The notes under the pieces: generated by a model | What the model was told of the DNA's origin: nothing | The model's database searches: none | The model's input: only the letters and a program-made list of their open reading frames with translations | NCBI GenBank assembly: GCA_013152385.1 | Contig: JAADGL010000033.1 | Location: 1 to 64,000, forward strand | Direction of reading: 5' to 3' | From: Acidobacteriota bacterium | GTDB taxonomy: Bacteria; Acidobacteriota; Holophagae; Thermotomaculales; Thermotomaculaceae | DNA: 64,000 nucleotides | Shown: positions 1 to 64,000 of the stretch, piece after piece | Layout: each line of letters opens with the position of its first letter | Position numbering within the stretch: the first letter of the stretch is position 1 | Translations under genes and position numbers: made by a program

Positions 1-356
1 TGTTTTGCTGAATTCAGAATATCATCGGCAGTGGCAGTTTTTCCTGCGTTCAGGATGCTTGGGTTTGCCTGTGAGATTGTGTGGTTTTGGCAGTTCTTAC
101 AGTGAAAATTACATCCGGCGGCAGCAATGGAGTAGGTTCTGGCTCCGGGGTGGAAGTGGTAGAGGGGTTTTTTTTCCATCGGGTCCACATGGGCGGCAAT
201 CACTCGATCGGCATTGAGGGAAAAGAGTCTTCCTTCTTTGTTTAGGCGAACCGCGCAGATTCCTGTTTTTCCATCTTTAATTACGCAGTTATGGGGGCAG
301 AGTACGCATTGTACGGTATTTCCCGGCTGTTTTCTGTAATACAATGCTTCTTTCAT
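1..356 (-). CDS. amrS: AmmeMemoRadiSam system radical SAM enzyme (partial, 3' end outside window)
   Basis: About 118 N-terminal residues are visible; the gene runs off the left edge. It starts at ATG 356 on the minus strand. The radical SAM cluster motif CX3CX2C lies at residues 82-89 (GCNFHCKNC). It is preceded by further cysteines at 17, 20, 24 and 34 and by the family-typical stretch HVDPMEKKPLYHFHPG (56-71). This N-terminal pattern is characteristic of the radical SAM member of the AmmeMemoRadiSam (AMMECR1/Memo/radical SAM) group, formerly annotated as a pyruvate formate-lyase activating enzyme homologue. The family is expected to bind a 4Fe-4S cluster and cleave SAM in the cytoplasm; the substrate is not known from this sequence. 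A terminator separates it from the STAS gene upstream. Confidence 0.85.
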   Translation of the reverse strand, partial: MKEALYYRKQPGNTVQCVLCPHNCVIKDGKTGICAVRLNKEGRLFSLNADRVIAAHVDPMEKKPLYHFHPGARTYSIAAAGCNFHCKNCQNHTISQANPSILNAGKTATADDILNSAK

Positions 357-401
357 TCAGGCCTCACATAATTTTTTGTTCCGGCCGGACAGTTTTCAAA
401 A

Positions 402-428
402 CGCAAAAAGGCGGCCTGATGGCCGCCC
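402..428 (-). terminator. Rho-independent terminator of the STAS gene
   Basis: GGCGGCC-TGAT-GGCCGCC (410-427) forms a 7-bp GC stem. Read on the minus strand it is followed by CTTTTTG. It lies 21 nt beyond the STAS stop codon and upstream of the amrS start. Confidence 0.8.
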
Positions 429-448
429 GGTAATATTCTGGTTATTGT

Positions 449-784
449 TCAGAAACTGTTTATGGCATCTTCCACGCTGTCAAAGATCTCAAATACCGTA
501 ATCAGTGCAGTCAGTTGCAGCAGGTCATGAATTCTGTTGTTGAGGTTTGCCAGCTTCAGTTTACCTCCGGCGTTTTTTACAGTTGTAAAAGAGCTGACCA
601 GCTCACCAACCCCGGATGAATCCATATATTTTACATCTTTCATATCCAGGATCAGGTTTTTCTTTCCTTCCTCAATCTGTTGTTTGATGTTTTTCCGAAG
701 CAGAACATCTCCTTCACCGATTGTAATTTTCCCATGAAGCCCGAGAATTGTGGTGTTATCCAGATTTTTGATTTCTGTTCTCAT
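449..784 (-). CDS. STAS-domain anti-sigma factor antagonist-like protein
   Basis: A single STAS domain of 111 residues, the usual length of SpoIIAA/RsbV-type antagonists. The DSSG motif at residues 55-58, which carries the serine phosphorylated by an anti-sigma kinase in this family, is intact. It is preceded by a beta strand ending ILDMKDVKYM. A strong ribosome binding site (AAGGAGGA) lies 7 nt before the ATG. No anti-sigma kinase or phosphatase gene is adjacent, so the partner must be elsewhere. It has its own promoter and terminator, so it is probably monocistronic. The partner could instead be a chemotaxis-like or transporter regulator. Confidence 0.85.
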   Translation of the reverse strand: MRTEIKNLDNTTILGLHGKITIGEGDVLLRKNIKQQIEEGKKNLILDMKDVKYMDSSGVGELVSSFTTVKNAGGKLKLANLNNRIHDLLQLTALITVFEIFDSVEDAINSF

Positions 785-822
785 TATGTAAATCCTCCTT
801 AGAGTTTGTTTCCCTGAATCCG

Positions 823-851
823 ATTGTAAAGATGATGTGGCATTTTTACAA
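823..851 (-). promoter_or_regulatory. Sigma-70-type promoter for the STAS gene
   Basis: Minus strand TTGTAA (846-851), 17 nt, TACAAT (823-828), about 40 nt before the STAS start codon. Confidence 0.55.
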
Positions 852-1063
852 GTACTTTATCGGGTAGTTGCCGATTCCGTTTGTATTTTATGGAAAAAAA
901 CGGGTAGTTCATTTATTTCCCCGAAAGTCTTGAATTGGAGTGGAACGGTACCGTTACTGCCGGATTCGGTCTGAAAAGGGGTTTAATGGGTCTTTTCTTG
1001 CGGTTCGGGGAGTATCATGTATCATGTTGGATATCTGAAAACAGCCGCGGAGGTGTCGGACGA

Positions 1064-1837
1064 GTGATTAGCTGTTTGAAAATTTTCGGAGAACGGAATT
1101 CCGGTACTACTTTCGTGCAGCGTTTGCTGGCGCAGAATTTGCCGGTACGGATTTTGCCCGGCGGGGTACCCCGGGTTATTTACCGCGGCCTGCCTTTTGA
1201 GTTTGTTCGGGATATGTGGTTCCGGTGGACAGACAGAAGAAACCTGGGATGGAAACACGCATTTCCGGATGTGGAAAATATCCGGAAGTTTTCCCTTCGG
1301 AAGCCTCTTGCGGTCGTCTGTGTCTGTAAAAATCCGTATGCTTATCTGCTGTCTCTTTTTCGGCGTCCGTATCATCTTGGATTTTCGGAAGGGAATTTTT
1401 TTTCATTTTTAAATACCCCCTGCTCCATAGTCAGACGGGAACGTGCACCCGGGGTGTTTCAAAATCCTGTTGAACTGTGGAATTCAAAAAACCGGGCGTT
1501 TTTAGATTTGTCGTTGTCGAATCTTCCGGCCATGCTGCTGCGGTACGAAGATGTTTTGGCAAATCCGGAAGCAGCTGTTGAGAAAATAAGCAGAGGTTTT
1601 CAGTTAAAGAGGCAGGGGCAGTTCCGGGGGGTTTATCTGTCTGCCAAAGGAGACAAAGGGCGGAAATTTGATGATTTCCAACTTTATTATCTGAAAGAAA
1701 AATGGCGGGATGAGTTGATGCAGAGAGAAGTGGAATTTATCAATCGTTTCCTTGATGCGGATTTGTGCCGGGATTTGGGATATGATGTTTTGAACCCCGG
1801 AGACTTTGGAAAAAGGTACTTTGCTGATGGCGGTTAA
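1064..1837 (+). CDS. Sulfotransferase family protein (1st of four)
   Basis: 257 residues from GTG 1064, chosen because GGAGG lies at 1049-1053 and the PAPS-binding P-loop then falls at the N-terminus, as in this family. The frame is open upstream to 935, but that extension looks non-coding. The 5'-phosphosulfate loop reads FGERNSGTTF (residues 8-17). A candidate 3'-phosphate motif is VCVCKNPYAYLLSLF. The predicted activity is transfer of a sulfuryl group from PAPS to a carbohydrate acceptor. It is the first gene of the polysaccharide cluster and overlaps the next gene by 11 nt. The acceptor cannot be read from sequence. Confidence 0.75.
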   Translation: MISCLKIFGERNSGTTFVQRLLAQNLPVRILPGGVPRVIYRGLPFEFVRDMWFRWTDRRNLGWKHAFPDVENIRKFSLRKPLAVVCVCKNPYAYLLSLFRRPYHLGFSEGNFFSFLNTPCSIVRRERAPGVFQNPVELWNSKNRAFLDLSLSNLPAMLLRYEDVLANPEAAVEKISRGFQLKRQGQFRGVYLSAKGDKGRKFDDFQLYYLKEKWRDELMQREVEFINRFLDADLCRDLGYDVLNPGDFGKRYFADGG

Positions 1838-2732
1838 ATGGATAATCAATGGCTATTTCAGGAGCGGCACTACTTTTTTGTGGGAGCGGTTCCGTAGTGC
1901 GGCAGATGGCAACGTGCTGTGTCTGTATGAGCCGCTGCATCCGGATTTGCCCGGTTTTATTGAAAACAGGGGCAGGGATGAGTCAGGCAGGCGCCTTCAT
2001 CAGCTGGAATTGTGGTCTGATTACTTGAGGATTCAGCCTGCCCGATTGAAAAGAATCTTAAGCTGCCATCCCAATTTGTCCGCCCGTTGCTGTTGGCGCA
2101 ATGAAGAGCTGGCAGCTTATTTCAGAGAATTCCACACGCTGGATAAAGATGTGATGATTCAGTGCAACCGCCTTCATTTTGATATTCAATGTGTGGCGGA
2201 ATTAACCGGTGCCCGGATTGTGCATGTGGTAAGAAATCCCGTGGAGGTGTTTCATTCCATCCGGCATGTTTACTTTACCGTCCGTGGCCCGTGCCGGGGG
2301 CTCGTGCGGAGAATCGCCTATCCCTTCAGGGGAAAGTACGCATTTGAAACCGCCGCATGGGTGAATCGGGCAAGGTCGGAATTTTCACATACTTTTACTG
2401 AGGCAGAGACTTGCCGGCCGGGACTTTTCCCTGCTTTTGTCCTTGCATGGGTCAGTGCAAATTACGCTGCGGTTCAATCGCTTTTCCCCGGAAGGGGGAT
2501 GGTATGTGCATATGAGGAGCTTTTTCTTCAACCGCTCAGGCTGGCAGGAGACTTCCAGACATTTTTCGGAGTTCCGTTTCCCATTGAACAGGATGACGTG
2601 AATCCCCGGGATGCAATTAACAATGACAAAGTATGGAAACAATTTAATAAATGGGTAAAACACTGGGGCCTTGAAATGGAATGGAGCCGAATCAGAGAGG
2701 TTGTGGAATCAAGGGGAGTGAGATGGAAGTGA
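1827..2732 (+). CDS. Sulfotransferase family protein (2nd of four)
   Basis: 301 residues. The P-loop GYFRSGTTF lies at residues 9-17 and the 3'-phosphate motif HVVRNPVEVFHSIRH near residue 135; both are hallmarks of PAPS-dependent sulfotransferases. The frame is open from 1806, but ATG 1827 puts the P-loop near the N-terminus as in its neighbours. The ribosome binding site is weak, so translation is probably coupled to the first sulfotransferase, which it overlaps. Its sequence differs strongly from the other three sulfotransferases here, suggesting different acceptors rather than recent duplication. Confidence 0.82.
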   Translation: MAVKWIINGYFRSGTTFLWERFRSAADGNVLCLYEPLHPDLPGFIENRGRDESGRRLHQLELWSDYLRIQPARLKRILSCHPNLSARCCWRNEELAAYFREFHTLDKDVMIQCNRLHFDIQCVAELTGARIVHVVRNPVEVFHSIRHVYFTVRGPCRGLVRRIAYPFRGKYAFETAAWVNRARSEFSHTFTEAETCRPGLFPAFVLAWVSANYAAVQSLFPGRGMVCAYEELFLQPLRLAGDFQTFFGVPFPIEQDDVNPRDAINNDKVWKQFNKWVKHWGLEMEWSRIREVVESRGVRWK

Positions 2733-4054
2733 GCCGAATTGCAGACTGGGGCAATCGAGGCGGGGAACTGGCGAACCGGTTTGTCAGTGTCTGGATATTT
2801 CTTGTCTTTGTATTTGCATTTCAATTGTTTGATAATTTCCCTTTTGCCGGGGCCGCATATGAGGCGGAAATACCTGTTTTGTTATTCCTGGCGTTATTTG
2901 CGCTTGTGCATTATGGCCGAAAACTCTACCGGAGACAGCCCCTGTCCCGGATAGAGCTTCTTCTTGTGTGTCTTTTGTTCCTGCCGTTCATTTCCGCTCT
3001 TTCGGCATGGATATCCTTTGGCCAGCCAATGTGGATAGGGATTCTTGCTGACCGCAGGTGGATTCGGATCATTGCGGGCCTTTTTGTCTTCCGGATGCTT
3101 TTGTCTCGGCGCATCAGCTGGAAATCCATTCAGCGGATTTTTCTTTTGCTTGCATTTGTTTCTCTATCGCTTTATCTATTCATATGGCTTTTTCTGAATC
3201 CGAATTCTCTTTCCGGTGGCTTCTATTTTTTGGACATTCCAACCAAAGGGGTGCAACTGAAAATTGTGCCGGTTTTTGTCATTTGGGCTGCAATCTATTT
3301 TCTGCTGCGGTGGATTCGCGGTCAAAAAGCCAGCTTACGTTTACTGAATCCGGTTGTTTTTTCCGTTTTTCTGGGGTATGTGGTTTTTATATACAAATCC
3401 AGGGCGACAATTATTGTTCTGGCGGCAGTCCTGTTTCTGGCTGCGGTGCTGGAATCCCGAAGGGGAAGAAGAGTGCGGACGATAGTCATTTTGTTACTGC
3501 TGCTGATGTGTATGGGTGGGATTGTGCGGGTTGTAAAGCCGCAGGAATTCCGGCGGCAATTATCCGGTTTTCGGAATATTGTGGCATTCTTTTCCGGCGG
3601 AGACGGGATAATGGATGCATCATTGGCCAATCGTTTGTCTCAGGGAACCGTCGCATGGTGGAGTATTTCCCGTTCTTTCCGGCCGATGTTGTTCGGAAAC
3701 GGACGGGTGAGCCGGCATTGGAGCGGAAAAGCCGTGGCGTCTTTCGGATATTTTTATCCTGCGGATATCGGGTGGCTTGGCATTGTATTTCGATATGGTT
3801 TTCTCGGCTTTGTGCTGATAAATTTATCTTTTCTGTTTGTCTGGAAGGAAGCCCGTAACAAGCAATGTCAAGAGGATGATGATGTTTTTCTGGCCTCATT
3901 AAACTGGTGGCTGGTTTATCTGTTTCTCAGGTCTGTTTTGAATGGGATTGTGGCTTCTGACCCGGCACTGGTGATGGTTCCGGTTTTCCTGATTTACTGG
4001 CGATGCAGCAAATACAATATTCCTCTTGTCTCAACAGCGGGAAGTGTGCGATGA
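2723..4054 (+). CDS. O-antigen polymerase/ligase-like (Wzy/WaaL superfamily) membrane protein
   Basis: 443 residues from ATG 2723, with AAGGGGA upstream and a 10-nt overlap with the preceding sulfotransferase. I count roughly 10-12 hydrophobic helices, beginning with WIFLVFVFAFQLF. Between late helices there is a large polar loop (around residues 275-330) with scattered Arg and Trp. Together with the SRATIIVLAAVLF helix, this is the usual layout of Wzy polymerases and O-antigen ligases. It would act in the inner membrane on lipid-linked glycan. Sequence alone does not separate polymerase from ligase. Its position between sulfotransferases and a glycosyltransferase supports a surface polysaccharide locus. 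Confidence 0.7.
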   Translation: MEVSRIADWGNRGGELANRFVSVWIFLVFVFAFQLFDNFPFAGAAYEAEIPVLLFLALFALVHYGRKLYRRQPLSRIELLLVCLLFLPFISALSAWISFGQPMWIGILADRRWIRIIAGLFVFRMLLSRRISWKSIQRIFLLLAFVSLSLYLFIWLFLNPNSLSGGFYFLDIPTKGVQLKIVPVFVIWAAIYFLLRWIRGQKASLRLLNPVVFSVFLGYVVFIYKSRATIIVLAAVLFLAAVLESRRGRRVRTIVILLLLLMCMGGIVRVVKPQEFRRQLSGFRNIVAFFSGGDGIMDASLANRLSQGTVAWWSISRSFRPMLFGNGRVSRHWSGKAVASFGYFYPADIGWLGIVFRYGFLGFVLINLSFLFVWKEARNKQCQEDDDVFLASLNWWLVYLFLRSVLNGIVASDPALVMVPVFLIYWRCSKYNIPLVSTAGSVR

Positions 4055-5244
4055 TGCGGATTCTTTGTGCCCGTCATTTTTTCCCCTGGCCGCCGGTCAG
4101 CGGGGGGAACCGGGTTGCTTTTTCTACGCTGCGGGAATTGTGCAGGGGCGGGGAAGTGGATTTGTTATGCTTCGGCCACGATGTAAAATCCGAAAGTATA
4201 AAGGAATTGCGGCAGAACTGTCCGGGCCTGAGAAATGTGTTTATTGTGCCGCATTACCGGAAACCGCGGTATTGGGCGCCTTTGATGAATGCAACTGGAA
4301 AATCTTATTTTCTGAGTCGTGACTATTCACGTGAATATGTCAAAAAGGCTCAGCAATTGGTTCGGGGAGGGAATTATGACTTTTTCTTTTCTGACACATT
4401 GCGTGTTTTTGTCAACGTGGCGGAGGTCTTTTCGGCCCGGCGCCGGGGACTGCCCTGGGTGGCGCAGTTTCACAATGTGGAACACCTGCTTTTTCGGAGC
4501 TTTCTTGACAGGCGGCCCTTTGTGTCCATGCTGTTGCGTCCGGAAGCGGAGTTGTTGAAACGCCGCGAAATCCGGTACTGGAAATTGCCGGATCGGGCGA
4601 TATTTATTTCTCCTGAAGATTATCGGAAGGCTATGAAAGCAACCGCACAATGGCCGAAGTTGACAGCGGCTTTTCCAGGGGAAATGATAGCATTGAATCC
4701 AATCGGATGGAGAGGGGGCGGAGAGGGCCGGATTTGTCATCTTGGAACCGGCAGTTGGGAACCCAATATTGATGGCGTGAAGTGGTTTTTAAAGTCGGTG
4801 TTTCCGCTTATTCGAAAGGAATTCCCGGCTGCGGTTTTTTCCCATGCGGGGCAGGGGACCGACAGTAGGCTTACACGGTTTCACAATGGGAATAATGTTT
4901 GTATTCAAGGCTTTGTGTCTGATTTAACGGAATTTTATCTGGATGCGGCCCTGTTTGTGGCACCGCTTCGTTTCGGAAGTGGAATTAAAATTAAAGTTAT
5001 AGATGCCATTTCAAGGGGAGTTCCGGTTGTAATGAGTTCTGTTGCTGCCGAAGGGCTGCCGCTGGTTGAAGGGGAGGGGGTCTTCGTGGCGGACGATCCC
5101 CGGAACTTTGCGGATAAAGTACTGATGCTGCTTCGTGATCCGGAGTTGAGAATTCGACAGGGACAGCTGGCATATGCGGCGGCAGAAAAGATGGCAGGGA
5201 TGTCCAGGCGGGATATTCTTTTTTTCAGGGACAGCCGGGTATGA
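4051..5244 (+). CDS. Glycosyltransferase family 4 (GT-B fold)
   Basis: 397 residues from ATG 4051, which overlaps the previous stop as ATGA and follows GGGAAG. The N-terminus has the acceptor-side pattern ARHFFPWPPVSGGNRV, with the Gly-Gly loop of GT4 enzymes. The C-terminal nucleotide-sugar half has FGSGIKIKVIDAISRGVPVV followed by SSVAAEGLPL, the typical donor-binding region. It is probably cytoplasmic or membrane-associated and adds a sugar to a lipid-linked glycan. The sugar and linkage cannot be inferred. Confidence 0.82.
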   Translation: MMRILCARHFFPWPPVSGGNRVAFSTLRELCRGGEVDLLCFGHDVKSESIKELRQNCPGLRNVFIVPHYRKPRYWAPLMNATGKSYFLSRDYSREYVKKAQQLVRGGNYDFFFSDTLRVFVNVAEVFSARRRGLPWVAQFHNVEHLLFRSFLDRRPFVSMLLRPEAELLKRREIRYWKLPDRAIFISPEDYRKAMKATAQWPKLTAAFPGEMIALNPIGWRGGGEGRICHLGTGSWEPNIDGVKWFLKSVFPLIRKEFPAAVFSHAGQGTDSRLTRFHNGNNVCIQGFVSDLTEFYLDAALFVAPLRFGSGIKIKVIDAISRGVPVVMSSVAAEGLPLVEGEGVFVADDPRNFADKVLMLLRDPELRIRQGQLAYAAAEKMAGMSRRDILFFRDSRV

Positions 5245-5257
5245 AAAACAGATGGCT

Positions 5258-5286
5258 TTGAAACCTTTAATTGCGTAAAATAAAAA
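5258..5286 (+). promoter_or_regulatory. Possible internal promoter before the third sulfotransferase
   Basis: TTGAAA (5258-5263), 17 nt, TAAAAA (5281-5286) in the 71-nt gap after the glycosyltransferase, the only sizeable gap in the cluster. The -10 is imperfect. Confidence 0.35.
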
Positions 5287-5315
5287 GGTGTAAAACGACA
5301 GGTTACGAGAGGTAA

Positions 5316-6161
5316 ATGAAACAGATATTGTATGTTCTGGGAAGCGGAAGAAGTGGTTCTACTCTTCTGGATATTATACTGGGCAGTGCTGACGGCATTT
5401 TCAGCTGCGGGGAGTTAAGACGTTTCAGATTTAATGTCGGAGTCCCTCTCCCTCATCCGCACAGAGCCGAAGTTGTCGAATTCTGGAAGAATATTTCCCT
5501 GAAAGTATCTGAAAAATTATCGGAGCGGAAAGGGACTGATTGGGAGAAACTGTGTCATCGGATTGAATACCATACACGGTTTATCGCTCCATGGCGGTTT
5601 TCCGGCCGTGCAATGGAGAGCTACGGAAAATATGTTAATACCCTGGCAGATACAATTTTTGAGGAGACCGGGGCGGATTGGCTTGTGGATTCATCCAAAT
5701 ATCCGGGCCGTTTACTGGCTTTGTTGAAGGTTTCCAAATATCCTGTGTCCGTTATCTATCTGACAAGACATCCGGTTGGGGTTGTCCGGTCTTTCAGCAG
5801 GATGGATGTGGAACAGCCGGGAAAGGGATTCTGGGCAGCCAATCATTATTACGGTGTAAACGGTTTATTGTGTTGTGTGGCTTACCGGCAGGTTTCTGCC
5901 GAGCGCCGCCTGAAAATGCGATATGAAAACCTGGTTAAAAAACCGGAATGGAGCCTGGCGAAAATTGAAAAGAAATTCGGAATGAATATGAAGATACCGA
6001 TTTCCATTGCTGCGGCTGGGGAAGCATTTCGGATCGGGCACCTGGTGGGGGGAAACCGAATCCGGTTGAATAATGAGATTTTTCTGAAACCGCTTGAAGA
6101 TGATTTTGCATGGGATGTAAAATCGGTCTTAACCCGTATTATGAACCGTATCTGGTACTAA
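5316..6161 (+). CDS. Sulfotransferase family protein (3rd of four)
   Basis: 281 residues. The N-terminal P-loop is LGSGRSGSTLLDIIL (residues 8-22), and the 3'-phosphate motif LTRHPVGVVRSFSR follows near residue 149. GAGAGG lies 5 nt before the ATG. It is followed 12 nt later by the fourth sulfotransferase, so the two are probably co-transcribed. The SGRSGST form of the loop is common in bacterial carbohydrate sulfotransferases of the Sulfotransfer_1/3 families. The acceptor is unknown. Confidence 0.85.
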   Translation: MKQILYVLGSGRSGSTLLDIILGSADGIFSCGELRRFRFNVGVPLPHPHRAEVVEFWKNISLKVSEKLSERKGTDWEKLCHRIEYHTRFIAPWRFSGRAMESYGKYVNTLADTIFEETGADWLVDSSKYPGRLLALLKVSKYPVSVIYLTRHPVGVVRSFSRMDVEQPGKGFWAANHYYGVNGLLCCVAYRQVSAERRLKMRYENLVKKPEWSLAKIEKKFGMNMKIPISIAAAGEAFRIGHLVGGNRIRLNNEIFLKPLEDDFAWDVKSVLTRIMNRIWY

Positions 6162-6173
6162 CGGAGTATACTT

Positions 6174-7190
6174 ATGCCTTTTGAGGGCCCACTTTTCATC
6201 GTTGGATTGTCTCGCAGCGGCACCACTTTACTTCGAAGTCTGTTAAACCGGAATTCCAGAATTTCCCTGACGATTGAAGAGAGTCATTTTGTTCCTTTTG
6301 TGATGAGAAAATATGGGAAAACAGCGGATTTTTCATCTGAACGGGTAAAAAAGCATTTACGGTCTGATCTGGAAAAAACGATTATTTTTCACCGGATGAA
6401 GTTACGGGGCTGCCCGATGGATTGGGATGAGCTGAACAAACGAATGGATTTAAATAGCTGGAATGAAATTATCCGGTTTATTTTTCAAAGTTTTGCGATA
6501 AAACCATTTCAGCCGGGGATGATATGGGGGGATAAAACACCCCGATATTTGCCTTTTGTTCCGGAGATCAAAGAAATTCTTCCGGCTGCCCGTTTTATTC
6601 ATATTGTCCGTGATCCCAGAGACCGGGCCATGTCTGTTCATGCCCGCTGGAACAAGCTGTTTTCGCGTTCTGCCATGGAGTGGAACCGGCAGATTCGGAT
6701 GAGCAGAAGCTATCCGGAGCTGCTGGGAAAAGATTATATGGAAATCCGTTATGAAGAGTTGCTCAGCGCTCCGGAGAAGACAATGAGAGGACTCTGTAAA
6801 TTTCTGGAAATTGATTTTGAACCCCCGATGCTGACTCTGGAAAAGGCTGATTGGAAATACGGAGACACGAAAGGTAAGCTGCACATTGTGCCGGAAAACC
6901 ATAATAAATTCGCAGGCCAATTATCGGAAAGGAAAATTCGCCGTATTGAAGAAATTGCGTATCCGATGATGCGGGAATTGGGATATCCGATAACAGTTGC
7001 CGTCAGGTATGTCCCTGTGGGAAGAGTAACAGCTGTTCTGATCCGGATACTGGATATGTTTTTCCATGGCTGGTCAATTATCCGGTCACGGGGCATATTG
7101 GGCGGGATAGATTGGTCACTCCGTATACTGAGAAATCGTATTTTATTGAGGAAAAATCCGAAAACAGCTTTAAAAAACCGGCGGAGTTGA
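6174..7190 (+). CDS. Sulfotransferase family protein (4th of four), with a possible -1 frameshift extension
   Basis: 338 residues in frame zero. The P-loop GLSRSGTTLLRSLLNR lies at residues 11-26 and the 3'-phosphate motif HIVRDPRDRAMSVHARW follows near residue 143. Six codons before the stop the sequence reads TTA AAA AAC, i.e. the heptamer A-AAA-AAC (7172-7178) in the phase used for programmed -1 frameshifting. The -1 frame stays open for 27 more sense codons to a stop at 7259-7261, just before the ribosome binding site of the next gene. The true C-terminus may therefore be longer, through programmed slippage, a mutation or an assembly error in the A6 run. Confidence 0.85.
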   Translation: MPFEGPLFIVGLSRSGTTLLRSLLNRNSRISLTIEESHFVPFVMRKYGKTADFSSERVKKHLRSDLEKTIIFHRMKLRGCPMDWDELNKRMDLNSWNEIIRFIFQSFAIKPFQPGMIWGDKTPRYLPFVPEIKEILPAARFIHIVRDPRDRAMSVHARWNKLFSRSAMEWNRQIRMSRSYPELLGKDYMEIRYEELLSAPEKTMRGLCKFLEIDFEPPMLTLEKADWKYGDTKGKLHIVPENHNKFAGQLSERKIRRIEEIAYPMMRELGYPITVAVRYVPVGRVTAVLIRILDMFFHGWSIIRSRGILGGIDWSLRILRNRILLRKNPKTALKNRRS

Positions 7191-7261
7191 GTGCGGCTGA
7201 AATGAAGGCGCTGATGAGAAAGTTGGTTTTATCGCCGTTTGGATGGTACTATCTGCAATGA
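7172..7261 (+). other. Slippery heptamer and -1 frame extension of the fourth sulfotransferase
   Basis: A-AAA-AAC at 7172-7178 followed by an open -1 frame: CCG at 7178 through CAA at 7256, stop TGA 7259-7261. The extension reads PAELSAAEMKALMRK, then LVLSPFGWYYLQ, a protein-like composition. No clear stimulatory hairpin or upstream Shine-Dalgarno is visible. An ATG at 7202 in this frame could also start a 19-codon ORF. Confidence 0.5.
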
Positions 7262-7274
7262 CGGAGGAAGAGTA

Positions 7275-8486
7275 ATGGAGGGCGGTGGAAAGGTGCATAT
7301 AAAGGACCGTGGAGATTTTCAAACCGGAAATGTGCTGCTGATTTCGACTGCTCATCTGGTTCATGATATCTATTCTTCTTTTCTGGCTCCGATTCTCCCT
7401 CTTTTGATTGAGAAACTTCAGATCAGTTATGCCGCTGCCGGTTTCCTGACGGTTGTGCAGCGGGCACCTTCTTTGCTGAACCCGTTGATGGGGCTGCTTG
7501 CGGATAGAATCAGGGTTCGCTATCTTTTGATTCTGGCACCTGCGATTACATCTGTTTCCATGTCTCTTCTCGGCATGGCGCCCAACTACGGTGTCCTGGT
7601 GCTGCTGCTTTTGTCCATGGGTATCGGGGCGATGTGTTTTCATGTCCCCGGCCCGGTGATGATCAAAGCGGTTTCCGGTGAGAGAACCGGCAGGGGAATG
7701 AGTTTTTATATGCTGGGGGGAGAGGTTGCCCGAACAGTCGGCCCGCTGGTTATTCTCGGGGCGGTGTCGCTGTGGGGCCTGGAAGGTACGTGGAAACTGA
7801 TTCCATTCGGCTTGTTGGCGTCGGCGATTCTGTTTTTCAGATTTCGTAAAATGGTATTCCATCGGGAACATGCCGGAAAAGGAGTGCGTATCGGTGTCCG
7901 GAGAACATTGAAAGGTTTTTTCCCGTTTTTTACGATCCTGGCCGGCTATACGCTTTTCCGGGCATTGATTCGATCCACCCTGATGGTTTTTTTGCCGACC
8001 TATCTGGCTTCCCGGGGCGAGAATCTCTGGTTTGCCGGTATTTCTCTGTCCGCACTGGAATTAACCGGTGCAATCGGAACATTCTGGGGCGGGAGTCTTT
8101 CCGACCGTTTGGGCCGAAGAAGAATGCTCCTGATGGTATCGGCGGTATCTCCGGTTCTCGGCTGGGCTTTTCTTTTGAGCCGGGGGTGGGTGTCCATTGT
8201 TGTTCTGCTGCTGTTGGGTTTTTTTCTGATTTCCGCGGGGCCGGTGGTTCTGGCGTTGGTGCAGGACGTGAAGTCGGACCGGCCTGCTTTTATGAACAGT
8301 ATATACATGACACTGAATTTTCTGGGCAGTGCCGGCACTGCGCTTCTTGTGGGCTGGGGTGCAGACCATTTCGGCCTGGAAAGAATGTTCAAAGTGGTAT
8401 TTACCCTGTCTGTTTTAGCAGTTCCGTTTGTCTGGTTCCTGGGAGACCGGCATATGGAACTGTCAGATGAAAAGGAGAAACCATGA
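7275..8486 (+). CDS. MFS transporter, fosmidomycin-resistance (Fsr)-like
   Basis: 403 residues from ATG 7275, chosen for GGAGGAAG at 7263-7270; the frame is also open from 7239. About 12 hydrophobic helices. Helix 1 carries the HLVHDIYSSFLAPILPLL pattern of the Fsr-type MFS group, and GLLADRIRVRYLL fits the loop 2-3 signature. GGSLSDRLGRRRM is the repeat of that signature in the second half. The protein is an inner-membrane secondary transporter; the substrate is unknown and drug export is only one option. It overlaps the following HAD gene as ATGA, so the two are translationally coupled. Confidence 0.82.
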   Translation: MEGGGKVHIKDRGDFQTGNVLLISTAHLVHDIYSSFLAPILPLLIEKLQISYAAAGFLTVVQRAPSLLNPLMGLLADRIRVRYLLILAPAITSVSMSLLGMAPNYGVLVLLLLSMGIGAMCFHVPGPVMIKAVSGERTGRGMSFYMLGGEVARTVGPLVILGAVSLWGLEGTWKLIPFGLLASAILFFRFRKMVFHREHAGKGVRIGVRRTLKGFFPFFTILAGYTLFRALIRSTLMVFLPTYLASRGENLWFAGISLSALELTGAIGTFWGGSLSDRLGRRRMLLMVSAVSPVLGWAFLLSRGWVSIVVLLLLGFFLISAGPVVLALVQDVKSDRPAFMNSIYMTLNFLGSAGTALLVGWGADHFGLERMFKVVFTLSVLAVPFVWFLGDRHMELSDEKEKP

Positions 8487-8956
8487 TTGAAATTGAGGTT
8501 CCGGATTTTGGTAATGTACACCTGGAGTCCCTTGTGATGGATTTTAACGGGACCCTTGCAGTGGACGGACAGCTTCTTGAGGGTGTGCCCGAACGGCTTC
8601 GGGCGGTTTCGGAGTTCCTGTCTCTCTATGTGATTACTGCGGATACCTTCGGGACGGTGAAAGCACAGCTTGGGGATCTGCCGGTTTCGGTGCAGATTCT
8701 CCGGGCCGGGGAAAACCAGGCAGCTGAAAAGGCTGCATTTGTCAGGCATCTCGGGAAGTCTGAAACCGCCGCAATCGGTAACGGACGGAATGATCGGTTG
8801 ATGCTGGCGGAAGCCGGGGTCGGGGTCGCGGTGATTCTGCGGGAAGGTGCAGCACCTGAAACCGTTGCTGCGGCGGATATTGTGTCTTGTGATATTTGCG
8901 GAGCACTTGAGCTGTTTCTCAATCCCATGAGACTGAAAGCGACGCTGAGGAGCTGA
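8483..8956 (+). CDS. HAD-superfamily protein, soluble P-type ATPase-like (COG4087 type)
   Basis: 157 residues, the compact cap-less form. HAD motif I reads MDFNGTLA, where P-type ATPases have DKTGT; the nucleophile Asp is present, but the second acid of phosphatases is replaced by Asn, as is usual in COG4087. Motif II is the Thr in YVITADT. Motif IV is IGNGRNDRLML. A phosphohydrolase is expected from fold, but the physiological substrate is unknown. The ATGA overlap with the MFS gene suggests a shared role. Confidence 0.78.
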   Translation: MIEIEVPDFGNVHLESLVMDFNGTLAVDGQLLEGVPERLRAVSEFLSLYVITADTFGTVKAQLGDLPVSVQILRAGENQAAEKAAFVRHLGKSETAAIGNGRNDRLMLAEAGVGVAVILREGAAPETVAAADIVSCDICGALELFLNPMRLKATLRS

Positions 8957-9010
8957 AAACAACTTTCGCTGAATGGGCTGTTTACAATTTGTTACAGCCC
9001 GGAAATCTGT

Positions 9011-9038
9011 CTGAAACATTAAAATTCAATGATATACT
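9011..9038 (+). promoter_or_regulatory. Candidate promoter of the response regulator/kinase operon
   Basis: CTGAAA (9011-9016), 16 nt, TATACT (9033-9038), about 30 nt before the response regulator start. Confidence 0.45.
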
Positions 9039-9067
9039 GGTAAAAACAATTCGGGGTGAATTTATTC

Positions 9068-9763
9068 ATGAATGCGGAAATGCCCAAATTACTGATTATT
9101 GATGATGATGTCAGTCTCAATGAACTCCTTGAAAACTATTTGTCGGATTTTGCTTTTGAGGTGGAATCTGTCACGGATCCCCGGGCCGGCCTCTCCCGCT
9201 TGGAGGCCGGAAGGTATGAGTTGGTTGTTCTGGATGTGATGATGCCGGAGATGGACGGATTTGAGGTCTTAAAGGAGATCCGGGAGAAATCAGCCATTCC
9301 GGTAATTATGCTCACTGCCAGAGGGGAAGTGATGGACCGGGTGCTGGGCCTGGAGCTGGGGGCTGACGATTATCTGCCGAAACCTTTTGAGCCGAGAGAG
9401 TTGGTGGCCCGTATCCGTAGCATTCTGAAACGGGTTGCTTCGGACGGGGAAAGTGGCCGGGAACGCATTGCCACAGGCTCCGGCCTGGTGCTGATACCTG
9501 CACGGAAAGAAGCAGAACTGCATAATGAACTTCTGGATCTTACAACAATGGAATACGATATGCTGGAATTGCTGGTAAAAAAGAAGGGGCGAATACTCAG
9601 CAGGGATTTCATCATGGAATCCCTGAAAGGATATGAATGGGAAGTGTATGACCGGTCCATTGATGTGGCGATAAGCAGGCTCAGAGCAAAATTGGGGGAC
9701 AATCCGGGAAGTCCCCGTTTCATAAAAACGGTCCGCGGGGCCGGTTACATGTTTATTGATTGA
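9068..9763 (+). CDS. OmpR/PhoB-family response regulator
   Basis: 231 residues from ATG 9068 (GGGGTGA 8 nt upstream); GTG 9056 is an alternative. The receiver domain (about 1-120) has acidic pocket IDDD at 11-14, phospho-acceptor Asp56 in VVLDVMMPEMDG and the conserved Lys in YLPKPF. The C-terminal winged helix has the typical LTTMEYDMLELL entry, DRSIDVAISRLRAKLG recognition region and KTVRGAGYMF ending. It is a cytoplasmic transcription regulator activated by phosphorylation. The kinase gene starts 1 nt after its stop. Target genes cannot be deduced. Confidence 0.92.
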   Translation: MNAEMPKLLIIDDDVSLNELLENYLSDFAFEVESVTDPRAGLSRLEAGRYELVVLDVMMPEMDGFEVLKEIREKSAIPVIMLTARGEVMDRVLGLELGADDYLPKPFEPRELVARIRSILKRVASDGESGRERIATGSGLVLIPARKEAELHNELLDLTTMEYDMLELLVKKKGRILSRDFIMESLKGYEWEVYDRSIDVAISRLRAKLGDNPGSPRFIKTVRGAGYMFID

Positions 9764-9764
9764 T

Positions 9765-11084
9765 ATGAAGAGAATACCCCTAAAACTGGTGCTGGTGGTT
9801 GCGGTGTCGGCCGCAGTTATCACAGTCCTTTTGCTGATGCTCTTTTTTGTCCGGTTTCAGGAGCGGCGTCTCAGCACACTGAATCCGGCTCAGGGACGTT
9901 TTATTCAATTTCTCCTCCGGGACATTGCGGCGGACCCAAGCCCGGAAACGATTCACCGCCTTTCCGGAATCTACCGGATGCATATTCTGGTGGTGAAAGG
10001 GAAAACCCGAATTTCTTCCGATTCCGATTACTTTTCCTCTGAAGCATATTCGGGTTTAAAACGGGAACCCTGGCCGGGAAACAGGAAGCGGCATCCGGCC
10101 CCGCTTAATCGCAGGGGGGAAATGTTTTTGCTGAAAGCCGGACATCTGCCGGTTGGAATTGAACTTCGAAGAGGAAGCAACCGTTTCATACTGGTAAAAT
10201 ATGCGGATGACAGCCGGGTTCGTCGAACAGCTTACTTCGTAACCGCAAGTGTCGTTGCAATCCTTGCATTCCTGTTCTTTCTTGTAAAAACGTGGTTAGC
10301 AGACCCTCTGAATGAACTTGAAGCGGCGATCCGTGCCTTTCCCGAGGGGATGTATTCCGGGAAGCCGATACACGGTTCCGGAGATTTGCGGAAACTCTTT
10401 GACGCCTTTGGTGAGATGAAAGAACAGGTTCGTCAGACCGTGTCGGACAAAGAGCGTTTGCTGCGGGATGTCAGCCATGACCTGAAATCTCCCATTACCC
10501 GGATGCGGGTGGCAGCGGAAATGCTGCCGGAGTCGGCTATCCGGGAGCGGATTCTGGAAGACCTGGCCGAGCTTTTGTCACTTGTGAATCAGGTGCTGGA
10601 AGTTCAGAAACAGAAAAACTATAAACGGGAACGGATTGATGCGGGAGAACTTCTTCGGGAATATTTGAACTCCGGCAAGCTGCAGATCCCTGTACGTCTG
10701 AACATTGCGGAAGATTTCTGTTTCAGGGGAAATCGGGAACAGTTTACCCGTGTTGTAGAAAATCTTTTGGATAATTCTGCCAAATATGCGCGGCATTCGG
10801 CCGGGGTTGAAATCTCCTGTGCCGTAGAGGAAGAACGGGGCGTGGTAACGTTTTCAGATTCAGGGGACGGTTTGGACGCAGATGTCATTGAACATATTTT
10901 CGAACCGTTTTTTAAAGGCGATCCTTCCCGGCGTCAGGATATCCGAAGCGGTTCCGGCCTGGGCCTGGCCATATGCAAAACCATTGTCGAAGCGATGGAC
11001 GGTTCGATTCACGCATATCCTTCCGGATCCGGCGGCCTGTTGATAAAAATTTATTTCCCTCCGGATGAAGATTGCCGCAGTTGA
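9765..11084 (+). CDS. Membrane sensor histidine kinase
   Basis: 439 residues from ATG 9765. Transmembrane helix 1 is at residues 6-25. A roughly 130-residue sensor region follows, then a second helix around 155-172 and a HAMP-like linker. The DHp box reads DVSHDLKSPITRMR. The ATPase boxes are NLLDNSAKYA (N), FSDSGDGLD (G1) and GSGLGLAICKTIV (G2). It autophosphorylates and is the likely partner of the preceding OmpR-type regulator. The sensor region has no domain I can name, so the signal is unknown. Confidence 0.9.
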   Translation: MKRIPLKLVLVVAVSAAVITVLLLMLFFVRFQERRLSTLNPAQGRFIQFLLRDIAADPSPETIHRLSGIYRMHILVVKGKTRISSDSDYFSSEAYSGLKREPWPGNRKRHPAPLNRRGEMFLLKAGHLPVGIELRRGSNRFILVKYADDSRVRRTAYFVTASVVAILAFLFFLVKTWLADPLNELEAAIRAFPEGMYSGKPIHGSGDLRKLFDAFGEMKEQVRQTVSDKERLLRDVSHDLKSPITRMRVAAEMLPESAIRERILEDLAELLSLVNQVLEVQKQKNYKRERIDAGELLREYLNSGKLQIPVRLNIAEDFCFRGNREQFTRVVENLLDNSAKYARHSAGVEISCAVEEERGVVTFSDSGDGLDADVIEHIFEPFFKGDPSRRQDIRSGSGLGLAICKTIVEAMDGSIHAYPSGSGGLLIKIYFPPDEDCRS

Positions 11085-11118
11085 ACGGTAAATTGCAGTT
11101 GGAGTCCGTGTACTGCCG

Positions 11119-11158
11119 TAAAAAAAACCGGAAACGGCTGTCTTGTCCGTCTCCGGTT
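11119..11158 (-). terminator. Rho-independent terminator of the 11187-11756 gene
   Basis: On the minus strand AACCGGAGACGG and CCGTTTCCGGTT pair around a 9-nt loop and are followed by a run of eight T. Confidence 0.85.
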
Positions 11159-11186
11159 CAAATTCAGGTTCATTTCAGAAATGTAT

Positions 11187-11756
11187 TCAGAAAGTAATTG
11201 TGATTTCTCCGTTGATGTCGGGATTTTTTGAGTCCCGAATTTTCAGAATTGCCTTCTCGCCCTTTTTGATGCCGGGATTTTTAAAATAGAGTTTTGTCCG
11301 GACGCCGAGGGTGTCGCTGACTGTTACCATTTCGGACGGAACAATATTTCCTTCGGTTCGGGCGGGGAAGAAATCCACATTGGTCTGAAACTGATATTTG
11401 GACATGTCGGAGGGGAAAATATGCTCGGTTTCTCTGCTGAACAGTGTCATGTCCATGACATCCCGGTGGTAATTTTGACGCAGTTCTCTGAACGTGGGCA
11501 TGTGATAGGTTTTACCTTTGTAGATCAGTACAATGTCGGACCGGTTTACGACAGCGGTGATTTTGCTGTCCGTACCCAGGTAGGCAACAAAAGGCAGATA
11601 AGTCCGGTTCAGGTTTTTTGCTGCTACGGCGGCATTTACCGCGATGTTAATTTTGCCGTCGGTGTTAATGTAACTGTAATTCCCCAGATGGCGGGTTTTT
11701 GCGAGTCCCAATGTTGCAATACCCAGTACGAGAAGAACAATCAGACTTTTTTTCAT
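11187..11756 (-). CDS. Exported protein of unknown function
   Basis: 189 residues beginning with a clear signal peptide (KKSLIVLLVLGIATLGLA, residues 2-19, cleavage probably before KTRHLG). The mature part is about 170 residues, beta-rich by eye, with no cysteines or membrane segment and no family I recognise. The C-terminal part (KNPGIKKGEKAILKIRDSKN) resembles a small beta-sandwich strand pattern. A good ribosome binding site (AAGGAGGTGG) precedes the ATG. It is monocistronic with a strong terminator and lies divergent from the beta-helix gene. It is periplasmic or surface-located. Confidence 0.75.
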   Translation of the reverse strand: MKKSLIVLLVLGIATLGLAKTRHLGNYSYINTDGKINIAVNAAVAAKNLNRTYLPFVAYLGTDSKITAVVNRSDIVLIYKGKTYHMPTFRELRQNYHRDVMDMTLFSRETEHIFPSDMSKYQFQTNVDFFPARTEGNIVPSEMVTVSDTLGVRTKLYFKNPGIKKGEKAILKIRDSKNPDINGEITITF

Positions 11757-11883
11757 GTTCCACCTCCTTAAATTTTTTCGCCAGTAACAATTATATGCAA
11801 AATCCGTGCCTGAAAACTGTCCGCAATCCCGGAACGATTATTGGGTTTTTCCGTGATATGAAACACAAATTCCGCATTCTTTC

Positions 11884-11912
11884 TTGTGTAGTCCGGCAGG
11901 AGCCGTTATATT
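11884..11912 (+). promoter_or_regulatory. Promoter of the beta-helix gene
   Basis: TTGTGT (11884-11889), 17 nt, TATATT (11907-11912), about 50 nt before the start codon at 11963. Confidence 0.5.
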
Positions 11913-11962
11913 TGAAAAACAAATGATTCAATAGGAAATTATTGAACAGACGGAGGGGAAAA

Positions 11963-13999
11963 GTGAGAAAAGTATTGTTGCTTCTATTGATTATTTATTC
12001 CGTACCGGGGCTTGCTTCTACAATCTATGTCTCTTTATCCGGCAATGACCAAACCGGAAACGGAACAATTTCTTCGCCTTTTGCGACAATCAGCCATGCG
12101 CTGGATGTTTCAAGTGCCGGCGACACGATTCAGATCCGGGCGGGAACATACAATGAGGCGGTTCGGATTCGAAATGCCAATATCACATTAAAATCGTATG
12201 ACAGCGAACATGTCATTATTCATACGCCTGTTGATGATGAAAATCTGGACACGACCGTCACCCTGGATGTGGATGCCGATGGCAGTACCCTGGAGGGCCT
12301 GGAAATCACCGGAGGATATTATTACGGAATTATGCTGTTTACCCGCTGGGATTGGGGAGACCCGGACGACCGGACGGGAGTATCCCGCATTACGATTCAG
12401 AACTGTAAAATTCACGATACAGGCAGGGATTGCATCAAGGTGACTCCGGAATGCGATTATCTTACCGTTGCAGACTGTGAAATCTATAACTCCGGAATCC
12501 GTTACGGCGGTAATGCGGAAGGGGTGGACAATGTCAATTCGGACTATATGGTGGTTCGGGACTGTTACATTCACGACACCGCTACGACCGGTGTATATGC
12601 CAAGGGGGGTGCAATCGGCGCGGTGATTGAACGAAATATTATTGAAAACTGCGGTGAAATCGGGGTGGCATTGGGATTTGACACCAGCCCGGAATATTTT
12701 GATTTAACGGTAAACCCCGACCGCTATGAGAACATCGGAGGTGTTGTCCGGAATTGCCTCATCCGAAATACCGGCATGGCGGGGATTGCATTTTACGCGG
12801 CAAAAGACGCCTCAGCATACAACAATACGCTGGTTGACACGGCACAGTCGGCTCAAAGCGCAATATATTTCGGTGTCTCGTTGCAGGACTGGGAGCCGGA
12901 TACAGACCCCAACGACGGAATCGGCTACCGCCCCGCAAGTACAAACATTCATGTGGAGAATAACATTGTATTTCAGGATTCTTCGATTTCCACACCGATG
13001 GTTTTTATCCGGACTTTTTACCATGAAGGCGATGTCGGCAGGGTAAACGCGATGGACGGAATGCCTGCAATGGATTACAACTGCTACTGGCATGGAAACA
13101 GCCCATTGGCATTTACGGACCAGCGTCCGGGTTACGAAATGGAAAACGGAAGTTTCAGTGACTGGCAGAATCACATCAGTTCCGAGGGCCATAGCTTTGT
13201 TGCCAATCCGTCTCTGGATTCCGAATACCGTCCGGCGGAAGGGAGCCCCTGTATTGACGCGGGTGACAGCAGTGTTCCGGTATCCGATGACCTGGACAAA
13301 AATCCCCGTACCGCTCCCTTTGATATCGGGGCGTATGAGGTCAATGGAGATCAGCCTCCGGTGGAAGGGACAGCGTATTATTTGCCTCACATTGCCCATG
13401 GCAATTACACGACGTACCTTCTTGCCTATACCCCGGCAAATGAACAGGCAAAATTCCGGGTGACACTCTATGGAGATGACGGCCGGCTGTTACAGAACGG
13501 GAGTTATGTGCTGGCTCCCCGGAACACAATGAAAATTAATGTTTCTTCCGAATCCGGAGGCGCTGCGATGGCTGCCACTGTGACCCTGACGGAGGGGACA
13601 GCGGTTTTCAAGGGTGTTTTCTTCAACAGCTCCGGCGGGATGGCGGAGTTTGTTCTGGACAGCCAGTTGTCAGACAATCTGATATATCTGTTCCCGTCAT
13701 ACAATACTTCTGTAAGCTGGAACGGCCTTGCCTGCTGGAACACCTCGGATTCTGCTGTTTCCGTAGTGTTGACTGCCTATGCGGACGGCGTGGCTGTAGG
13801 GGATCAGACAGTTTCGCTGGCAGCAAAAGAAAATCTGGTGGATGTAATCGGTCCGGATGGGGCAGTGTTGACCGGTCTGGGCCTTCATGATTTTGACATG
13901 ATTCGGATTCAGACAACAGATTCTGTGCTTTCCGGCCTGAATATTTCAGGGGATGGCCAGGAGAAGCTGGTATTTACGCCCGCTATCCGTCTAAATTGA
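11963..13999 (+). CDS. Secreted right-handed beta-helix protein with C-terminal duplicated domain
   Basis: 678 residues from GTG 11963, supported by GGAGGGG at 11952-11958; the frame is open from TTG 11942. A signal peptide (RKVLLLLLIIYSVPGLAS) is followed by the typical beta-helix opening YVSLSGNDQTGNGT..SPFATISHAL. Repeated coils with ITIQNCKIHDT and VVRDCYIHDTATTGVYAKGG patterns run to about residue 450 and end with CIDAG..DLDKNPR. Such folds are common in polysaccharide lyases and surface adhesins; no catalytic site is recognisable. The last 210 residues contain two beta-rich repeats resembling the C-terminus of the C25 protease at 37924-42009. Confidence 0.8.
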   Translation: MRKVLLLLLIIYSVPGLASTIYVSLSGNDQTGNGTISSPFATISHALDVSSAGDTIQIRAGTYNEAVRIRNANITLKSYDSEHVIIHTPVDDENLDTTVTLDVDADGSTLEGLEITGGYYYGIMLFTRWDWGDPDDRTGVSRITIQNCKIHDTGRDCIKVTPECDYLTVADCEIYNSGIRYGGNAEGVDNVNSDYMVVRDCYIHDTATTGVYAKGGAIGAVIERNIIENCGEIGVALGFDTSPEYFDLTVNPDRYENIGGVVRNCLIRNTGMAGIAFYAAKDASAYNNTLVDTAQSAQSAIYFGVSLQDWEPDTDPNDGIGYRPASTNIHVENNIVFQDSSISTPMVFIRTFYHEGDVGRVNAMDGMPAMDYNCYWHGNSPLAFTDQRPGYEMENGSFSDWQNHISSEGHSFVANPSLDSEYRPAEGSPCIDAGDSSVPVSDDLDKNPRTAPFDIGAYEVNGDQPPVEGTAYYLPHIAHGNYTTYLLAYTPANEQAKFRVTLYGDDGRLLQNGSYVLAPRNTMKINVSSESGGAAMAATVTLTEGTAVFKGVFFNSSGGMAEFVLDSQLSDNLIYLFPSYNTSVSWNGLACWNTSDSAVSVVLTAYADGVAVGDQTVSLAAKENLVDVIGPDGAVLTGLGLHDFDMIRIQTTDSVLSGLNISGDGQEKLVFTPAIRLN

Positions 14000-14047
14000 G
14001 TTTTGTATTCTTGCAAATAAAAGCTTTTTTCTGTGGAAATGATGAAA

Positions 14048-14063
14048 TGTGATGAATATCACA
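14048..14063. promoter_or_regulatory. CRP/FNR-family operator-like palindrome
   Basis: TGTGA-N6-TCACA, extended to ATGTGAT-GAAT-ATCACAT (14047-14064), with 7-bp perfect arms. It matches the CRP consensus almost fully and is centred about 57 nt upstream of the predicted transcription start of the cytochrome gene, close to class I activator spacing. Confidence 0.65.
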
Positions 14064-14078
14064 TGACAAGATTGTCCC

Positions 14079-14106
14079 TTGCAATATTAATAATGAGAAG
14101 TATAAT
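14079..14106 (+). promoter_or_regulatory. Sigma-70-type promoter of the tetraheme cytochrome
   Basis: TTGCAA (14079-14084), 16 nt, TATAAT (14101-14106), 26 nt before the ATG at 14133. Confidence 0.65.
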
Positions 14107-14132
14107 ATGAAAGAACATTGAAGGAGGGTAAA

Positions 14133-14498
14133 ATGAAAAAAATTCTTTCCATTGCAGTCGCGTTGGCGTTTGTATTGGGTGTAACCGTGGTAATGGCGGC
14201 TACAGCTCCCAAAACCGTGACCCTGAAAGCGAATCCGAAAAAAGTGGTGGAGTTTCCCCACAAGATTCATTCGGACAAATTTAAATGTGAAACTTGCCAT
14301 CACAAATGGGACAAGAAAGGCGAGCCGAGAGCATGTCTGACCTGTCACAAAAAGAAAGCCGGCGATGCGCCGAGATTTTTTAAGGCTTTTCATGACCGGA
14401 AATCCGATCGTTCCTGCCTTGGTTGCCACAAGAAGATGGCAAAAGAAGGGAAAAAATCCGGGCCGACCAAGTGCGCTCAGTGCCACGTTAAAAAGTAA
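14133..14498 (+). CDS. Periplasmic tetraheme c-type cytochrome (class III/c7-like)
   Basis: 121 residues from ATG 14133, preceded by GGAGGG. A signal peptide covers residues 1-23 (ILSIAVALAFVLGVTVVMA). Four CXXCH heme-binding motifs lie at 52-56, 68-72, 95-99 and 114-118. Extra histidines at 43, 46, 57 and 87 could be the second axial ligands, so four bis-His hemes are plausible. The FPHKIH motif is typical of the cytochrome c7/c3 family. The mature protein is strongly basic. It would shuttle electrons in the periplasm. It stands alone between a promoter with a CRP-type site and a terminator; redox partners are not in the window. Confidence 0.88.
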   Translation: MKKILSIAVALAFVLGVTVVMAATAPKTVTLKANPKKVVEFPHKIHSDKFKCETCHHKWDKKGEPRACLTCHKKKAGDAPRFFKAFHDRKSDRSCLGCHKKMAKEGKKSGPTKCAQCHVKK

Positions 14499-14514
14499 AA
14501 AAATTTGTATGAAA

Positions 14515-14545
14515 GAAAACCCGCCGTACGGCGGGGGTTTTTTTG
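14515..14545 (+). terminator. Rho-independent terminator of the cytochrome gene
   Basis: CCCGCCG-TA-CGGCGGG (14520-14535) followed by GTTTTTTTTG. Confidence 0.85.
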
Positions 14546-14558
14546 TGTTTGAGAAAAC

Positions 14559-15677
14559 ATGGCGGATAAAACTGCAACGGTAACAATTGAAAAAGTAGTT
14601 CAGGGCGGGAAGGGGCTCGCCCGTTTTGAAGGGCGGGTTGTTTTAGTGGACCGTGTATTGCCCGGTGAAGATGTGCGGGTCAGCCTCCGGCCGCGAAAGG
14701 GTGTGACAGCCGGGGAATTTCCGGAGGTTCTGGCTTCTTCTCCCCTGCGGGTGGTTTCCGACTGCCCCTTTTACAGCCGCTGCGGCGGTTGTGATTTTCG
14801 CCACACCGGTTATGAAACCGAACTGGAACTGAAACAGTCCATTCTTCTGGAAACCCTCCGGCGGATCGGAAAGGTTTTGCTTTCCCCGGCTGAGCTGGCA
14901 GTTATTGCGTCTCCCCGGCGCAACCGCTACCGTATCCGGACCCGGTTTCAATGCGACGGGGGCCGGAAAGGCTTTTTTGCCAAAGCTTCCCATGATATCG
15001 TGCCGGTGGATGACTGTCTGCTGATGCCGGAGCATCTGGCACCGGTGCTCCGAAAGACCCGGTGCCGCAATGCTTTTTATCTGGAAACTCATCCTGTTCT
15101 GGATACAGTTTATCGTTATCGGAAACCCGGAGAATTTGACACTGTGGAGCTTGATTTTCCCGGATACACCCTGATGCATTGTCCGGGTAATTTTATTCAG
15201 GCCAATCGTTTTCTTCTGAATCAATTTGTCGAAACCGTGCGGGAATTCGCAGGGAAGGGAGAGCGGCTGTGTGAACTTTTTGCCGGTTCCGGATTTCTTA
15301 CCCTGCCTTTGTCCCGGCAGTTTTCGAAATTGTCCGCGGTGGAATGGTCACATTCGGCGGTGGAGATGATGAGGAAGTCTCTTGAAATTAACGGAATCTC
15401 CAATGTTTCGATATCGGAACGGGATTGCGCCCGCTGGAATCCGGAGCCCTGCGATGTTCTGGTACTGGACCCGCCCCGGGAAGGGATGACGGGGGAACTG
15501 GCCCGGAAAATCAACCAATCGGGAATTCCTCGAATCGTCTATGTTTCCTGCGATGCCGCGACCCTTGGACGGGACATCCGCCGTCTGGATCAGTACCGTG
15601 TGGAAAAGGCAGTGTTGATTGATATGTTTCCCGGTACTGCGCATTTTGAAACGATGATTCGTCTTTCGAAAAAATAG
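14559..15677 (+). CDS. rlmD: Class I SAM-dependent RNA methyltransferase, RlmD/RumA/TrmA type
   Basis: 372 residues. The N-terminal TRAM domain (about 1-60) is followed by the iron-sulfur cysteine motif CPFYSRCGGCDF. The Rossmann methyltransferase domain has the SAM motif CELFAGSGFLTLPL and LDPPREGM. The catalytic cysteine lies in YVSCDAATLGRDI, matching the family SCNPATLARD signature. The family forms 5-methyluridine in 23S rRNA (U1939 or U747) or tRNA; this member is shorter than E. coli RlmD (about 430), so the exact target is not certain. The start is ATG 14559, with no strong ribosome binding site. It ends at a terminator shared with the convergent DUF3857 gene. Confidence 0.85.
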   Translation: MADKTATVTIEKVVQGGKGLARFEGRVVLVDRVLPGEDVRVSLRPRKGVTAGEFPEVLASSPLRVVSDCPFYSRCGGCDFRHTGYETELELKQSILLETLRRIGKVLLSPAELAVIASPRRNRYRIRTRFQCDGGRKGFFAKASHDIVPVDDCLLMPEHLAPVLRKTRCRNAFYLETHPVLDTVYRYRKPGEFDTVELDFPGYTLMHCPGNFIQANRFLLNQFVETVREFAGKGERLCELFAGSGFLTLPLSRQFSKLSAVEWSHSAVEMMRKSLEINGISNVSISERDCARWNPEPCDVLVLDPPREGMTGELARKINQSGIPRIVYVSCDAATLGRDIRRLDQYRVEKAVLIDMFPGTAHFETMIRLSKK

Positions 15678-15682
15678 AAAAC

Positions 15683-15699
15683 GGGGGGAATTTCCCCCC
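15683..15699. terminator. Bidirectional terminator hairpin
   Basis: GGGGGG-AATTT-CCCCCC between convergent genes. The minus-strand reading is followed by GTTTTCTATTTTTT; the plus-strand T tract is weak. Confidence 0.6.
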
Positions 15700-15714
15700 G
15701 AATGTCAAACCTGT

Positions 15715-17343
15715 TTATTCAACAAAGGCACACGAAGCGCTCTGGTTCAGAACCGGCGTAAGGAGTTCATTTATCTTTCCGAATCCATTTCTTCCTGTTT
15801 TGAATGCTGAAAGCCGGAGTTCCCGGTCAAGTGTCAGCGTTTTTCCATTGAGATTCCAGATGGTGGAGGATGTGCCGAAACGGTTGACAGCTTTTAGCCC
15901 GGCCGGCAGTACCAGCTTCGGTTTTTCTGCAAATTCAATGCTGAGGTGGATGATTCCGGTACAGGAAACCGGAATCCGAATTGAAGTGGCGTTCAAAACC
16001 GCATATTCAATTTCGGGAAGATGAAAGACACGGTCCAGAACCGTGTTTAACCGGATTTGGTTGTTTTGGAGTTTCAGTTTCAGCTTTCCCCTTTTTGTGA
16101 GTTTATCTTCAGTTTTTGCAAGGATGGTTTCACCGGTGACTGAGGCGTCTTTAAGGGGATTAAGGGATGAAAGGGAAAAATCCGCTCCGTTCTGTTCCCG
16201 CTGCGCCGTGATGGTGCCGGTAAAAGAGCCGTCTTTTTGTTCCGTCAGTTTTACCAGAACGGACACTGCGGATTGATTCGGTTTTACCCAATTGTGCCCG
16301 TAAAGCAAAAACGGAGATTTCCAGGGATTGGTGGCGGTGAGATTACAGAGGCCGGCATTCAATTGAAATTCCGCTCCGGTGGCAATGACTGTACCGTTTT
16401 TTTCATCGGCAAGTAAGACTGCGCTGTGGGGGATGCCGTAGCGTTTCAGCACCGCGTGGCTCAACATCATTTTTTCGAGGGGGGTGGCATAGCCGGAGCG
16501 TACAATTTCGGCAAAAGAACGAATGCCCCAGCCGGTAAGTTCAGGTTTCAGATGAATTGTCACCAGCCTGGAATTCAACAGGCGGTTCAATGCGGTTTCC
16601 ACCTCCATTTCCGTGCTGTTCTTATTCAGTTTCAATATGTTGATAACCGTTTCCATTGATGTGTCTCTGTTTGCCATGCGTGTTTTCAGCTGTTTTACCG
16701 GATTGGCCAGCCGGATGTAGAGGTAAGGCAGGTCATTGGCATTTGAATCTGTCCATGCCGGGCGCATGGACCGGGTATTTTTTACCTCATATGTTCCGTC
16801 TTTGATTTTTTTAACGCCACCGTTTACGATGATTTCAGCCTTTTTGTCCAGGCGGACGGTAACGGTTTTTCTGCGGATCGGCCATGGCCCGGCCATTTTT
16901 TCCATTACCCCGAAGCGGTGCGGGATAAGATCACTTGTCTTATATTCAAATTCCACAGTACAGCCGGGTTCCAGCCCGGTATGGGAAACGAATTTTTCCC
17001 GGATACCACTGAAATCCGGCGCGTTCTCAACAGAATAGGGTGTCTGGTCCAAAATCGCATTTTCCGGAGCCGGAAAGCGGCTGCCGTCTCTGTGGATGGT
17101 GACGGATTTCAGGATTTTTACCTGCTCCAGCTTCGGATTGTAACTGTAAAACCATTCCCCGACGGTCCGAAGTGCCTGAAAAGTATTGAGCTTCATTGTT
17201 AGCGACACATTTCGTTCCACACAGCCGTCGCGCTTCACGTGAATGGAAACGGATTCCGATTGGATGACAATTGCGGGCGCTGCCGCCTCTGCCGCAAACG
17301 TGCAAATCAAAGGAATCAGAATCAGTAAGATAAGCCGTTTCAT
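15715..17343 (-). CDS. Exported DUF3857/transglutaminase-like protein with degenerate active site
   Basis: 542 residues from ATG 17343 (GGAGGTG upstream). A signal peptide (KRLILLILIPLICTFAAEAA) is followed by a DUF3857-type beta domain (VERNVSLTMKL, SVTIHRDGSRFPAPENAILD, FEYKTSDLIPHRFG) and a transglutaminase-like region. Aligned by eye with the gene upstream, the catalytic Cys stretch QGVCKDKASM corresponds to SGYATPLEKMM, and the Asp of LDPTW is Asn, so it is probably not a transglutaminase. The start codon overlaps the upstream stop (ATGA), so the two are coupled. It is periplasmic; the function is unknown, and a binding or scaffold partner of the active homologue is possible. Confidence 0.75.
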   Translation of the reverse strand: MKRLILLILIPLICTFAAEAAAPAIVIQSESVSIHVKRDGCVERNVSLTMKLNTFQALRTVGEWFYSYNPKLEQVKILKSVTIHRDGSRFPAPENAILDQTPYSVENAPDFSGIREKFVSHTGLEPGCTVEFEYKTSDLIPHRFGVMEKMAGPWPIRRKTVTVRLDKKAEIIVNGGVKKIKDGTYEVKNTRSMRPAWTDSNANDLPYLYIRLANPVKQLKTRMANRDTSMETVINILKLNKNSTEMEVETALNRLLNSRLVTIHLKPELTGWGIRSFAEIVRSGYATPLEKMMLSHAVLKRYGIPHSAVLLADEKNGTVIATGAEFQLNAGLCNLTATNPWKSPFLLYGHNWVKPNQSAVSVLVKLTEQKDGSFTGTITAQREQNGADFSLSSLNPLKDASVTGETILAKTEDKLTKRGKLKLKLQNNQIRLNTVLDRVFHLPEIEYAVLNATSIRIPVSCTGIIHLSIEFAEKPKLVLPAGLKAVNRFGTSSTIWNLNGKTLTLDRELRLSAFKTGRNGFGKINELLTPVLNQSASCAFVE

Positions 17344-19313
17344 TTTGCACCTCCGGTGACGGCAACTTTCAGCCAGGTATCCGCGGTTTTCTGGAAACCG
17401 CCCACTGCCTTTGACACGTTTTCCCATGCCGCTGCCGGGTACACCCGTTTTTTCAGTGATAGTACAGCACTTGTCTTTACAGTATTTTGTGCAGGATTGA
17501 TTGAAAGGTTCAGTTCTGCGAACTTTCCTGTAATTTTGTCGGGTTTTTCCGGCAATCGGGAACGGGTGGTATCCAGAGTTCCCGGGAATCGAATATCTTC
17601 CCGAATATCAAAAAGTTTGGTACAGGAAGAGCGGAAACCGTATTCGCGTTTTTTCTTATCTGTAAATTTCCATCTCAGCATCCGGTTGGCAGGATCATTG
17701 AGAGCATACATCAGCGCGGGGGAACGGAAATAGAACGTGTTTCCTTTTACCGTCGCGAAGTGCGGGATTTTGAAAGAAATAGTTGCGGTCATATTCTTTG
17801 AAATATCCCACGGATTCTGGTACCGAAGCTTTTTAATGACAGCACCGGGGAAAGCCTGCCGGATAATTCCGATAAAATAACCGTCCCGTTCATTCTTGAA
17901 AAGCCGCTGGGCATAGCGGCGGATTCTGGCATCGGTCTGCCCCTCCGCGCTGAGGGTCAAAGTCCCGGTCAGTGTGCCGTTTCGGTCAATCCGGCACTTG
18001 GATACAAGCCGGTAATAATGTTTTTCCGGCGGCGAAAAGGGCGTGGTGCGAAGGGGCTGGCCGTCTTTGTATCCAACAAGGTACTGCTGTTCCTGTTCGG
18101 CGGAAGACCATTCTTCCCGCACCCAGGGAACCCAGGTGGGGTCCAGCATCCGGAAACTCCCGTCTTTTTCTCTGAGCGCCACCACGCAGTGGTTGAAATG
18201 GTCGGCGGGAAAATCTTCAATCCGTGCTCCTGCCATCGTCATAGCAGGGTAAGCGTGGAAACCGGCGGCACGGAGAAAAGAAATCAGCATACTGGCTTTG
18301 TCTTTGCAGACACCCTGCCGATCCCGGTAATTCATGGCAGCCGGGTGCAGGGTGTAGCCTTCTCCTTTTCCCATTGACAAACCGGAATAGCGGATATAAT
18401 GGGCAACCCAGTGATTCAGTTTGTCAATTTTTTCTTCATCGGTTTTGCAGTTCGCTGTAATTTCATCTACTTTTTTCTTGATTTCCGGTGTGTAATTAAA
18501 GGCAAAATGTTCGTTGACTCCGTAAAACCATTCGGATTTATCCTTCCACGAAACAGTGGTGGAAATCAGGAGTTTCTGGCAGACATTGGAAATATCCACC
18601 ATGTGGGGCTCCCGTTTTACCGGTTCAATATTCTTTTTGGTAAATGTGTATTTCATGCCGTCTTTTGTAAAAGCTGCCGCCGGAGTGACTTCTCCGTTGT
18701 AAAACTTGAATTGAATCGGTTTGTTTTTGGGCAGCTCTACCGAATAGGACTTATAGAGAATCGGGGAAAACCCCTGAAAATGAACAATGGCGTAAAACTG
18801 CCCTTTCATGGGCGGCTGGAAGCGGCTGTCCGAATCCCGGACCGGTTTATCAAGAAGAGCGTAGGAAAACCCCTTCATCTCTACCTTGTAGCGGACAATA
18901 TCTCCGGGTTTCAGCAGTCCGAACGGAATGGAAATTCGGGTGTTGGGCCAGTAAATCCATCGTTCCGGCTGGGGATACGTTTTAACAGCGTTTAACGGAA
19001 TTTTACTTTTGCTGCCGTCCTCGTGAACCACTTCCGCCGACAGGACCTGCCGGATCTGGGTCAGGGGATCGTAAAAAAAACTCACTGTCTGATAATGCCG
19101 GCAGCCGGCATCATTCAGAACCTTAACAGCCGTTATCTCAACCGTGTGGGTCATTCCGGACGGGGCAACCTTAACACTTGTATCCGAAATCAGAGTAACG
19201 GCGTCAAACTTCCCCCGGTATTGATCGGCCTTTGCCGACAATTCAGACAGATTCGGCAGGGCAAAAAGCGGCAGTCCGGCCGCGATAACAAGAAGAAAAA
19301 TAAGTTTTTTCAT
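17340..19313 (-). CDS. Exported DUF3857 and transglutaminase-like superfamily protein
   Basis: 657 residues from ATG 19313 (GGAGG upstream); the frame is open nine codons further. It has a signal peptide (KKLIFLLVIAAGLPLFA), then a DUF3857 domain (about 45-230). The transglutaminase core has a likely triad of Cys336 (GVCKDKASM), His375 (HFNHCVV) and Asp391 (LDPTW). A C-terminal beta region follows. The family is exported and its members may act as proteases or cross-linkers; the substrate is unknown. It is the first gene of a two-gene operon with the degenerate paralogue downstream. Confidence 0.85.
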   Translation of the reverse strand: MKKLIFLLVIAAGLPLFALPNLSELSAKADQYRGKFDAVTLISDTSVKVAPSGMTHTVEITAVKVLNDAGCRHYQTVSFFYDPLTQIRQVLSAEVVHEDGSKSKIPLNAVKTYPQPERWIYWPNTRISIPFGLLKPGDIVRYKVEMKGFSYALLDKPVRDSDSRFQPPMKGQFYAIVHFQGFSPILYKSYSVELPKNKPIQFKFYNGEVTPAAAFTKDGMKYTFTKKNIEPVKREPHMVDISNVCQKLLISTTVSWKDKSEWFYGVNEHFAFNYTPEIKKKVDEITANCKTDEEKIDKLNHWVAHYIRYSGLSMGKGEGYTLHPAAMNYRDRQGVCKDKASMLISFLRAAGFHAYPAMTMAGARIEDFPADHFNHCVVALREKDGSFRMLDPTWVPWVREEWSSAEQEQQYLVGYKDGQPLRTTPFSPPEKHYYRLVSKCRIDRNGTLTGTLTLSAEGQTDARIRRYAQRLFKNERDGYFIGIIRQAFPGAVIKKLRYQNPWDISKNMTATISFKIPHFATVKGNTFYFRSPALMYALNDPANRMLRWKFTDKKKREYGFRSSCTKLFDIREDIRFPGTLDTTRSRLPEKPDKITGKFAELNLSINPAQNTVKTSAVLSLKKRVYPAAAWENVSKAVGGFQKTADTWLKVAVTGGAK

Positions 19314-19435
19314 GGAACCTCCAACAAACACATTGAACATAAGTATACAGAATATGATACGGGCAATCGGAACAAAAGTTCAAAAACTGCCACCGGCCGC
19401 GGCACTCGGCAACGTCTCTTTTTCTTTTCCTGAAT

Positions 19436-19441
19436 TATGAT
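19436..19441 (+). promoter_or_regulatory. -10 element of the NlpC/P60 gene, close to a leaderless start
   Basis: TATGAT (19436-19441), overlapped by TACAAT (19441-19446), lies only 11 nt before the ATG at 19453. No Shine-Dalgarno sequence is visible, so a leaderless or very short leader is suggested. Confidence 0.4.
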
Positions 19442-19452
19442 ACAATTTATAT

Positions 19453-19911
19453 ATGAGAAAGATTGTGATTCTATTGATCCTGTTGACTTTTATGGCTGCG
19501 TGCCACAAAAAACCATATTACAGTAATCCCATAACCGTAGTGCTGAATACTGCGGCTTCGTTACAGGGTACACCGTACCGCTATGGGGGCAGGAACCCCA
19601 GGGGATTTGACTGTTCCGGATTCGCCTGGTACTGCTACGACCGGGCTGGGATTGTTATTCCCGCCACCACAAAACAGCAGCGGAAAGCGGGAAAGAAAAT
19701 TGCCCGTTCCCTGAAATTTTCGAAACTGAAACCCGGAGACCTGCTATTTTTCAAAATGAAAAAGATTTTCGGGCATCCGAATCACGTTGGAATCTATGCC
19801 GGCCACAAGAGAATGTACCACGCATCTTCTTCCAGGGGTGTAGTACTGGAAAATCTGAATAATCGATTCTGGAAGAAACATTTTTCATACGCCAGGAGGA
19901 TTGTAAAATGA
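19453..19911 (+). CDS. NlpC/P60-family lipoprotein (putative cell-wall peptidase)
   Basis: 152 residues. The lipobox FMAAC makes Cys17 the lipidation site. The NlpC/P60 domain starts at about residue 33 and has the catalytic Cys54 in DCSGFAWY, His111 in HPNHVGIY and a third polar position at His123 in YHASS. The PYRYGG entry is typical. It probably cleaves D-gamma-Glu-diamino-acid bonds in peptidoglycan from a lipid-anchored position. The start overlaps a -10-like element, and no ribosome binding site is seen. The stop overlaps the next start (ATGA). Confidence 0.88.
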   Translation: MRKIVILLILLTFMAACHKKPYYSNPITVVLNTAASLQGTPYRYGGRNPRGFDCSGFAWYCYDRAGIVIPATTKQQRKAGKKIARSLKFSKLKPGDLLFFKMKKIFGHPNHVGIYAGHKRMYHASSSRGVVLENLNNRFWKKHFSYARRIVK

Positions 19912-20363
19912 GTCTACTGAAAAAAATTCGTGAAGATATGAAAGACGCCATGCGCGCCAAAGACAAACCCCGTCTCGGCACACTCCGGATGCTCCTTGCC
20001 GACGTTAAAAAGAAACAGATTGACTCCGGTGCCGGTGCCGCGGCGGAGATGCCGGACGCAGACCTGATTCGGGTGATTCAGGGTGCGGTGAAAAGCCGGG
20101 AAGATTCTGTGACAGCATATCGCAGCGGCGGCAGGGAAGACCTGGCGGCAAAAGAAGAAGCGGAAATTGCAGTGCTGAAATCCTATCTGCCGAAGCCGTT
20201 GTCACCGGCCGAGCTGGAAGCAATGGCAAAGGACGCGATAAAAGAAACCGGGGCGGCGACACTTCGAGATATGGGCAAAGTAATGAAAGAAATCCAGTCG
20301 AAAGCGGCGGGCCGGGTGGACGGCAAAACAGCCAGTGAAATCGTAAAGCGCCTTCTGTCCTGA
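19908..20363 (+). CDS. yqeY: GatB/YqeY domain-containing protein
   Basis: 151 residues, the usual YqeY length. The N-terminus (LLKKIREDMKDAMRAKDKPRLGTLRMLLADVKKK) and the motifs LKSYLPKPLSP and GRVDGKTASEIVKRLL are typical; the GatB/YqeY domain is an all-helical tRNA-amidotransferase tail-like fold. Its cellular role is not established. It is coupled to the NlpC gene by ATGA and followed by rsmI after one base. AGGAGG occurs just upstream, inside the NlpC gene. Confidence 0.88.
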   Translation: MSLLKKIREDMKDAMRAKDKPRLGTLRMLLADVKKKQIDSGAGAAAEMPDADLIRVIQGAVKSREDSVTAYRSGGREDLAAKEEAEIAVLKSYLPKPLSPAELEAMAKDAIKETGAATLRDMGKVMKEIQSKAAGRVDGKTASEIVKRLLS

Positions 20364-20364
20364 C

Positions 20365-21183
20365 ATGGGCCGGTTCTTCTTTGTTTCCACCCCCATCGGA
20401 AACCTCAAAGACATCTCCTATCGCGCAGTGGAGGTATTGCAGTCTTCTGATGTGATTTTCTGTGAAGATACCCGTCACAGCCTGAAACTTCTGAAACACT
20501 ATAGAATTGAAAAACATCTGGAATCCTTCCACGATTTCAGTGATGAGAGCCGGTTACAGAAAATTCGGCTGTTACTGGAAGAAGGGAGGACATTAAGCTA
20601 CATCTCCGACGCGGGAACACCACTTCTGTCTGATCCGGGTTTTGAAATTGTCCGGTTTTTCAATGAACAGAACATCGAATATGACGTGATTCCCGGGGCA
20701 TCCGCCCTCCTTCCCGCTCTTCAGCTTTCAGGAATGCCCACCGACCGGTTCTTCTTTGCCGGTTTTCTGCCCCGGAAGGAAAATGAGATTCGGAAAATAC
20801 TGGCTTCTCTGGCACAGATTCCCGCCACACTGGTCTTTTACCAATCCCCATTGCGAATCCGCCGTTCCCTTAAAGTAATGGCAGAAGAATGGCCGGGCCG
20901 GCAAATCGCGGTGGTAAAAGAATTGACCAAACTTCATCAGAAAGTGGCGCGGGGCAGAGCGGAAAAACTGGCAGAGAGATTCGGTGACGCGGAGAAAGGT
21001 GAATTCGTACTGGTTGCCGCCCCGCCGGAACCGAATGCCGGCGACATGGACGATGCTGTGCTCCGTCAGGAATTCGGGCTTCTGATAAGCTGCGATATCC
21101 CCCGAAAACAGGCCGCCCGGTTTCTGGCAAAGAAATATAAACTAAACGGAAAAGAACTCTACCGCCGATCTCTGGAGTGGTGA
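20365..21183 (+). CDS. rsmI: 16S rRNA (cytidine1402-2'-O)-methyltransferase
   Basis: 272 residues of the tetrapyrrole-methylase-like fold. Characteristic motifs: FFVSTPIGNLKDISYRAVEV near the N-terminus, FCEDTRHSLKLL, YISDAGTPLLSDPGFEIVR and VIPGASALLPALQLSGMPTD. RsmI 2'-O-methylates C1402 of 16S rRNA using SAM. The C-terminal domain (from about residue 225) is present. The start ATG lies one base after the yqeY stop, so it is co-translated. Confidence 0.95.
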   Translation: MGRFFFVSTPIGNLKDISYRAVEVLQSSDVIFCEDTRHSLKLLKHYRIEKHLESFHDFSDESRLQKIRLLLEEGRTLSYISDAGTPLLSDPGFEIVRFFNEQNIEYDVIPGASALLPALQLSGMPTDRFFFAGFLPRKENEIRKILASLAQIPATLVFYQSPLRIRRSLKVMAEEWPGRQIAVVKELTKLHQKVARGRAEKLAERFGDAEKGEFVLVAAPPEPNAGDMDDAVLRQEFGLLISCDIPRKQAARFLAKKYKLNGKELYRRSLEW

Positions 21184-21387
21184 AGGGCAGGGTGGGAGGA
21201 GAAAAGGATTTAACACAAAGCTCAATGTCACAAAGGGTGTAAAATTTATTTGTCAGATCAGAAAATGAATTGTAACGTAGTTTCAGTGAGTTGCATTCGT
21301 TTGTTAAAAATAGATTACACCCCGCAAATACCTCGAATTCTGTCTGTAAGGTTAATATTGGTTGAAAATAAAGGACTTATACAATTC

Positions 21388-21403
21388 TGGCACGGGGCTG
21401 GCA
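21388..21403 (+). promoter_or_regulatory. Candidate sigma-54 (-24/-12) promoter of the ComEA-like gene
   Basis: TGGCACG-GGGC-TGGCA has GG and GC spaced by exactly 10 nt and differs from TGGCACG-N4-TTGCA at one base. It lies about 37 nt upstream of the ATG at 21440. Confidence 0.6.
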
Positions 21404-21439
21404 CTAACAAACTGCGATTAAATTTTTTGGAGGTTTCAG

Positions 21440-21757
21440 ATGAAAAAAGTTTTTGGAATGACAATGGTAATCGCACTGGCAATGGTACTCGGTTCTTTCA
21501 CCCCTGCACAGGCCGCCCCGAAAAAGGCACACAAGAAAATCAATACTGTTCAGCAGCACACGCAGATTATCAATATCAACAAAGCTTCGGTGGATCAATT
21601 AACCACTCTGAAAGGAATCGGTTTGAAAAAGGCCCAGGCCATCGTTGCCTTCCGTACCCAAAACGGCAACTTCAAGAAGGTTGAAGACATCATGCTGGTA
21701 AAGGGAATCGGGCAGAAATTATTTGATAAGATGAAGCCCTTCATCACTGTAAAATAG
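21440..21757 (+). CDS. ComEA-like helix-hairpin-helix DNA-binding protein
   Basis: 105 residues. It has a signal peptide (GMTMVIALAMVLGSFTPAQA), a basic linker and a double helix-hairpin-helix domain: ININKASVDQLTTLKGIG, then AFRTQNGNFKKVEDIMLVKG with a second GIG. This is the single-domain ComEA form that binds incoming DNA in the periplasm during natural transformation. TTGGAGG lies upstream. No other competence genes are in the window. The probable sigma-54 promoter suggests regulated expression, perhaps with type IV pilus genes elsewhere. Confidence 0.88.
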   Translation: MKKVFGMTMVIALAMVLGSFTPAQAAPKKAHKKINTVQQHTQIININKASVDQLTTLKGIGLKKAQAIVAFRTQNGNFKKVEDIMLVKGIGQKLFDKMKPFITVK

Positions 21758-21778
21758 ACGAAAGTCGCACTCAAACTT

Positions 21779-21805
21779 GAAGGGGGGCAATTGCCCCCTT
21801 TTTTT
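21779..21805 (+). terminator. Rho-independent terminator of the ComEA-like gene
   Basis: GGGGGCAATTGCCCCC (about 21783-21797), a self-complementary hairpin, followed by TTTTTTTG. Confidence 0.85.
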
Positions 21806-21869
21806 GTGTCTCCAAATTATCCGTAGAAGTGAAGAATTGTCTGTGCCGTTTGTTTATTCCAAGCTTTTT

Positions 21870-24731
21870 TTACACCGAGTGGACGGAGAAGGCGCAGGTT
21901 TTGGCGTAGGGGCACCATTTGCATTGGCCGTGTTCTGTTGTGGGGGGCATGGGGGTGCCGGGCCGGAGGTGGCCCATGAGTTGGTTCAGGATGCCGATGA
22001 AGTTTTCTTCTCCCATGTCTTGTCCTTTGAATTCTTCACTTTTTCCTTTTCCAAGGAGAAACAGTTCGGATGTGATTTCTTCAAAGGGGACGTTCCGGTT
22101 CCGGGAAACAAGGAAGGCGTACATCGGCAGCTGGATGGAATGGAGTTTCTGAGACAGTTTTTCCAGGAAGCCGTCTTCCGTGTTTCGGGAGAGAAATATA
22201 TCCCAGCCTGTTTTTCCCGGGGCCTGGGCAAATGATCCGGTTTTGTAGTCTATGACCCGCCATTCTTCTGTTTTTGTTTTTTTGTCCCGTATTCTGTCCA
22301 GGCGGTCAATGAAGCCTTTCAATTTTACACTGCCGAGTTTTGCCGTTAGTTCTTCTTCCAGCCCGGTGACGGTGATTTCCTTTTTTGTCAGGTCTTTTTT
22401 CAGGAGGGAGAAGTATTTGTCCAGCCGTTTTTCGGCCAGGAAGAGGAGCAGTTCCAGGTGGGTGGGCGCGAGGTTTCTCAGTTTGTCTGTAAGCCGCTGT
22501 TTTGCTTCTTTGATGCTTTCTGTTCTGACGGTTTCCAGCAGTTTGTAAGTCAGCAGCCTGCCTCTGGCGGCTTTGAAACTGTTTTCAAGCGCTTCATGGA
22601 TGCAGGTACCGACTTCCCGGGGGTCCTGTCCGCTTTGCAGTGTGGTTTCTTCCGGAAGTTTCAGTATCCGTTTCAGATAGAACCGGTGGGGACAGCGGAG
22701 GAGTTCGTCGAGAAAGCTGGCGGAGATGCCGGTTTGAAAGTTTTTTTGAAGCGCGGTGAGGTCCTGCTCTTCCAGGGTGTGAATGCCGCTTTTTGTAAAC
22801 GGTACAATGTGCAGGGCGGCGGATCGGATGTTTTTCTGTTCATATTCCCGGATTGTCAGCTTTTTCTTTTTTTCAAATTCTGCTTTTTCCCCTTCGAAGA
22901 GCAGCTGTTCAATGTAGCGGGAACGGCTGCTTTTGCGTTCGCTGGTTTCTCCTTTGCGGTAGAAGAGGGAGATGTTTTTTGCCGAGTCCACAAGGCGGTA
23001 GAAGTGGTAGTCGTGAACTGTTTCCCGTTCTTTGGGGCCGGGCAGTCCCAGGGCGGGCCGCAGCCCGGCGGGCAGAAGGGGGTCGGGGGGTGTTTCAGCC
23101 GGGAGAATTCCTTCGTTGACATCCAGCACGAAGACGTGTTCGAAGGAGAGCATTCTGGATTCGAGGAATCCCATGATTTGAAGCCCTTCCAGCGGGTTTC
23201 CCTCAAACCGGACGGATATGGAGGCGGCAAGGTGTCGTACCAGCATGAAGAGGATGCGGGGGGAGCTGAATTTTGTTTTCCGGTACCGGCTGTTGTTGAA
23301 CCGGGGGAGAATTTGTTCGATAAAGTTGCGGAGCATGCGTTTTTCCGGGCTTTTGCCGTTTGTTTCCGGTATGGTTTTCAGGACGGATACGGCGAGGTTT
23401 TCCAGTATTTCTCCGATTTCGGAGAGGGAACGGGCTTTGATGAAGGGGAAGAGGACGGTTTGAAAGAAAGAAAGAACCTGTTTGTTGCCGTTTTGTTCTG
23501 CGAGTTTTTTCAGTTCGGCTTCATTCATCAGGTTTTTTCCGTTTGCAAGCAGGATTTGGGCAAAGGAGAGTGGGCTGTTTTCTCTGCCGTTTTCGGAAAG
23601 AAGGGGCAGGATTAACGGATTGCTCATGATTTTCAGGATGATGGAGATGTAGAGAAGCCCGCTGTCTGCCGTTTTGAGCCCCAGTTCCATTAAGGTGTTC
23701 ATGAGGCGGAAGAAGCCGGTTTTGCTGAATGGGTATCCGGCGGTGACGTTGAGTTTTTTCTGGGGGATGATTTGCAGCACCGGAATGAGCGAGGCGGCGG
23801 CAGGGAGTACAACGGCGGCGTCTGTGGGGGTGTTTTCAAAGCGTTCCGGTTTGTCCGAGAGGGCAAGGTAGAGTTGTGATGCCTGGGAGTGGATGTCGAA
23901 GCTTTCAAAGAAGCGGCAGTTGTTTTTGACTGTCTGCGGCAGTTCGCATTCAATTTTTTCCGGTTTTATTCCCCATTTCTCCCCTGAAATCCAGGGGTCG
24001 AATATCCGGTACGGTTGGAAGTCGGGGTGCCGGTTTTTCAAATCGGTCTGGAACAGTACCGCGGTATTTCCCCGCTGAAAGAGTTTGCGGAAGAAGCGGT
24101 GTTCGCTGACGGTGAGGGCGCCGAATCCCGCAATGATGACCGGGGTATGGAGTTTTTCTGCAAGGGGCACGGCGCGGCGGTAGAGGTCGCCGCCGCCGGT
24201 GAGGTTCTGTTCGGCCAGTTCTTCCCGGTATGCCTGTAGAATTCTGTCAAGGCGGGTGAGAATTTCCACCGCTTCCGGTACGGTTTCTTCCACGTATTCA
24301 AGGTCGGAGACGGATTCCACAAGGTTCATGTCCAGTTCGTCGAGGAGGGCGGAGAGCCGGATGCACCAGGGAAAAACCGGGTCGGGTTCGCCGCCGAGGG
24401 TTTGGTACAAATCCGGCATTTTATTTTTCAGCAGGTTGAGCAGGAGAAAGTAGCGGTCAATGTCCTGGAGCAGTTTCGGGGCAGGGGTTTCGCTGGTAAA
24501 GACGATGTTCTGCATCAGGTCGGAGCCGGACATGGCAGTGATGTTCAGGGCCCGGGATATGCCCAGTGTGTGGTTGAAGAAACGGACAGCCCGGCGGTTG
24601 GGGAAGATGACCCGGATTTCTCTGTTTCCGGATTCTGCCATGGATTCTGCCGCGGAGACTATCTGGTCAATGAACCGGCAGCCGATGTCTATGGCAATGA
24701 GCCGGGGGGGGGCTGCGTTATGCGCGGACAT
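21870..24731 (-). CDS. addB: AddB/RexB-like nuclease subunit (PD-(D/E)XK family)
   Basis: 953 residues from ATG 24731 (GGGGAGGT upstream). The N-terminal part resembles an inactivated helicase (VIFPNRRAVRFF). The C-terminus carries a PD-(D/E)XK nuclease: RCPHRFYLKRILK, GTCIHEALE, FIDRLDR, and VIDYKTGSF with the catalytic D and K. An iron-sulfur cysteine set is visible: the Cys of RCPHR plus CKWCPYAKTC (CX2CX5C). This matches the AddB 4Fe-4S nuclease arrangement. It would work with AddA in double-strand break resection and recombination. It overlaps addA by 14 nt and is last in the operon. Confidence 0.85.
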   Translation of the reverse strand: MSAHNAAPPRLIAIDIGCRFIDQIVSAAESMAESGNREIRVIFPNRRAVRFFNHTLGISRALNITAMSGSDLMQNIVFTSETPAPKLLQDIDRYFLLLNLLKNKMPDLYQTLGGEPDPVFPWCIRLSALLDELDMNLVESVSDLEYVEETVPEAVEILTRLDRILQAYREELAEQNLTGGGDLYRRAVPLAEKLHTPVIIAGFGALTVSEHRFFRKLFQRGNTAVLFQTDLKNRHPDFQPYRIFDPWISGEKWGIKPEKIECELPQTVKNNCRFFESFDIHSQASQLYLALSDKPERFENTPTDAAVVLPAAASLIPVLQIIPQKKLNVTAGYPFSKTGFFRLMNTLMELGLKTADSGLLYISIILKIMSNPLILPLLSENGRENSPLSFAQILLANGKNLMNEAELKKLAEQNGNKQVLSFFQTVLFPFIKARSLSEIGEILENLAVSVLKTIPETNGKSPEKRMLRNFIEQILPRFNNSRYRKTKFSSPRILFMLVRHLAASISVRFEGNPLEGLQIMGFLESRMLSFEHVFVLDVNEGILPAETPPDPLLPAGLRPALGLPGPKERETVHDYHFYRLVDSAKNISLFYRKGETSERKSSRSRYIEQLLFEGEKAEFEKKKKLTIREYEQKNIRSAALHIVPFTKSGIHTLEEQDLTALQKNFQTGISASFLDELLRCPHRFYLKRILKLPEETTLQSGQDPREVGTCIHEALENSFKAARGRLLTYKLLETVRTESIKEAKQRLTDKLRNLAPTHLELLLFLAEKRLDKYFSLLKKDLTKKEITVTGLEEELTAKLGSVKLKGFIDRLDRIRDKKTKTEEWRVIDYKTGSFAQAPGKTGWDIFLSRNTEDGFLEKLSQKLHSIQLPMYAFLVSRNRNVPFEEITSELFLLGKGKSEEFKGQDMGEENFIGILNQLMGHLRPGTPMPPTTEHGQCKWCPYAKTCAFSVHSV

Positions 24732-27700
24732 GGTGTACCTCCCCGGTATCAAGATATGCCAGTACTGCTTTTACCGGTTTTCCCAGTGGCTGCAGAATTT
24801 TTGTGTAGTGGTTCAGCTGCCGGTGGTGTCCGGGGTTCGGTTTTCCGGTTTTGTAGTCAATGAGAATGAAGTGTTCTTTTTCCCGGACCAGACGGTCAAC
24901 CCGGATCATTTCACCTTTTGTCCCCACAAATTCTTTTTCGTTCCATGCCGGAAGCTCCGGTGAGAACCAGGGGTTCAGTGCGAGAAGGATTCGGGAAATG
25001 GCGTTGATGTTGTCCTTCTGAAGCTCCGGGGCGATGCCGAGGGCGGCGGCTGCCCGGTTTAACGCGGTTTCAGCGGTTTTATCAAGATACTGCCGGTTTG
25101 TGTTTTCGATGTGCAGGATAAAACTCAGGGCTTTGTGGAGCAGTGTGCCTCTGAGTCTTGCTTCAAATTCAAATGGTTCGTCTTTTGTGTCGGCGAAGGA
25201 GAGAAGCTCGGATGCATCCCTGAATGGCGGCAGGGGGTCCATTTTGTCTGCCTGTTCTGTTTTCCCGGCGGATTTTCCGGGTTTTCCGGCGGAAAAAATG
25301 CCGGATTCACTGAATTGCAGTCCGGCTTTTTCCATCATCTGTTGAAATATTCCGCAGATGTTGCTGTTTTCCATTTGTCCGGTAGCCTGCGGCATTCCGA
25401 TGTACAGTTCCCTGCCTGCCCGGGTCAGTGCCACGTACATGATGTTGATGCTTTCGATGGCTTCCCGCTGTTTGGCGTCCCGGTAGATTTTTCCCAGTTC
25501 GGGGTCCAGTTCCGCGATGGTTTTCTTTATCTGCAGGTATTTTCCGCTTCCGGGCCCCGCTTCGCCGATGACGATGTTGTTGTTTTTTACAAGTTTCCAG
25601 TCAAGGAAGGGGATGATGACCACCGGGCTTTCCAGCCCTTTTGCCTTGTGGATGGTCATGATTCGGACAACTTCTTTTGTTTCCGGCATGGATAGAGATA
25701 TTTCGTCTGTGTTTTCATATAGATAATTTATAATGTCCACGGTGTCGGTGATGCCGTTTTCTTCAAGCAGGAGAATTTCTTCCAGAAAACGGTCAATGAG
25801 GCTGCGGTCAGGCGATTGTTCCAGTTGCAGGTGGCGGATCAGCCGGGTGGCCAGTTCATAGCCGGAGTATGCGGCCCGGAGTTTATCAAGGGGGGCCAGC
25901 CATTTTTTGTAAAATTCCGGTGCGTTTTCTTTCAGGAACTGCCGTGCCGGGATTTCCCGATTGGCATTGTTTCTGTGTTTCCGGAGAAGCAGGGCAGCCT
26001 GTCCGGGTTCCAGTTTTCCGAAGAAGCCGGTTTCCACCAGTCCGAAAAGGTAGTTGTCCGGTGACGGCAGTACCATTGAAGCGAGTAGTGCCAGCAGGGA
26101 TTTGACGGTGAGGCTGCCGAAGAGTTTCAGTGAATCTTCCGAAACAAAGGGGATGTTCATGTCCACCAGCCAGCCGGAGATTGTCCGGACTTTTTCCCGG
26201 GACCGTGCCAGAATCAGAATGCTGCCGGCGCCAAGCCGGTCAGCGGTGTCCCGGATGATTTCCCGGCTCCACTTTTCAGTTTCGGCGGCTCTGGCGTCTT
26301 TATCGGCAGATTGGAAAAGCCTGGCCGTAACCATTCCTTCCCGGGGGGGGACGGCTGTTTTCTGGCAGGCGTGTTCGTAGATTTTCATGAGTCCGGGGAG
26401 TTTGAGTTTTGTTTCCAGTTCCGATATGCCGGTTTCGGAGAAAAGGGCGTTGTTGAATGTGACAATTTCTTTTGCTGAGCGGAAGTTTGTGTCAAGGGTG
26501 TGCTGTTCAAAATTTTCTCCCGCCGGCAGGCGGATTTCTTTCTGTTGCGGAATTTCATGGAACAGCCGGTAGTCTCCGCCCCGCCAGCCGTAGATTGCCT
26601 GTTTGGTGTCTCCGACAAAGAACAGCGAGCCGCCTTTGGATAAAGAGTTGGCGATGAGAGGCACCATGGCGTCCCACTGGCTTCTTGAGGTGTCCTGGAA
26701 TTCGTCAATGAGGTAGTGCTGGTATTGTTCCCCCAGCCGGCAGAAGGCTGCCGGTGCGCCGGATAATTGGAGCAAACGGTGAATTACAGGGGCCATTTTA
26801 CTGATTTCAAAGCTGTTGAGTTCTTTCAGGAATTGTTTTTCAAGTTTGAGGTATTCGTGAAATACCCGCACCGGCGCCCGGAATGCTTCCACCTCTTTTG
26901 AAATCAGGTATTCCCGGTATTGCGAACGGAAGGTGTTGAGTTTTTCCTGCAATTCGCCAAGGGCCGGGACTTCGGCTCTTTTGTTTTTCAAATCGTCGAG
27001 GGAGCGTCCGTCTATCATCCATTTTGGAAATTTTCCGTAGCGGTCAATTTGGGATCGATGGGTGTCGGGGGTAAAGCTTCTTCCGTTAAAAATACCGGGG
27101 CCGGGTTTTTCCATTTCCTCAATGAGTTTTATTGCCTGCTGTTTCAATGTGTTCAGTGCGGCGGCGCTGTCATAGGGCGGCACTGCTGAGAGCCGGCTGA
27201 ATTCAATATTACTTTCAAAATTTTTCAGTTTTCCCAGGAGTTTTTCGGTGAGCCGACGGGGGTCAAAGCCGCTTTGCCCGTCTTCCTGTTTCAACACTGC
27301 TTCCAGCATGCCTTTCAGCTGCGGCAGGAGGTCCGGCCTTGTGTCAAACATGGTTTCAATGGACAGTGCGAATATGTCATCGGTATTGAATTCCAGTTTA
27401 AAGTCGGGAAAGAGCCCGGCGTCCACCGCGAAGGCTTTGAGGATGTTGTTCATGAATGAGTCAATGGTTTTGACCTGAAAACCGGAGAAGTCCCGGAGGA
27501 CAGCGGTGAGAAGGGCGGCGGCGGTTTCCTGTTTCAGTTTCGCAAAACCCGGGAGTGCAGCGGGATTGTCTCCAAAGGCAATCCGTTTCAGGAAGTAGAG
27601 GATTCGTTCCTTCATTTCCGCTGCCGCTTTGTTGGTGAAGGTAATGGCCAGTACGCTTTCCGGCCCGCTGTTTCCCGGAGAATCAACATGGCAGCTTTGG

Positions 27701-27834
27701 TTTTGTCTTTTGTTGTCCTGCGGGGGATTTTCAAAAAGTTTTGTGAGGATTTCGATGTAGCGCCGGGATAATTCGTAGGTTTTTCCCGAACCGGCCCCGG
27801 CCTGAACCTGAATGATTGCGGCGGTGTTGTTCAT
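24718..27834 (-). CDS. addA: AddA-like UvrD-type helicase/nuclease
   Basis: 1038 residues. Superfamily 1A motifs are clear: Walker A QAGAGSGKTYE (10-20), AITFTNKAAAEMKER, YLIDEFQDTSRSQWD (II), VGDTKQAIYGWRGGDYR (III), DTNFRSAKEI (IV), MTIHKAKGLESPVV (V) and YVALTRA (VI). The C-terminal nuclease motif FILIDYKTGKPN provides the PD-(D/E)XK residues. It processes DNA ends with AddB. Relative to most firmicutes, addA precedes addB. It overlaps the dtd stop codon as TAATG, so the genes are coupled. Confidence 0.9.
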   Translation of the reverse strand: MNNTAAIIQVQAGAGSGKTYELSRRYIEILTKLFENPPQDNKRQNQSCHVDSPGNSGPESVLAITFTNKAAAEMKERILYFLKRIAFGDNPAALPGFAKLKQETAAALLTAVLRDFSGFQVKTIDSFMNNILKAFAVDAGLFPDFKLEFNTDDIFALSIETMFDTRPDLLPQLKGMLEAVLKQEDGQSGFDPRRLTEKLLGKLKNFESNIEFSRLSAVPPYDSAAALNTLKQQAIKLIEEMEKPGPGIFNGRSFTPDTHRSQIDRYGKFPKWMIDGRSLDDLKNKRAEVPALGELQEKLNTFRSQYREYLISKEVEAFRAPVRVFHEYLKLEKQFLKELNSFEISKMAPVIHRLLQLSGAPAAFCRLGEQYQHYLIDEFQDTSRSQWDAMVPLIANSLSKGGSLFFVGDTKQAIYGWRGGDYRLFHEIPQQKEIRLPAGENFEQHTLDTNFRSAKEIVTFNNALFSETGISELETKLKLPGLMKIYEHACQKTAVPPREGMVTARLFQSADKDARAAETEKWSREIIRDTADRLGAGSILILARSREKVRTISGWLVDMNIPFVSEDSLKLFGSLTVKSLLALLASMVLPSPDNYLFGLVETGFFGKLEPGQAALLLRKHRNNANREIPARQFLKENAPEFYKKWLAPLDKLRAAYSGYELATRLIRHLQLEQSPDRSLIDRFLEEILLLEENGITDTVDIINYLYENTDEISLSMPETKEVVRIMTIHKAKGLESPVVIIPFLDWKLVKNNNIVIGEAGPGSGKYLQIKKTIAELDPELGKIYRDAKQREAIESINIMYVALTRAGRELYIGMPQATGQMENSNICGIFQQMMEKAGLQFSESGIFSAGKPGKSAGKTEQADKMDPLPPFRDASELLSFADTKDEPFEFEARLRGTLLHKALSFILHIENTNRQYLDKTAETALNRAAAALGIAPELQKDNINAISRILLALNPWFSPELPAWNEKEFVGTKGEMIRVDRLVREKEHFILIDYKTGKPNPGHHRQLNHYTKILQPLGKPVKAVLAYLDTGEVHHVRA

Positions 27835-28271
27835 TATTTCTCCAGAATAAAGGTTGCGGGCCCGTCATTGACCAGCGACACGTCCATGTGGGCCTGAAAC
27901 ACTCCGGTCTGAACCGGAATGCCGGATTCCCGGATAAGGGCAACGACTTTTTCAAACAGCGGGCGGGCTGTTTCCGGCGCCATGGCGTTGTCGAAGGAAG
28001 GGCGGCGTCCTTTTTCGATGGAGCCGGCCACGGTGAACTGGGAGACCATGAGTATTTCTCCTCCGATGTCATTGACCGAGCGGTTCATTTTTCCTTGTTC
28101 ATCTTCAAAAACCCGAAGCCCGGTGATTTTTCTTGCTGCTCTTTCACAGGTGCTTTCCCCGTCATTCTTTTCCACACCGAGGAAAACCAGGAGGCCGTTT
28201 CCGATGGCCGCAACCGGTTTCCCCTCCACCGTCACACCGGCCCGTTTTACCCGTTGAATTACGCCTTTCAT
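27834..28271 (-). CDS. dtd: D-aminoacyl-tRNA deacylase
   Basis: 145 residues from ATG 28271, the normal length; the open frame reaches 28313 but lies within murJ. Signature motifs SQFTVAG..KGRRPSF and NDGPATF (family NXGPVT, here with Asp and Ala) are present. The start MKGVIQRVKRAGVTV is typical. It hydrolyses D-amino acids wrongly attached to tRNA in the cytoplasm. It overlaps murJ by 4 nt (ATGA) and addA by 1 nt. Confidence 0.93.
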   Translation of the reverse strand: MKGVIQRVKRAGVTVEGKPVAAIGNGLLVFLGVEKNDGESTCERAARKITGLRVFEDEQGKMNRSVNDIGGEILMVSQFTVAGSIEKGRRPSFDNAMAPETARPLFEKVVALIRESGIPVQTGVFQAHMDVSLVNDGPATFILEK

Positions 28272-29791
28272 GGGGTTTGCCCTCCTTTGATGGCGGTTTT
28301 CATTTCTTTCCATTCTCCCATCATCAGCAGTGACAACGCAAGGGAATAAATTCCGATTCCCGCCCCGATGAGAAGCAGGACAGTGAATTTTCCGTTGATT
28401 CGGCCGGAGAGGTACAAAATGCCGCCTGCCATCAAAGCTGCCGCAATTCCCGTTTTGGCCAGTGTGGCCGCAAGGCTTTTGACCGCCAGTTTAAGGTGGC
28501 GGCGGATACCGGCTATCAGAACCCCTGCGCCGGCAAGGGAAGCGATTGTCGCGGACAGGGCAATGCCCCCGTTTTTCATGGGCCCGGCAAGGACAATGCA
28601 GAAAACAAGGTTGACCGTGAACGCAAGGGCTGCGGCCCGGAAGGGAAGGGCGGTGTCGTGAAAAGAAAAGCAAACTTGTGCGAGAACTCTGAACAGGCCG
28701 AGAAATAACAGGCCGAGGGCGAAATAGCCCAGTGCGTCGGCGGTGAGAAGGGTGCTGTGTGCGCCGAATTTTCCCCGTTGAAAGAGAAGGGCGGAAATAG
28801 GCTGTGCCAGCAGGTAGAGTCCGACAGTGGCGGGAACAGTGGCGATGATAACCAGTTTCATGGAAAAGCCGGTAAGTTTCGCACTGCCGTTTTTGTCGCC
28901 TGAGGCTGCCAGGGGGGAAATATGGGGCAGAAGTGTGCTGGCAACCGGGAGCACGGCCAGCCCCATAACAATTTCGATGATTCTGGAAGCATAGTCCAGC
29001 GAGGATACCTGCCCGGTGCCGAGGAAGGATGCCGCGCTCCGGCCCACCAGCATGTTGAGCTGAAATACTCCCGTGGCCAGCATTACCGGAACTGCCCGGC
29101 GGAAGAGGGGCCCGGCGGCGGTTTCACGGCTTTTTTTCCATGAAAACCGGAAGGAGACCTGTTTCAGAAACAGTAAATGTGTCAGAAACTGGATTGCGCC
29201 CCCTGCGGCGACGCCGACAGCAAAGGCGTGGGCGGGGTTTGTAAAGGCATTCCGGAAAAAAAGAAGAAAAATAATGACTGTGAGGTTGAACAGCAGAGAT
29301 GTGGCGGCGGAGACGGAGAATATTTTTGCCGATTCGAACATGCCTTTGCAGACCATGGCAAGGGACGCAAAAAAGAGGTAGGCGGACATCAGGCGAAGGA
29401 GGGCCGCAACAGTGGCAAGGGTGGCAGCATCCCGGATGACACCGGGAAAAAAAATCGAAACTATCGGTTTTGCGAAAAAGACCGCAAGGAAAGCAGCCAC
29501 TGCCCCGGCTGTTCCCATTATGAGGAAAACCCGTGACAGAAAAGCATTTTTCCTGTCTCTGTCAGGTATTTGTGAAAGCGCGGGAACCAGAACAGAGCTG
29601 AATGCGCCGTCCCCGTAGAAACGGCGGAACAGATTGGGCAGCTGAAAGGCAAGGTAAACAGCATCCGCGGCACCGGATGTACCGAGAAAAAACGCCACCA
29701 TTGCGTCCCGGATCAATCCGCAGATTTTGCTGAGGCCGGACCAGAGGATAACCACAAGAGACGCGCCGGCCATGTCTTTTCTGATGCTCAT
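28268..29791 (-). CDS. murJ: Lipid II flippase MurJ
   Basis: 507 residues with about 14 membrane helices. The N-terminus SGLSKICGLIRDAMVAFFLG and FQLPNLFRRFYGDGAFSSVLVP are diagnostic of the MurJ/MviN family and contain the conserved arginines of the central cavity. It flips the peptidoglycan precursor lipid II across the inner membrane. It is second in the minus operon, 16 nt after the CHC2 protein gene, and is coupled to dtd. Confidence 0.95.
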   Translation of the reverse strand: MSIRKDMAGASLVVILWSGLSKICGLIRDAMVAFFLGTSGAADAVYLAFQLPNLFRRFYGDGAFSSVLVPALSQIPDRDRKNAFLSRVFLIMGTAGAVAAFLAVFFAKPIVSIFFPGVIRDAATLATVAALLRLMSAYLFFASLAMVCKGMFESAKIFSVSAATSLLFNLTVIIFLLFFRNAFTNPAHAFAVGVAAGGAIQFLTHLLFLKQVSFRFSWKKSRETAAGPLFRRAVPVMLATGVFQLNMLVGRSAASFLGTGQVSSLDYASRIIEIVMGLAVLPVASTLLPHISPLAASGDKNGSAKLTGFSMKLVIIATVPATVGLYLLAQPISALLFQRGKFGAHSTLLTADALGYFALGLLFLGLFRVLAQVCFSFHDTALPFRAAALAFTVNLVFCIVLAGPMKNGGIALSATIASLAGAGVLIAGIRRHLKLAVKSLAATLAKTGIAAALMAGGILYLSGRINGKFTVLLLIGAGIGIYSLALSLLMMGEWKEMKTAIKGGQTP

Positions 29792-29807
29792 TTTGCCCTG
29801 GTATTGT

Positions 29808-30827
29808 TCATCTTCGTTTCGCCGCGATATATTCCAGGAAACTGTCGAAACATGGGGCGGTTTCCCGGATTTGAAAGTCGAATCCGTTTTCTGTCAACAG
29901 TTTGATAACTTCGCGGTTAAACCGGTTTCCCCGTTCGGATTTTTCACCGCATACGGAGACCTGTTTTCCGGAGATGAAAGACAGAATATCGTTTGTGACT
30001 TTTCCGGGTACAGCCAGGGCGGGGAATCCGGCCCGGTAAAAGGTCAATGCTCCGGCCAGGTCTTCGACGATGAAGAGGGGGGAACGGTTCTTTGTTTCGG
30101 GGGAAAGCCACAGCGGGCAGTTTTTTCTGCGGGGAAAAATTATTGCCCGGTGCCCGGCGCCCATGTCCCATCCCGCCAGAAAACGGAGTTGGGTTTCATT
30201 GTGAAACGGAATCAGAAGATTGTGTTTCTGAAAAATGAATTCACGGTTTTCGTCCAGCACCCCGGCGGCGTCCAGCTCATCTTTTGTGAACCGTTCCGTT
30301 AATTCCACAAGGAGAATCCGCGGTTTTTCCACAATACGGAATCCCGCCGCATCAATCTGTTCCGGTGTGAATCCGCGGTGTTCAAGGAACATGGAGGCGG
30401 CCTGCCCCGTTTTTCCGTGTGTGTAAATGGCGGTGAAAATTTCCATATCTTTTTCTGATATTTCCCTGTTCTGAGCTTTTCCCATTGTTCGGCTCAGTGT
30501 GGGCATTGCGGCTTCGTGGTCACTTTTCCATGAGGACAGCAAATCGGCATGAGCGCTGCTGTCTGCTTCAATATCGAACCGTTTTGCGAGCCAGGCTACC
30601 GCACTGTCGGTATCCAGGCTTTTGACTTTTTTCACCACATCTACCGCAGTTCCGCTTGCGCCGCAGACACTGCATGAAAAGCGGTTTTCCGTTTCTTTCA
30701 GCAGGATGGTGCCGGTTTTGTCGTTGTGGAAGGGGCAGTGGAACCCAAGGGCGCCTTCCGGAATATTCAGGGCGTTAAAAACCGCGCGAATTGCGACCTG
30801 ATACCGAATTTTTTCAATTAATTTCAT
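29808..30827 (-). CDS. DnaG-like CHC2 zinc-finger protein with degenerate Toprim region
   Basis: 339 residues from ATG 30827 (GGAGG upstream). The CHC2 zinc ribbon has Cys31, His34, Cys52 and Cys55 (GFHCPFHNDKTG, FSCSVCGASG). The middle region resembles the primase core. The Toprim Glu may be in FIVEDLAGALTFYRAG, but the expected DGD pair is CGEKSERG, so the metal-binding acids are missing. It is much shorter than DnaG (about 600). It may be a primase-derived nucleic-acid-binding protein rather than a replicative primase. It is the first gene of the murJ-dtd-addAB operon. The open frame continues to 31781, but that part is antisense to purC and not coding. Confidence 0.75.
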   Translation of the reverse strand: MKLIEKIRYQVAIRAVFNALNIPEGALGFHCPFHNDKTGTILLKETENRFSCSVCGASGTAVDVVKKVKSLDTDSAVAWLAKRFDIEADSSAHADLLSSWKSDHEAAMPTLSRTMGKAQNREISEKDMEIFTAIYTHGKTGQAASMFLEHRGFTPEQIDAAGFRIVEKPRILLVELTERFTKDELDAAGVLDENREFIFQKHNLLIPFHNETQLRFLAGWDMGAGHRAIIFPRRKNCPLWLSPETKNRSPLFIVEDLAGALTFYRAGFPALAVPGKVTNDILSFISGKQVSVCGEKSERGNRFNREVIKLLTENGFDFQIRETAPCFDSFLEYIAAKRR

Positions 30828-30858
30828 GATTTTCCTCCAAAACCTGCTGTTTCCATCC

Positions 30859-30887
30859 ATAATATGTGGTATAAAGCGTTTTATCAA
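30859..30887 (-). promoter_or_regulatory. Promoter of the CHC2-murJ-dtd-addAB operon
   Basis: Minus strand TTGATA (30882-30887), 17 nt, TATTAT (30859-30864), in the 78-nt region divergent from purC. Confidence 0.6.
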
Positions 30888-30905
30888 GTGTGAGGAGAAA
30901 TTCAA

Positions 30906-31772
30906 ATGCCGCAACCGTTCATGGAACCGATAAAACAGGGAAAAGTAAGAGAAATTTATGACCTTGGCGAACACTATCTGTTTGTTGCTTCCGACAGAAT
31001 TTCCGCCTTTGACTCGGTGCTGAAAAGTGAAATTCCGGACAAAGGCAGGGTGTTGAACATGATTTCCGCTTTCTGGTTTGAAAAAACCCGGGATATTGTG
31101 AAAAATCATGTGGTGGAAACTGATTTTGACCGCTTTCCCGAAAAGCTGAAAAAATTTGAATTCCTGAAAGGCCGGTCCATGATTGTCAGAAAAGCCGAAA
31201 TTTTCCCGGTGGAATGTATTGTGAGAGGCTATCTTGTGGGTTCCGGGTACAAAGAATATGTGAAAACCGGACAGGTCTGCGGAAATGCGCTTCCGGAGGG
31301 GCTGAAAATTGCTTCCAGGCTTGAAACGCCGCTGTTTACCCCGTCCACAAAGGCGGAATCCGGGCACGACGAAAACATCAGTTTCAGCGAAATGGTAAAA
31401 ATCATTGGAAAAGATGCGACGGATAAACTTGCGGATGCCTCGCTGAAACTGTACCGTTACGCGGCGGATTATGCGCTGGATCGGGGTATTATTATTGCCG
31501 ATACCAAATTTGAATTCGGTGTGATTGACGGGGAAATCTGTGTCGTGGATGAGATACTGACACCGGATTCTTCCCGTTTCTGGCCGGCTGACCGGTACAA
31601 AGAAGGTGAGAATCCTCCCAGTTTTGATAAACAGTATGTCCGGGACTGGCTGGAAGAGTCCGGTTGGAATAAACAGCCCCCGGCACCGGCCCTGCCCGGG
31701 GAAGTCATTGCCCGCACCCGGGGAAAATATCTGGAAGCCTACGAACGGCTGACCGGAAATAAAATAGAATAG
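30906..31772 (+). CDS. purC: Phosphoribosylaminoimidazole-succinocarboxamide synthase
   Basis: 288 residues, full length. SAICAR synthetase motifs: KQGKVREIYDLG, FVASDRISAFDSV, VECIVRGYLVGSGYKEY, FTPSTKAESGHDENISF and DTKFEFGV. It joins aspartate to CAIR with ATP in purine synthesis, in the cytoplasm. The ribosome binding site GAGGAG lies about 8 nt upstream. No other pur genes are adjacent, so it is a stand-alone gene divergent from the murJ operon. A long antisense open frame covers it and is disregarded. Confidence 0.96.
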   Translation: MPQPFMEPIKQGKVREIYDLGEHYLFVASDRISAFDSVLKSEIPDKGRVLNMISAFWFEKTRDIVKNHVVETDFDRFPEKLKKFEFLKGRSMIVRKAEIFPVECIVRGYLVGSGYKEYVKTGQVCGNALPEGLKIASRLETPLFTPSTKAESGHDENISFSEMVKIIGKDATDKLADASLKLYRYAADYALDRGIIIADTKFEFGVIDGEICVVDEILTPDSSRFWPADRYKEGENPPSFDKQYVRDWLEESGWNKQPPAPALPGEVIARTRGKYLEAYERLTGNKIE

Positions 31773-31933
31773 AATAAACAAGCGGACTTTGGAAACATTG
31801 AACCCGGCCTGAAAATGATGGGGCGCTCTGTTTCATTCCGGGATGGCCGAAATCATAACTTTATCATTTGTTTTGTCTTTCAGGTCCCGGTGGGCCGGGT
31901 GCCGAGCCTGTCCGGTTTTCCGGCTCCGCCAGA

Positions 31934-31962
31934 TTGCGGTTCCGGGGGCAATTGTGTATAAT
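31934..31962 (+). promoter_or_regulatory. Promoter of the TPR membrane protein
   Basis: TTGCGG (31934-31939), 17 nt, TATAAT (31957-31962), 36 nt before the ATG at 31999. The rest of 31773-31933 shows only scattered GC-rich inverted repeats and no gene. Confidence 0.6.
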
Positions 31963-31998
31963 CGGGCATTGTGAATGAGAATCCGGAGAGGTGAGTGA

Positions 31999-32709
31999 AT
32001 GATTAATATCGTGATATCGGTGTTTGTTGCGTTGGATGCGGGCTTTCTTCTGTATATGCTGGAAGTGCATCCGGCAATTGATATTCCCGTGGGGCTGATT
32101 GCCGGGGTGGGAGTTTTTTATTATCTTTCAAAAAGAATGGCCGCCCGGTTGACGAAGCTGATGGAGCGGGTGAATAAGCAGGCCCAGAAAAGAAATATTG
32201 ACGGGGCGATTGAGACGTTGAAGAGCGGTTATAAATTCCGCTGGCTTCACCCTTTTGTAAAGTCCCAGATTGATGCGCAGATCGGCACGATGTATTATTA
32301 TAAAAAAGATTATAATACGGCTTTTAATTATCTGAAGAAAGGCTTGTCCACCCATTATATTGCCAAGGGAATGCTTGCAATTATTTATATGAAAAAGAAG
32401 AAGTATGACAAGATGAAGCAGAGTTTTGAGATGGCGGTGAAGTCGGCATCGAAAGAGAGTCTGATCTGGGCGTTGTACGCCTATTGCATGAACCGTACCG
32501 GACACCGGGATGATGCGATTTCTATTTTGAACCGGGGGCTGAAGAAGCTGCCGGGAGATGAACGGCTTTCCGCCAATTTGAAGGCACTGCAGAACAGGAA
32601 ACCGATGAAGATGAAGCAGTATGGTGAGATGTGGTATCAGTTTATGCTGGATAAGATGCCGGTGATTCGTCAGGACGCGCCGAAGTTTGCCCGTCAGAGA
32701 CGGCGGTAG
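31999..32709 (+). CDS. Membrane-anchored tetratricopeptide-repeat protein of unknown function
   Basis: 236 residues. Two N-terminal hydrophobic segments (residues 4-20 and about 27-45) are followed by at least three TPR-like helical hairpins: RNIDGAIETLKSGYK, KDYNTAFNYLKKGLS and GHRDDAISILNRGLKKLPG. The C-terminal tail is strongly basic (KFARQRRR). GAGAGGTGA precedes the ATG. It is probably a cytoplasm-facing scaffold; no catalytic motif is seen and no family name can be given. Confidence 0.75.
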   Translation: MINIVISVFVALDAGFLLYMLEVHPAIDIPVGLIAGVGVFYYLSKRMAARLTKLMERVNKQAQKRNIDGAIETLKSGYKFRWLHPFVKSQIDAQIGTMYYYKKDYNTAFNYLKKGLSTHYIAKGMLAIIYMKKKKYDKMKQSFEMAVKSASKESLIWALYAYCMNRTGHRDDAISILNRGLKKLPGDERLSANLKALQNRKPMKMKQYGEMWYQFMLDKMPVIRQDAPKFARQRRR

Positions 32710-32750
32710 GAATTTGCTTTTGAAGTTTTTTTCGTGCGGAACACGGGGAG

Positions 32751-32767
32751 TCCAAATTATATTTGGA
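32751..32767. promoter_or_regulatory. Perfect inverted repeat overlapping the nfnAB promoter
   Basis: TCCAAAT-TAT-ATTTGGA, with 7-bp perfect arms. It overlaps the candidate -35 (TTGGAG, 32763-32768) of a promoter with TAGTAT at 32785-32790 (16-nt spacing). It is placed where a repressor would block polymerase. Confidence 0.45.
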
Positions 32768-32817
32768 GAATTTCTATTTTTTGATAGTATTGTTGCGAAA
32801 ATTGCACGAAGGAGTGT

Positions 32818-33678
32818 GTGGTGTACAGGATTGTAGATATTCGGGAAATTTCACCAAAGGTTCAGCGAATGGTGGTTGAGGCGCCTTTGATTGCGAGGAA
32901 GCACCGGCCCGGCCAGTTTGTGATTGTCATCAACACTGAGAAGGGCGAACGGATTCCGTTGACTGTGGCGGACAAGGATGTGGACAAGGGCCATATTGTC
33001 CTGATTTTTCAGGAAGTGGGGAAGTCCACAACCGAAATGGCCTGCCGGAAGGCGGGGGAAGAGCTGTTCGATGTGGTCGGCCCCCTGGGCAAACCCACCC
33101 ACATTGAGAAGGTGGGCACGGTGGTTTGTATCGGCGGCGGCGTGGGAACGGCACCGATGCACCCCATTACCCGGGCCATGAAGGAAGCCGGGAATGAAGT
33201 GATTACCATTCTCGGGGCCCGGAACAAAGACCTGTTTACCATGGAAGAGGAAATGACGGCGGCCAGTACTGAAATCCGTTTTACAACCGATGACGGAAGC
33301 CGGGGCAGACATGGTTTTGTTACGGACGAGCTTCAGAGTATTATTGACAGCGGAAAGAAGATTGACCTGGTAATTGCCATCGGCCCCGCGATTATGATGA
33401 AGGTTGTCTGTAATTTGACGAAAAAATATAACTTGCCCACTGTGGTCAGCCTGAATTCCATCATGGTGGATGGTACCGGGATGTGTGGCGCCTGCCGTGT
33501 CAGCATTGGCGGAGAAACCAAGTTTGTCTGTGTGGACGGGCCGGAATTTGACGGCCATCTTGTGGATTTTGATCAGTTGATGAAACGTCAGCAGATGTAT
33601 CGGACTGAAGAGGGAATCGCCATGGAAAAATATAAAGAAGAACACCCCGGCGGGTGCTGTGGAGGTCATCATGACTGA
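32818..33678 (+). CDS. nfnA: NfnA/GltD-type FAD- and NAD-binding sulfide/dihydroorotate dehydrogenase-like subunit
   Basis: 286 residues from GTG 32818 (GTG 32821 also possible; GAAGGAG upstream). The ferredoxin-reductase-like fold has the FAD motif HRPGQFVIV and NAD-site GGGVGTAPMHP. A C-terminal 2Fe-2S site is formed by Cys residues in DGTGMCGACRVSIGG and KFVCVDGPEF. Paired with the next gene this matches NADH-dependent reduced ferredoxin:NADP+ oxidoreductase (Nfn), an electron-bifurcating enzyme of anaerobes. The pair could instead be a glutamate synthase-associated module. The tail is rich in Gly, Cys and His (GGCCGGHHD), which is unusual. Confidence 0.85.
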   Translation: MVYRIVDIREISPKVQRMVVEAPLIARKHRPGQFVIVINTEKGERIPLTVADKDVDKGHIVLIFQEVGKSTTEMACRKAGEELFDVVGPLGKPTHIEKVGTVVCIGGGVGTAPMHPITRAMKEAGNEVITILGARNKDLFTMEEEMTAASTEIRFTTDDGSRGRHGFVTDELQSIIDSGKKIDLVIAIGPAIMMKVVCNLTKKYNLPTVVSLNSIMVDGTGMCGACRVSIGGETKFVCVDGPEFDGHLVDFDQLMKRQQMYRTEEGIAMEKYKEEHPGGCCGGHHD

Positions 33679-35101
33679 GAAGAAGTGGATACCGCAGCCC
33701 AAAACACCGAGAACACCCATTCCGGAACAGGCACCGGAGGTTCGGGCACGTAATTTTGATGAAGTGGCACTGGGCTATACCCCCGCTATGGCGGTGGAAG
33801 AGGCCTACCGCTGCCTGCAGTGCAAAAACCCGCTGTGTGTAGCCGGTTGCCCCGTAGGAATCAATATTCCGAAGTTTATCCGTGCCATTGGGGAAAAACG
33901 TTTTGAAGATGCGTATATGGCGCTGAAAGAGGACAATGCGCTTCCGGCGGTCTGCGGCAGGGTCTGCCCTCAGGAAGATCAGTGTGAGGCTGTCTGCATT
34001 ATGGGGAAGAAGTTTAAGCCGGTTGCAATCGGACGCCTGGAACGTTTTGCCGCCGATACCTTTATTCAGAGCCGTCATGAAGAAGTGTTTCAGATGGAAC
34101 CGTCCACCGGGAAAAAGGTGGCGGTTGTGGGCGCCGGCCCGTCGGGGTTAACCTGTGCCGGTGAACTGGCAAAGAAGGGGCACGATGTCACGATTTTTGA
34201 GGCGCTGCATAAGGCTGGCGGCGTGCTGGTATATGGAATTCCCGAATTCCGTCTTCCGAAGAAAATTGTGGAACTGGAAGTTGAGAACCTCCGGAAGATG
34301 GGGGTAAAAATTCACACTTCTTATGTGATTGGCAAGCTTTTCACCGTGGATGAGTTGATGGAAGAGGAAGGATTTGACGCTGTTTATATTGCCACCGGTG
34401 CCGGGCTTCCATATTTTATGAAAATTCCGGGTGAAAATTTGAATGGTGTATATTCCGCCAATGAATTTCTGACCCGGTCCAATCTGATGCGGGCGTTTGA
34501 TTTCCCCGAAGCGGATACGCCGATTCATGTGGGAAAACGCGCGGCAGTGGTTGGCGGCGGTAACGTGGCAATGGATTCGGCCCGTACCGCGCTCCGGCTT
34601 GGCTGTGAGGAAGTTTATATTGTTTATCGGCGTTCCGAGGCAGAGCTGCCTGCGAGGATTGAAGAGGTGCATCATGCCAAGGAAGAGGGAATCAATTTTC
34701 AGCTTCTGACCAATCCCATCTCCATTAAAGGGGATGATAAGGGTTGGGTGAAGGCGCTGGAATGCATTCGGATGGAGCTTGGTGAACCGGACGCTTCCGG
34801 CCGCCGCCGTCCCATCCCCATTGAGGGGTCCGAGTTTGAATTTCCGGTGGATATTGTGGTAATGGCTATCGGTCAGGGGCCCAATCCGCTGGTTCAGGAA
34901 ACAACGAAGGGAATGGACACCAACCGCTGGGGCAATATCAAGGCAAACGATGACGGGTATACCACTAAAAAAGGCGTGTTTGCCGGCGGAGATATTGTAA
35001 CCGGAGCCGCTACTGTAATTCTTGCAATGGGTGCCGGAAAAAAAGCTGCGGCAGCAATGGACAATTATCTGAAGACCGGAGAATGGCCGTCCATTGACTG
35101 A
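33671..35101 (+). CDS. nfnB: NfnB/GltA-type flavoprotein subunit with 4Fe-4S clusters
   Basis: 476 residues from ATG 33671 (GGAGGT upstream, overlapping nfnA by 8 nt). N-terminal cysteine motifs CLQCKNPLCVAGCPVGINIP and CGRVCPQEDQCEAVC bind two 4Fe-4S clusters. FAD motif VVGAGPSGLTCAGELAKKGH and NAD(P) motif VVGGGNVAMDSARTALRLG follow. With NfnA it would couple NADH and reduced ferredoxin oxidation to NADPH formation. No large glutamate synthase subunit is present, which favours Nfn over GltBD. Annotations as NADPH-dependent glutamate synthase (GltA) are common for this family. Confidence 0.88.
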   Translation: MTEKKWIPQPKTPRTPIPEQAPEVRARNFDEVALGYTPAMAVEEAYRCLQCKNPLCVAGCPVGINIPKFIRAIGEKRFEDAYMALKEDNALPAVCGRVCPQEDQCEAVCIMGKKFKPVAIGRLERFAADTFIQSRHEEVFQMEPSTGKKVAVVGAGPSGLTCAGELAKKGHDVTIFEALHKAGGVLVYGIPEFRLPKKIVELEVENLRKMGVKIHTSYVIGKLFTVDELMEEEGFDAVYIATGAGLPYFMKIPGENLNGVYSANEFLTRSNLMRAFDFPEADTPIHVGKRAAVVGGGNVAMDSARTALRLGCEEVYIVYRRSEAELPARIEEVHHAKEEGINFQLLTNPISIKGDDKGWVKALECIRMELGEPDASGRRRPIPIEGSEFEFPVDIVVMAIGQGPNPLVQETTKGMDTNRWGNIKANDDGYTTKKGVFAGGDIVTGAATVILAMGAGKKAAAAMDNYLKTGEWPSID

Positions 35102-35129
35102 TCTGTTGTACAACAGTATGAAAAACGAA

Positions 35130-35156
35130 GGGGAGCCGGAAGGCTCCCCTTTTTTA
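35130..35156 (+). terminator. Rho-independent terminator of nfnAB
   Basis: GGGGAGCC-GGAA-GGCTCCCC followed by TTTTTTATT; the convergent FecR gene ends just beyond, and the minus reading has a weaker TTCGTTTTTC tail. Confidence 0.85.
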
Positions 35157-35174
35157 TTGCGATCCTATGCTTGT

Positions 35175-37235
35175 TTAATGCCGTCGGCTGCGGCTGCCGG
35201 AGGAAGATGACCGTGTGGAACGGGGGGAACGGTGTACAGTGGGCGTGTATGTCCGCCGGGGGGTACTTCGCACCGGCCGGCTGTATGTCCGCGTCGGCCT
35301 GCTGTATGTCCGTGTGGTGCGGGATTGGCCGGATGGACGGGTTACAACCGGTTCCCTGTGGGCCGGCTGCCTGTAAGAAGGCGTACTTCGTACCGGACGT
35401 GAATAGCTCCGGGACGGACGGCTCGGAACCGATGAATGATTCGGACGGGTCACGGTAATGCTGCGGGAGTACGGTAAATTTCCCCTTGATGTACCGCCGG
35501 AGTTTCCGGGAGTTCGGATGGTACGGGATTGCGGAGATCGGCTGTTCCGGATAATGCGGGATGATGAGCCCTTGCTGTTTCGGATAATTTCACGGCTGTT
35601 TCCCGTAGAATGGTTTTGACGAATTGTTCTGTTGGTTCTTTCGGCCGGGAAATTATCCCGGTTTCGGATAGTCGGCGCCTGCGTTCTGATCATTCTGCCG
35701 TTTGTGCCGGTTCTGTTTATGTTTTCGTTGCGGGGGCTTCTTTCCGAACGTGTTGTTTCTCTCAATGTCCGGTTGGATCGGGAGAATTCCCGTCTGGTAA
35801 TGATCGGGCTGTTCTGTCTGACAGCGGGGTTCTCCACCCGGATCCGACTCTGTGAATTCCGCTCATGGCGCACGCTTGTTCTGTTTTCGGCGTTTCTGAA
35901 ACCACGGGTAATCCGGGTATTGATCCGTTCTCTCGTGACGATTCGTTCCTTTTGTACAATTTGACGGGTAATCGGACGGCTAACCGCGTTTCGGATTGCC
36001 TCCCGGGGTTGCCGGCTTAAGCGCCGGGGGTTGGGCGCAATGGGCCGGGTAACCCGGGTGACATTCCTGCCTGCCGGTAGTTCACGTGTCAACAGGCGGT
36101 GCTGACGCCGGGTCAGCCGGTCTACGGTGGTGTAAACGATCCGGTGATGGCGTCTATAGCGGCCAACGCGGCGTCCGCGGTGATAACGGCGGTAGTAATA
36201 GCTGTTGTACGGATACCAGCCGATGTAGTTGTCCCAGCAGTTCCAGCTGACCCAGGCGGGGGAGTAGTATGCTCCCGGTATCCATACCCAGCCGAAGCTT
36301 ACGGAGAAATCCCAGGAACCGTAGTGAAAGGGGGCAAATCCCCAGTCGTAGTATGAAGTCCAGGTCATTCCGTATGGAGACCACGCCCAGTAGCCGTATG
36401 AATACGGTTCCCAGCTCACGTCTACAATGTTGGGATGCCAGACATAGGTGGCCAGAGATGTGTCATAGTACCAGGTGCCGGCTGAGTCAAGGCCTGTAAC
36501 ATAATGCCTGATTTCAGTGGGGACATAACGGGCTGACGCTGCGGGCCTGCGTTCGTATGTATTCATGGCCCAGAGGTCGAAGTTATCCATGTCGAAGGTG
36601 TTGAAGTAGGATTTGCTGACACCGCTGTATCCCCGGCTGGCCCTGCCCATTTCTCCGGAATGAAACAATGTCGAACCGCCGTTTTCAGCCAGTTCGGCGG
36701 AACCGCTGATTACCTTTAATGTGGTTTCATCGCTCCGCCGGTCCAGGCGGTATTTTCCGTTGGAGAGAAAATAGACGCTGGTATCTTCGGTATCTATACG
36801 GAAACTCCGGTTCTGAAAGCTGTTGTCATCGGAAACGTCAACAAGAACGGCTCCGTTCCAGAGCCGCGCCAGCAGGGAGAGGCTCTTGCCGCTGTCACCG
36901 CTTCCGATCTCAAGAAATTCCACTTTGGTGTTGTAGTCCAGTTTCAGGAGGGTACCGTCAATGAATTGTACAACAGCACGGCCGTTTCCGCCGGTTGCAA
37001 GAATATCCAGAGGTTCAAGTGTAAAATTCCGGGTTGCGTTCATATCTCCCGCGCTGTCTCTGGAAACGGTTGCCGAACCCTCCAATACCGTAATTCTCGC
37101 AAATGCCGCCCCGTTCCCGTACATGGGCTGGTCGGTGCCGGTGGTCTGTGCCGCAGCAAAGAATGAGGCTGAAAACAACAGAGCCAGCATGATACTGTTT
37201 CGAATGAAATGGTTTCTTTTAGTTCTTTTCTCCAT
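35175..37235 (-). CDS. Exported FecR/DUF6600 protein with long Arg/Ser/Thr-rich tail
   Basis: 686 residues. An N-terminal signal (IMLALLFSASFFAAAQ) is followed by a FecR-type beta domain (about 45-200; VLEGSATVSR, VQFIDGTLLKLDYNT, VISGSAELAENGG). A Trp/Tyr-rich DUF6600-like region follows (about 240-345; WAWSPYGMTW, WDFSVSFGWVWIPGAYYS). The last 330 residues are a low-complexity basic tail dominated by Arg, Ser, Thr, Asn and Pro, with repeats of TYSRP and RSTP. AAGGAGG lies before the ATG. No cognate sigma factor or FecI is nearby, so it is probably a surface or periplasmic structural protein rather than a FecIR regulator. Confidence 0.8.
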   Translation of the reverse strand: MEKRTKRNHFIRNSIMLALLFSASFFAAAQTTGTDQPMYGNGAAFARITVLEGSATVSRDSAGDMNATRNFTLEPLDILATGGNGRAVVQFIDGTLLKLDYNTKVEFLEIGSGDSGKSLSLLARLWNGAVLVDVSDDNSFQNRSFRIDTEDTSVYFLSNGKYRLDRRSDETTLKVISGSAELAENGGSTLFHSGEMGRASRGYSGVSKSYFNTFDMDNFDLWAMNTYERRPAASARYVPTEIRHYVTGLDSAGTWYYDTSLATYVWHPNIVDVSWEPYSYGYWAWSPYGMTWTSYYDWGFAPFHYGSWDFSVSFGWVWIPGAYYSPAWVSWNCWDNYIGWYPYNSYYYRRYHRGRRVGRYRRHHRIVYTTVDRLTRRQHRLLTRELPAGRNVTRVTRPIAPNPRRLSRQPREAIRNAVSRPITRQIVQKERIVTRERINTRITRGFRNAENRTSVRHERNSQSRIRVENPAVRQNSPIITRREFSRSNRTLRETTRSERSPRNENINRTGTNGRMIRTQAPTIRNRDNFPAERTNRTIRQNHSTGNSREIIRNSKGSSSRIIRNSRSPQSRTIRTPGNSGGTSRGNLPYSRSITVTRPNHSSVPSRPSRSYSRPVRSTPSYRQPAHREPVVTRPSGQSRTTRTYSRPTRTYSRPVRSTPRRTYTPTVHRSPRSTRSSSSGSRSRRH

Positions 37236-37368
37236 GGCCGCCTCCTTGGGGCTTTTTTATTTCAAAAAACTAAATTTGCAAGATTGATACCAGGTTATTG
37301 TCCTGATGTGGGGAATATTCGGGAAGACAGATCGGCTTATGTTCGGGAGTTGTTGGTTTTATCCCGAA

Positions 37369-37398
37369 ATGTCGCATAATGTCGCATATTGTCGCTAT
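37369..37398. repeat. Three tandem 10-bp TGTCGC repeats
   Basis: ATGTCGCATA, ATGTCGCATA, TTGTCGCTAT, head to tail in the region divergent between the FecR protein and the small membrane protein. Helically phased (10 bp), so a possible cooperative regulator-binding site. Confidence 0.6.
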
Positions 37399-37456
37399 GA
37401 AAACTTGCCCGGAAGCTTAAGATAAAATACAAGAAATAATCAACCGGGAGGCCGGA

Positions 37457-37795
37457 ATGAAAGGAAACAGAGACTCGTTTGAGATAGAAGGGCTTTTCTG
37501 GATGTATACCATTTCAATGTTTGTTTGCTGGGTGCCGATTTTCGGCGGTTTTGCCGCCGGTTTTGTCGGCGGCTGGAAAGCCGGCCGGGTAAAGTCCGCC
37601 CTTACAAATTCATTTTTTACCGCCATTATCTTCAGCATGGTTCTCTACATTGGGGGTACATTGGTATTTCAGGGGCAATCTCTGAAGCTGACATGTTTTT
37701 CTTTGTCTTATGGATTTATTTTGTATTCTTATGTCGTCTTTTTGATTCTCGGGGCTTCCCTTGGCGGGTTTCTGCAGCAAATTCATACTTCCTGA
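37457..37795 (+). CDS. Small membrane protein (DUF5518-like)
   Basis: 112 residues, four hydrophobic segments at about 14-35, 50-70 and two in 78-107. The pattern WVPIFGGFAAGFVGGWKAGR, glycine-rich with a positive end, and the closing GASLGGFLQ resemble DUF5518-type small membrane proteins. The ribosome binding site GGGAGGCC is 3-8 nt upstream. Function unknown. It stands alone, downstream of the TGTCGC repeats. Confidence 0.65.
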   Translation: MKGNRDSFEIEGLFWMYTISMFVCWVPIFGGFAAGFVGGWKAGRVKSALTNSFFTAIIFSMVLYIGGTLVFQGQSLKLTCFSLSYGFILYSYVVFLILGASLGGFLQQIHTS

Positions 37796-37862
37796 TTTTT
37801 CACTTTTTCTTTCTTCCGGATGTGACAGGCATCAAAAAAAACAAATAAATTTCAATTTTCTG

Positions 37863-37890
37863 TTGAATCAATCCAATAATGAAATAAACT
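37863..37890 (+). promoter_or_regulatory. Candidate promoter of the C25 protease gene
   Basis: TTGAAT (37863-37868), 16 nt, TAAACT (37885-37890), 33 nt before the start codon. Confidence 0.4.
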
Positions 37891-37923
37891 GAATAACGAC
37901 TAAACATTCCGGGGGTGCATTGT

Positions 37924-40900
37924 ATGCGTCGTATTTTGATTTTTTTGTCATTTATATTTGTATGCGGGTTTTTAATGGCCGCGAACGGGTCCGGCCCGAT
38001 TTCCGTTAAACAGGATGGCGGGGACCTGTTGCTGACATTCAATCTTCCCGCCGTTCAATTCAGCAAAGTTCAAGCCGGCAATCGCTTGTTTCAGCGGATT
38101 GTCGTGAAGGGTGCCGGTGTGACATCCGTTGTCGGACACGCGGAGCTTCCGCTCTTCACTGCAAATATCGCATTGCCGGGCAAGGCAGCGCCGAAAATAA
38201 GCATTGTTGAGTCGCATCATCGGGAATTTACGCTGAAAACTCCGATTTATCCGGTTCAGCTGCCCTGGCCCAAAAACAGGCCCCTTTCCGAACGCCCCTT
38301 TATAATAGATTCCGGTTGGTATGCTTCTTCACATCCTGCGCAAAAGCAGGTTTCTGAAACGCCCCCTTTTATTATTCGGGGAACCGCCGGCACGACCGTT
38401 GTGATTTACCCTTTCAATTATGACCCTGCCGGAGGCAGTCTTGTTGTCACGGATCATCTGGTACTCCGCTTACATTTCCCGGATGCATTCAAGGGGTTCC
38501 GCGAACCGGCCGCTCCGGCATTCCGGGCATTGTTTCACCGGATTTTTGCTAATCATGAAGAATTGGAAAATTCCAAATCCGGCTTGATGAAAGCGGGAAG
38601 CGGAACCAAGGATGTGCTTCGCAAATATCTGATTATTACCGCCCCGGAATTTGAAAGCGGTCTTGCGGACTTTGTTGTTCACAAGCAGTCCTTTGGTTAT
38701 GCCGTGACAGTTGTAACCACTGACGTGACCGGAACAACCACCTCCTCAATTAAAAACTATCTGCAGGGAATGTATGATAATGCGGATACCCGGCCGGAAT
38801 TTGTCCTTCTCGTCGGGGATACGAATAAAATTCCCGCCTGGACCAGCACACAGGCGAATAATCCCCGCAATGATTTGTATTATTCCACTCTGGAAGGTAA
38901 TGATTATTTCCCTGATGTGTTTCTCGGTCGGTTTTCCGTTTCAACTGCCGCAGAACTTCAGAATGTTATTGCCAAAACAATTTCCACCGAATCCAATCTT
39001 TCCGGTTTGCCGCAAAATGTTCTTTTTATTGCTTCTGCAGAAAATTCGGATATTACCGAGGGGACGCACAATTATGTGGATTCCCACTATTTTTCCCCTG
39101 CGGGATATACGGAATACAAACAATACATGGCTTCGGGGGCAAATGCCTCGTCCGTGACGCCGATTTTAAACAACGGTGTCCGTTTTGTGGTTTATTCCGG
39201 ACACGGCGGCCCGACGGAATGGTGGCAGAATCAGCCTTCTGCCCACGCGTTTTATACCCAGGGAGATGTGCGGGCGCTGACCAATACAATTTATCCGTTT
39301 GTTTTTACCTTTGCGTGCCAGACCGGAGAGTATGAGGTTCCTGAATGTTTTGCCGAGACCTGGATCCGTGATGAAAAAGCCGGAACCACATATTGGGGGT
39401 CTTCGGTTTATTCTTACTGGGATGAAGATGATGTTTTGGAGAAAGGTGTCTTTAAGGCGGCATTCGATGATGGCCTGGATCAGATATGCCCCATGTTCAA
39501 TGCCGGGAAAATGGCACTTTATGACCACTATGCCGGCGGCGGCAGTACCAAGCGGTATTTTGAACAGTACAATTTGATGGGGGACCCTTCGGTGTACACC
39601 AAAGGAACGCTTCCCAACAGCTCAATGGGGCGGATTTTACTGGATAAATCCAGGGTTCCCTGTAACGGCCAGGTGACGGTTCAGGTCTGGGACAGCGACA
39701 GAGAAGAGGAATTCTTTGATATTACGGTGGAGAATCCTGCGGATGGGAGCTCCAGAAGTATTGAGCTCTACAAATACAATTCCGGGAAATATGCGGGGCT
39801 GTATCCCTTTAATATACAGGCACTGGATCCCAATGTTTCCGGCAGCGGTACTCTGGTATTTCATTATGACGATGAACATTACGGCGATACCGGCAAAAAA
39901 GATGTAACTGCAACGTTGATACTGGATTGTGACGGGCCGGTATTGATGCACCGGGAGATTAACACCGTGCGGGCCACCAGTGCCGATCTTGTCCTGTTTC
40001 TGGATGAGAAATGTTATGCCGATGTTACGGTTAAATCAGGTGGTACAACTGTTTTCAGTACCAGTGAAAACGGGGTGGATTCCATTGATCTGAATCTTAC
40101 CGGGCTTTCTCCGCAGACCGCTTACACCGCGGATTTGCAATTGACGGATGATGTGGGGAATACGACTACACTCACGGATGTCCCCCTGTTCACGACAGCG
40201 GAGGGAGGGTCGGTTGCGAATTATCCCTGCGATGCGGACAGCGAAGCCAGCCATAGTGCGGTTACCGGAACCGATGTCTGGACGATGACAACAACAAGTG
40301 GTGCCCATTCCGGCGGAAAATGCTGGTTCGGAAAAGATGTCCCCTCAACAACCGACTCATCTCTTAAGGTCGGTCCGGTGTCTTTGCCTTCCGGTGTGAA
40401 TTCGGTTCTTTCTTTCTGGCATTACTACAATATGGAATCGGGCTACGACGGGGGAGTTCTGGAAATCTCCACAGATGACGGTGTCAGTTGGCAGGATCTG
40501 GGAAATGATATTCAAAGCGGTACATACGATACGATGATGAAGGGGGGCCCGCTGGAGGATCAGATGGCCTGGAGCGGAAGCAATGACAGCATGAGTCAGG
40601 TTTTTGTGGATTTGTCGGATTTTTCCGGACAAACCGTGTATTTTCGTTTCCGTCTCTGCTGCGACAGCAGTGTCAGCGAAACCGGCTGGTATGTGGATGA
40701 TATTGCCGTGAATTCCCTTTCTGTTTCACCGCAGTCCCTCACATTTCTGAACCTGAGTTCCGACACTGTTTTGACACTGAATACCGGGGCGGATGCAGCT
40801 GAGGTCGTCCTCACAGCCCGTGATGCTTCGGGAGGAACGCTGGGAAGCAAAACAGTGGATTTGAGTGCGTACAGTGTGTTGAACGGTACGGTTGAACAAA

Positions 40901-42009
40901 TTTTTGATCCGGTGGATGTTTCAAATGTGGCAACGGTTGAAGCGGTTCCGGATGCCTTTGTTGCCGGTTGGCAGATGAATGATTTTGAAGATGCCCGAGG
41001 GCAGATGCGGAACTGGACACCGGCTTTCCGGGGAAAAGCAAGACCCGCCCTTGTGGTTCCCCACGTGGCAAGTGATGTTGTTCACGGTGAATTGTATTGG
41101 AATACCTGGCTTTCGGTGATGAACGGCGGAAGCTCGGCAGAAGATCTTCGTTTTACCTATACCCCGATGTTTTTGCCTTTCACCAGTGATGAGCAGGTGT
41201 CGGCAATGGGCATGGTTCATGTAAATGTCGAAAGTGATATTTTCGGCGGGAATTTTCCGGCGGATGGTGTCGGATTTGCTTCTCTTTCGCTTCCGGATAC
41301 TGCATCCGGAACCCTGGAGGGGGTAAAAGCAATGGAGTCTTTTGACAAAAAAGAAATTGCAAATTCCGCCCAGCTGACACTGGATATGCAGGCGGGGAAA
41401 GAACTTTATGTGGCCCACGTGGACAATTCCGATTACTGGTGGACCGGAATTGCACTGGATAACCTGGCCAGCGATTCGTCCGCCTCTGTTTCCGTTTCCG
41501 GTTACACGAAGAACGGTGTACTGTCTGCTCAAAAGGATTACACGGTGGATCCGGGCGGAAAACTGATTTTTGTGACAAAAACGGAATTTTCCGCCGATGT
41601 GGCATGGTTTAAGGTGGACTCCACTTTGCCTTTAATCGGGTATGAACTTTTCGGCACCACCGATAACAAGCTTCTGGCAGGTTTGAATATTCCGACAGCC
41701 GGAGCCAAAGACATCTTTCTGCCCCTTGTGGATGTCGGACTGGCCAATGACTGGTACGGTCTGACCATTGTGAACCCCAACGAGACTTCGGTTGATATTA
41801 CGTTGTATTTTTATCGGAACGGTTCTCTTGCCGGTCAGAATCAACTTTCTCTGAATCCGTTGAGCAAAACAGTCGGGTTGCTGGGAGACTACTTTTCCGG
41901 TGATACCGATTTGATTGAGGTTAAATCTTCCGGAAAAATTGTCGCATTCTGTCTGGAAGGAGATTCCGGAATGAATAGATTGGGCGGTGTGCTGGGAACG
42001 GCAAAGTAG
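37924..42009 (+). CDS. Secreted gingipain-like (peptidase C25) multidomain protease
   Basis: 1361 residues from ATG 37924 (GGGGGTG upstream; GTG 37915 less likely). After a signal peptide (ILIFLSFIFVCGFLMAA) and a propeptide-like region, the C25 domain begins near residue 235 (RKYLIITAPEFE, EFVLLVGDTNKIPAW). The catalytic His427 lies in YSGHGGPTEWW and Cys465 in FTFACQTGEYE. The domain closes with the QYNLMGDPSVYTKG motif. Downstream are beta-sandwich regions, a MAM/immune-inhibitor-like segment (SFWHYYNMESGYDGGVLEIS), and about 370 C-terminal residues containing repeats shared with the beta-helix protein at 11963. It is a cell-surface or secreted cysteine protease; Arg or Lys specificity cannot be called. 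No type IX secretion gene is in the window. Confidence 0.88.
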   Translation: MRRILIFLSFIFVCGFLMAANGSGPISVKQDGGDLLLTFNLPAVQFSKVQAGNRLFQRIVVKGAGVTSVVGHAELPLFTANIALPGKAAPKISIVESHHREFTLKTPIYPVQLPWPKNRPLSERPFIIDSGWYASSHPAQKQVSETPPFIIRGTAGTTVVIYPFNYDPAGGSLVVTDHLVLRLHFPDAFKGFREPAAPAFRALFHRIFANHEELENSKSGLMKAGSGTKDVLRKYLIITAPEFESGLADFVVHKQSFGYAVTVVTTDVTGTTTSSIKNYLQGMYDNADTRPEFVLLVGDTNKIPAWTSTQANNPRNDLYYSTLEGNDYFPDVFLGRFSVSTAAELQNVIAKTISTESNLSGLPQNVLFIASAENSDITEGTHNYVDSHYFSPAGYTEYKQYMASGANASSVTPILNNGVRFVVYSGHGGPTEWWQNQPSAHAFYTQGDVRALTNTIYPFVFTFACQTGEYEVPECFAETWIRDEKAGTTYWGSSVYSYWDEDDVLEKGVFKAAFDDGLDQICPMFNAGKMALYDHYAGGGSTKRYFEQYNLMGDPSVYTKGTLPNSSMGRILLDKSRVPCNGQVTVQVWDSDREEEFFDITVENPADGSSRSIELYKYNSGKYAGLYPFNIQALDPNVSGSGTLVFHYDDEHYGDTGKKDVTATLILDCDGPVLMHREINTVRATSADLVLFLDEKCYADVTVKSGGTTVFSTSENGVDSIDLNLTGLSPQTAYTADLQLTDDVGNTTTLTDVPLFTTAEGGSVANYPCDADSEASHSAVTGTDVWTMTTTSGAHSGGKCWFGKDVPSTTDSSLKVGPVSLPSGVNSVLSFWHYYNMESGYDGGVLEISTDDGVSWQDLGNDIQSGTYDTMMKGGPLEDQMAWSGSNDSMSQVFVDLSDFSGQTVYFRFRLCCDSSVSETGWYVDDIAVNSLSVSPQSLTFLNLSSDTVLTLNTGADAAEVVLTARDASGGTLGSKTVDLSAYSVLNGTVEQIFDPVDVSNVATVEAVPDAFVAGWQMNDFEDARGQMRNWTPAFRGKARPALVVPHVASDVVHGELYWNTWLSVMNGGSSAEDLRFTYTPMFLPFTSDEQVSAMGMVHVNVESDIFGGNFPADGVGFASLSLPDTASGTLEGVKAMESFDKKEIANSAQLTLDMQAGKELYVAHVDNSDYWWTGIALDNLASDSSASVSVSGYTKNGVLSAQKDYTVDPGGKLIFVTKTEFSADVAWFKVDSTLPLIGYELFGTTDNKLLAGLNIPTAGAKDIFLPLVDVGLANDWYGLTIVNPNETSVDITLYFYRNGSLAGQNQLSLNPLSKTVGLLGDYFSGDTDLIEVKSSGKIVAFCLEGDSGMNRLGGVLGTAK

Positions 42010-42035
42010 AAAAAAACGCTGAACCGGGATCGGTT

Positions 42036-42119
42036 CGAATCGGGGGGAAGGGATAGTGGATCCGGAAATGCCTCTTTTCCCTTTTCCCCTTTGTTTTCTG
42101 CCGCCGATTCGGTTTTTCT
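42036..42119 (+). terminator. Possible terminator after the C25 protease gene
   Basis: CGAATCGG (42036-42043) pairs with CCGATTCG (42104-42111), which is followed by GTTTTTCTT. Inner pairing of GGGGAAGGG with CCCTTTTCCCC is possible. The loop is long, so the call is tentative. Confidence 0.4.
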
Positions 42120-42142
42120 TATTGCGATGGAAAAGAAAATCA

Positions 42143-42172
42143 TTGCAATGCCCGGTTTTAATATGGTATAAA
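42143..42172 (+). promoter_or_regulatory. Promoter of rpmB
   Basis: TTGCAA (42143-42148), 18 nt, TATAAA (42167-42172), 41 nt before the rpmB start. Confidence 0.5.
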
Positions 42173-42212
42173 CTTGTGTCTTGTGGCAGTTTTGTGGAAA
42201 GGAGTGGACATC

Positions 42213-42407
42213 ATGTCAAGAGTATGTGAAATTTGCGGAAAAAAACCCATGTATGGGAATAATGTCAGCCACGCGCATAATCTGACCCGGCGCCGGTGGC
42301 TTCCGAATATTCAGAAAATTCGCGTGGAAGTGGATGGCGAAGTGAAGCGGATGAAAGTCTGCACCAGTTGTATTCAGGCCGGTAAAGTCAAAAAGAAAAT
42401 CGGGTAA
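42213..42407 (+). CDS. rpmB: 50S ribosomal protein L28
   Basis: 64 residues from ATG 42213 (AAAGGAG upstream); the open frame extends 13 codons further without support. It begins [20 protein letters not shown] and has the second cysteine pair CTSC near the end, so it is the zinc-binding (C+) form of L28. [13 protein letters not shown] is the rRNA-binding core. It is followed 4 nt later by the rubrerythrin-like gene, an unusual neighbour. Confidence 0.95.
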
Positions 42408-42411
42408 TATC

Positions 42412-42882
42412 ATGGCATCTCTGGACGAACGTTTTCGGGAGATTATCAAAGTTGCAATTTCCAATGAGGAAAATGCCGAGAAATTTTACCGGGAAGCAGC
42501 GGAAAAGGTAAAACTGGAACATGCGAAAACCGCATTGCTGGAACTGGCAAAAGAAGAAACCGGCCATGCCGAATTTTTAAAAAAGATTCTGGAGCAGGGT
42601 GTGGAAGAAGTGCTGGCTGCCCGGCAGACGGAGAAAATTCAGGATTTCAAGATTGTGGATTATCTCAGCGTTAAAGAACTGAATGAGTATTCCAACTATC
42701 AGGATGTGCTCACAGCTGCCATGCAGCGGGAAAAAATTGCCTATGAATTTTATCAGGGAATGGCCGATCTGGTTTCCGATGATAAACTGAGAGGTATTCT
42801 GCTGAAACTGGCTGAGGTTGAAATGGGACACAAAAACCGGCTGGAAAGGCTGTACGAAGAGGAATTTTATCAGGAATTCTGA
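42412..42882 (+). CDS. Rubrerythrin-like ferritin-family diiron protein
   Basis: 156 residues forming a four-helix bundle. Two half-repeats each supply metal ligands: EENAEKFYREAA with EETGHAEF, and REKIAYEFYQ with EVEMGHKNRLERL (Glu plus ExxH). The C-terminal rubredoxin domain of full rubrerythrins is absent. Such proteins act in peroxide detoxification or iron handling in anaerobes, in the cytoplasm. It is co-transcribed with rpmB (4-nt gap) and ends at a strong terminator. Confidence 0.82.
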   Translation: MASLDERFREIIKVAISNEENAEKFYREAAEKVKLEHAKTALLELAKEETGHAEFLKKILEQGVEEVLAARQTEKIQDFKIVDYLSVKELNEYSNYQDVLTAAMQREKIAYEFYQGMADLVSDDKLRGILLKLAEVEMGHKNRLERLYEEEFYQEF

Positions 42883-42901
42883 TGCGGCAGGAATGCAAAT
42901 T

Positions 42902-42937
42902 AAAAAAGGGAGACAAGAAATTGTCTCCCTTTTTTTG
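42902..42937. terminator. Bidirectional Rho-independent terminator
   Basis: GGGAGACAA-GAAA-TTGTCTCCC flanked by A6 on the left and T7 on the right. It serves both the rubrerythrin-like gene and the convergent UDP-glucose dehydrogenase gene. Confidence 0.9.
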
Positions 42938-42954
42938 GTTTCGGCCGGTTTGTT

Positions 42955-44277
42955 TTATTCTGCGATAACAACCGGGCGCCCGATGGAATAGTAACTGAAT
43001 CCCATCTCTTTCATTTTTTCCAGTTTGAACAGGTTCCGCCCATCGAAAATCACCGGTTTTTTCAAGGTTTCCGCCACTTTCTGCAGATCCGGTTTTCTGA
43101 ACTCCATCCATTCGGTCATTAAAACAAGCGCGTCGGCATCTTCCAATGTTTCATACGCATTTTCGGCATAGGAGAGTCCGGGGAGGTTTCCGAATTTTCG
43201 TTTTGCATTTTCAATGGCAACCGGGTCATACGCGGTGACAGTGGCACCGTTTTGAATCAGTTCACGAATAACAGGGATAACAGGTGCTTCCCGCATATCA
43301 TCCGTGTTGGGCTTGAAGGAAAGCCCCCACACCGCAAAGTGTCTGCCGGAAAGGTCACTGCCGAAGTGGCTGGTAATTTTGTCAAGGAGATGAAGGGGCT
43401 GGCTTCGGTTTACCTGTTCAACAGCATCCACAATCCGTAGGTGATGGCCGTATTTGTCCCCTGTTTTCAGAATCGCTTTAACATCTTTCGGGAAGCAGGA
43501 GCCGCCGTAGCCGACACCGGGGAAAAGAAAGCTGATGCCGATTCTGGAATCGGAGCCGATTCCTTTCCGGATTGCTTCAATGTCTGCGCCGACCTTTTCC
43601 GCGAGGATTGACAGGTCATTCATGAAAGAAATCCTGGTGGCCAGCATGGCGTTTGCGGCGTATTTGGTCATTTCCGCGCTGCGGTTGTCCATAATAATCA
43701 GTCGTTCCCGTTTTCTCACGAACGGGGTGTAGAGGTCAATCATTGTATCAATGGCTTTCCGGCTTTCGGCACCGACAATGATGCGGTCCGGCTTCAGAAA
43801 ATCATCCACGGCCGCCCCTTCCTTGAGAAATTCGGGGTTGGAAACAATGTCAAAGGGGTAGGAGGTGATTTCAGCCACGGTTTCCCGGACTTTGTCAGCC
43901 GTTCCCACCGGCACAGTGGATTTATTTACGATTATTTTATATCCCTTCATATGCTTCGCGATGCTCCGGGCGGCGGAAAGCACATAGCTTAAATCAGCGG
44001 AACCGTCTTCATCTTCCGGGGTTCCCACCGCGATGAAAATGATGTCTGCATTCTCCACTCCGTCTTTGATGGAAGTGGAAAAAATCAGGCGCTTCTTGTC
44101 CAGATTGTTTTTAACCATTTCCGCCAGTCCGGGCTCATAAATCGGGATTGTCCCGTTTTTCAATTTTTCAATCTTTTCAACATCCACATCAATACCGTAC
44201 ACCGTGTTTCCGCTGTTGGCAAAGCAGGTACCTGCAACCAACCCGACGTATCCGGTTCCGATCACACAGATTTTCAT
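42955..44277 (-). CDS. ugd: UDP-glucose 6-dehydrogenase
   Basis: 440 residues from ATG 44277 (CGGAGGA upstream). The Rossmann NAD motif is KICVIGTGYVGLVAGTCFA. NPEFLKEGAAVDDFLKPDRI follows, and the catalytic Cys261 lies in GVGYGGSCFPKDVKAI. WGLSFKPNTDDMREAP opens the C-terminal domain. It makes UDP-glucuronate from UDP-glucose with two NAD+. A GDP-mannose dehydrogenase is less likely given the motifs. The product could supply uronic acid for the sulfated polysaccharide cluster at the left end. Confidence 0.92.
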   Translation of the reverse strand: MKICVIGTGYVGLVAGTCFANSGNTVYGIDVDVEKIEKLKNGTIPIYEPGLAEMVKNNLDKKRLIFSTSIKDGVENADIIFIAVGTPEDEDGSADLSYVLSAARSIAKHMKGYKIIVNKSTVPVGTADKVRETVAEITSYPFDIVSNPEFLKEGAAVDDFLKPDRIIVGAESRKAIDTMIDLYTPFVRKRERLIIMDNRSAEMTKYAANAMLATRISFMNDLSILAEKVGADIEAIRKGIGSDSRIGISFLFPGVGYGGSCFPKDVKAILKTGDKYGHHLRIVDAVEQVNRSQPLHLLDKITSHFGSDLSGRHFAVWGLSFKPNTDDMREAPVIPVIRELIQNGATVTAYDPVAIENAKRKFGNLPGLSYAENAYETLEDADALVLMTEWMEFRKPDLQKVAETLKKPVIFDGRNLFKLEKMKEMGFSYYSIGRPVVIAE

Positions 44278-44360
44278 GAATCCTCCGGTATTTTCCCGTT
44301 TGGACGGAAAAAAATTCTGAACTGTCAAGCCGATACGATTTCCGTTTTTCAGCCACGCAG

Positions 44361-44389
44361 ATTATAACGGTTTCATTTATGGGCGTCAA
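44361..44389 (-). promoter_or_regulatory. Strong sigma-70-type promoter of ugd
   Basis: Minus strand TTGACG (44384-44389), 17 nt, TATAAT (44361-44366), about 84 nt before the ugd start. Confidence 0.7.
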
Positions 44390-44399
44390 ACAATTACCC

Positions 44400-44428
44400 G
44401 GGGGAAGCAGGGCTTCCCCCTTTGCCTT
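44400..44428 (+). terminator. Terminator-like hairpin in the ugd/leuC divergent region
   Basis: GGGGGAAGC-AGG-GCTTCCCCC (44400-44420) followed by TTTGCCTT. No plus-strand gene lies directly upstream, so its purpose is unclear. Confidence 0.45.
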
Positions 44429-44486
44429 TCTTCCTGTAAAATACGGATGAATTTAAATTCTTCCGAAAAGAAGATGAGGAGAGACA

Positions 44487-45764
44487 ATGGGACATACGGT
44501 AATTGAAAAGATTTTTATGAATCATTCATCAGATGAAGTGAAACCGGGAAATGTTATCTGGCTGGACATTGATACCCGGACAGCCAGGGATTTCGGCGGC
44601 CCCAATGTTGTCAAACGTCTGGAGACGGTTTATGGCGGGGATGTCGAACTGGCAGACCCGTCCCGGACGTTTTTCACTTTTGACTGTGTGGTGCCTGCCA
44701 ATAACATCCCCTACGCCAACAATCAGCAGCTTTGCAGGGTATTTGCGAGAAAAAAGGGGATGAAGGTATTTGATGTGGATTCCGGAATCGGTTCCCATGT
44801 GGCAATTGAAAACGGCCTCTGCTGGCCCGGTTCTATTTATGTGGGTACTGACAGCCACTTGAACATTCTCGGTGCGGTGGGCTGTTTCGGCCAGGGAATG
44901 GGCGACGCAGACATTGCGTTTGCTTTCAAAACCGGCCGGAACTGGTTTGAGGTGCCGGAAACAATTAAAGTTGTATTCAAAGGAAAGCCTTACGAATTCC
45001 CGGTGACCGCAAAGGATTTGACCCTGTGGACCCTCCGTCATATGGGATCCCGGGGAGCGCTGGGCTGTGCTGTGGAGTTCGATGGCGAGGTGATTGAGAA
45101 TTTATCAATGCACGAGCGGATAACACTTTCCAGTATGGTGACTGAAATGGGGGGGATTATCGGTTTTATTCCGCCCAGTGAAGAAATTCTGGCCCATTTT
45201 CGGAATGTCACTGCCAACCATGAGGTGGCAATGCCGTTGCCGGACGCGGACGCTTCGTACAGCCGGGTTGTGGAAATTGATATTTCCGGTTTGCAGCCCC
45301 AGATTGCCTGTCCGCCGAAACCGGACAATGTGAAAGATGTGAGGGAAGTGGCCGGCCGGCCGGTGGATGCGGTTTTCATTGGTTCCTGCACCAACGGCCG
45401 GGTGGAAGATTTCCATGCCGCGGCAAAGATTTTTTCCCGTTTTCCGGTACATGAGGGGGTGATGGCAAAGGCGGTTCCGGCGACAAAAGGTGTATTCGGG
45501 GAACTTCTTGCCGACGGAACGATTGCGGCACTTTACAAAGCCGGGGTGATTATTTCCAACCCCGGCTGCGGCGGCTGTGCGTCCGGCCAAATCGGAATGA
45601 CCGGGAAGGGGGAAGTGCAGATTTCCACTTCCAACCGGAATTTTCGGGGAAAACAGGGGGACGGGGATACCTATCTTGCCAGTCCTGTGGTGGCGGCTGT
45701 CTGTGCGGTCACCGGAGAAATAACTGACCCGGCTGATTTTCTGGCAAAGGAGGGAATTCAATGA
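44487..45764 (+). CDS. leuC: Aconitase-family hydro-lyase large subunit (LeuC-type)
   Basis: 425 residues, the short archaeal/bacterial LeuC2 size. The 4Fe-4S cysteines are Cys301 (GSCTNGR), Cys361 and Cys364 (PGCGGCASGQIG). The VGTDSHLNILGAVGCFGQGMG motif is conserved. It isomerises a 2- to 3-hydroxy acid by dehydration/rehydration: isopropylmalate in leucine synthesis, or homoaconitate or a related acid. No leuA or leuB is adjacent, so the substrate is open. GAGGAGA precedes the ATG, and the small subunit gene overlaps by 4 nt. Confidence 0.85.
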   Translation: MGHTVIEKIFMNHSSDEVKPGNVIWLDIDTRTARDFGGPNVVKRLETVYGGDVELADPSRTFFTFDCVVPANNIPYANNQQLCRVFARKKGMKVFDVDSGIGSHVAIENGLCWPGSIYVGTDSHLNILGAVGCFGQGMGDADIAFAFKTGRNWFEVPETIKVVFKGKPYEFPVTAKDLTLWTLRHMGSRGALGCAVEFDGEVIENLSMHERITLSSMVTEMGGIIGFIPPSEEILAHFRNVTANHEVAMPLPDADASYSRVVEIDISGLQPQIACPPKPDNVKDVREVAGRPVDAVFIGSCTNGRVEDFHAAAKIFSRFPVHEGVMAKAVPATKGVFGELLADGTIAALYKAGVIISNPGCGGCASGQIGMTGKGEVQISTSNRNFRGKQGDGDTYLASPVVAAVCAVTGEITDPADFLAKEGIQ

Positions 45765-46285
45765 AAATAAAAGGTAGAGTCTGGGTGCTCACGGATGCAA
45801 AAGGCATGTTGATAGATGATATTGATACGGACATGATTTTTCACAACCGCTATCTTGCGGAAACGGATATCGCGAAAATGGGACAGTACGCGCTGGACAA
45901 CCTGAACGGCTGGGAAGATTTTGCGGAAAAAGCCGCTTCGGGGGATATTGTGATTGCCGGCCGGAATTTTGGTTCCGGTTCTTCCCGGCAGCAGGCGGTG
46001 GACTGCTTTAAATCGCTGGGAATTTCATTGTTAATTGCCGAGTCCTTTGGCGCAATTTACAAGCGGAATGCCATTAATTCCGCCATGCCGATTCTTGAAG
46101 CTCCGGGGATTCGGGATGCCGGATACAAATCCGGGGATATCATTGAAGTAAATACTGAAAACGGTTTAATTGTGAACGAAAATGACATTCAATTCCAGGG
46201 ACGGGCCTTTTCCCGGGTTCAGAGGGACATTCTGACTGCCGGCGGCCTTTTCAGCTATGCGGAGAAGATGGGTCCCGGGAATTGA
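45761..46285 (+). CDS. leuD: Aconitase-family hydro-lyase small subunit (LeuD-type)
   Basis: 174 residues. The swivel domain carries DDIDTDMIFHNRYL and GRNFGSGSSRQQA (family GxNFGCGSSRE). The substrate-selecting loop after RYL reads AET, unlike the loops I recall for isopropylmalate- or homoaconitate-specific enzymes, so the substrate is uncertain. It is coupled to the large subunit gene by ATGA, forming the usual heterodimer or heterotetramer. Confidence 0.85.
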   Translation: MKIKGRVWVLTDAKGMLIDDIDTDMIFHNRYLAETDIAKMGQYALDNLNGWEDFAEKAASGDIVIAGRNFGSGSSRQQAVDCFKSLGISLLIAESFGAIYKRNAINSAMPILEAPGIRDAGYKSGDIIEVNTENGLIVNENDIQFQGRAFSRVQRDILTAGGLFSYAEKMGPGN

Positions 46286-46452
46286 GACAGCCATCCGAAT
46301 ATTCATTTAAAATCCCGGAAAAGGAGCGCTATTCTTTTTATAATCTTCATCTTGGGCAAAGATAATTTTTCCAGGGACTGTACTTTTTTTGTTCCATTTT
46401 ATGAAAGCTTGTGGTATATTCAGGAAAACAATCTATTTGGGCGGGGTAATAC

Positions 46453-49400
46453 ATGGGAAAAAAAGTTTTGATTGTCAATTACGAGCCGAAACGGCTGGCC
46501 AGATTAAATGAATTGATTGTAGATCTCGGGTACGATGCAATCACTGCCAAAGATGGAATTGAAGCATTGGAGGTGGTGGAAGAGAATGTGCCGGACCTTG
46601 CCATTATTGATCCCATGCTTCCTAAATTGTCCGGTTTTGAAGTTGCCCAGAAACTGACCGCCGGCCATCCCCGTCTTCCTATAATTATGGTCACTTCCGT
46701 GTACAAAGGGAACCGTTACCGTACGGAGGCCATGAGTAAATATGGTGTAAAAGAATATCTGGAAGAGCCTTTTGAAGATGAAACGCTTCAGACACTGGTT
46801 AAAAAATATCTGGATTTTTCGGAAAAGAAAACGATTCCGAAAAAGAAATCATCGGCAAAAAGACGTCTGGAAGAAATTCTTGAAGAAACCATGTCCGGTA
46901 GAGTTCCGACAGGGGGAAAATCCGTTTCCCACAAGGTGAAGCAATCGGATGGAGAAGTACTGACTTCGGCCGATATCTTCAGCGATGTGATAAAAGATGT
47001 AGAAGATGCCCCCGGTACTTTGTCTGCCTCGGAAAAATTAAAGGAAGAAAAAGAGAGAGAGCAGGCGAAACTGGAAAAGAAACTGGAAGAAACCCTCTCG
47101 GGATTAAAGGTTTCTTCTTCCGGTAAAAAGAAAGACAGAAAAAAAGAAGAAGCCGAACCGAAAGCTGCCAGCGCAACCGGGCAGGCCGAACAGAATTCTG
47201 AAGCTCCCTTGGAACCTGCTGTGAGAAAACAGGAGGCGGAAGTAAAATCTGAGATTCCGGAAAGCAAAAAGTCTGAAGCCAGAGGCAAAAAGAAAGGGAA
47301 AAAAGGCGAGGGGATAGAATATGGAAGCTATCTTCTGCTGGAGAAGGTGGCAACCGGAGGAATGGCGGAACTCTTCAAGGCAAAACGCCGGGGGGTTCAG
47401 GGGTTTCAGAAAATTGTTGCAATTAAAAGAATTCTTTCTCATCTTGTGGATAACGAAGAATTTGTAACCATGTTTATTGACGAGGCAAAACTTGCCGCCC
47501 AGTTGAATCACCCGAATATTGCTCAGATTTATGATTTGGGGAAAATTGACAATTCTTTTTACATTGCCATGGAATATGTGGAAGGATATGATCTGCGGAA
47601 CATCCTGAAAGAATGTAAAAAGAAAAAAATCCGGATTCCGGAACCGCTGGTTCTGTTTATTGCAGGCAAAATGCTCAGCGCACTGGATTATGCCCATCGG
47701 AAAAAAGGTCTGGATATGAAGGACCTGAAGATTGTTCATCGGGATATCAGTCCGCAGAATATTTTGATTTCCAAAGGCGGGGATGTGAAGCTGGTTGATT
47801 TCGGCATTGCCAAGGCCGCAACCAAAGCCAGTCAGACCCAGGCCGGTGCCCTGAAAGGGAAACTTCTTTACATGTCTCCGGAACAGGCATATGGAAAACC
47901 CATTGACAACCGTTCCGATCTCTTTTCGCTGGCATCTGTGATTTATGAAGCCATTACCGGTAAAAAATGTTTTCTCTCCGACAGCGAAATCGGAATTCTG
48001 GAAAAAGTCAGAAAGGTGCAGTATACACCGATCAAGGAAGTAAACCCCAATGTGTCGGAAGGAACGGAGAGGCTGATCGCACGTGCATTTTCAAAGAAGA
48101 TTGACGACAGGTTTCAAAGTGCGAAAGAAATGGAGTCGGAGCTTCACCATCTGATGGAATCTCTGCCTTTCGCGGTGAATGAAAGGATCCTTGCTCAGTT
48201 TATTCACGCCCTCTATCAGGGAGATCTGAAAACAATTGAGGACATTTCCGACCGCTACTCATTGAAAGAAGAAGTCCTTGCCGGGAAAGAGCCGGAGGAA
48301 GTGCCTGAAAAGGTTGAAACGGCTGTTCCGGAAGAATCCCCGGAACCGGTTGCCGCTGTTTCAATGGACGATCTTGACGGTGATTCCGACATAAACGCGA
48401 CTATGAAAATGGATAGTGGAACCATGATCATGCCGGATCTTGAAGAAGTGGAAAAACATGAAAATGAGTTCCTGGAACAAATCGGCGGCGGTGGGCGCAG
48501 CAGTAAAACCGGTTTGATTGTCGCGATAGTTCTGGTTGCTGTTATTGTCGTAGCGATTGGTTTTTTTGCGATGAAGCAGAAGAAGGGAACCATCTCCCCG
48601 GTTCCGGTTCAAAAGAAAGTTGAAAAAGTGTCAACTCCGGAAACCACTGTTCCCGGCAATCAGCCTGTCCCCACGCAGGGGGAACCCGAGCAGACCCCTG
48701 CGGCTCAGCCGGCTGCCGTGCCAGGGAAAACCGCAATGGATCTCGGAATTGATAAAGAAAAACTGGTTCAGGAGCTTTTGAAGAAAAAACTGGCCGAAGG
48801 GGAAGCCAAACTTAAAGCCCAGAGAAAAGCAAACAGGGCCAAAGCCAAACCGGTGAAAAAGACAGTCGCAAAAGTCAACCAACCGGTGGCAGTTCAGCAA
48901 AAACCTCAGACTGAAAAAACCGCTGTTCCGACCGCGGCTGTACCCAAGGCTGCGGAGACAAAAGCGGCGGGAACCGGGACTCCTGCTACAACGAAACCGG
49001 CCGCAACTGCTGCTCCCGTTCAAACGGTGTCCGGGCAGCCTGCGGAGACCAAGCCGGTGGGGAAAATCACCGTTCCCGTTGAAACGGTAGCAAAGCGGGT
49101 GGAAACAAAGCCTGTGGAAACAAAGGCTCCTGTTGTAACGAAACCGGTGGAAAAGAAACCTGTCCCACAGCCGATTGTGCCCAGGGTAAAAGAAGGAGAC
49201 CTGGTTCCGTTGATTAAAGGAGAGGTTATTTTCCCGACACCGGTAAAAACAGTTAAGGCGAGAATCTCTCCCCTTGACCGGCGGCGGAATATTCACGGGG
49301 AAGTGCTGGTTCAGGGCCTGATTGATGAAAAAGGAAATGTGGTTCCCGGAGAGGTGCGAGTGTTACGTTCAACTGTAAAAGGCAGGAACAGCTTGGGTAA

Positions 49401-49497
49401 GGCTGCGGTAAAGGCGTTTAAAAAATGGAAATTTACGCCTGCAATGAAAGATGGTGTAAAAGTGAAAGTGTATTTTACACATATGTTTGTGTTTTAA
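46453..49497 (+). CDS. Receiver-Ser/Thr kinase-transmembrane-TonB C-terminal fusion protein
   Basis: 1014 residues. Residues 1-120 form a response-regulator receiver with Asp53 (LAIIDPMLPKLSG), but the acidic pair is N-Y-E and the conserved Lys is Glu (EEPF), so phosphotransfer is doubtful. A Lys/Glu/Ser-rich linker (120-285) precedes an intact Hanks-type kinase (about 294-560): VAIKRIL, HRDISPQNIL, LVDFGIAKA, MSPEQAYG. One membrane helix (about 687-705, LIVAIVLVAVIVVAIGFFAM) is followed by an Ala/Pro/Lys/Thr-rich spacer and a TonB C-terminal fold (about 925-1014, VLVQGLIDEKGNV, AFKKWKFTPA). The kinase would be cytoplasmic and the TonB-like domain periplasmic. Confidence 0.88.
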   Translation: MGKKVLIVNYEPKRLARLNELIVDLGYDAITAKDGIEALEVVEENVPDLAIIDPMLPKLSGFEVAQKLTAGHPRLPIIMVTSVYKGNRYRTEAMSKYGVKEYLEEPFEDETLQTLVKKYLDFSEKKTIPKKKSSAKRRLEEILEETMSGRVPTGGKSVSHKVKQSDGEVLTSADIFSDVIKDVEDAPGTLSASEKLKEEKEREQAKLEKKLEETLSGLKVSSSGKKKDRKKEEAEPKAASATGQAEQNSEAPLEPAVRKQEAEVKSEIPESKKSEARGKKKGKKGEGIEYGSYLLLEKVATGGMAELFKAKRRGVQGFQKIVAIKRILSHLVDNEEFVTMFIDEAKLAAQLNHPNIAQIYDLGKIDNSFYIAMEYVEGYDLRNILKECKKKKIRIPEPLVLFIAGKMLSALDYAHRKKGLDMKDLKIVHRDISPQNILISKGGDVKLVDFGIAKAATKASQTQAGALKGKLLYMSPEQAYGKPIDNRSDLFSLASVIYEAITGKKCFLSDSEIGILEKVRKVQYTPIKEVNPNVSEGTERLIARAFSKKIDDRFQSAKEMESELHHLMESLPFAVNERILAQFIHALYQGDLKTIEDISDRYSLKEEVLAGKEPEEVPEKVETAVPEESPEPVAAVSMDDLDGDSDINATMKMDSGTMIMPDLEEVEKHENEFLEQIGGGGRSSKTGLIVAIVLVAVIVVAIGFFAMKQKKGTISPVPVQKKVEKVSTPETTVPGNQPVPTQGEPEQTPAAQPAAVPGKTAMDLGIDKEKLVQELLKKKLAEGEAKLKAQRKANRAKAKPVKKTVAKVNQPVAVQQKPQTEKTAVPTAAVPKAAETKAAGTGTPATTKPAATAAPVQTVSGQPAETKPVGKITVPVETVAKRVETKPVETKAPVVTKPVEKKPVPQPIVPRVKEGDLVPLIKGEVIFPTPVKTVKARISPLDRRRNIHGEVLVQGLIDEKGNVVPGEVRVLRSTVKGRNSLGKAAVKAFKKWKFTPAMKDGVKVKVYFTHMFVF

Positions 49498-49516
49498 ATT
49501 TTTAAGGGGGTAACCT

Positions 49517-49756
49517 ATGGCATTTCTCAGCGAAGATCAGAAAAAGTTTTATGAAGAGACACGGAAACACCTGCGGAACGAAATTGCTGACATTGAGAAC
49601 CAGGTGGAGGAAGAATTGGCCCGGGTAAAGGAAAAGCTGGCGGAACTTCAAAAGGCGAAGAAGGCGGCACTCCAGATGTATGCCGGTGCATGTGACCGTT
49701 TGAATGTGGATAATGATCTTGCGGGGGAAGAAGAGTCGGAAGATATTGAAGAATAA
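49517..49756 (+). CDS. Small coiled-coil protein of unknown function
   Basis: 79 residues, almost entirely one charged helix (residues 5-60; EIADIENQVEEELARVKEKL) with heptad spacing, then an acidic tail (EEESEDIEE). AAGGGGG lies 6 nt before the ATG. It starts 20 nt after the kinase/TonB fusion gene and is probably co-transcribed, so a partner role is possible. No family recognised. Confidence 0.7.
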   Translation: MAFLSEDQKKFYEETRKHLRNEIADIENQVEEELARVKEKLAELQKAKKAALQMYAGACDRLNVDNDLAGEEESEDIEE

Positions 49757-49773
49757 AGCTGTTTGAACAGCTT
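49756..49773 (+). promoter_or_regulatory. Inverted repeat between the coiled-coil and methyltransferase genes
   Basis: AAGCTGTT-TG-AACAGCTT, perfect 8-bp arms starting at the stop codon. There is no T tract, and the next gene has no clear ribosome binding site, so an RNA-level role is possible. Confidence 0.4.
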
Positions 49774-49785
49774 AACTGATAATTA

Positions 49786-50562
49786 ATGAGCCTCTACAAC
49801 TATCCGGAGTATTATGACGTTGCGTTCAGATATCGTGACGTGGATCTGGAATGTGATTTTTTAGAAAAAAAAGTCAGCCTTTTCAGTCTTTGTGATAACA
49901 GTTCCATGCTGGATATTGCGTGTGGCACCGGTTCACACCTTGAGCAGCTGGGGAAAAGAGGATATGAAGTAGACGGTTTTGACATTTCTCCGAAAATGGT
50001 TGAATTTTCCCGCAGAAAAATTGCCGCTGCCGGTTTACACTCCAATATATGGATTGATAATATGGTTGCATTTTCCTGCAACCGGAAGTACGGTGTCGCG
50101 ATTAACCTGCTGACGGGATTCAATTATCTTTTAAAAAACGAGGATGCCCTCGCTCATCTGGACCGGGTTGCAGACAGTCTGGAGAGCGGGGGTGTTTATA
50201 TTGTGGAGATGAATCATCCCAGAGATTTCATTACCAACCGGCCTTCCACGGCAAATACCTGGATCGAATCCGACGATGATGTGGAAGTTGAAGTGGACTG
50301 GGATTTGGGGCGGACAGATGTGGATATTTTGACTCACCAGACGGAATCTTCTCCCCATATTACGGTTCGCGACGGAGACAAAACATTTTACATTGACATG
50401 CATGACAAATATCGAATTTTTTTGTTTCAGGAAATTAAGTTGATGTTGAATTGTAATGGCCGGTTTGAACTGGTGGATGCCCGCGGTTCATTCAAGCTGG
50501 ACAATCCGCTGGATAACAGCAAAGATTCCTGGAGGATGATACTGGTTCTGAGAAGGAAATGA
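49786..50562 (+). CDS. Class I SAM-dependent methyltransferase
   Basis: 258 residues. Motif I is MLDIACGTGSHLEQLGKRGY, with Asp in GFDISPKMVEFSRRK as the ribose-binding acid. VAINLLTGFNYL forms the post-motif region and VYIVEMNHPRDF follows. The substrate is not predictable; the family contains small-molecule and protein methyltransferases. The start ATG lacks a recognisable ribosome binding site. It overlaps the Smr gene by 4 nt. Confidence 0.82.
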   Translation: MSLYNYPEYYDVAFRYRDVDLECDFLEKKVSLFSLCDNSSMLDIACGTGSHLEQLGKRGYEVDGFDISPKMVEFSRRKIAAAGLHSNIWIDNMVAFSCNRKYGVAINLLTGFNYLLKNEDALAHLDRVADSLESGGVYIVEMNHPRDFITNRPSTANTWIESDDDVEVEVDWDLGRTDVDILTHQTESSPHITVRDGDKTFYIDMHDKYRIFLFQEIKLMLNCNGRFELVDARGSFKLDNPLDNSKDSWRMILVLRRK

Positions 50563-51038
50563 AGCACATTTCGGATGACGAATGGGAAGCCATTTTCCTT
50601 GCACAGGAACGGGAGCGGGAGCAGGAAGAACGGGAGATATTTGAACAGTATCTCCGGGCAGACGGTGGGAAACCGGAGCCGTCACCGGAAAATTTATCCG
50701 GAATTCCGTTTTCCGGACAATTGGAGCGCCGTCTTCCGAAATCAATGGTTCTGGCTGTGGATGCATCATTGGACCTTCATTTAAAAACAAAGCATGAGTC
50801 TCTTGTTGCCCTTGAAACCTTTTTCCGGAATGCGGTGCTTTCGGGTGACCGTCTGCTGCTGATAATTACGGGAAAAGGACATCATTCTGAACAGAAAGGT
50901 GTTTTGAGGGAATTTGTGAGAAAATGGCTGAGGAGAGACGGGCGTCACCGGATTCTCTGGTACGCTGACGCGCCGCGGAAAATGGGGGGAACCGGTGCTT
51001 TTGTTGTCCGTTTAAAGCCCGTCGCCAGAGAAAAGTAA
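50559..51038 (+). CDS. Smr-domain protein (MutS2-like small MutS-related)
   Basis: 159 residues. The N-terminal half is charged (EREREQEEREIFEQYL). The Smr domain begins near residue 68 with LDLHLKTKHESLVALETFF, has LIITGKGHH near its centre, and ends with GGTGAFVVRLK. Stand-alone Smr proteins are nucleic-acid endonucleases or mRNA/tRNA-binding proteins; the H of LDLH and the GKG motif are intact. It is coupled to the methyltransferase gene (ATGA). Confidence 0.85.
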   Translation: MKHISDDEWEAIFLAQEREREQEEREIFEQYLRADGGKPEPSPENLSGIPFSGQLERRLPKSMVLAVDASLDLHLKTKHESLVALETFFRNAVLSGDRLLLIITGKGHHSEQKGVLREFVRKWLRRDGRHRILWYADAPRKMGGTGAFVVRLKPVAREK

Positions 51039-51057
51039 AATATTTTCGGATTGATAA

Positions 51058-52770
51058 TTATTTCAAAAATCCGCTTTTCTCAGCGGCGTTTCCGGCAAAA
51101 TCTTTAACTGAAATCCGGTAGTGTCCCCGGGGCAGATGTTTGTCAATCCAGGCAATTTTCCGGTCGGGGTCATATTCCATTTTCCATTTCTTTTTCCCAC
51201 GGGACAGAAAAATTTGCGAATCATCCACACCTTTACCGGTATCTGTAATGTGCCATGCGGTGCGATTGCGGAAGAAATAGGGATTTCTTATGATTTTGGG
51301 TGCGGAGATATCAAGAAAAAGGCGATAACTTCCGTTTTTGAAGTTGTCAGCTGTTACTGTTTGTTTCTGCCGGTCAATTTCGCTGTTCCGGTATTTCCAT
51401 TTTCTCTTTACCCGGTCATAGCGGAACCAGCCCATTTGAGGATTGATTTTTTCTGCCTGAAAAATCAGGAGGAGATGTTTCAGGAAAATTAATCCGGGTT
51501 GAATTTCGATACCGGTGCCCGCAACCGGCAGAAGCCCCTCCGCTTTTGGCAGTTCAGGCTGTTTTTGCACATAAAGCAGCATGGGGGATGCATTGTACCC
51601 CTCCGTTTCTATCTGTACATTTCCCAGCTTCAAATGGGCGGGAAGGGTACTGTATGCAACTACAGTCCATTTTTTTCTGTTTATTGTAACCGCTGCCGGA
51701 TGCCGGATGGAAGCGGCTTTTAGAATCTTTTGATTTACCAGCGCGGCGGAAGGGGTGAACCACTGCTGAGACTGTGTGTCTCCTGTTTTTTTCCGACGGG
51801 AAAAACGGAATGACAGATGCGCGGTATTTCCGGCAAAATCCCGGGTGGTGATTGTGATGCGGTTATTGCCTGTTTTGAACCGGGGAGGATGATAGTGTTG
51901 GCTTGAGAGATTGCTCCCGGGAATCACAAAGAGATTGAAGCCGTAGGATGCAGGGCTGAGCCTTGTCTGTCCCAGGTCGTAGATAGCGGAGGACCGCTTA
52001 AACCGGTCATAGGAAAACTGATCCGCCAGATACTGATAGAACGGCTGATTATTCAGCTGTGCATGGAGTGAATAGATTGCCAGCGGGCCTTTCCGGCCGT
52101 CTGTATCATGGATTGTGACAGACAGGAATACCTGTCCTGAGATTTGAAAAGGCGGGAGGCTGTAATTTCCGTTACTTAATTTTTGAACAGGGATTCTTGT
52201 GGCTCTGCAAGCCCCGTTGACTGTACTGTCCGGGGTTGCCGGATAAATGTTCAGAAAGCGGAAATCCGGAGCCTGTTTGTCCGATTGAACAGAAAAGCCG
52301 TATTTTTCGGGGTTTACCGGCTCATTCTTCAGGTTTCGCAGTTCAAAATGGAGATGAGGCCAGCCGACACCGCTTTCTCCGGAGTAAGCGATAATCTGCC
52401 CTTTTCGAACCGGTATCGGGTGCTTTGGCACGATGGTTCCGGGATATCGGGTTTTCCGCAGGCGTTTGTAGCGGGAGACAATTTTTTCAAGTGGAGCGCT
52501 GAACCGGTCCAGATGTCCGTATACCGATACCAGCTTTTCTTTTGGATGGCGGATGTACAGCACACGGCCGTATCCGCGTTTTTGTACTTTTATCAGCACA
52601 ATGAAACCGTTATCAAAACAGCGTACCGGCAATCCGTCTTTTCCGTCGGTGGACAAATCAAATCCGGCGTGGATATGCTGATGGCGGTATTCCATGAATG
52701 TGCCGGTGATTCCGTAGTTTGCCGGTAATGGCCAGTAGCCCAGCAGCAGAATCAGCAGTAGGGCATTCAT
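51058..52770 (-). CDS. M23-family metallopeptidase, probably periplasmic
   Basis: 570 residues. A short N-terminal hydrophobic segment (NALLLILLLGYWPL) acts as signal or anchor. The M23/LytM domain comes first: His34 and Asp38 (HAGFD), His86 (VYGHL), and His139/His141 (HLHFE), a complete zinc site. Long beta-rich domains follow (about 160-570) with no named family. It probably cuts peptidoglycan cross-bridges. The start overlaps the sigma-54 activator gene by ATGA, so it is the last gene of that operon, an unusual combination. Confidence 0.85.
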   Translation of the reverse strand: MNALLLILLLGYWPLPANYGITGTFMEYRHQHIHAGFDLSTDGKDGLPVRCFDNGFIVLIKVQKRGYGRVLYIRHPKEKLVSVYGHLDRFSAPLEKIVSRYKRLRKTRYPGTIVPKHPIPVRKGQIIAYSGESGVGWPHLHFELRNLKNEPVNPEKYGFSVQSDKQAPDFRFLNIYPATPDSTVNGACRATRIPVQKLSNGNYSLPPFQISGQVFLSVTIHDTDGRKGPLAIYSLHAQLNNQPFYQYLADQFSYDRFKRSSAIYDLGQTRLSPASYGFNLFVIPGSNLSSQHYHPPRFKTGNNRITITTRDFAGNTAHLSFRFSRRKKTGDTQSQQWFTPSAALVNQKILKAASIRHPAAVTINRKKWTVVAYSTLPAHLKLGNVQIETEGYNASPMLLYVQKQPELPKAEGLLPVAGTGIEIQPGLIFLKHLLLIFQAEKINPQMGWFRYDRVKRKWKYRNSEIDRQKQTVTADNFKNGSYRLFLDISAPKIIRNPYFFRNRTAWHITDTGKGVDDSQIFLSRGKKKWKMEYDPDRKIAWIDKHLPRGHYRISVKDFAGNAAEKSGFLK

Positions 52771-54077
52771 GTTTCAATTCCCAGTTTTCTCAGCCGGGAA
52801 AGAAAAGTTTTATAATTCATATCCAGCAGGCGGCTCACAGCCAGTTTGTTGCCATCCTGTTTTGCGAGATGGTAACGGAAAAGTTTTTCTTCGAGTTCCC
52901 GGAGGATTTCTTCGTAATTTTTCCCTTCAAAATCCATGTAGGTTCCGGATTCCCGATGAAACATACCGGCAGACCCGACGGTGGGGTCAATGCCGAGGAT
53001 TGCCCAGCGTTCAATGGTGTTTCGGAGTTCCCGGACATTTCCCGGCCATTGGTATGCTTCCAGCTGACGAAGGGCGGTGTCCGGAAGCGGCATCGGTTTC
53101 CCATTGATCTGCCGTCCCAGCTTGTCTGCGAAGTATTGTGCCAGAAGAGGGATATCTCCGTGCCTGTTCCGAAGGGGCGGAATCGCAATGATGTATGCGG
53201 AAATGCGGTGAAACAAATCTTTTCGGAAATTGTCGCTATCGGCGAGTTCTTCCGGTTTCCGGTTTGTGGCAAAAATCAGCCTTGCCCGGCTGTTCAGTTG
53301 AATATTTGACCCCAGACGATAGAATTCTCCGGTGTCCACGGTACGGAGAATTTTTGCCTGGAATGCGGCACTGGTCTTGTCGATTTCATCAAGAAAAAGG
53401 GTGGATTCATCTGCCAGTTCAAAGTAGCCTTTTTTCAGCCGGGTGGCACCGGTAAATGCGCCGGGCTCGTGTCCGAACAGTTCAGATTCGAGGAGTGATT
53501 CCGGAATCGCGGCACAGTTTACGGCCCAGAATGTATGATTTTTCCGTGGCGAATGGCTGTGAATCCATCTGGAAAGAACTTCTTTCCCCGTACCGCTTTC
53601 TCCGGCCAGGAGTACGGGGCAGTCCAGCGGGGCAACCCGGGCAGCCAGTTTCAGTGTATCCATCATGGCGGGGCTTTTTCCCAGTATAACAGTGTCATTC
53701 CCGGAATTTGCGACACGGCGGAGTTTCAATATTTCCCCGGCCCGTTTCAATACAATGGACAGATGGTTTAAATCCAGCGGTTTCGGAAGAAACTCATATG
53801 CCCCCGCTTTCATTGCGTTAACCGCTGTCGGAATGTCTCCGAAAGCGGTCATGATGATGAAAATCGTATCCGGGAACTCCGGTGCGGTTTTCCGAATAAA
53901 ATCAATGCCGGACATTCCGGGCAGTTTCAGGTCGCAGAGAACAATTTCCGGATAATGGAGCAAAAGGGGTTGTGCATCTTCTGCCGATGAAACACTGAGT
54001 ACCTCGTGAGAGGAGAGAAATTCTTCCAGCATTTCCCGGAGAGAGTCCCGGTCTTCAATGATGAGGATGCGGGTCAC
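52767..54077 (-). CDS. NtrC-family sigma-54-dependent response regulator
   Basis: 436 residues. The receiver (1-115) has phospho-Asp49 (VLCDLKLPGMSG) and LPKPLD. The AAA+ domain has Walker A GESGTGKEVL, the sigma-54 contact loop PGAFTGATR, Walker B STLFLDEID and an arginine finger. A Fis-type helix-turn-helix is at the C-terminus (GNKLAVSRLLDMNYKTFLSRL). It activates sigma-54 promoters when phosphorylated by the kinase encoded just upstream (4-nt overlap). A candidate target type is the promoter at 21388. Confidence 0.95.
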   Translation of the reverse strand: MTRILIIEDRDSLREMLEEFLSSHEVLSVSSAEDAQPLLLHYPEIVLCDLKLPGMSGIDFIRKTAPEFPDTIFIIMTAFGDIPTAVNAMKAGAYEFLPKPLDLNHLSIVLKRAGEILKLRRVANSGNDTVILGKSPAMMDTLKLAARVAPLDCPVLLAGESGTGKEVLSRWIHSHSPRKNHTFWAVNCAAIPESLLESELFGHEPGAFTGATRLKKGYFELADESTLFLDEIDKTSAAFQAKILRTVDTGEFYRLGSNIQLNSRARLIFATNRKPEELADSDNFRKDLFHRISAYIIAIPPLRNRHGDIPLLAQYFADKLGRQINGKPMPLPDTALRQLEAYQWPGNVRELRNTIERWAILGIDPTVGSAGMFHRESGTYMDFEGKNYEEILRELEEKLFRYHLAKQDGNKLAVSRLLDMNYKTFLSRLRKLGIET

Positions 54078-55270
54078 AGTAAGATCTCCACAGTGGTGCC
54101 CACATCCGGGGCGGAATCAATTGTCATCTTACCGCCGAGGCGGGAGACAATTTTTTCGCAGATTGCCAACCCAAGCCCGGTTCCGTCTTTTCGGGTGGTG
54201 AAAAACGGAACCCGGGCCCGTTCCAGAGTTTCCCTGTCCATTCCGATGCCGTTGTCCCGTACCGTTATTCGAATTCCGGTTTTTTCGTTTTCCACGCTTA
54301 TGCGGATGATACCGTCATTTTTCAGATGTTCCAGACTGTTTCGAATCAGGTTGATCAGGCATTGTTTCAGCAGAGTCCGATCGGTTTTAATGGTCAGTGT
54401 TTCCGGTGTCACCGTGATTTCAATGATATTTTTCAAATCCGGAAAACTGTTCAGTATTTCTTCCCGGAACGAAGAAACCGGAACGGTTTCAATTTCCGGT
54501 TGAAGTGGTTTTGCGTAGAGGAGAAATTGATTTACGACACCATTTATGTCTTCAACTTCCGATAATATTCTGGCAGTATATTTTCCGATTATGCCGGACT
54601 GGGATTCATTTTCAATCATCTGGGCATAGCCTTTGAGGGTGGACAGGGAGTTTTTGAATTCGTGAGCCAGCCCGGCGGACATTTCACCGATGATTTCCAG
54701 CCTCTTTTTCAATTCGAGCTGGCTTTTTGCCGCTTCAATGTCGGTGATGTCTTCCGCGAGGAGGAGATAACCGCCTTTATTGCCGAGGAGCTCTGAAACC
54801 GGAGTGGAATGAAGTTTTATAATCCTTCCCCTTACCGTTGTCTGCTCTTCCTGTTCTTTCCCTGTGCCGGTGTCTTTCAGTTGACGGACAAACTGAAAAA
54901 GTTCCGGGCTTTCTTCCTGAAATTGAACAATGGATTGGTTCAATTTTTCTTCCGGAAGATGAAACAGTCTGCGGAACATGGGGTTGGCAGATTTTAAAAT
55001 CTTGAATTTATCAAAAACGGCCACTCCGATAGCGAGGTTGTTCAAAATAATTTCATTGAGTTTTTCCCGGATTTCCAGTTCACGGAACAGGGCGTTCCGC
55101 TGATCCAGGGTGTGGCGGATATTTTCCAGCACAAAGTCCGGTGCCTCCCGTTCTTCTTCACCGCGCACCACTTTTTTCAGTTTTTTGATGATAATGATGT
55201 AAATTGAAATGATGACAAAGGCAAGAAAAAATCCCCATGCCACCAGGACTTTCATGTTAAATCCATCCAT
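54074..55270 (-). CDS. NtrB-like PAS-containing sensor histidine kinase
   Basis: 398 residues from ATG 55270; ATG 55255 is an alternative. One N-terminal membrane helix (WGFFLAFVIISIYIIII) is followed by a coiled linker and a PAS domain (about 70-180; GVAVFDKFKILKSANPMFRR). The H box is MSAGLAHEFKNSLSTLKGYA. ATPase boxes are NLIRNSLEHL, VRDNGIGMD and GTGLGLAICEKIV. With a single helix and no periplasmic domain it probably senses a cytoplasmic or membrane signal. It is the first gene of the operon with the NtrC-type regulator and M23 peptidase. Confidence 0.9.
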   Translation of the reverse strand: MDGFNMKVLVAWGFFLAFVIISIYIIIIKKLKKVVRGEEEREAPDFVLENIRHTLDQRNALFRELEIREKLNEIILNNLAIGVAVFDKFKILKSANPMFRRLFHLPEEKLNQSIVQFQEESPELFQFVRQLKDTGTGKEQEEQTTVRGRIIKLHSTPVSELLGNKGGYLLLAEDITDIEAAKSQLELKKRLEIIGEMSAGLAHEFKNSLSTLKGYAQMIENESQSGIIGKYTARILSEVEDINGVVNQFLLYAKPLQPEIETVPVSSFREEILNSFPDLKNIIEITVTPETLTIKTDRTLLKQCLINLIRNSLEHLKNDGIIRISVENEKTGIRITVRDNGIGMDRETLERARVPFFTTRKDGTGLGLAICEKIVSRLGGKMTIDSAPDVGTTVEILL

Positions 55271-55276
55271 GCCCCT

Positions 55277-55305
55277 ATCATAGAATGAATTGTTGAAATT
55301 GGCAA
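55277..55305 (-). promoter_or_regulatory. Promoter of the NtrB/NtrC/M23 operon
   Basis: Minus strand TTGCCA (55300-55305), 17 nt, TATGAT (55277-55282). The expected transcription start falls on the ATG at 55270, so translation is either leaderless or begins at 55255. Confidence 0.55.
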
Positions 55306-55312
55306 GGATTGG

Positions 55313-55352
55313 AAAAAAAGAAGGGAAAGAATTGATTTTTCCCTTCTTTTTT
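55313..55352 (-). terminator. Rho-independent terminator of the RND operon
   Basis: AAAGAAGGGAAA and TTTTTCCCTTCTTT pair around a short loop about 29 nt beyond the RND stop codon; on the minus strand a TTCTTTTTTT tract follows. Confidence 0.75.
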
Positions 55353-55380
55353 CAATCACTCAATTTCTTTTGTCTTTTAA

Positions 55381-58300
55381 TCAGCTTTTTGCTTCGACGC
55401 CTTTTATTTTTTCTTTCAGTGTTTCCACCAATTCATAGAGCGTAGGAATGACAATGAGGGTCAGGACGGTGGAAAACAGCAGTCCGGCAATAACGGTAAT
55501 TGCCATGGGCTGTCGGATTTCCGCACCTTCACCGAGGCCCAGAGCCAGAGGCAGCAGCCCGAGAACCGTTGTCAATGTGGTCATGACAATAGGCCGGAGG
55601 CGGACTTTTCCCGCCAGCAGAATCGCTTCCCGGATTTCCATTCCCCGTTTCCGCAGGAGATTGATGTAGTCAATGAGTACAATGGCATTGTTGACCACGA
55701 TTCCTGCCAGCATCATCAGTCCGATAAAAACGATTACGGACATTGGGATGTGAAACGCAAAGAGGGTAATGCCGACGCCGAAGAGGGCCAGCGGAATGGA
55801 GAACATGATAACAAAGGGGTGGAGCAGGGATTCAAACTGGGATGCCATGACAATGTAAACCAGGAAAATGGAAAGGAGCAGCGCGTAGAGCAGGGAGCGT
55901 GTGGATTTTTCCATTTCCTGATTCTGGCCCGAAATCACGTAATCAATATCAGAGGGATGGGGAATGGCCGAAAGTTTTTCCCGGATTTCTTTGGAGAGGG
56001 TTTTGAGCCCGAGTCCGGTAATATTCGCGGTGATAAGGCCCACCCGCTGCTGATCCACACGCCGGATTTCGCTGGGCCCTTCCACGATATCGAACTTTGC
56101 CACGGCGGACAGCGGAACGGCGGGTTTCTGCCCCGGGTTGACGATGATGTTTTTCAGGTCTTCCAGTGTTTTTTTGGTATTGTTTTTCAGCTTAACCCGG
56201 ATGTCAATTCGTTTGTCCCCCCGGATAAACCGGGTGGGAACAGTGCCGAGAAGCTGGTTCCGTACCAGGTCCGCTACTTTAACAATGTTCAGGTTCAGCC
56301 TTGCGAGTTTGTCCCGGTCAAATATAATTTGAGTTTCCGGATTTCCGGCCCGGATATTCAGTTCAACGTCTTTCAGATCCGGGATTTCTTTCATTTTCTC
56401 CAGTGCGAGCATGGAATATTTCTTTAATTTCCGTAAATTGTATCCGTGCACTTCCACTTCCACCGGTGCTTTGAATGTAAAGAGGGTGGGGTATTCTATC
56501 CGCATTTCCGCGTCCGGGATGTTGCTGAAAATTTTTCGGATTTTCGCGATGGTTTCCTGTTCTGTTTTGAGGATGTCGCCGGAATGTTTCAGAATAATAC
56601 CGATTCTCGCGGAGAATTCCCCCTCATCCGCTTTGGCATAAGAGTCTTTTTCCACTCCGATTCGGGTGAAATAGGTTTTGATTTCTTTGATTCCGGCCAG
56701 TCTGGATTCGAAGGGAAGGAGGGTGGCATCGGTTTTTTCGATGGGAGTGCCCACCGGAAAGTTCACAACGACGGTGAACTGTCCCTGGTGCATCACCGGA
56801 ATCAATTCGGCATCCAGTCCGCGGAATGAAAAAAATGTAATGATAAAGGCGGCGATAATCAGGATAACGGATGTTAATTTGTTTTCCAGTGCCGCTTTCA
56901 GTGCTTTTGGATACCACTTCCCCTGTACGCGGTCGAATCCATTATTAAATCCGGTGAGAACGGCGTTTAAAATATATTTTTCCAGCGCGAGCCAGAGGAT
57001 GTTGCTGATTCTGACAATGGCGAGGACCAGAAGGTAGGCCAGTACAAATGTTTTTGCGAGAATTTCCAGCGGAAAATAAAATGCCAGCCGGATAATCCGG
57101 TAAATGCCTGACAGCAATTTCAGAATCAGGTTTTCCGGGAGGGGGGCGGTAAAGCCTTCAAACGATTGGAAGGTACCGAGGGAAGCTTTTAAATTGAATC
57201 CGGCCGCATCCCCGGCAACAAAATTCCGGGATGCCAGCATGGGGATGAAAAACAGTGCGAACATCAGAGAAGCAATCAGGGCGAAGACCACGGACAGTGC
57301 CATGTCCCTGAAAATCTGTCCTGCGATACCCTCCACAAAAACAATGGGGAAAAATACGGCGATGGTGGTGAGCGTGGAAGCGATTACCGCAGTGCCGACC
57401 TCCGCTGTTCCCCGCACAGCCGCTTCTTCGGTGTTATCACCTTCCTCTTTACATCGGAAAATACTTTCCAGCACAACAATTGCGTTATCCACAAGCATCC
57501 CGACCCCCAGTGCGATACCGCCCAGAGACATGATGTTCAGGGACACGTTGAAAAACTTCATAAAGGCGAAAGTTGTGATGATGGAAAGGGGAATGGTCAC
57601 CGATACAATCAGTGTGGATTTCAGGTTTTTCAAGAAGAGAAAGAGAACTAATATGGCGAGAACCGCACCTTCCAGCGCGTTGTCTTTTACTTCGTTCAGG
57701 GCATTTTCAATGAAAACCGACTGATCGGAAAGCAGGTTTACTTTCATATGTTCGGGAAGCGAAGATCGAATCGTTTTCCCTTTTGTCGTGAGCATCTGAA
57801 ATTTGACCCGTTTTGCCACATCGACAATGTTGGCGTCCGCTTCCTTGTAGATTTCCAGGATGACACATTCCCGGCCGTTAATCCGGGTGATAACCTCCCG
57901 GTCTTTATAGGAATGGCGGACGGTTGCGATGTCCTTAATCCGGATATCCACGCCGTTTACCCGCCCGATAATCAGATTTCGGATGTCATTGACCGATTTG
58001 AACTGGTTGACGGTGCGGACAATGTATTCCGTTGCCCCTTCTTTGAGTTTTCCGCCGGCCAGGTTCACATTTTCGCTTGCCAGCCGGTTGTTGATGGTAT
58101 CAATGTCCATGTTCAGGGAATTCAGTTTCACAGGGTCCACGTTCACATGGTATTCCTCTTCCAGCCCGCCCCGGATTTTTACCGCCGCAACTCCCGGAAT
58201 CTTGTCCAGGCGGATTTTGATATTGTCTTCGGAAAAATTCCGAAGATACATCAAGCTTTCCTTCTTTGAGGTCAGGCCGAAGGTGAGGATGGGGTCCAAC

Positions 58301-58704
58301 GTGGGGTCATAGCGCAGAATAACCGGTTTTCCCGCGTCTTTCGGCAGGAAAACCTGATCCAGTTTCTCCCGGATGTCCTGAATGGCGGTGTTGATGTCGG
58401 TGCCCCAGCGGAATTCAAGGATAACGTCGGACATGCCGGAGCGGGAAATGGAACTGATGGTGGCCAGATTGTTTACCACCGCCAGTGCCTGTTCGATTCT
58501 CCGGGAAACATTATTTTCCACTTCTTCCGGCGCGGCTCCTTCAAAAGTTGTCCGGACAGTGACGGTGGGATAGCTGATATCCGGCATCAGATTCAATGCC
58601 AGGCGTTTGTAGGAAACATAACCGAACACGACAATGGCAATGACAATCATAAAGATTGCCACAGGCCGCCGGACGGTTATTCCGAATGCGGAATGTTCAC
58701 TCAT
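55381..58704 (-). CDS. RND-superfamily efflux transporter (HAE/AcrB-like), with extra membrane insertion
   Basis: 1107 residues, longer than the usual 1020-1050. The N-terminus VRRPVAIFMIVIAIVVFGYVS and NLMPDISYPTVTV are typical. Helix 4 has GVGMLVDNAIVVLE (one Asp, then Asn). Helices near the end include GIVVNNAIVLIDYINLLRKR and RPIVMTTLTTVLGLLPLALG. Between the two halves (about residues 490-610) lies an insertion with extra hydrophobic stretches (IIRLAFYFPLEILAKTFVLA, YLLVLAIVRISNILWLALEK). The proton-driven pump exports drugs, lipids or metals through an outer-membrane channel. The adaptor gene lies just upstream; no TolC-like gene is in the window. Confidence 0.9.
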   Translation of the reverse strand: MSEHSAFGITVRRPVAIFMIVIAIVVFGYVSYKRLALNLMPDISYPTVTVRTTFEGAAPEEVENNVSRRIEQALAVVNNLATISSISRSGMSDVILEFRWGTDINTAIQDIREKLDQVFLPKDAGKPVILRYDPTLDPILTFGLTSKKESLMYLRNFSEDNIKIRLDKIPGVAAVKIRGGLEEEYHVNVDPVKLNSLNMDIDTINNRLASENVNLAGGKLKEGATEYIVRTVNQFKSVNDIRNLIIGRVNGVDIRIKDIATVRHSYKDREVITRINGRECVILEIYKEADANIVDVAKRVKFQMLTTKGKTIRSSLPEHMKVNLLSDQSVFIENALNEVKDNALEGAVLAILVLFLFLKNLKSTLIVSVTIPLSIITTFAFMKFFNVSLNIMSLGGIALGVGMLVDNAIVVLESIFRCKEEGDNTEEAAVRGTAEVGTAVIASTLTTIAVFFPIVFVEGIAGQIFRDMALSVVFALIASLMFALFFIPMLASRNFVAGDAAGFNLKASLGTFQSFEGFTAPLPENLILKLLSGIYRIIRLAFYFPLEILAKTFVLAYLLVLAIVRISNILWLALEKYILNAVLTGFNNGFDRVQGKWYPKALKAALENKLTSVILIIAAFIITFFSFRGLDAELIPVMHQGQFTVVVNFPVGTPIEKTDATLLPFESRLAGIKEIKTYFTRIGVEKDSYAKADEGEFSARIGIILKHSGDILKTEQETIAKIRKIFSNIPDAEMRIEYPTLFTFKAPVEVEVHGYNLRKLKKYSMLALEKMKEIPDLKDVELNIRAGNPETQIIFDRDKLARLNLNIVKVADLVRNQLLGTVPTRFIRGDKRIDIRVKLKNNTKKTLEDLKNIIVNPGQKPAVPLSAVAKFDIVEGPSEIRRVDQQRVGLITANITGLGLKTLSKEIREKLSAIPHPSDIDYVISGQNQEMEKSTRSLLYALLLSIFLVYIVMASQFESLLHPFVIMFSIPLALFGVGITLFAFHIPMSVIVFIGLMMLAGIVVNNAIVLIDYINLLRKRGMEIREAILLAGKVRLRPIVMTTLTTVLGLLPLALGLGEGAEIRQPMAITVIAGLLFSTVLTLIVIPTLYELVETLKEKIKGVEAKS

Positions 58705-58705
58705 T

Positions 58706-59752
58706 TCAGCCCAACCTGACCTTTGCGCCGTCCTTCAGGCCGTTCTGTCCCGCTACGATTACTTTGTCCCCCGGTTTCAAGTCCTTGTTCAGGGCCTGAA
58801 ACTGGCTTTCATCCTGATAGCCGGTTTTCAGCTCGACCTTTTTTGCCTTGTGAGAAAGGCTGTTGTAGAGAAAGACAAACTGACGGTCATTCTGATACAC
58901 CACAGCTTTTTTCGGAACAAGAAGCGCGTTTGGCACCGTATCGGTCAAAAGCCGGACTTTTACAAACATTCCCGGCCGGATGTCGGGATTATGTTTAACA
59001 TAAACGGTTACTTTTACCGTTCCCGTGGCCGGGTCCACCACGTGGGAAATTCGTTTGACTTTTCCGTTGTACGTTTGTCCCGCCGCTTCACTGATGAGTT
59101 TTGCCGGCATGTTGACTTTCAGCTCATGAACCCGTTCTTCCGGGATAAATACATTGACTTTAAGCACATCCCGGTTCACAAGTGAAAATGCCTTCTGATT
59201 CATTGTGAGGTATTGTCCGGCGGTGATAAAACGTTCGGTGATAATGCCGGAGAATGGGGCTTTAATCATACTCTTTTCAAACCGGACACGGGCATTTTCA
59301 AAATCCAGTTTTTTCTGGTTATAGTTAAATCTGGCATTGTCGTAATCTTCCTGACTTACCAGCTGCCGGTCAAACATGTTCCGGGTACGCTTGAATGTGT
59401 TTTCCGCTTCTTTCAGCGCCACTTCCGCCTTGTCTTTACTGAGTTTCAATTCCTCGAAATTTACCACAGCGAGGATTTGCCCCTTTTTTACCCTGTCGCC
59501 TTCTTCCACATTGAGTTTTTCCACGACTCCGGCGGTTTCCGCCACAATATCAACACTCATCTCCGCTTTTACTGTCCCGGAAGACAGAATAAAAGAAGAA
59601 ATCGGCCCTGTTTTCAATGTTTCCACCTGCACGGGTACGACAATTTCCTTACTGTCTTTTTTCTTATCCTTTCCTCTGCGGGTGAAGTTAATGGAACAGG
59701 AAACGGAAAAACCTGCGATGGCAATCAACAGCAGAATAACAATTTTTTTCAC
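58706..59752 (-). CDS. RND efflux periplasmic adaptor (membrane fusion protein), lipoprotein
   Basis: 348 residues from GTG 59752 (GGAGGGAG upstream). Lipobox FSVSC gives Cys19. The lipoyl/barrel-sandwich half has VDIVAETAGVVEKLNVEEGD and VKKGQILAVVN, followed by a coiled-coil hairpin (about 100-150) and the second lipoyl half IKAPFSGIITERFITAGQYL. C-terminal beta-barrel and membrane-proximal domains end with VIVAGQNGLKDGAKVRL. It bridges the RND pump to the outer-membrane factor. The pump gene starts 1-2 nt after its stop. Confidence 0.93.
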   Translation of the reverse strand: MKKIVILLLIAIAGFSVSCSINFTRRGKDKKKDSKEIVVPVQVETLKTGPISSFILSSGTVKAEMSVDIVAETAGVVEKLNVEEGDRVKKGQILAVVNFEELKLSKDKAEVALKEAENTFKRTRNMFDRQLVSQEDYDNARFNYNQKKLDFENARVRFEKSMIKAPFSGIITERFITAGQYLTMNQKAFSLVNRDVLKVNVFIPEERVHELKVNMPAKLISEAAGQTYNGKVKRISHVVDPATGTVKVTVYVKHNPDIRPGMFVKVRLLTDTVPNALLVPKKAVVYQNDRQFVFLYNSLSHKAKKVELKTGYQDESQFQALNKDLKPGDKVIVAGQNGLKDGAKVRLG

Positions 59753-59849
59753 TGACTCCCTCCGGAATTTTCAAATCCGATTGAATTATACGAAGGGCGG
59801 ATTGAATAGTTTCCAAACGGGTGGACAGCCGGAACTGGAAAAGAGTTCA

Positions 59850-60107
59850 TCAGTCCTTCCTGCGTTTCCGGTTCAGTTTTTTTATCGCGGCCCGTTCTTC
59901 TGCCAGTTCCTTTAACAAGTCTTTGATTTTCCATTGAATGGATGTCGGTGTGGTGGTGGCCAGAATGATTCCGCCGGAGAATGCCGGCGACTGTTTCAGT
60001 GCATCAATCAGAGCGTTCAGTGTATTTCCGGAAAAACCATGAAACAGGATAACCGGCTGGCCATTCAGTTTTTCAAATTCATCATAATCCGTCTTATTGT
60101 CATTCAT
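59850..60107 (-). CDS. DUF3783-like small protein
   Basis: 85 residues from ATG 60107 (CGGAGG upstream). The core is PVILFHGFSGNTLNALIDAL followed by ILATTTPTSIQWKIKDLLKELAEER, the pattern of DUF3783 proteins, and a basic tail (KKLNRKRRKD). Function unknown. It begins 22 nt after the MFS gene stop and is likely part of the NCS2-MFS operon. Confidence 0.75.
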   Translation of the reverse strand: MNDNKTDYDEFEKLNGQPVILFHGFSGNTLNALIDALKQSPAFSGGIILATTTPTSIQWKIKDLLKELAEERAAIKKLNRKRRKD

Positions 60108-60129
60108 CGGAACCTCCGTAAAATTGTCA

Positions 60130-61266
60130 TCAGATTTCCCGTCCTCTCCACATGAAGGGGAGCACCGTTATCATCAGGAAAAAAGGAATCAGCATCATGG
60201 ACATTCCCAGCCGGATATTGATACCGCCGACAATTCCGATCAATGGAACTCCAATCATCCCGAATGTGCTCACCGCGAGGAAAAGCACGGCGTTAAGGGG
60301 GGCACGGACATCATCCGGTGCCACCCGGTTTAAAAAGAAATGGATGGATGGGAAAATTGTGGCCATGAACAGCGCACCAAGCAGAAAAGCGGTGACGGAA
60401 AAGTGCATGGGGCTGAAAATAAAAACGGAAAACAACACAAGGCAAATCATACTCATTGCCCGTACATTGGTTTTCGGGCTGAATCTGCGAATCTGGTGGT
60501 CACCGAAAAAACGTCCCAGAGTAAACAGAATCCAGAAAGCGGACAGCATCATGGCTGAGGTTTCCACTGTAAATCCGAAGGAGGTTTTAAAAAAATTTCC
60601 CGCCCAGACTACAATGGCCATTTCGGAGACTGAATACAGGGCAAGTAAAGCGATAACAATAAGATAACGGGTGTGCATCAGCTTTTTGACCCCGTGGAAA
60701 GGGGAATCATCTGTCCGGTAATCCGAAACCGGGCGAAAGAAAATATAGAGGCCGAAAATCAACAGAAAAAACAGATAAGTGAGATAGACATAGCGGTAGG
60801 AGAGCTGCCGGCCGAGATAGAATTTGACAAAAAACGGGGCGGCAAGCCCACCCATCCCGAAAAATGAATGAAACATGGAGAAATTCTGTTTTTCAACCGG
60901 GAAATGGGCATAAATAACAGAAAAAGTAGTGATGGTAACGGCAAAAGCAACCGCAATAAAGAAAATACCCGCGGTTAACCCCGGGAGGCTGTGGCTGGTT
61001 GCGGCAAAAGAAAGCCCCAGCAGTCCGCAGACCACGGCAATACCGGTGCTTTTCTTTGTTCCGATTTTTGACAGCAGAAGCGCTGCCGCAATGTTTGCCA
61101 CGATGGTTCCCATGGAGTGAGCGAATGGAATGACACTGGAGTGGCCCATGGAAATATGGAACACCTGCTGAAACTCCACCATCAGCGGCGGCATGGTGTT
61201 CAGAAACATGGAGGTTAAAAACAACCCGGCAAAAAGCACCAGCGGGCTCTGGCGGCGGTCAGGCAT
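60130..61266 (-). CDS. MFS transporter
   Basis: 378 residues from ATG 61266; the open frame extends 13 codons into the NCS2 gene. About 12 hydrophobic helices are visible, including FAGLFLTSMFLNTMPPLMVEF, GMGGLAAPFFVKFYLG and LGRFFGDHQIRRFSPKTNV, the last matching the MFS loop signature of the second half. The general type resembles sugar/fucose-permease-like MFS members, but the substrate cannot be named. It overlaps the NCS2 permease gene by 8 nt, so both may serve one uptake or export pathway. Confidence 0.8.
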   Translation of the reverse strand: MPDRRQSPLVLFAGLFLTSMFLNTMPPLMVEFQQVFHISMGHSSVIPFAHSMGTIVANIAAALLLSKIGTKKSTGIAVVCGLLGLSFAATSHSLPGLTAGIFFIAVAFAVTITTFSVIYAHFPVEKQNFSMFHSFFGMGGLAAPFFVKFYLGRQLSYRYVYLTYLFFLLIFGLYIFFRPVSDYRTDDSPFHGVKKLMHTRYLIVIALLALYSVSEMAIVVWAGNFFKTSFGFTVETSAMMLSAFWILFTLGRFFGDHQIRRFSPKTNVRAMSMICLVLFSVFIFSPMHFSVTAFLLGALFMATIFPSIHFFLNRVAPDDVRAPLNAVLFLAVSTFGMIGVPLIGIVGGINIRLGMSMMLIPFFLMITVLPFMWRGREI

Positions 61267-62773
61267 TCCCGTCTTCCCGTTTTGTCCACCAGTAAGACAG
61301 TACACTGATCGCCATGAAAATCAGGTAGCCGCCGGCGATTCTGTCTGAATACCCGAAATGACTGAAATCCGGCAGATAAATTCCTCCGTCCGGCCGTACC
61401 GAATGGATGATGCCGAACAGAGTCAGGACAATTGTTGCTGCCATCGTCAGCACAAACCCCTTCATTTTTCGGTGAATCAGGAAAGAAACGGCACTGCCCC
61501 ACAGCATGGCGGTGAGAATGAACCCGTTCCCGAGAACCGTAACCGCTTTCAGCGTTTGCGCCATCTCCGAACTCAGGTCCGCAATGCTTTTCCCCAGAGC
61601 GCCCAGGAGTGAATTCATCTGAATCAGCACCAGATCCGCAATGGAAGGAATAAATGCCAGAAGGACGGCGGACAAGTCGCCCTCTGCCGTTTCAATGGAC
61701 TGGGCGGCAATCTGAAATCCCACGAAAATTAAAATCGGAGAGACCGCCGCGGGGGGAATAATCTTTACAATACCGCTGATTACCCCCAGCATTCCGCCGA
61801 TACCGATGAACAGGCCGGTGGCCAGCGTATATCCCGCCTTTGCCCCCATATCTTTATATGCAGGGTGGCCGATATAAGGGGTGCTCTGTGCCACCCCGCC
61901 GCAGAGGCCGGCGAGAATCGTGGCGATGGCTTCGGTGAACAGAATCTGGGTCGTATTGAAATCGTCTCCTGCCACCCGTGCGCTTTCGGTAACGTTGATG
62001 CCGCCGATAATGGTCAGGAGGCCGAAGGGCAGGGCGATGGGAATATAATTCAGTGCCAGTTTCATTCCTTTCATAAATCCCATAGTCGGATAGGGGATAT
62101 AAATGCCGAGAGCTGTGCCTGCGGCGATGGATTCATGGGCATGGGGAACCAGATAGAAAAGCAGCGTACCTGCCGCCACTGCCGCCAGAACAGGGGGAAT
62201 GCGGAAGGGAAGCCGGCCCTTGGCAAAAAACGCATAGATAATGATTCCGAGGGAAGTGATTCCCACAATGGGAAGTTTGAAAACGTCCAGCATTGGAAAA
62301 AGGCCGAGAAGCGCGATACCGATACCGCCGATGGAGCCCAGAAGTCCGGCCCGGGGCAGTTTTTCCTGAATCCATTTCCCGAAAAAGGAGAATACCACCT
62401 TCATTACACCCATCAGCACCATCACTGCCATTCCCACGTAGAGGGTGAGGTTGGCATCATGGGTTTGAAGATACACCGGCCCCAGTACGGTAAGGGCAAT
62501 TCCCACCGTACTCGGAGTATCCAGCCCCAGGGGCATGGCGGTGACTGTGTTGCTCCCTGTTTTTCTGGAAAGCCGGTAGGCCATAACCGTGTACACAATA
62601 TCCCCGAACATCACGCCCAGAGCGGTGCCGGGAATCATCTTTTTCAGGATAATTTCCAGGGGAAAAGCAAAAACCCCATACAGGATGCCGGTGAGTACCA
62701 CCAGATTTGTTACATTATCCAGCATCAGGCCGAAAAAGGCGTTGACATCTCCTTTGCTGAGCAATCGTTTCAC
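61259..62773 (-). CDS. NCS2-family (AzgA-like) nucleobase permease-like protein
   Basis: 504 residues from GTG 62773 (AGGGGG upstream). About 12-14 hydrophobic segments. GSNTVTAMPLGLDTPSTVGI and GLCGGVAQSTPYIGHPAYKD resemble the substrate-site helices of NCS2/AzgA purine permeases. The family moves purines or uracil with protons across the inner membrane. The divergence from well-known members is large, so another organic anion is possible. A leader of about 150 nt with several hairpins precedes it (62774-62925). Confidence 0.78.
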   Translation of the reverse strand: MKRLLSKGDVNAFFGLMLDNVTNLVVLTGILYGVFAFPLEIILKKMIPGTALGVMFGDIVYTVMAYRLSRKTGSNTVTAMPLGLDTPSTVGIALTVLGPVYLQTHDANLTLYVGMAVMVLMGVMKVVFSFFGKWIQEKLPRAGLLGSIGGIGIALLGLFPMLDVFKLPIVGITSLGIIIYAFFAKGRLPFRIPPVLAAVAAGTLLFYLVPHAHESIAAGTALGIYIPYPTMGFMKGMKLALNYIPIALPFGLLTIIGGINVTESARVAGDDFNTTQILFTEAIATILAGLCGGVAQSTPYIGHPAYKDMGAKAGYTLATGLFIGIGGMLGVISGIVKIIPPAAVSPILIFVGFQIAAQSIETAEGDLSAVLLAFIPSIADLVLIQMNSLLGALGKSIADLSSEMAQTLKAVTVLGNGFILTAMLWGSAVSFLIHRKMKGFVLTMAATIVLTLFGIIHSVRPDGGIYLPDFSHFGYSDRIAGGYLIFMAISVLSYWWTKREDGNA

Positions 62774-62925
62774 AATTTTCCCCCTTTCAGAATAATCCCC
62801 TGAGGATTCCCGGGTTGATTAAGCCGGCAGCCGGTTCAGGGCGGCACAATCCGCAAGGTCGGCGGATAGGAGACGGTTGGACTCTTCAGCCTGCTATGGC
62901 AGGTTTCCCCGGAAATCTGAAGTCA
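62774..62925 (-). promoter_or_regulatory. Structured 5' leader of the NCS2 permease, candidate riboswitch of no recognised class
   Basis: Read on the minus strand: GACTTCAG pairs with CTGAAGAGTC (two-base bulge). It closes a junction with TTTC-CGGG-GAAA and CCTGC-CATA-GCAGG. Then come ATCCGC/GCGGAT, CCGG-CTG-CCGG and AATCC/GGGATT hairpins before the ribosome binding site. I could not match it to purine, glycine, SAM, TPP, FMN or c-di-GMP consensus sequences. Confidence 0.45.
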
Positions 62926-62931
62926 ATTGTG

Positions 62932-62960
62932 ATTATACCGGATTATTTTTTATCTTTCAC
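62932..62960 (-). promoter_or_regulatory. Promoter of the NCS2-MFS operon
   Basis: Minus strand GTGAAA (62955-62960), 17 nt, TATAAT (62932-62937). Confidence 0.5.
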
Positions 62961-63039
62961 GGAACAAATCACTTTGGTTCCATTCCCCCTGGCCGTGTTC
63001 GCTTTTTCTCTGGTTTTTCTCGGATTCATGCGCCCGCTT

Positions 63040-63060
63040 GCGGCATTTTGCCGCTTTCTT
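63040..63060 (+). terminator. Orphan terminator-like hairpin
   Basis: GCGGCA-TTT-TGCCGC followed by TTTCTTTTC. No plus-strand gene precedes it; apart from this hairpin, the leader and promoters, 62774-63189 shows no gene. Confidence 0.4.
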
Positions 63061-63137
63061 TTCTGTTTCCTGTTTTTTCATTTGCGTGGTTTCAGAGGGG
63101 CATTTTTATTTTGTGTCGGCACCGACCAAGATTTTTG

Positions 63138-63166
63138 TTGACGGGGTCATGTCGGTTTGATATAAA
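63138..63166 (+). promoter_or_regulatory. Promoter of the tRNA-Gly/tRNA-Cys operon
   Basis: TTGACG (63138-63143), 17 nt, TATAAA (63161-63166), 23 nt before tRNA-Gly. An inverted repeat GTCGG-CA-CCGAC lies just upstream. Confidence 0.7.
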
Positions 63167-63189
63167 TACTCTCGTCTTTGAAAACGCGA

Positions 63190-63265
63190 GCGGGTGTAAC
63201 TCAGTGGCTAGAGTGCAACCTTGCCAAGGTTGAAGTCGAGGGTTCAAATCCCTTCACCCGCTCCA
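63190..63265 (+). tRNA. tRNA-Gly (GCC)
   Basis: 76 nt including encoded CCA. Acceptor GCGGGTG pairs with CACCCGC, discriminator T. The anticodon loop TTGCCAA gives GCC. The T loop GTTCAAATC is normal. Confidence 0.97.
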
Positions 63266-63294
63266 TCTTCCTTTTTTGTCCTCATTCGATTTGG

Positions 63295-63369
63295 GGCGAC
63301 GTGGCCAAGTGGTAAGGCAGAGGCCTGCAAAGCCTTTATTCGCCGGTTCAAATCCGGCCGTCGCCTCCA
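63295..63369 (+). tRNA. tRNA-Cys (GCA)
   Basis: 75 nt including encoded CCA. Acceptor GGCGACG pairs with CGTCGCC, discriminator T. The anticodon arm GAGGC-CTGCAAA-GCCTT gives GCA. It lies 29 nt after tRNA-Gly, so the two are co-transcribed. Confidence 0.97.
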
Positions 63370-63453
63370 TTTTTTTTATCCTTTTGTTATGGTTTCAAGT
63401 TTGAATTTGCTGCAGGCGGTTCTGTGCCTGTTTTGTCTGGGGCGGGATGCGCA

Positions 63454-63480
63454 TAAAAAAAACCGGGCTTTCACCCGGCT
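63454..63480 (-). terminator. Rho-independent terminator of the RRM protein gene
   Basis: Minus strand GCCGGGTG-AAAG-CCCGG followed by eight T. Confidence 0.85.
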
Positions 63481-63507
63481 TTTCGCTTTCAATTGTAGGG
63501 GAAGAAC

Positions 63508-63783
63508 TTACCAGCGGTCACGCCGGGGACGTTCTTCTCTGGGCTTGGAAACATTTACTTTCAGTTCCCGGCCACCAACATCTTTGCCGTTCAGTGCAGA
63601 AATAACTGCCTGGGCTTCATCTTCTGTCGCCATGTCAACGAAACCGAAGCCACGGGAGAGACCGGTGTTACGGTCACTGATAATACGAACAGATTCAACT
63701 GTACCATGCTCTGCGCACATTGCGCGGAGCTCATCTTCTGTGGTGGAATACGGGAAATTCCCGACATACAAACTCTGAGACAT
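63508..63783 (-). CDS. RRM-domain RNA-binding protein
   Basis: 91 residues from ATG 63783 (AAGGAGT upstream); the frame is open further but without support. RNP2 is SLYVGNFPYSTTEDEL at the N-terminus and RNP1 is SRGFGFVDM. The tail is short and basic (KPREERPRRDRW). Such single-RRM bacterial proteins bind RNA in the cytoplasm and are often induced by cold; no cold-box is evident here. Its own terminator follows. Confidence 0.93.
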   Translation of the reverse strand: MSQSLYVGNFPYSTTEDELRAMCAEHGTVESVRIISDRNTGLSRGFGFVDMATEDEAQAVISALNGKDVGGRELKVNVSKPREERPRRDRW

Positions 63784-63855
63784 TCGAAACTCCTTGAAAA
63801 AAACATACGGGATATCAATCTGACAACGTGGCAGGCTGAACATACCGCTTTGGAG

Positions 63856-63884
63856 ATTATGGCACACGGAAAGGAGAATGGGAA
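63856..63884 (-). promoter_or_regulatory. Possible promoter of the RRM gene
   Basis: Minus strand TTCCCA (63879-63884), 17 nt, CATAAT (63856-63861), giving a leader of about 65 nt. The rest of 63885-64000 is AT-rich and I see no gene in it. Confidence 0.3.
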
Positions 63885-64000
63885 GCTATTTTGATGATTT
63901 TTCTTTATTTATTTTGTCCGGTTTTAGGTAATTTCATGCAACTTGTTTAAAATAAATGAGATATATTTTTATGGCCGGTGTTTTTTCTTTCCCCCGGGCT

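Follow-up and report, generated by a model that had tools for sequence, protein, structure and literature searches.

A Ser/Thr kinase that bears a receiver domain at one end and, beyond a single transmembrane (TM) helix, a TonB C-terminal domain (TonB_C) at the other is an ancient and unstudied arrangement that recurs across the phylum Acidobacteriota, and its gene is almost always followed by the same tiny partner gene. The member characterized here (RKT, 1014 amino acids) is encoded at 46453-49497 on the forward strand of the window, the 64,000-nucleotide stretch of acidobacterial DNA that was analyzed, and the partner gene (CC, 79 amino acids, 49517-49756, same strand) begins 20 bases behind it. 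The architecture of RKT is well supported; its mechanism we infer. Our preferred reading, to which we assign a probability of roughly 0.45, is that RKT, together with one invariable small partner, acts as a signaling adaptor across the envelope, through which a cytoplasmic kinase is informed of contact with the outer membrane or the wall.

The RKT reading frame is uninterrupted by stops, and Pfam profiles and hydropathy agreed with the original prediction that a receiver, a Ser/Thr kinase, a membrane helix and a TonB C-terminal domain reside in one polypeptide. The same fusion was present in seven further genomes from the family to which the window belongs, with 71-48% identity in the aligned part, and an assembly chimera of two genes was ruled out on these grounds. 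The N-terminus was incomplete in two of these seven relatives, at a contig end in one (G006) and by a broken frame in the other (G004). G004 is the family's sole single-contig genome, and its copy (L049, 6201-9325) was split between the receiver-linker part and the kinase into two open reading frames in different frames, which may represent a pseudogene, a split gene or a sequencing error.

The receiver (residues 5-116; 46465-46800, forward strand, as are all features given below) matched Response_reg with 62.4 bits in Pfam, and the AlphaFold model of the N-terminus had a receiver fold that matched Spo0F and VicR (E about 1e-11, Foldseek). The residues read originally from the translation were verified: N9-Y10 replaces the acidic pair, D53 is kept and E105 replaces the Lys. 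RKT has the fold and the Pfam match of response-regulator receivers and pseudo-receivers but differs in its phosphorylation site, and a full site (acidic pair, phospho-Asp and Lys) was detected in none of the 70 receivers of the relatives set, a tally in which a few loci are one gene fetched twice. The second acidic position was Tyr or Phe in 61 of the 70, the phospho-Asp was retained in just 12, and the Lys was present in 51. Judged by these residues, the receiver is dead across the phylum and the kinases are intact, a pattern that would fit an active kinase carrying the receiver as a conserved docking module.

The Hanks-type Ser/Thr kinase domain (residues 296-558; 47338-48126) scored 139.4 bits against Pkinase in Pfam, and its VAIK (322-325), HRD (429) and DFG (449) motifs were all intact, the latter two as claimed originally. 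Among the relatives, the Lys, HRD and DFG were complete by pattern in 61 of 64 kinases, and the remaining three keep the Lys. Like PknB/StkP-type Hanks transmembrane kinases, RKT combines intact catalytic motifs with a TM helix and an extracytoplasmic domain, but it lacks PASTA repeats and has a TonB_C tip and an N-terminal receiver. The PASTA kinase model NF033483 reached 257.5 bits on RKT vs. a cut-off of 450, and the match ended at residue 660.

Receiver and kinase are joined by a charged linker (46867-47103) with LEE(I/T)LxETxSG repeats and a TSADIFSDVI motif (residues 171-180; 46963-46992). The consensus of this motif, T-S-x-[DE]-[IL]-F-[GSA]-D-[LVI]-[IL] (TSxDIFGDLI), was found in 42 of the 47 proteins that have both a kinase and a complete N-terminus and in one of 17 kinase-less proteins, compared with a chance level of 0.2 of 67 shuffled linkers. 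The motif goes with the kinase, not with CC. A role as the CC-binding site was weakened, since 16 of the 17 kinase-less proteins lack the motif and still adjoin CC. Phosphothreonine with an acidic residue at position +3 is a known type of FHA ligand, and the genome from which the window derives has 12 FHA matches, which are candidate phosphothreonine readers. TSxDIFGDLI is a candidate autophosphorylation and docking site.

Hydropathy predicted a single TM helix at about residues 686-708 (TGLIVAIVLVAVIVVAIGFFAMK; 48508-48576), followed directly by a Pro/Ala/Lys/Thr-rich spacer, predicted to be periplasmic (48577-49242), with an EGDLVPL motif at its end in the alignment (49186-49212). The TonB_C domain (residues 943-1014; 49279-49494) scored 44.1 bits in Pfam against a cut-off of 24.6, and 49.7 bits in a whole-genome TonB_C search. 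The AlphaFold model of the C-terminus (mean pLDDT 86.6) had the TonB-like fold that had been proposed and matched solved TonB C-terminal domains, the best match being the FoxA-bound TonB tip (6i97 chain D; E 7.5e-5, TM-score by target 0.82); E. coli TonB (1u07) was matched as well. Hanks kinases commonly bear varied extracytoplasmic domains, and RKT might be an ordinary receptor kinase in which TonB_C is only a convenient extracytoplasmic tip, much like the PASTA or beta-propeller domains of other Hanks kinases, and does not touch the outer membrane. The family of the window gene has lost the TonB-type YP motif, which favors such a tip, but most other families keep this motif, the fold is specifically that of a TonB C-terminal domain and the spacer is long enough to cross the periplasm, which makes this explanation very unlikely.

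TonB domains are usually regarded as outward energy transducers. RKT shares the C-terminal fold and the Pro-rich spacer with TonB, but its TM helix is internal rather than N-terminal and is preceded by a cytoplasmic signaling part of 680 amino acids. No His was present in any RKT TM helix inspected, whereas the TonBs inspected, including two of the window genome (L141 and L142), carry one in theirs. RKT is thus disfavored as a classical TonB, and the absent His argues against classical ExbBD coupling. Together with the loss of the YP motif in the window gene's family, this weakened the ExbBD energy transduction implied by the original prediction. The prediction's other elements fit the data: the fusion itself, the pseudo-receiver and a proposed link from cytoplasmic signaling to an outer-membrane partner.

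No exbB or exbD gene lies beside RKT in the window. At seven loci, one in each of seven other families (L187, L190, L191, L193, L239, L240, and L242), the kinase gene and CC are divergent from a yebC-ruvC-exbB-exbD-exbD-tonB-DUF4388-TPR cluster, often with accD-folC downstream, and the window genome has an exbB-exbD-exbD-tonB-DUF4388-TPR copy on another contig (C64; L141, 3270-7784), unlinked to RKT. The DUF4388 and TPR genes resemble fixed companions of an Exb-type motor. RKT could accordingly be a motor-coupled output protein, with an ExbB/TolQ-type channel working the TM helix, the tip pulling outer-membrane proteins and the kinase regulating the machine. The divergent clusters and the unlinked copy in the window genome support this arrangement, as does the precedent of GltG described below. 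We nonetheless consider it rather unlikely, given that the RKT TM helices lack the His, that the adjacent cluster has its own separate TonB and that the cluster is missing from most other RKT contexts. The yebC-ruvC/accD-folC genes common to these surroundings point to old synteny, and the cluster may lie beside RKT and CC either for that reason or because the two are functionally tied to an Exb-type motor.

The closest published design to RKT is GltG, which is yet not of the same family. GltG (PglI) and GltJ, of the gliding motility system of Myxococcus xanthus, are modular TolA/TonB-like proteins (PMC3169522, PMC5349195). They share with RKT a cytoplasmic signaling domain, a single TM helix, a periplasmic spacer and a C-terminal TonB_C domain. 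GltG is an FHA-TM-TonB_C protein that contacts AglR in two-hybrid analysis, and AglR is thought to work GltG (PMC3169522, PMC5349195). However, GltG has an FHA domain and no kinase or receiver as listed in these papers and is part of the Agl-Glt machine, whereas RKT has a kinase and a receiver and no FHA domain by Pfam. No glt or agl genes were present at the RKT locus, where the neighbors are leuCD, CC, a methyltransferase gene and an Smr gene. Among 195 Myxococcota genomes, none yielded a CC match, and the ten long TonB_C reading frames retrieved from them contained neither a kinase nor a receiver. The absence of a kinase and a receiver, the different neighbors and the lack of CC in the Myxococcota searched place GltG outside the RKT family. 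Five of the Myxococcota loci (L176, L180, L181, L182, and L183) encode long TonB_C-like proteins without kinase or receiver; several lie behind an apparent signal peptide and are possibly fusions of TonB_C to outer-membrane receptors.

The prevalence of the architecture, left open by the original prediction, proved to be phylum-wide. Dedicated scans covered 396 Acidobacteriota genomes, in which a profile of the TonB_C tip was searched, and the 195 Myxococcota genomes. The receiver-kinase-TM-TonB_C architecture occurred in about 20 families across the Acidobacteriota, and an orthologue of the RKT kinase was present in 114 of the 396 genomes (E ≤ 1e-80). Kinase-domain identity outside the window gene's family was typically 51-60% (47% in the most distant case), and kinase paralogues at other loci of these genomes had only about 31-43%. 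Outside families f1-f3, most reading frames span 890-1300 amino acids. In f2 and f3, which belong to the same class as the window gene's family, the orthologous kinase stops soon after the TM helix and TonB_C is missing. A literature search with partial coverage, most subscription journals lying outside it, found no published kinase-TonB fusion.

A tree of 63 kinase domains was in line with taxonomy; f1, f2 and f3 each formed one strongly supported clade, and the three clustered at 92 SH-aLRT. The presence of TonB_C required four changes on this tree by a quick method that left several forks open. The simplest reading of these changes is that TonB_C was ancestral and was then lost in f2, in f3 and in two further rows. 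A gain of TonB_C solely in the window gene's family was ruled out by the same architecture elsewhere and by the kinase tree, which point to loss in the sister families f2 and f3. Given the phylum-wide distribution and the tree, the fusion is old and vertically inherited and no local novelty. Other lineages lost other parts of the protein. Aminicenantes-like lineages have a receiver-TM-TonB_C protein without the kinase (L061, L063, L281, and L285-L291), and in family f28 just a disordered N-terminus, the TM helix and TonB_C are present (L275-L278, L284, and L292).

CC was the most constant companion of these proteins. CC and its homologues are coiled-coil-like proteins of about 75 amino acids, and CC belongs to no Pfam or NCBIfam family. 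CC was detected in 137 of the 396 Acidobacteriota genomes, including 106 of the 114 genomes with the kinase; this co-occurrence (Fisher p 3e-57, a value that ignores relatedness) is read only as very strong. CC lay directly 3' of the kinase gene on the same strand in all 104 same-contig cases and followed it in 43 of 45 contexts inspected. At kinase-less loci, the gap from TonB_C to the downstream CC was 33-67 bases in 16 of the 17 listed cases, and in f2 and f3, which lack TonB_C, it still adjoined the membrane-protein gene. Because CC is retained with kinase-less and TonB-less forms, neither kinase output nor outer-membrane contact is indispensable to what CC needs. Three loci of family f49 (L280, L282, and L283) encode CC homologues with no receiver, kinase or TonB_C gene alongside; those in L282 and L283 lie downstream of era-like GTPase genes.

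The persistence of CC raises the prospect that RKT acts chiefly as a scaffold or tether: CC and the single-pass protein would organize something at the inner membrane or envelope, and receiver, kinase and TonB_C would be exchangeable accessories. CC is indeed kept upon loss of the kinase, upon loss of TonB_C and, in f28, upon joint loss of receiver and kinase. Where the kinase is present, however, its motifs are strictly conserved, as is an identity of about 50-60%, which suggests selection for catalysis, and at a few loci (L280, L282, and L283) CC stands without such a neighboring gene. We regard this explanation as unlikely.

In the preferred adaptor reading, RKT and CC would form a two-gene trans-envelope signaling unit, RKT being a single-pass inner-membrane protein. 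Its cytoplasmic half would comprise the dead receiver as a docking surface, the linker with its kinase-dependent phospho-motif and the live Hanks kinase. Its periplasmic half would comprise the flexible spacer and the TonB-type end, which may bind an outer-membrane (TonB-box) protein or peptidoglycan; the window genome has six TonB-receptor plug matches, which are possible outer-membrane partners. If the periplasmic tip came into contact or under tension, RKT would dimerize or cluster differently, which in turn would switch kinase autophosphorylation and substrate phosphorylation, and the signal would be read out via CC and phosphothreonine-binding (FHA) proteins. What was observed comprises the domains and their folds, the lost receiver site, the intact kinase motifs, inheritance across the phylum, the invariant CC gene and the coupling of motif and kinase; topology, periplasmic ligand, signal direction, CC binding and motif phosphorylation we infer. 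The persistence of kinase-less (Aminicenantia-like) and TonB-less (f2 and f3) forms with CC counts against the adaptor reading, as does the position of the gene beside exbB-exbD-exbD-tonB in seven families, which may indicate motor coupling instead.

The coupling of outer-membrane state to cytoplasmic phosphorylation in Gram-negative bacteria is largely an open question, and signaling in Acidobacteriota is little studied. RKT and CC provide a defined two-gene system to ask whether TonB-type contacts carry signals inward too, with the TSxD linker motif, the CC protein and the dead receiver as handles. We tentatively suggest a previously undescribed, phylum-wide acidobacterial system in which a TonB-tipped, dead-receiver kinase with an obligate CC protein might read the state of the outer membrane or of an Exb-type motor and signal inward by phosphorylating its own TSxD motif, with kinase, receiver and TonB tip singly losable and the pair surviving.

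Within the window gene's family, the order leuC-leuD-RKT-CC-methyltransferase-Smr was conserved. The original prediction had pointed to the coiled-coil, methyltransferase and Smr genes as neighbors worth comparing; the first emerged as the phylum-wide partner, and the other two were ruled out as functional partners, their conservation being confined to the family. Upstream in the window (37915-42009, forward strand), a secreted protein of 1364 amino acids resembles a gingipain-type (C25) peptidase by appearance. The window genome also encodes a second TonB_C-tipped membrane protein (L130, contig C14, 2992-4806), which is a pseudokinase-TM-TonB_C protein: its N-terminus resembles a kinase (Pfam, 34 bits) but has neither HRD nor DFG. 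Other families have comparable proteins that also start with a kinase-like part (L128, L135, L140, and L149).
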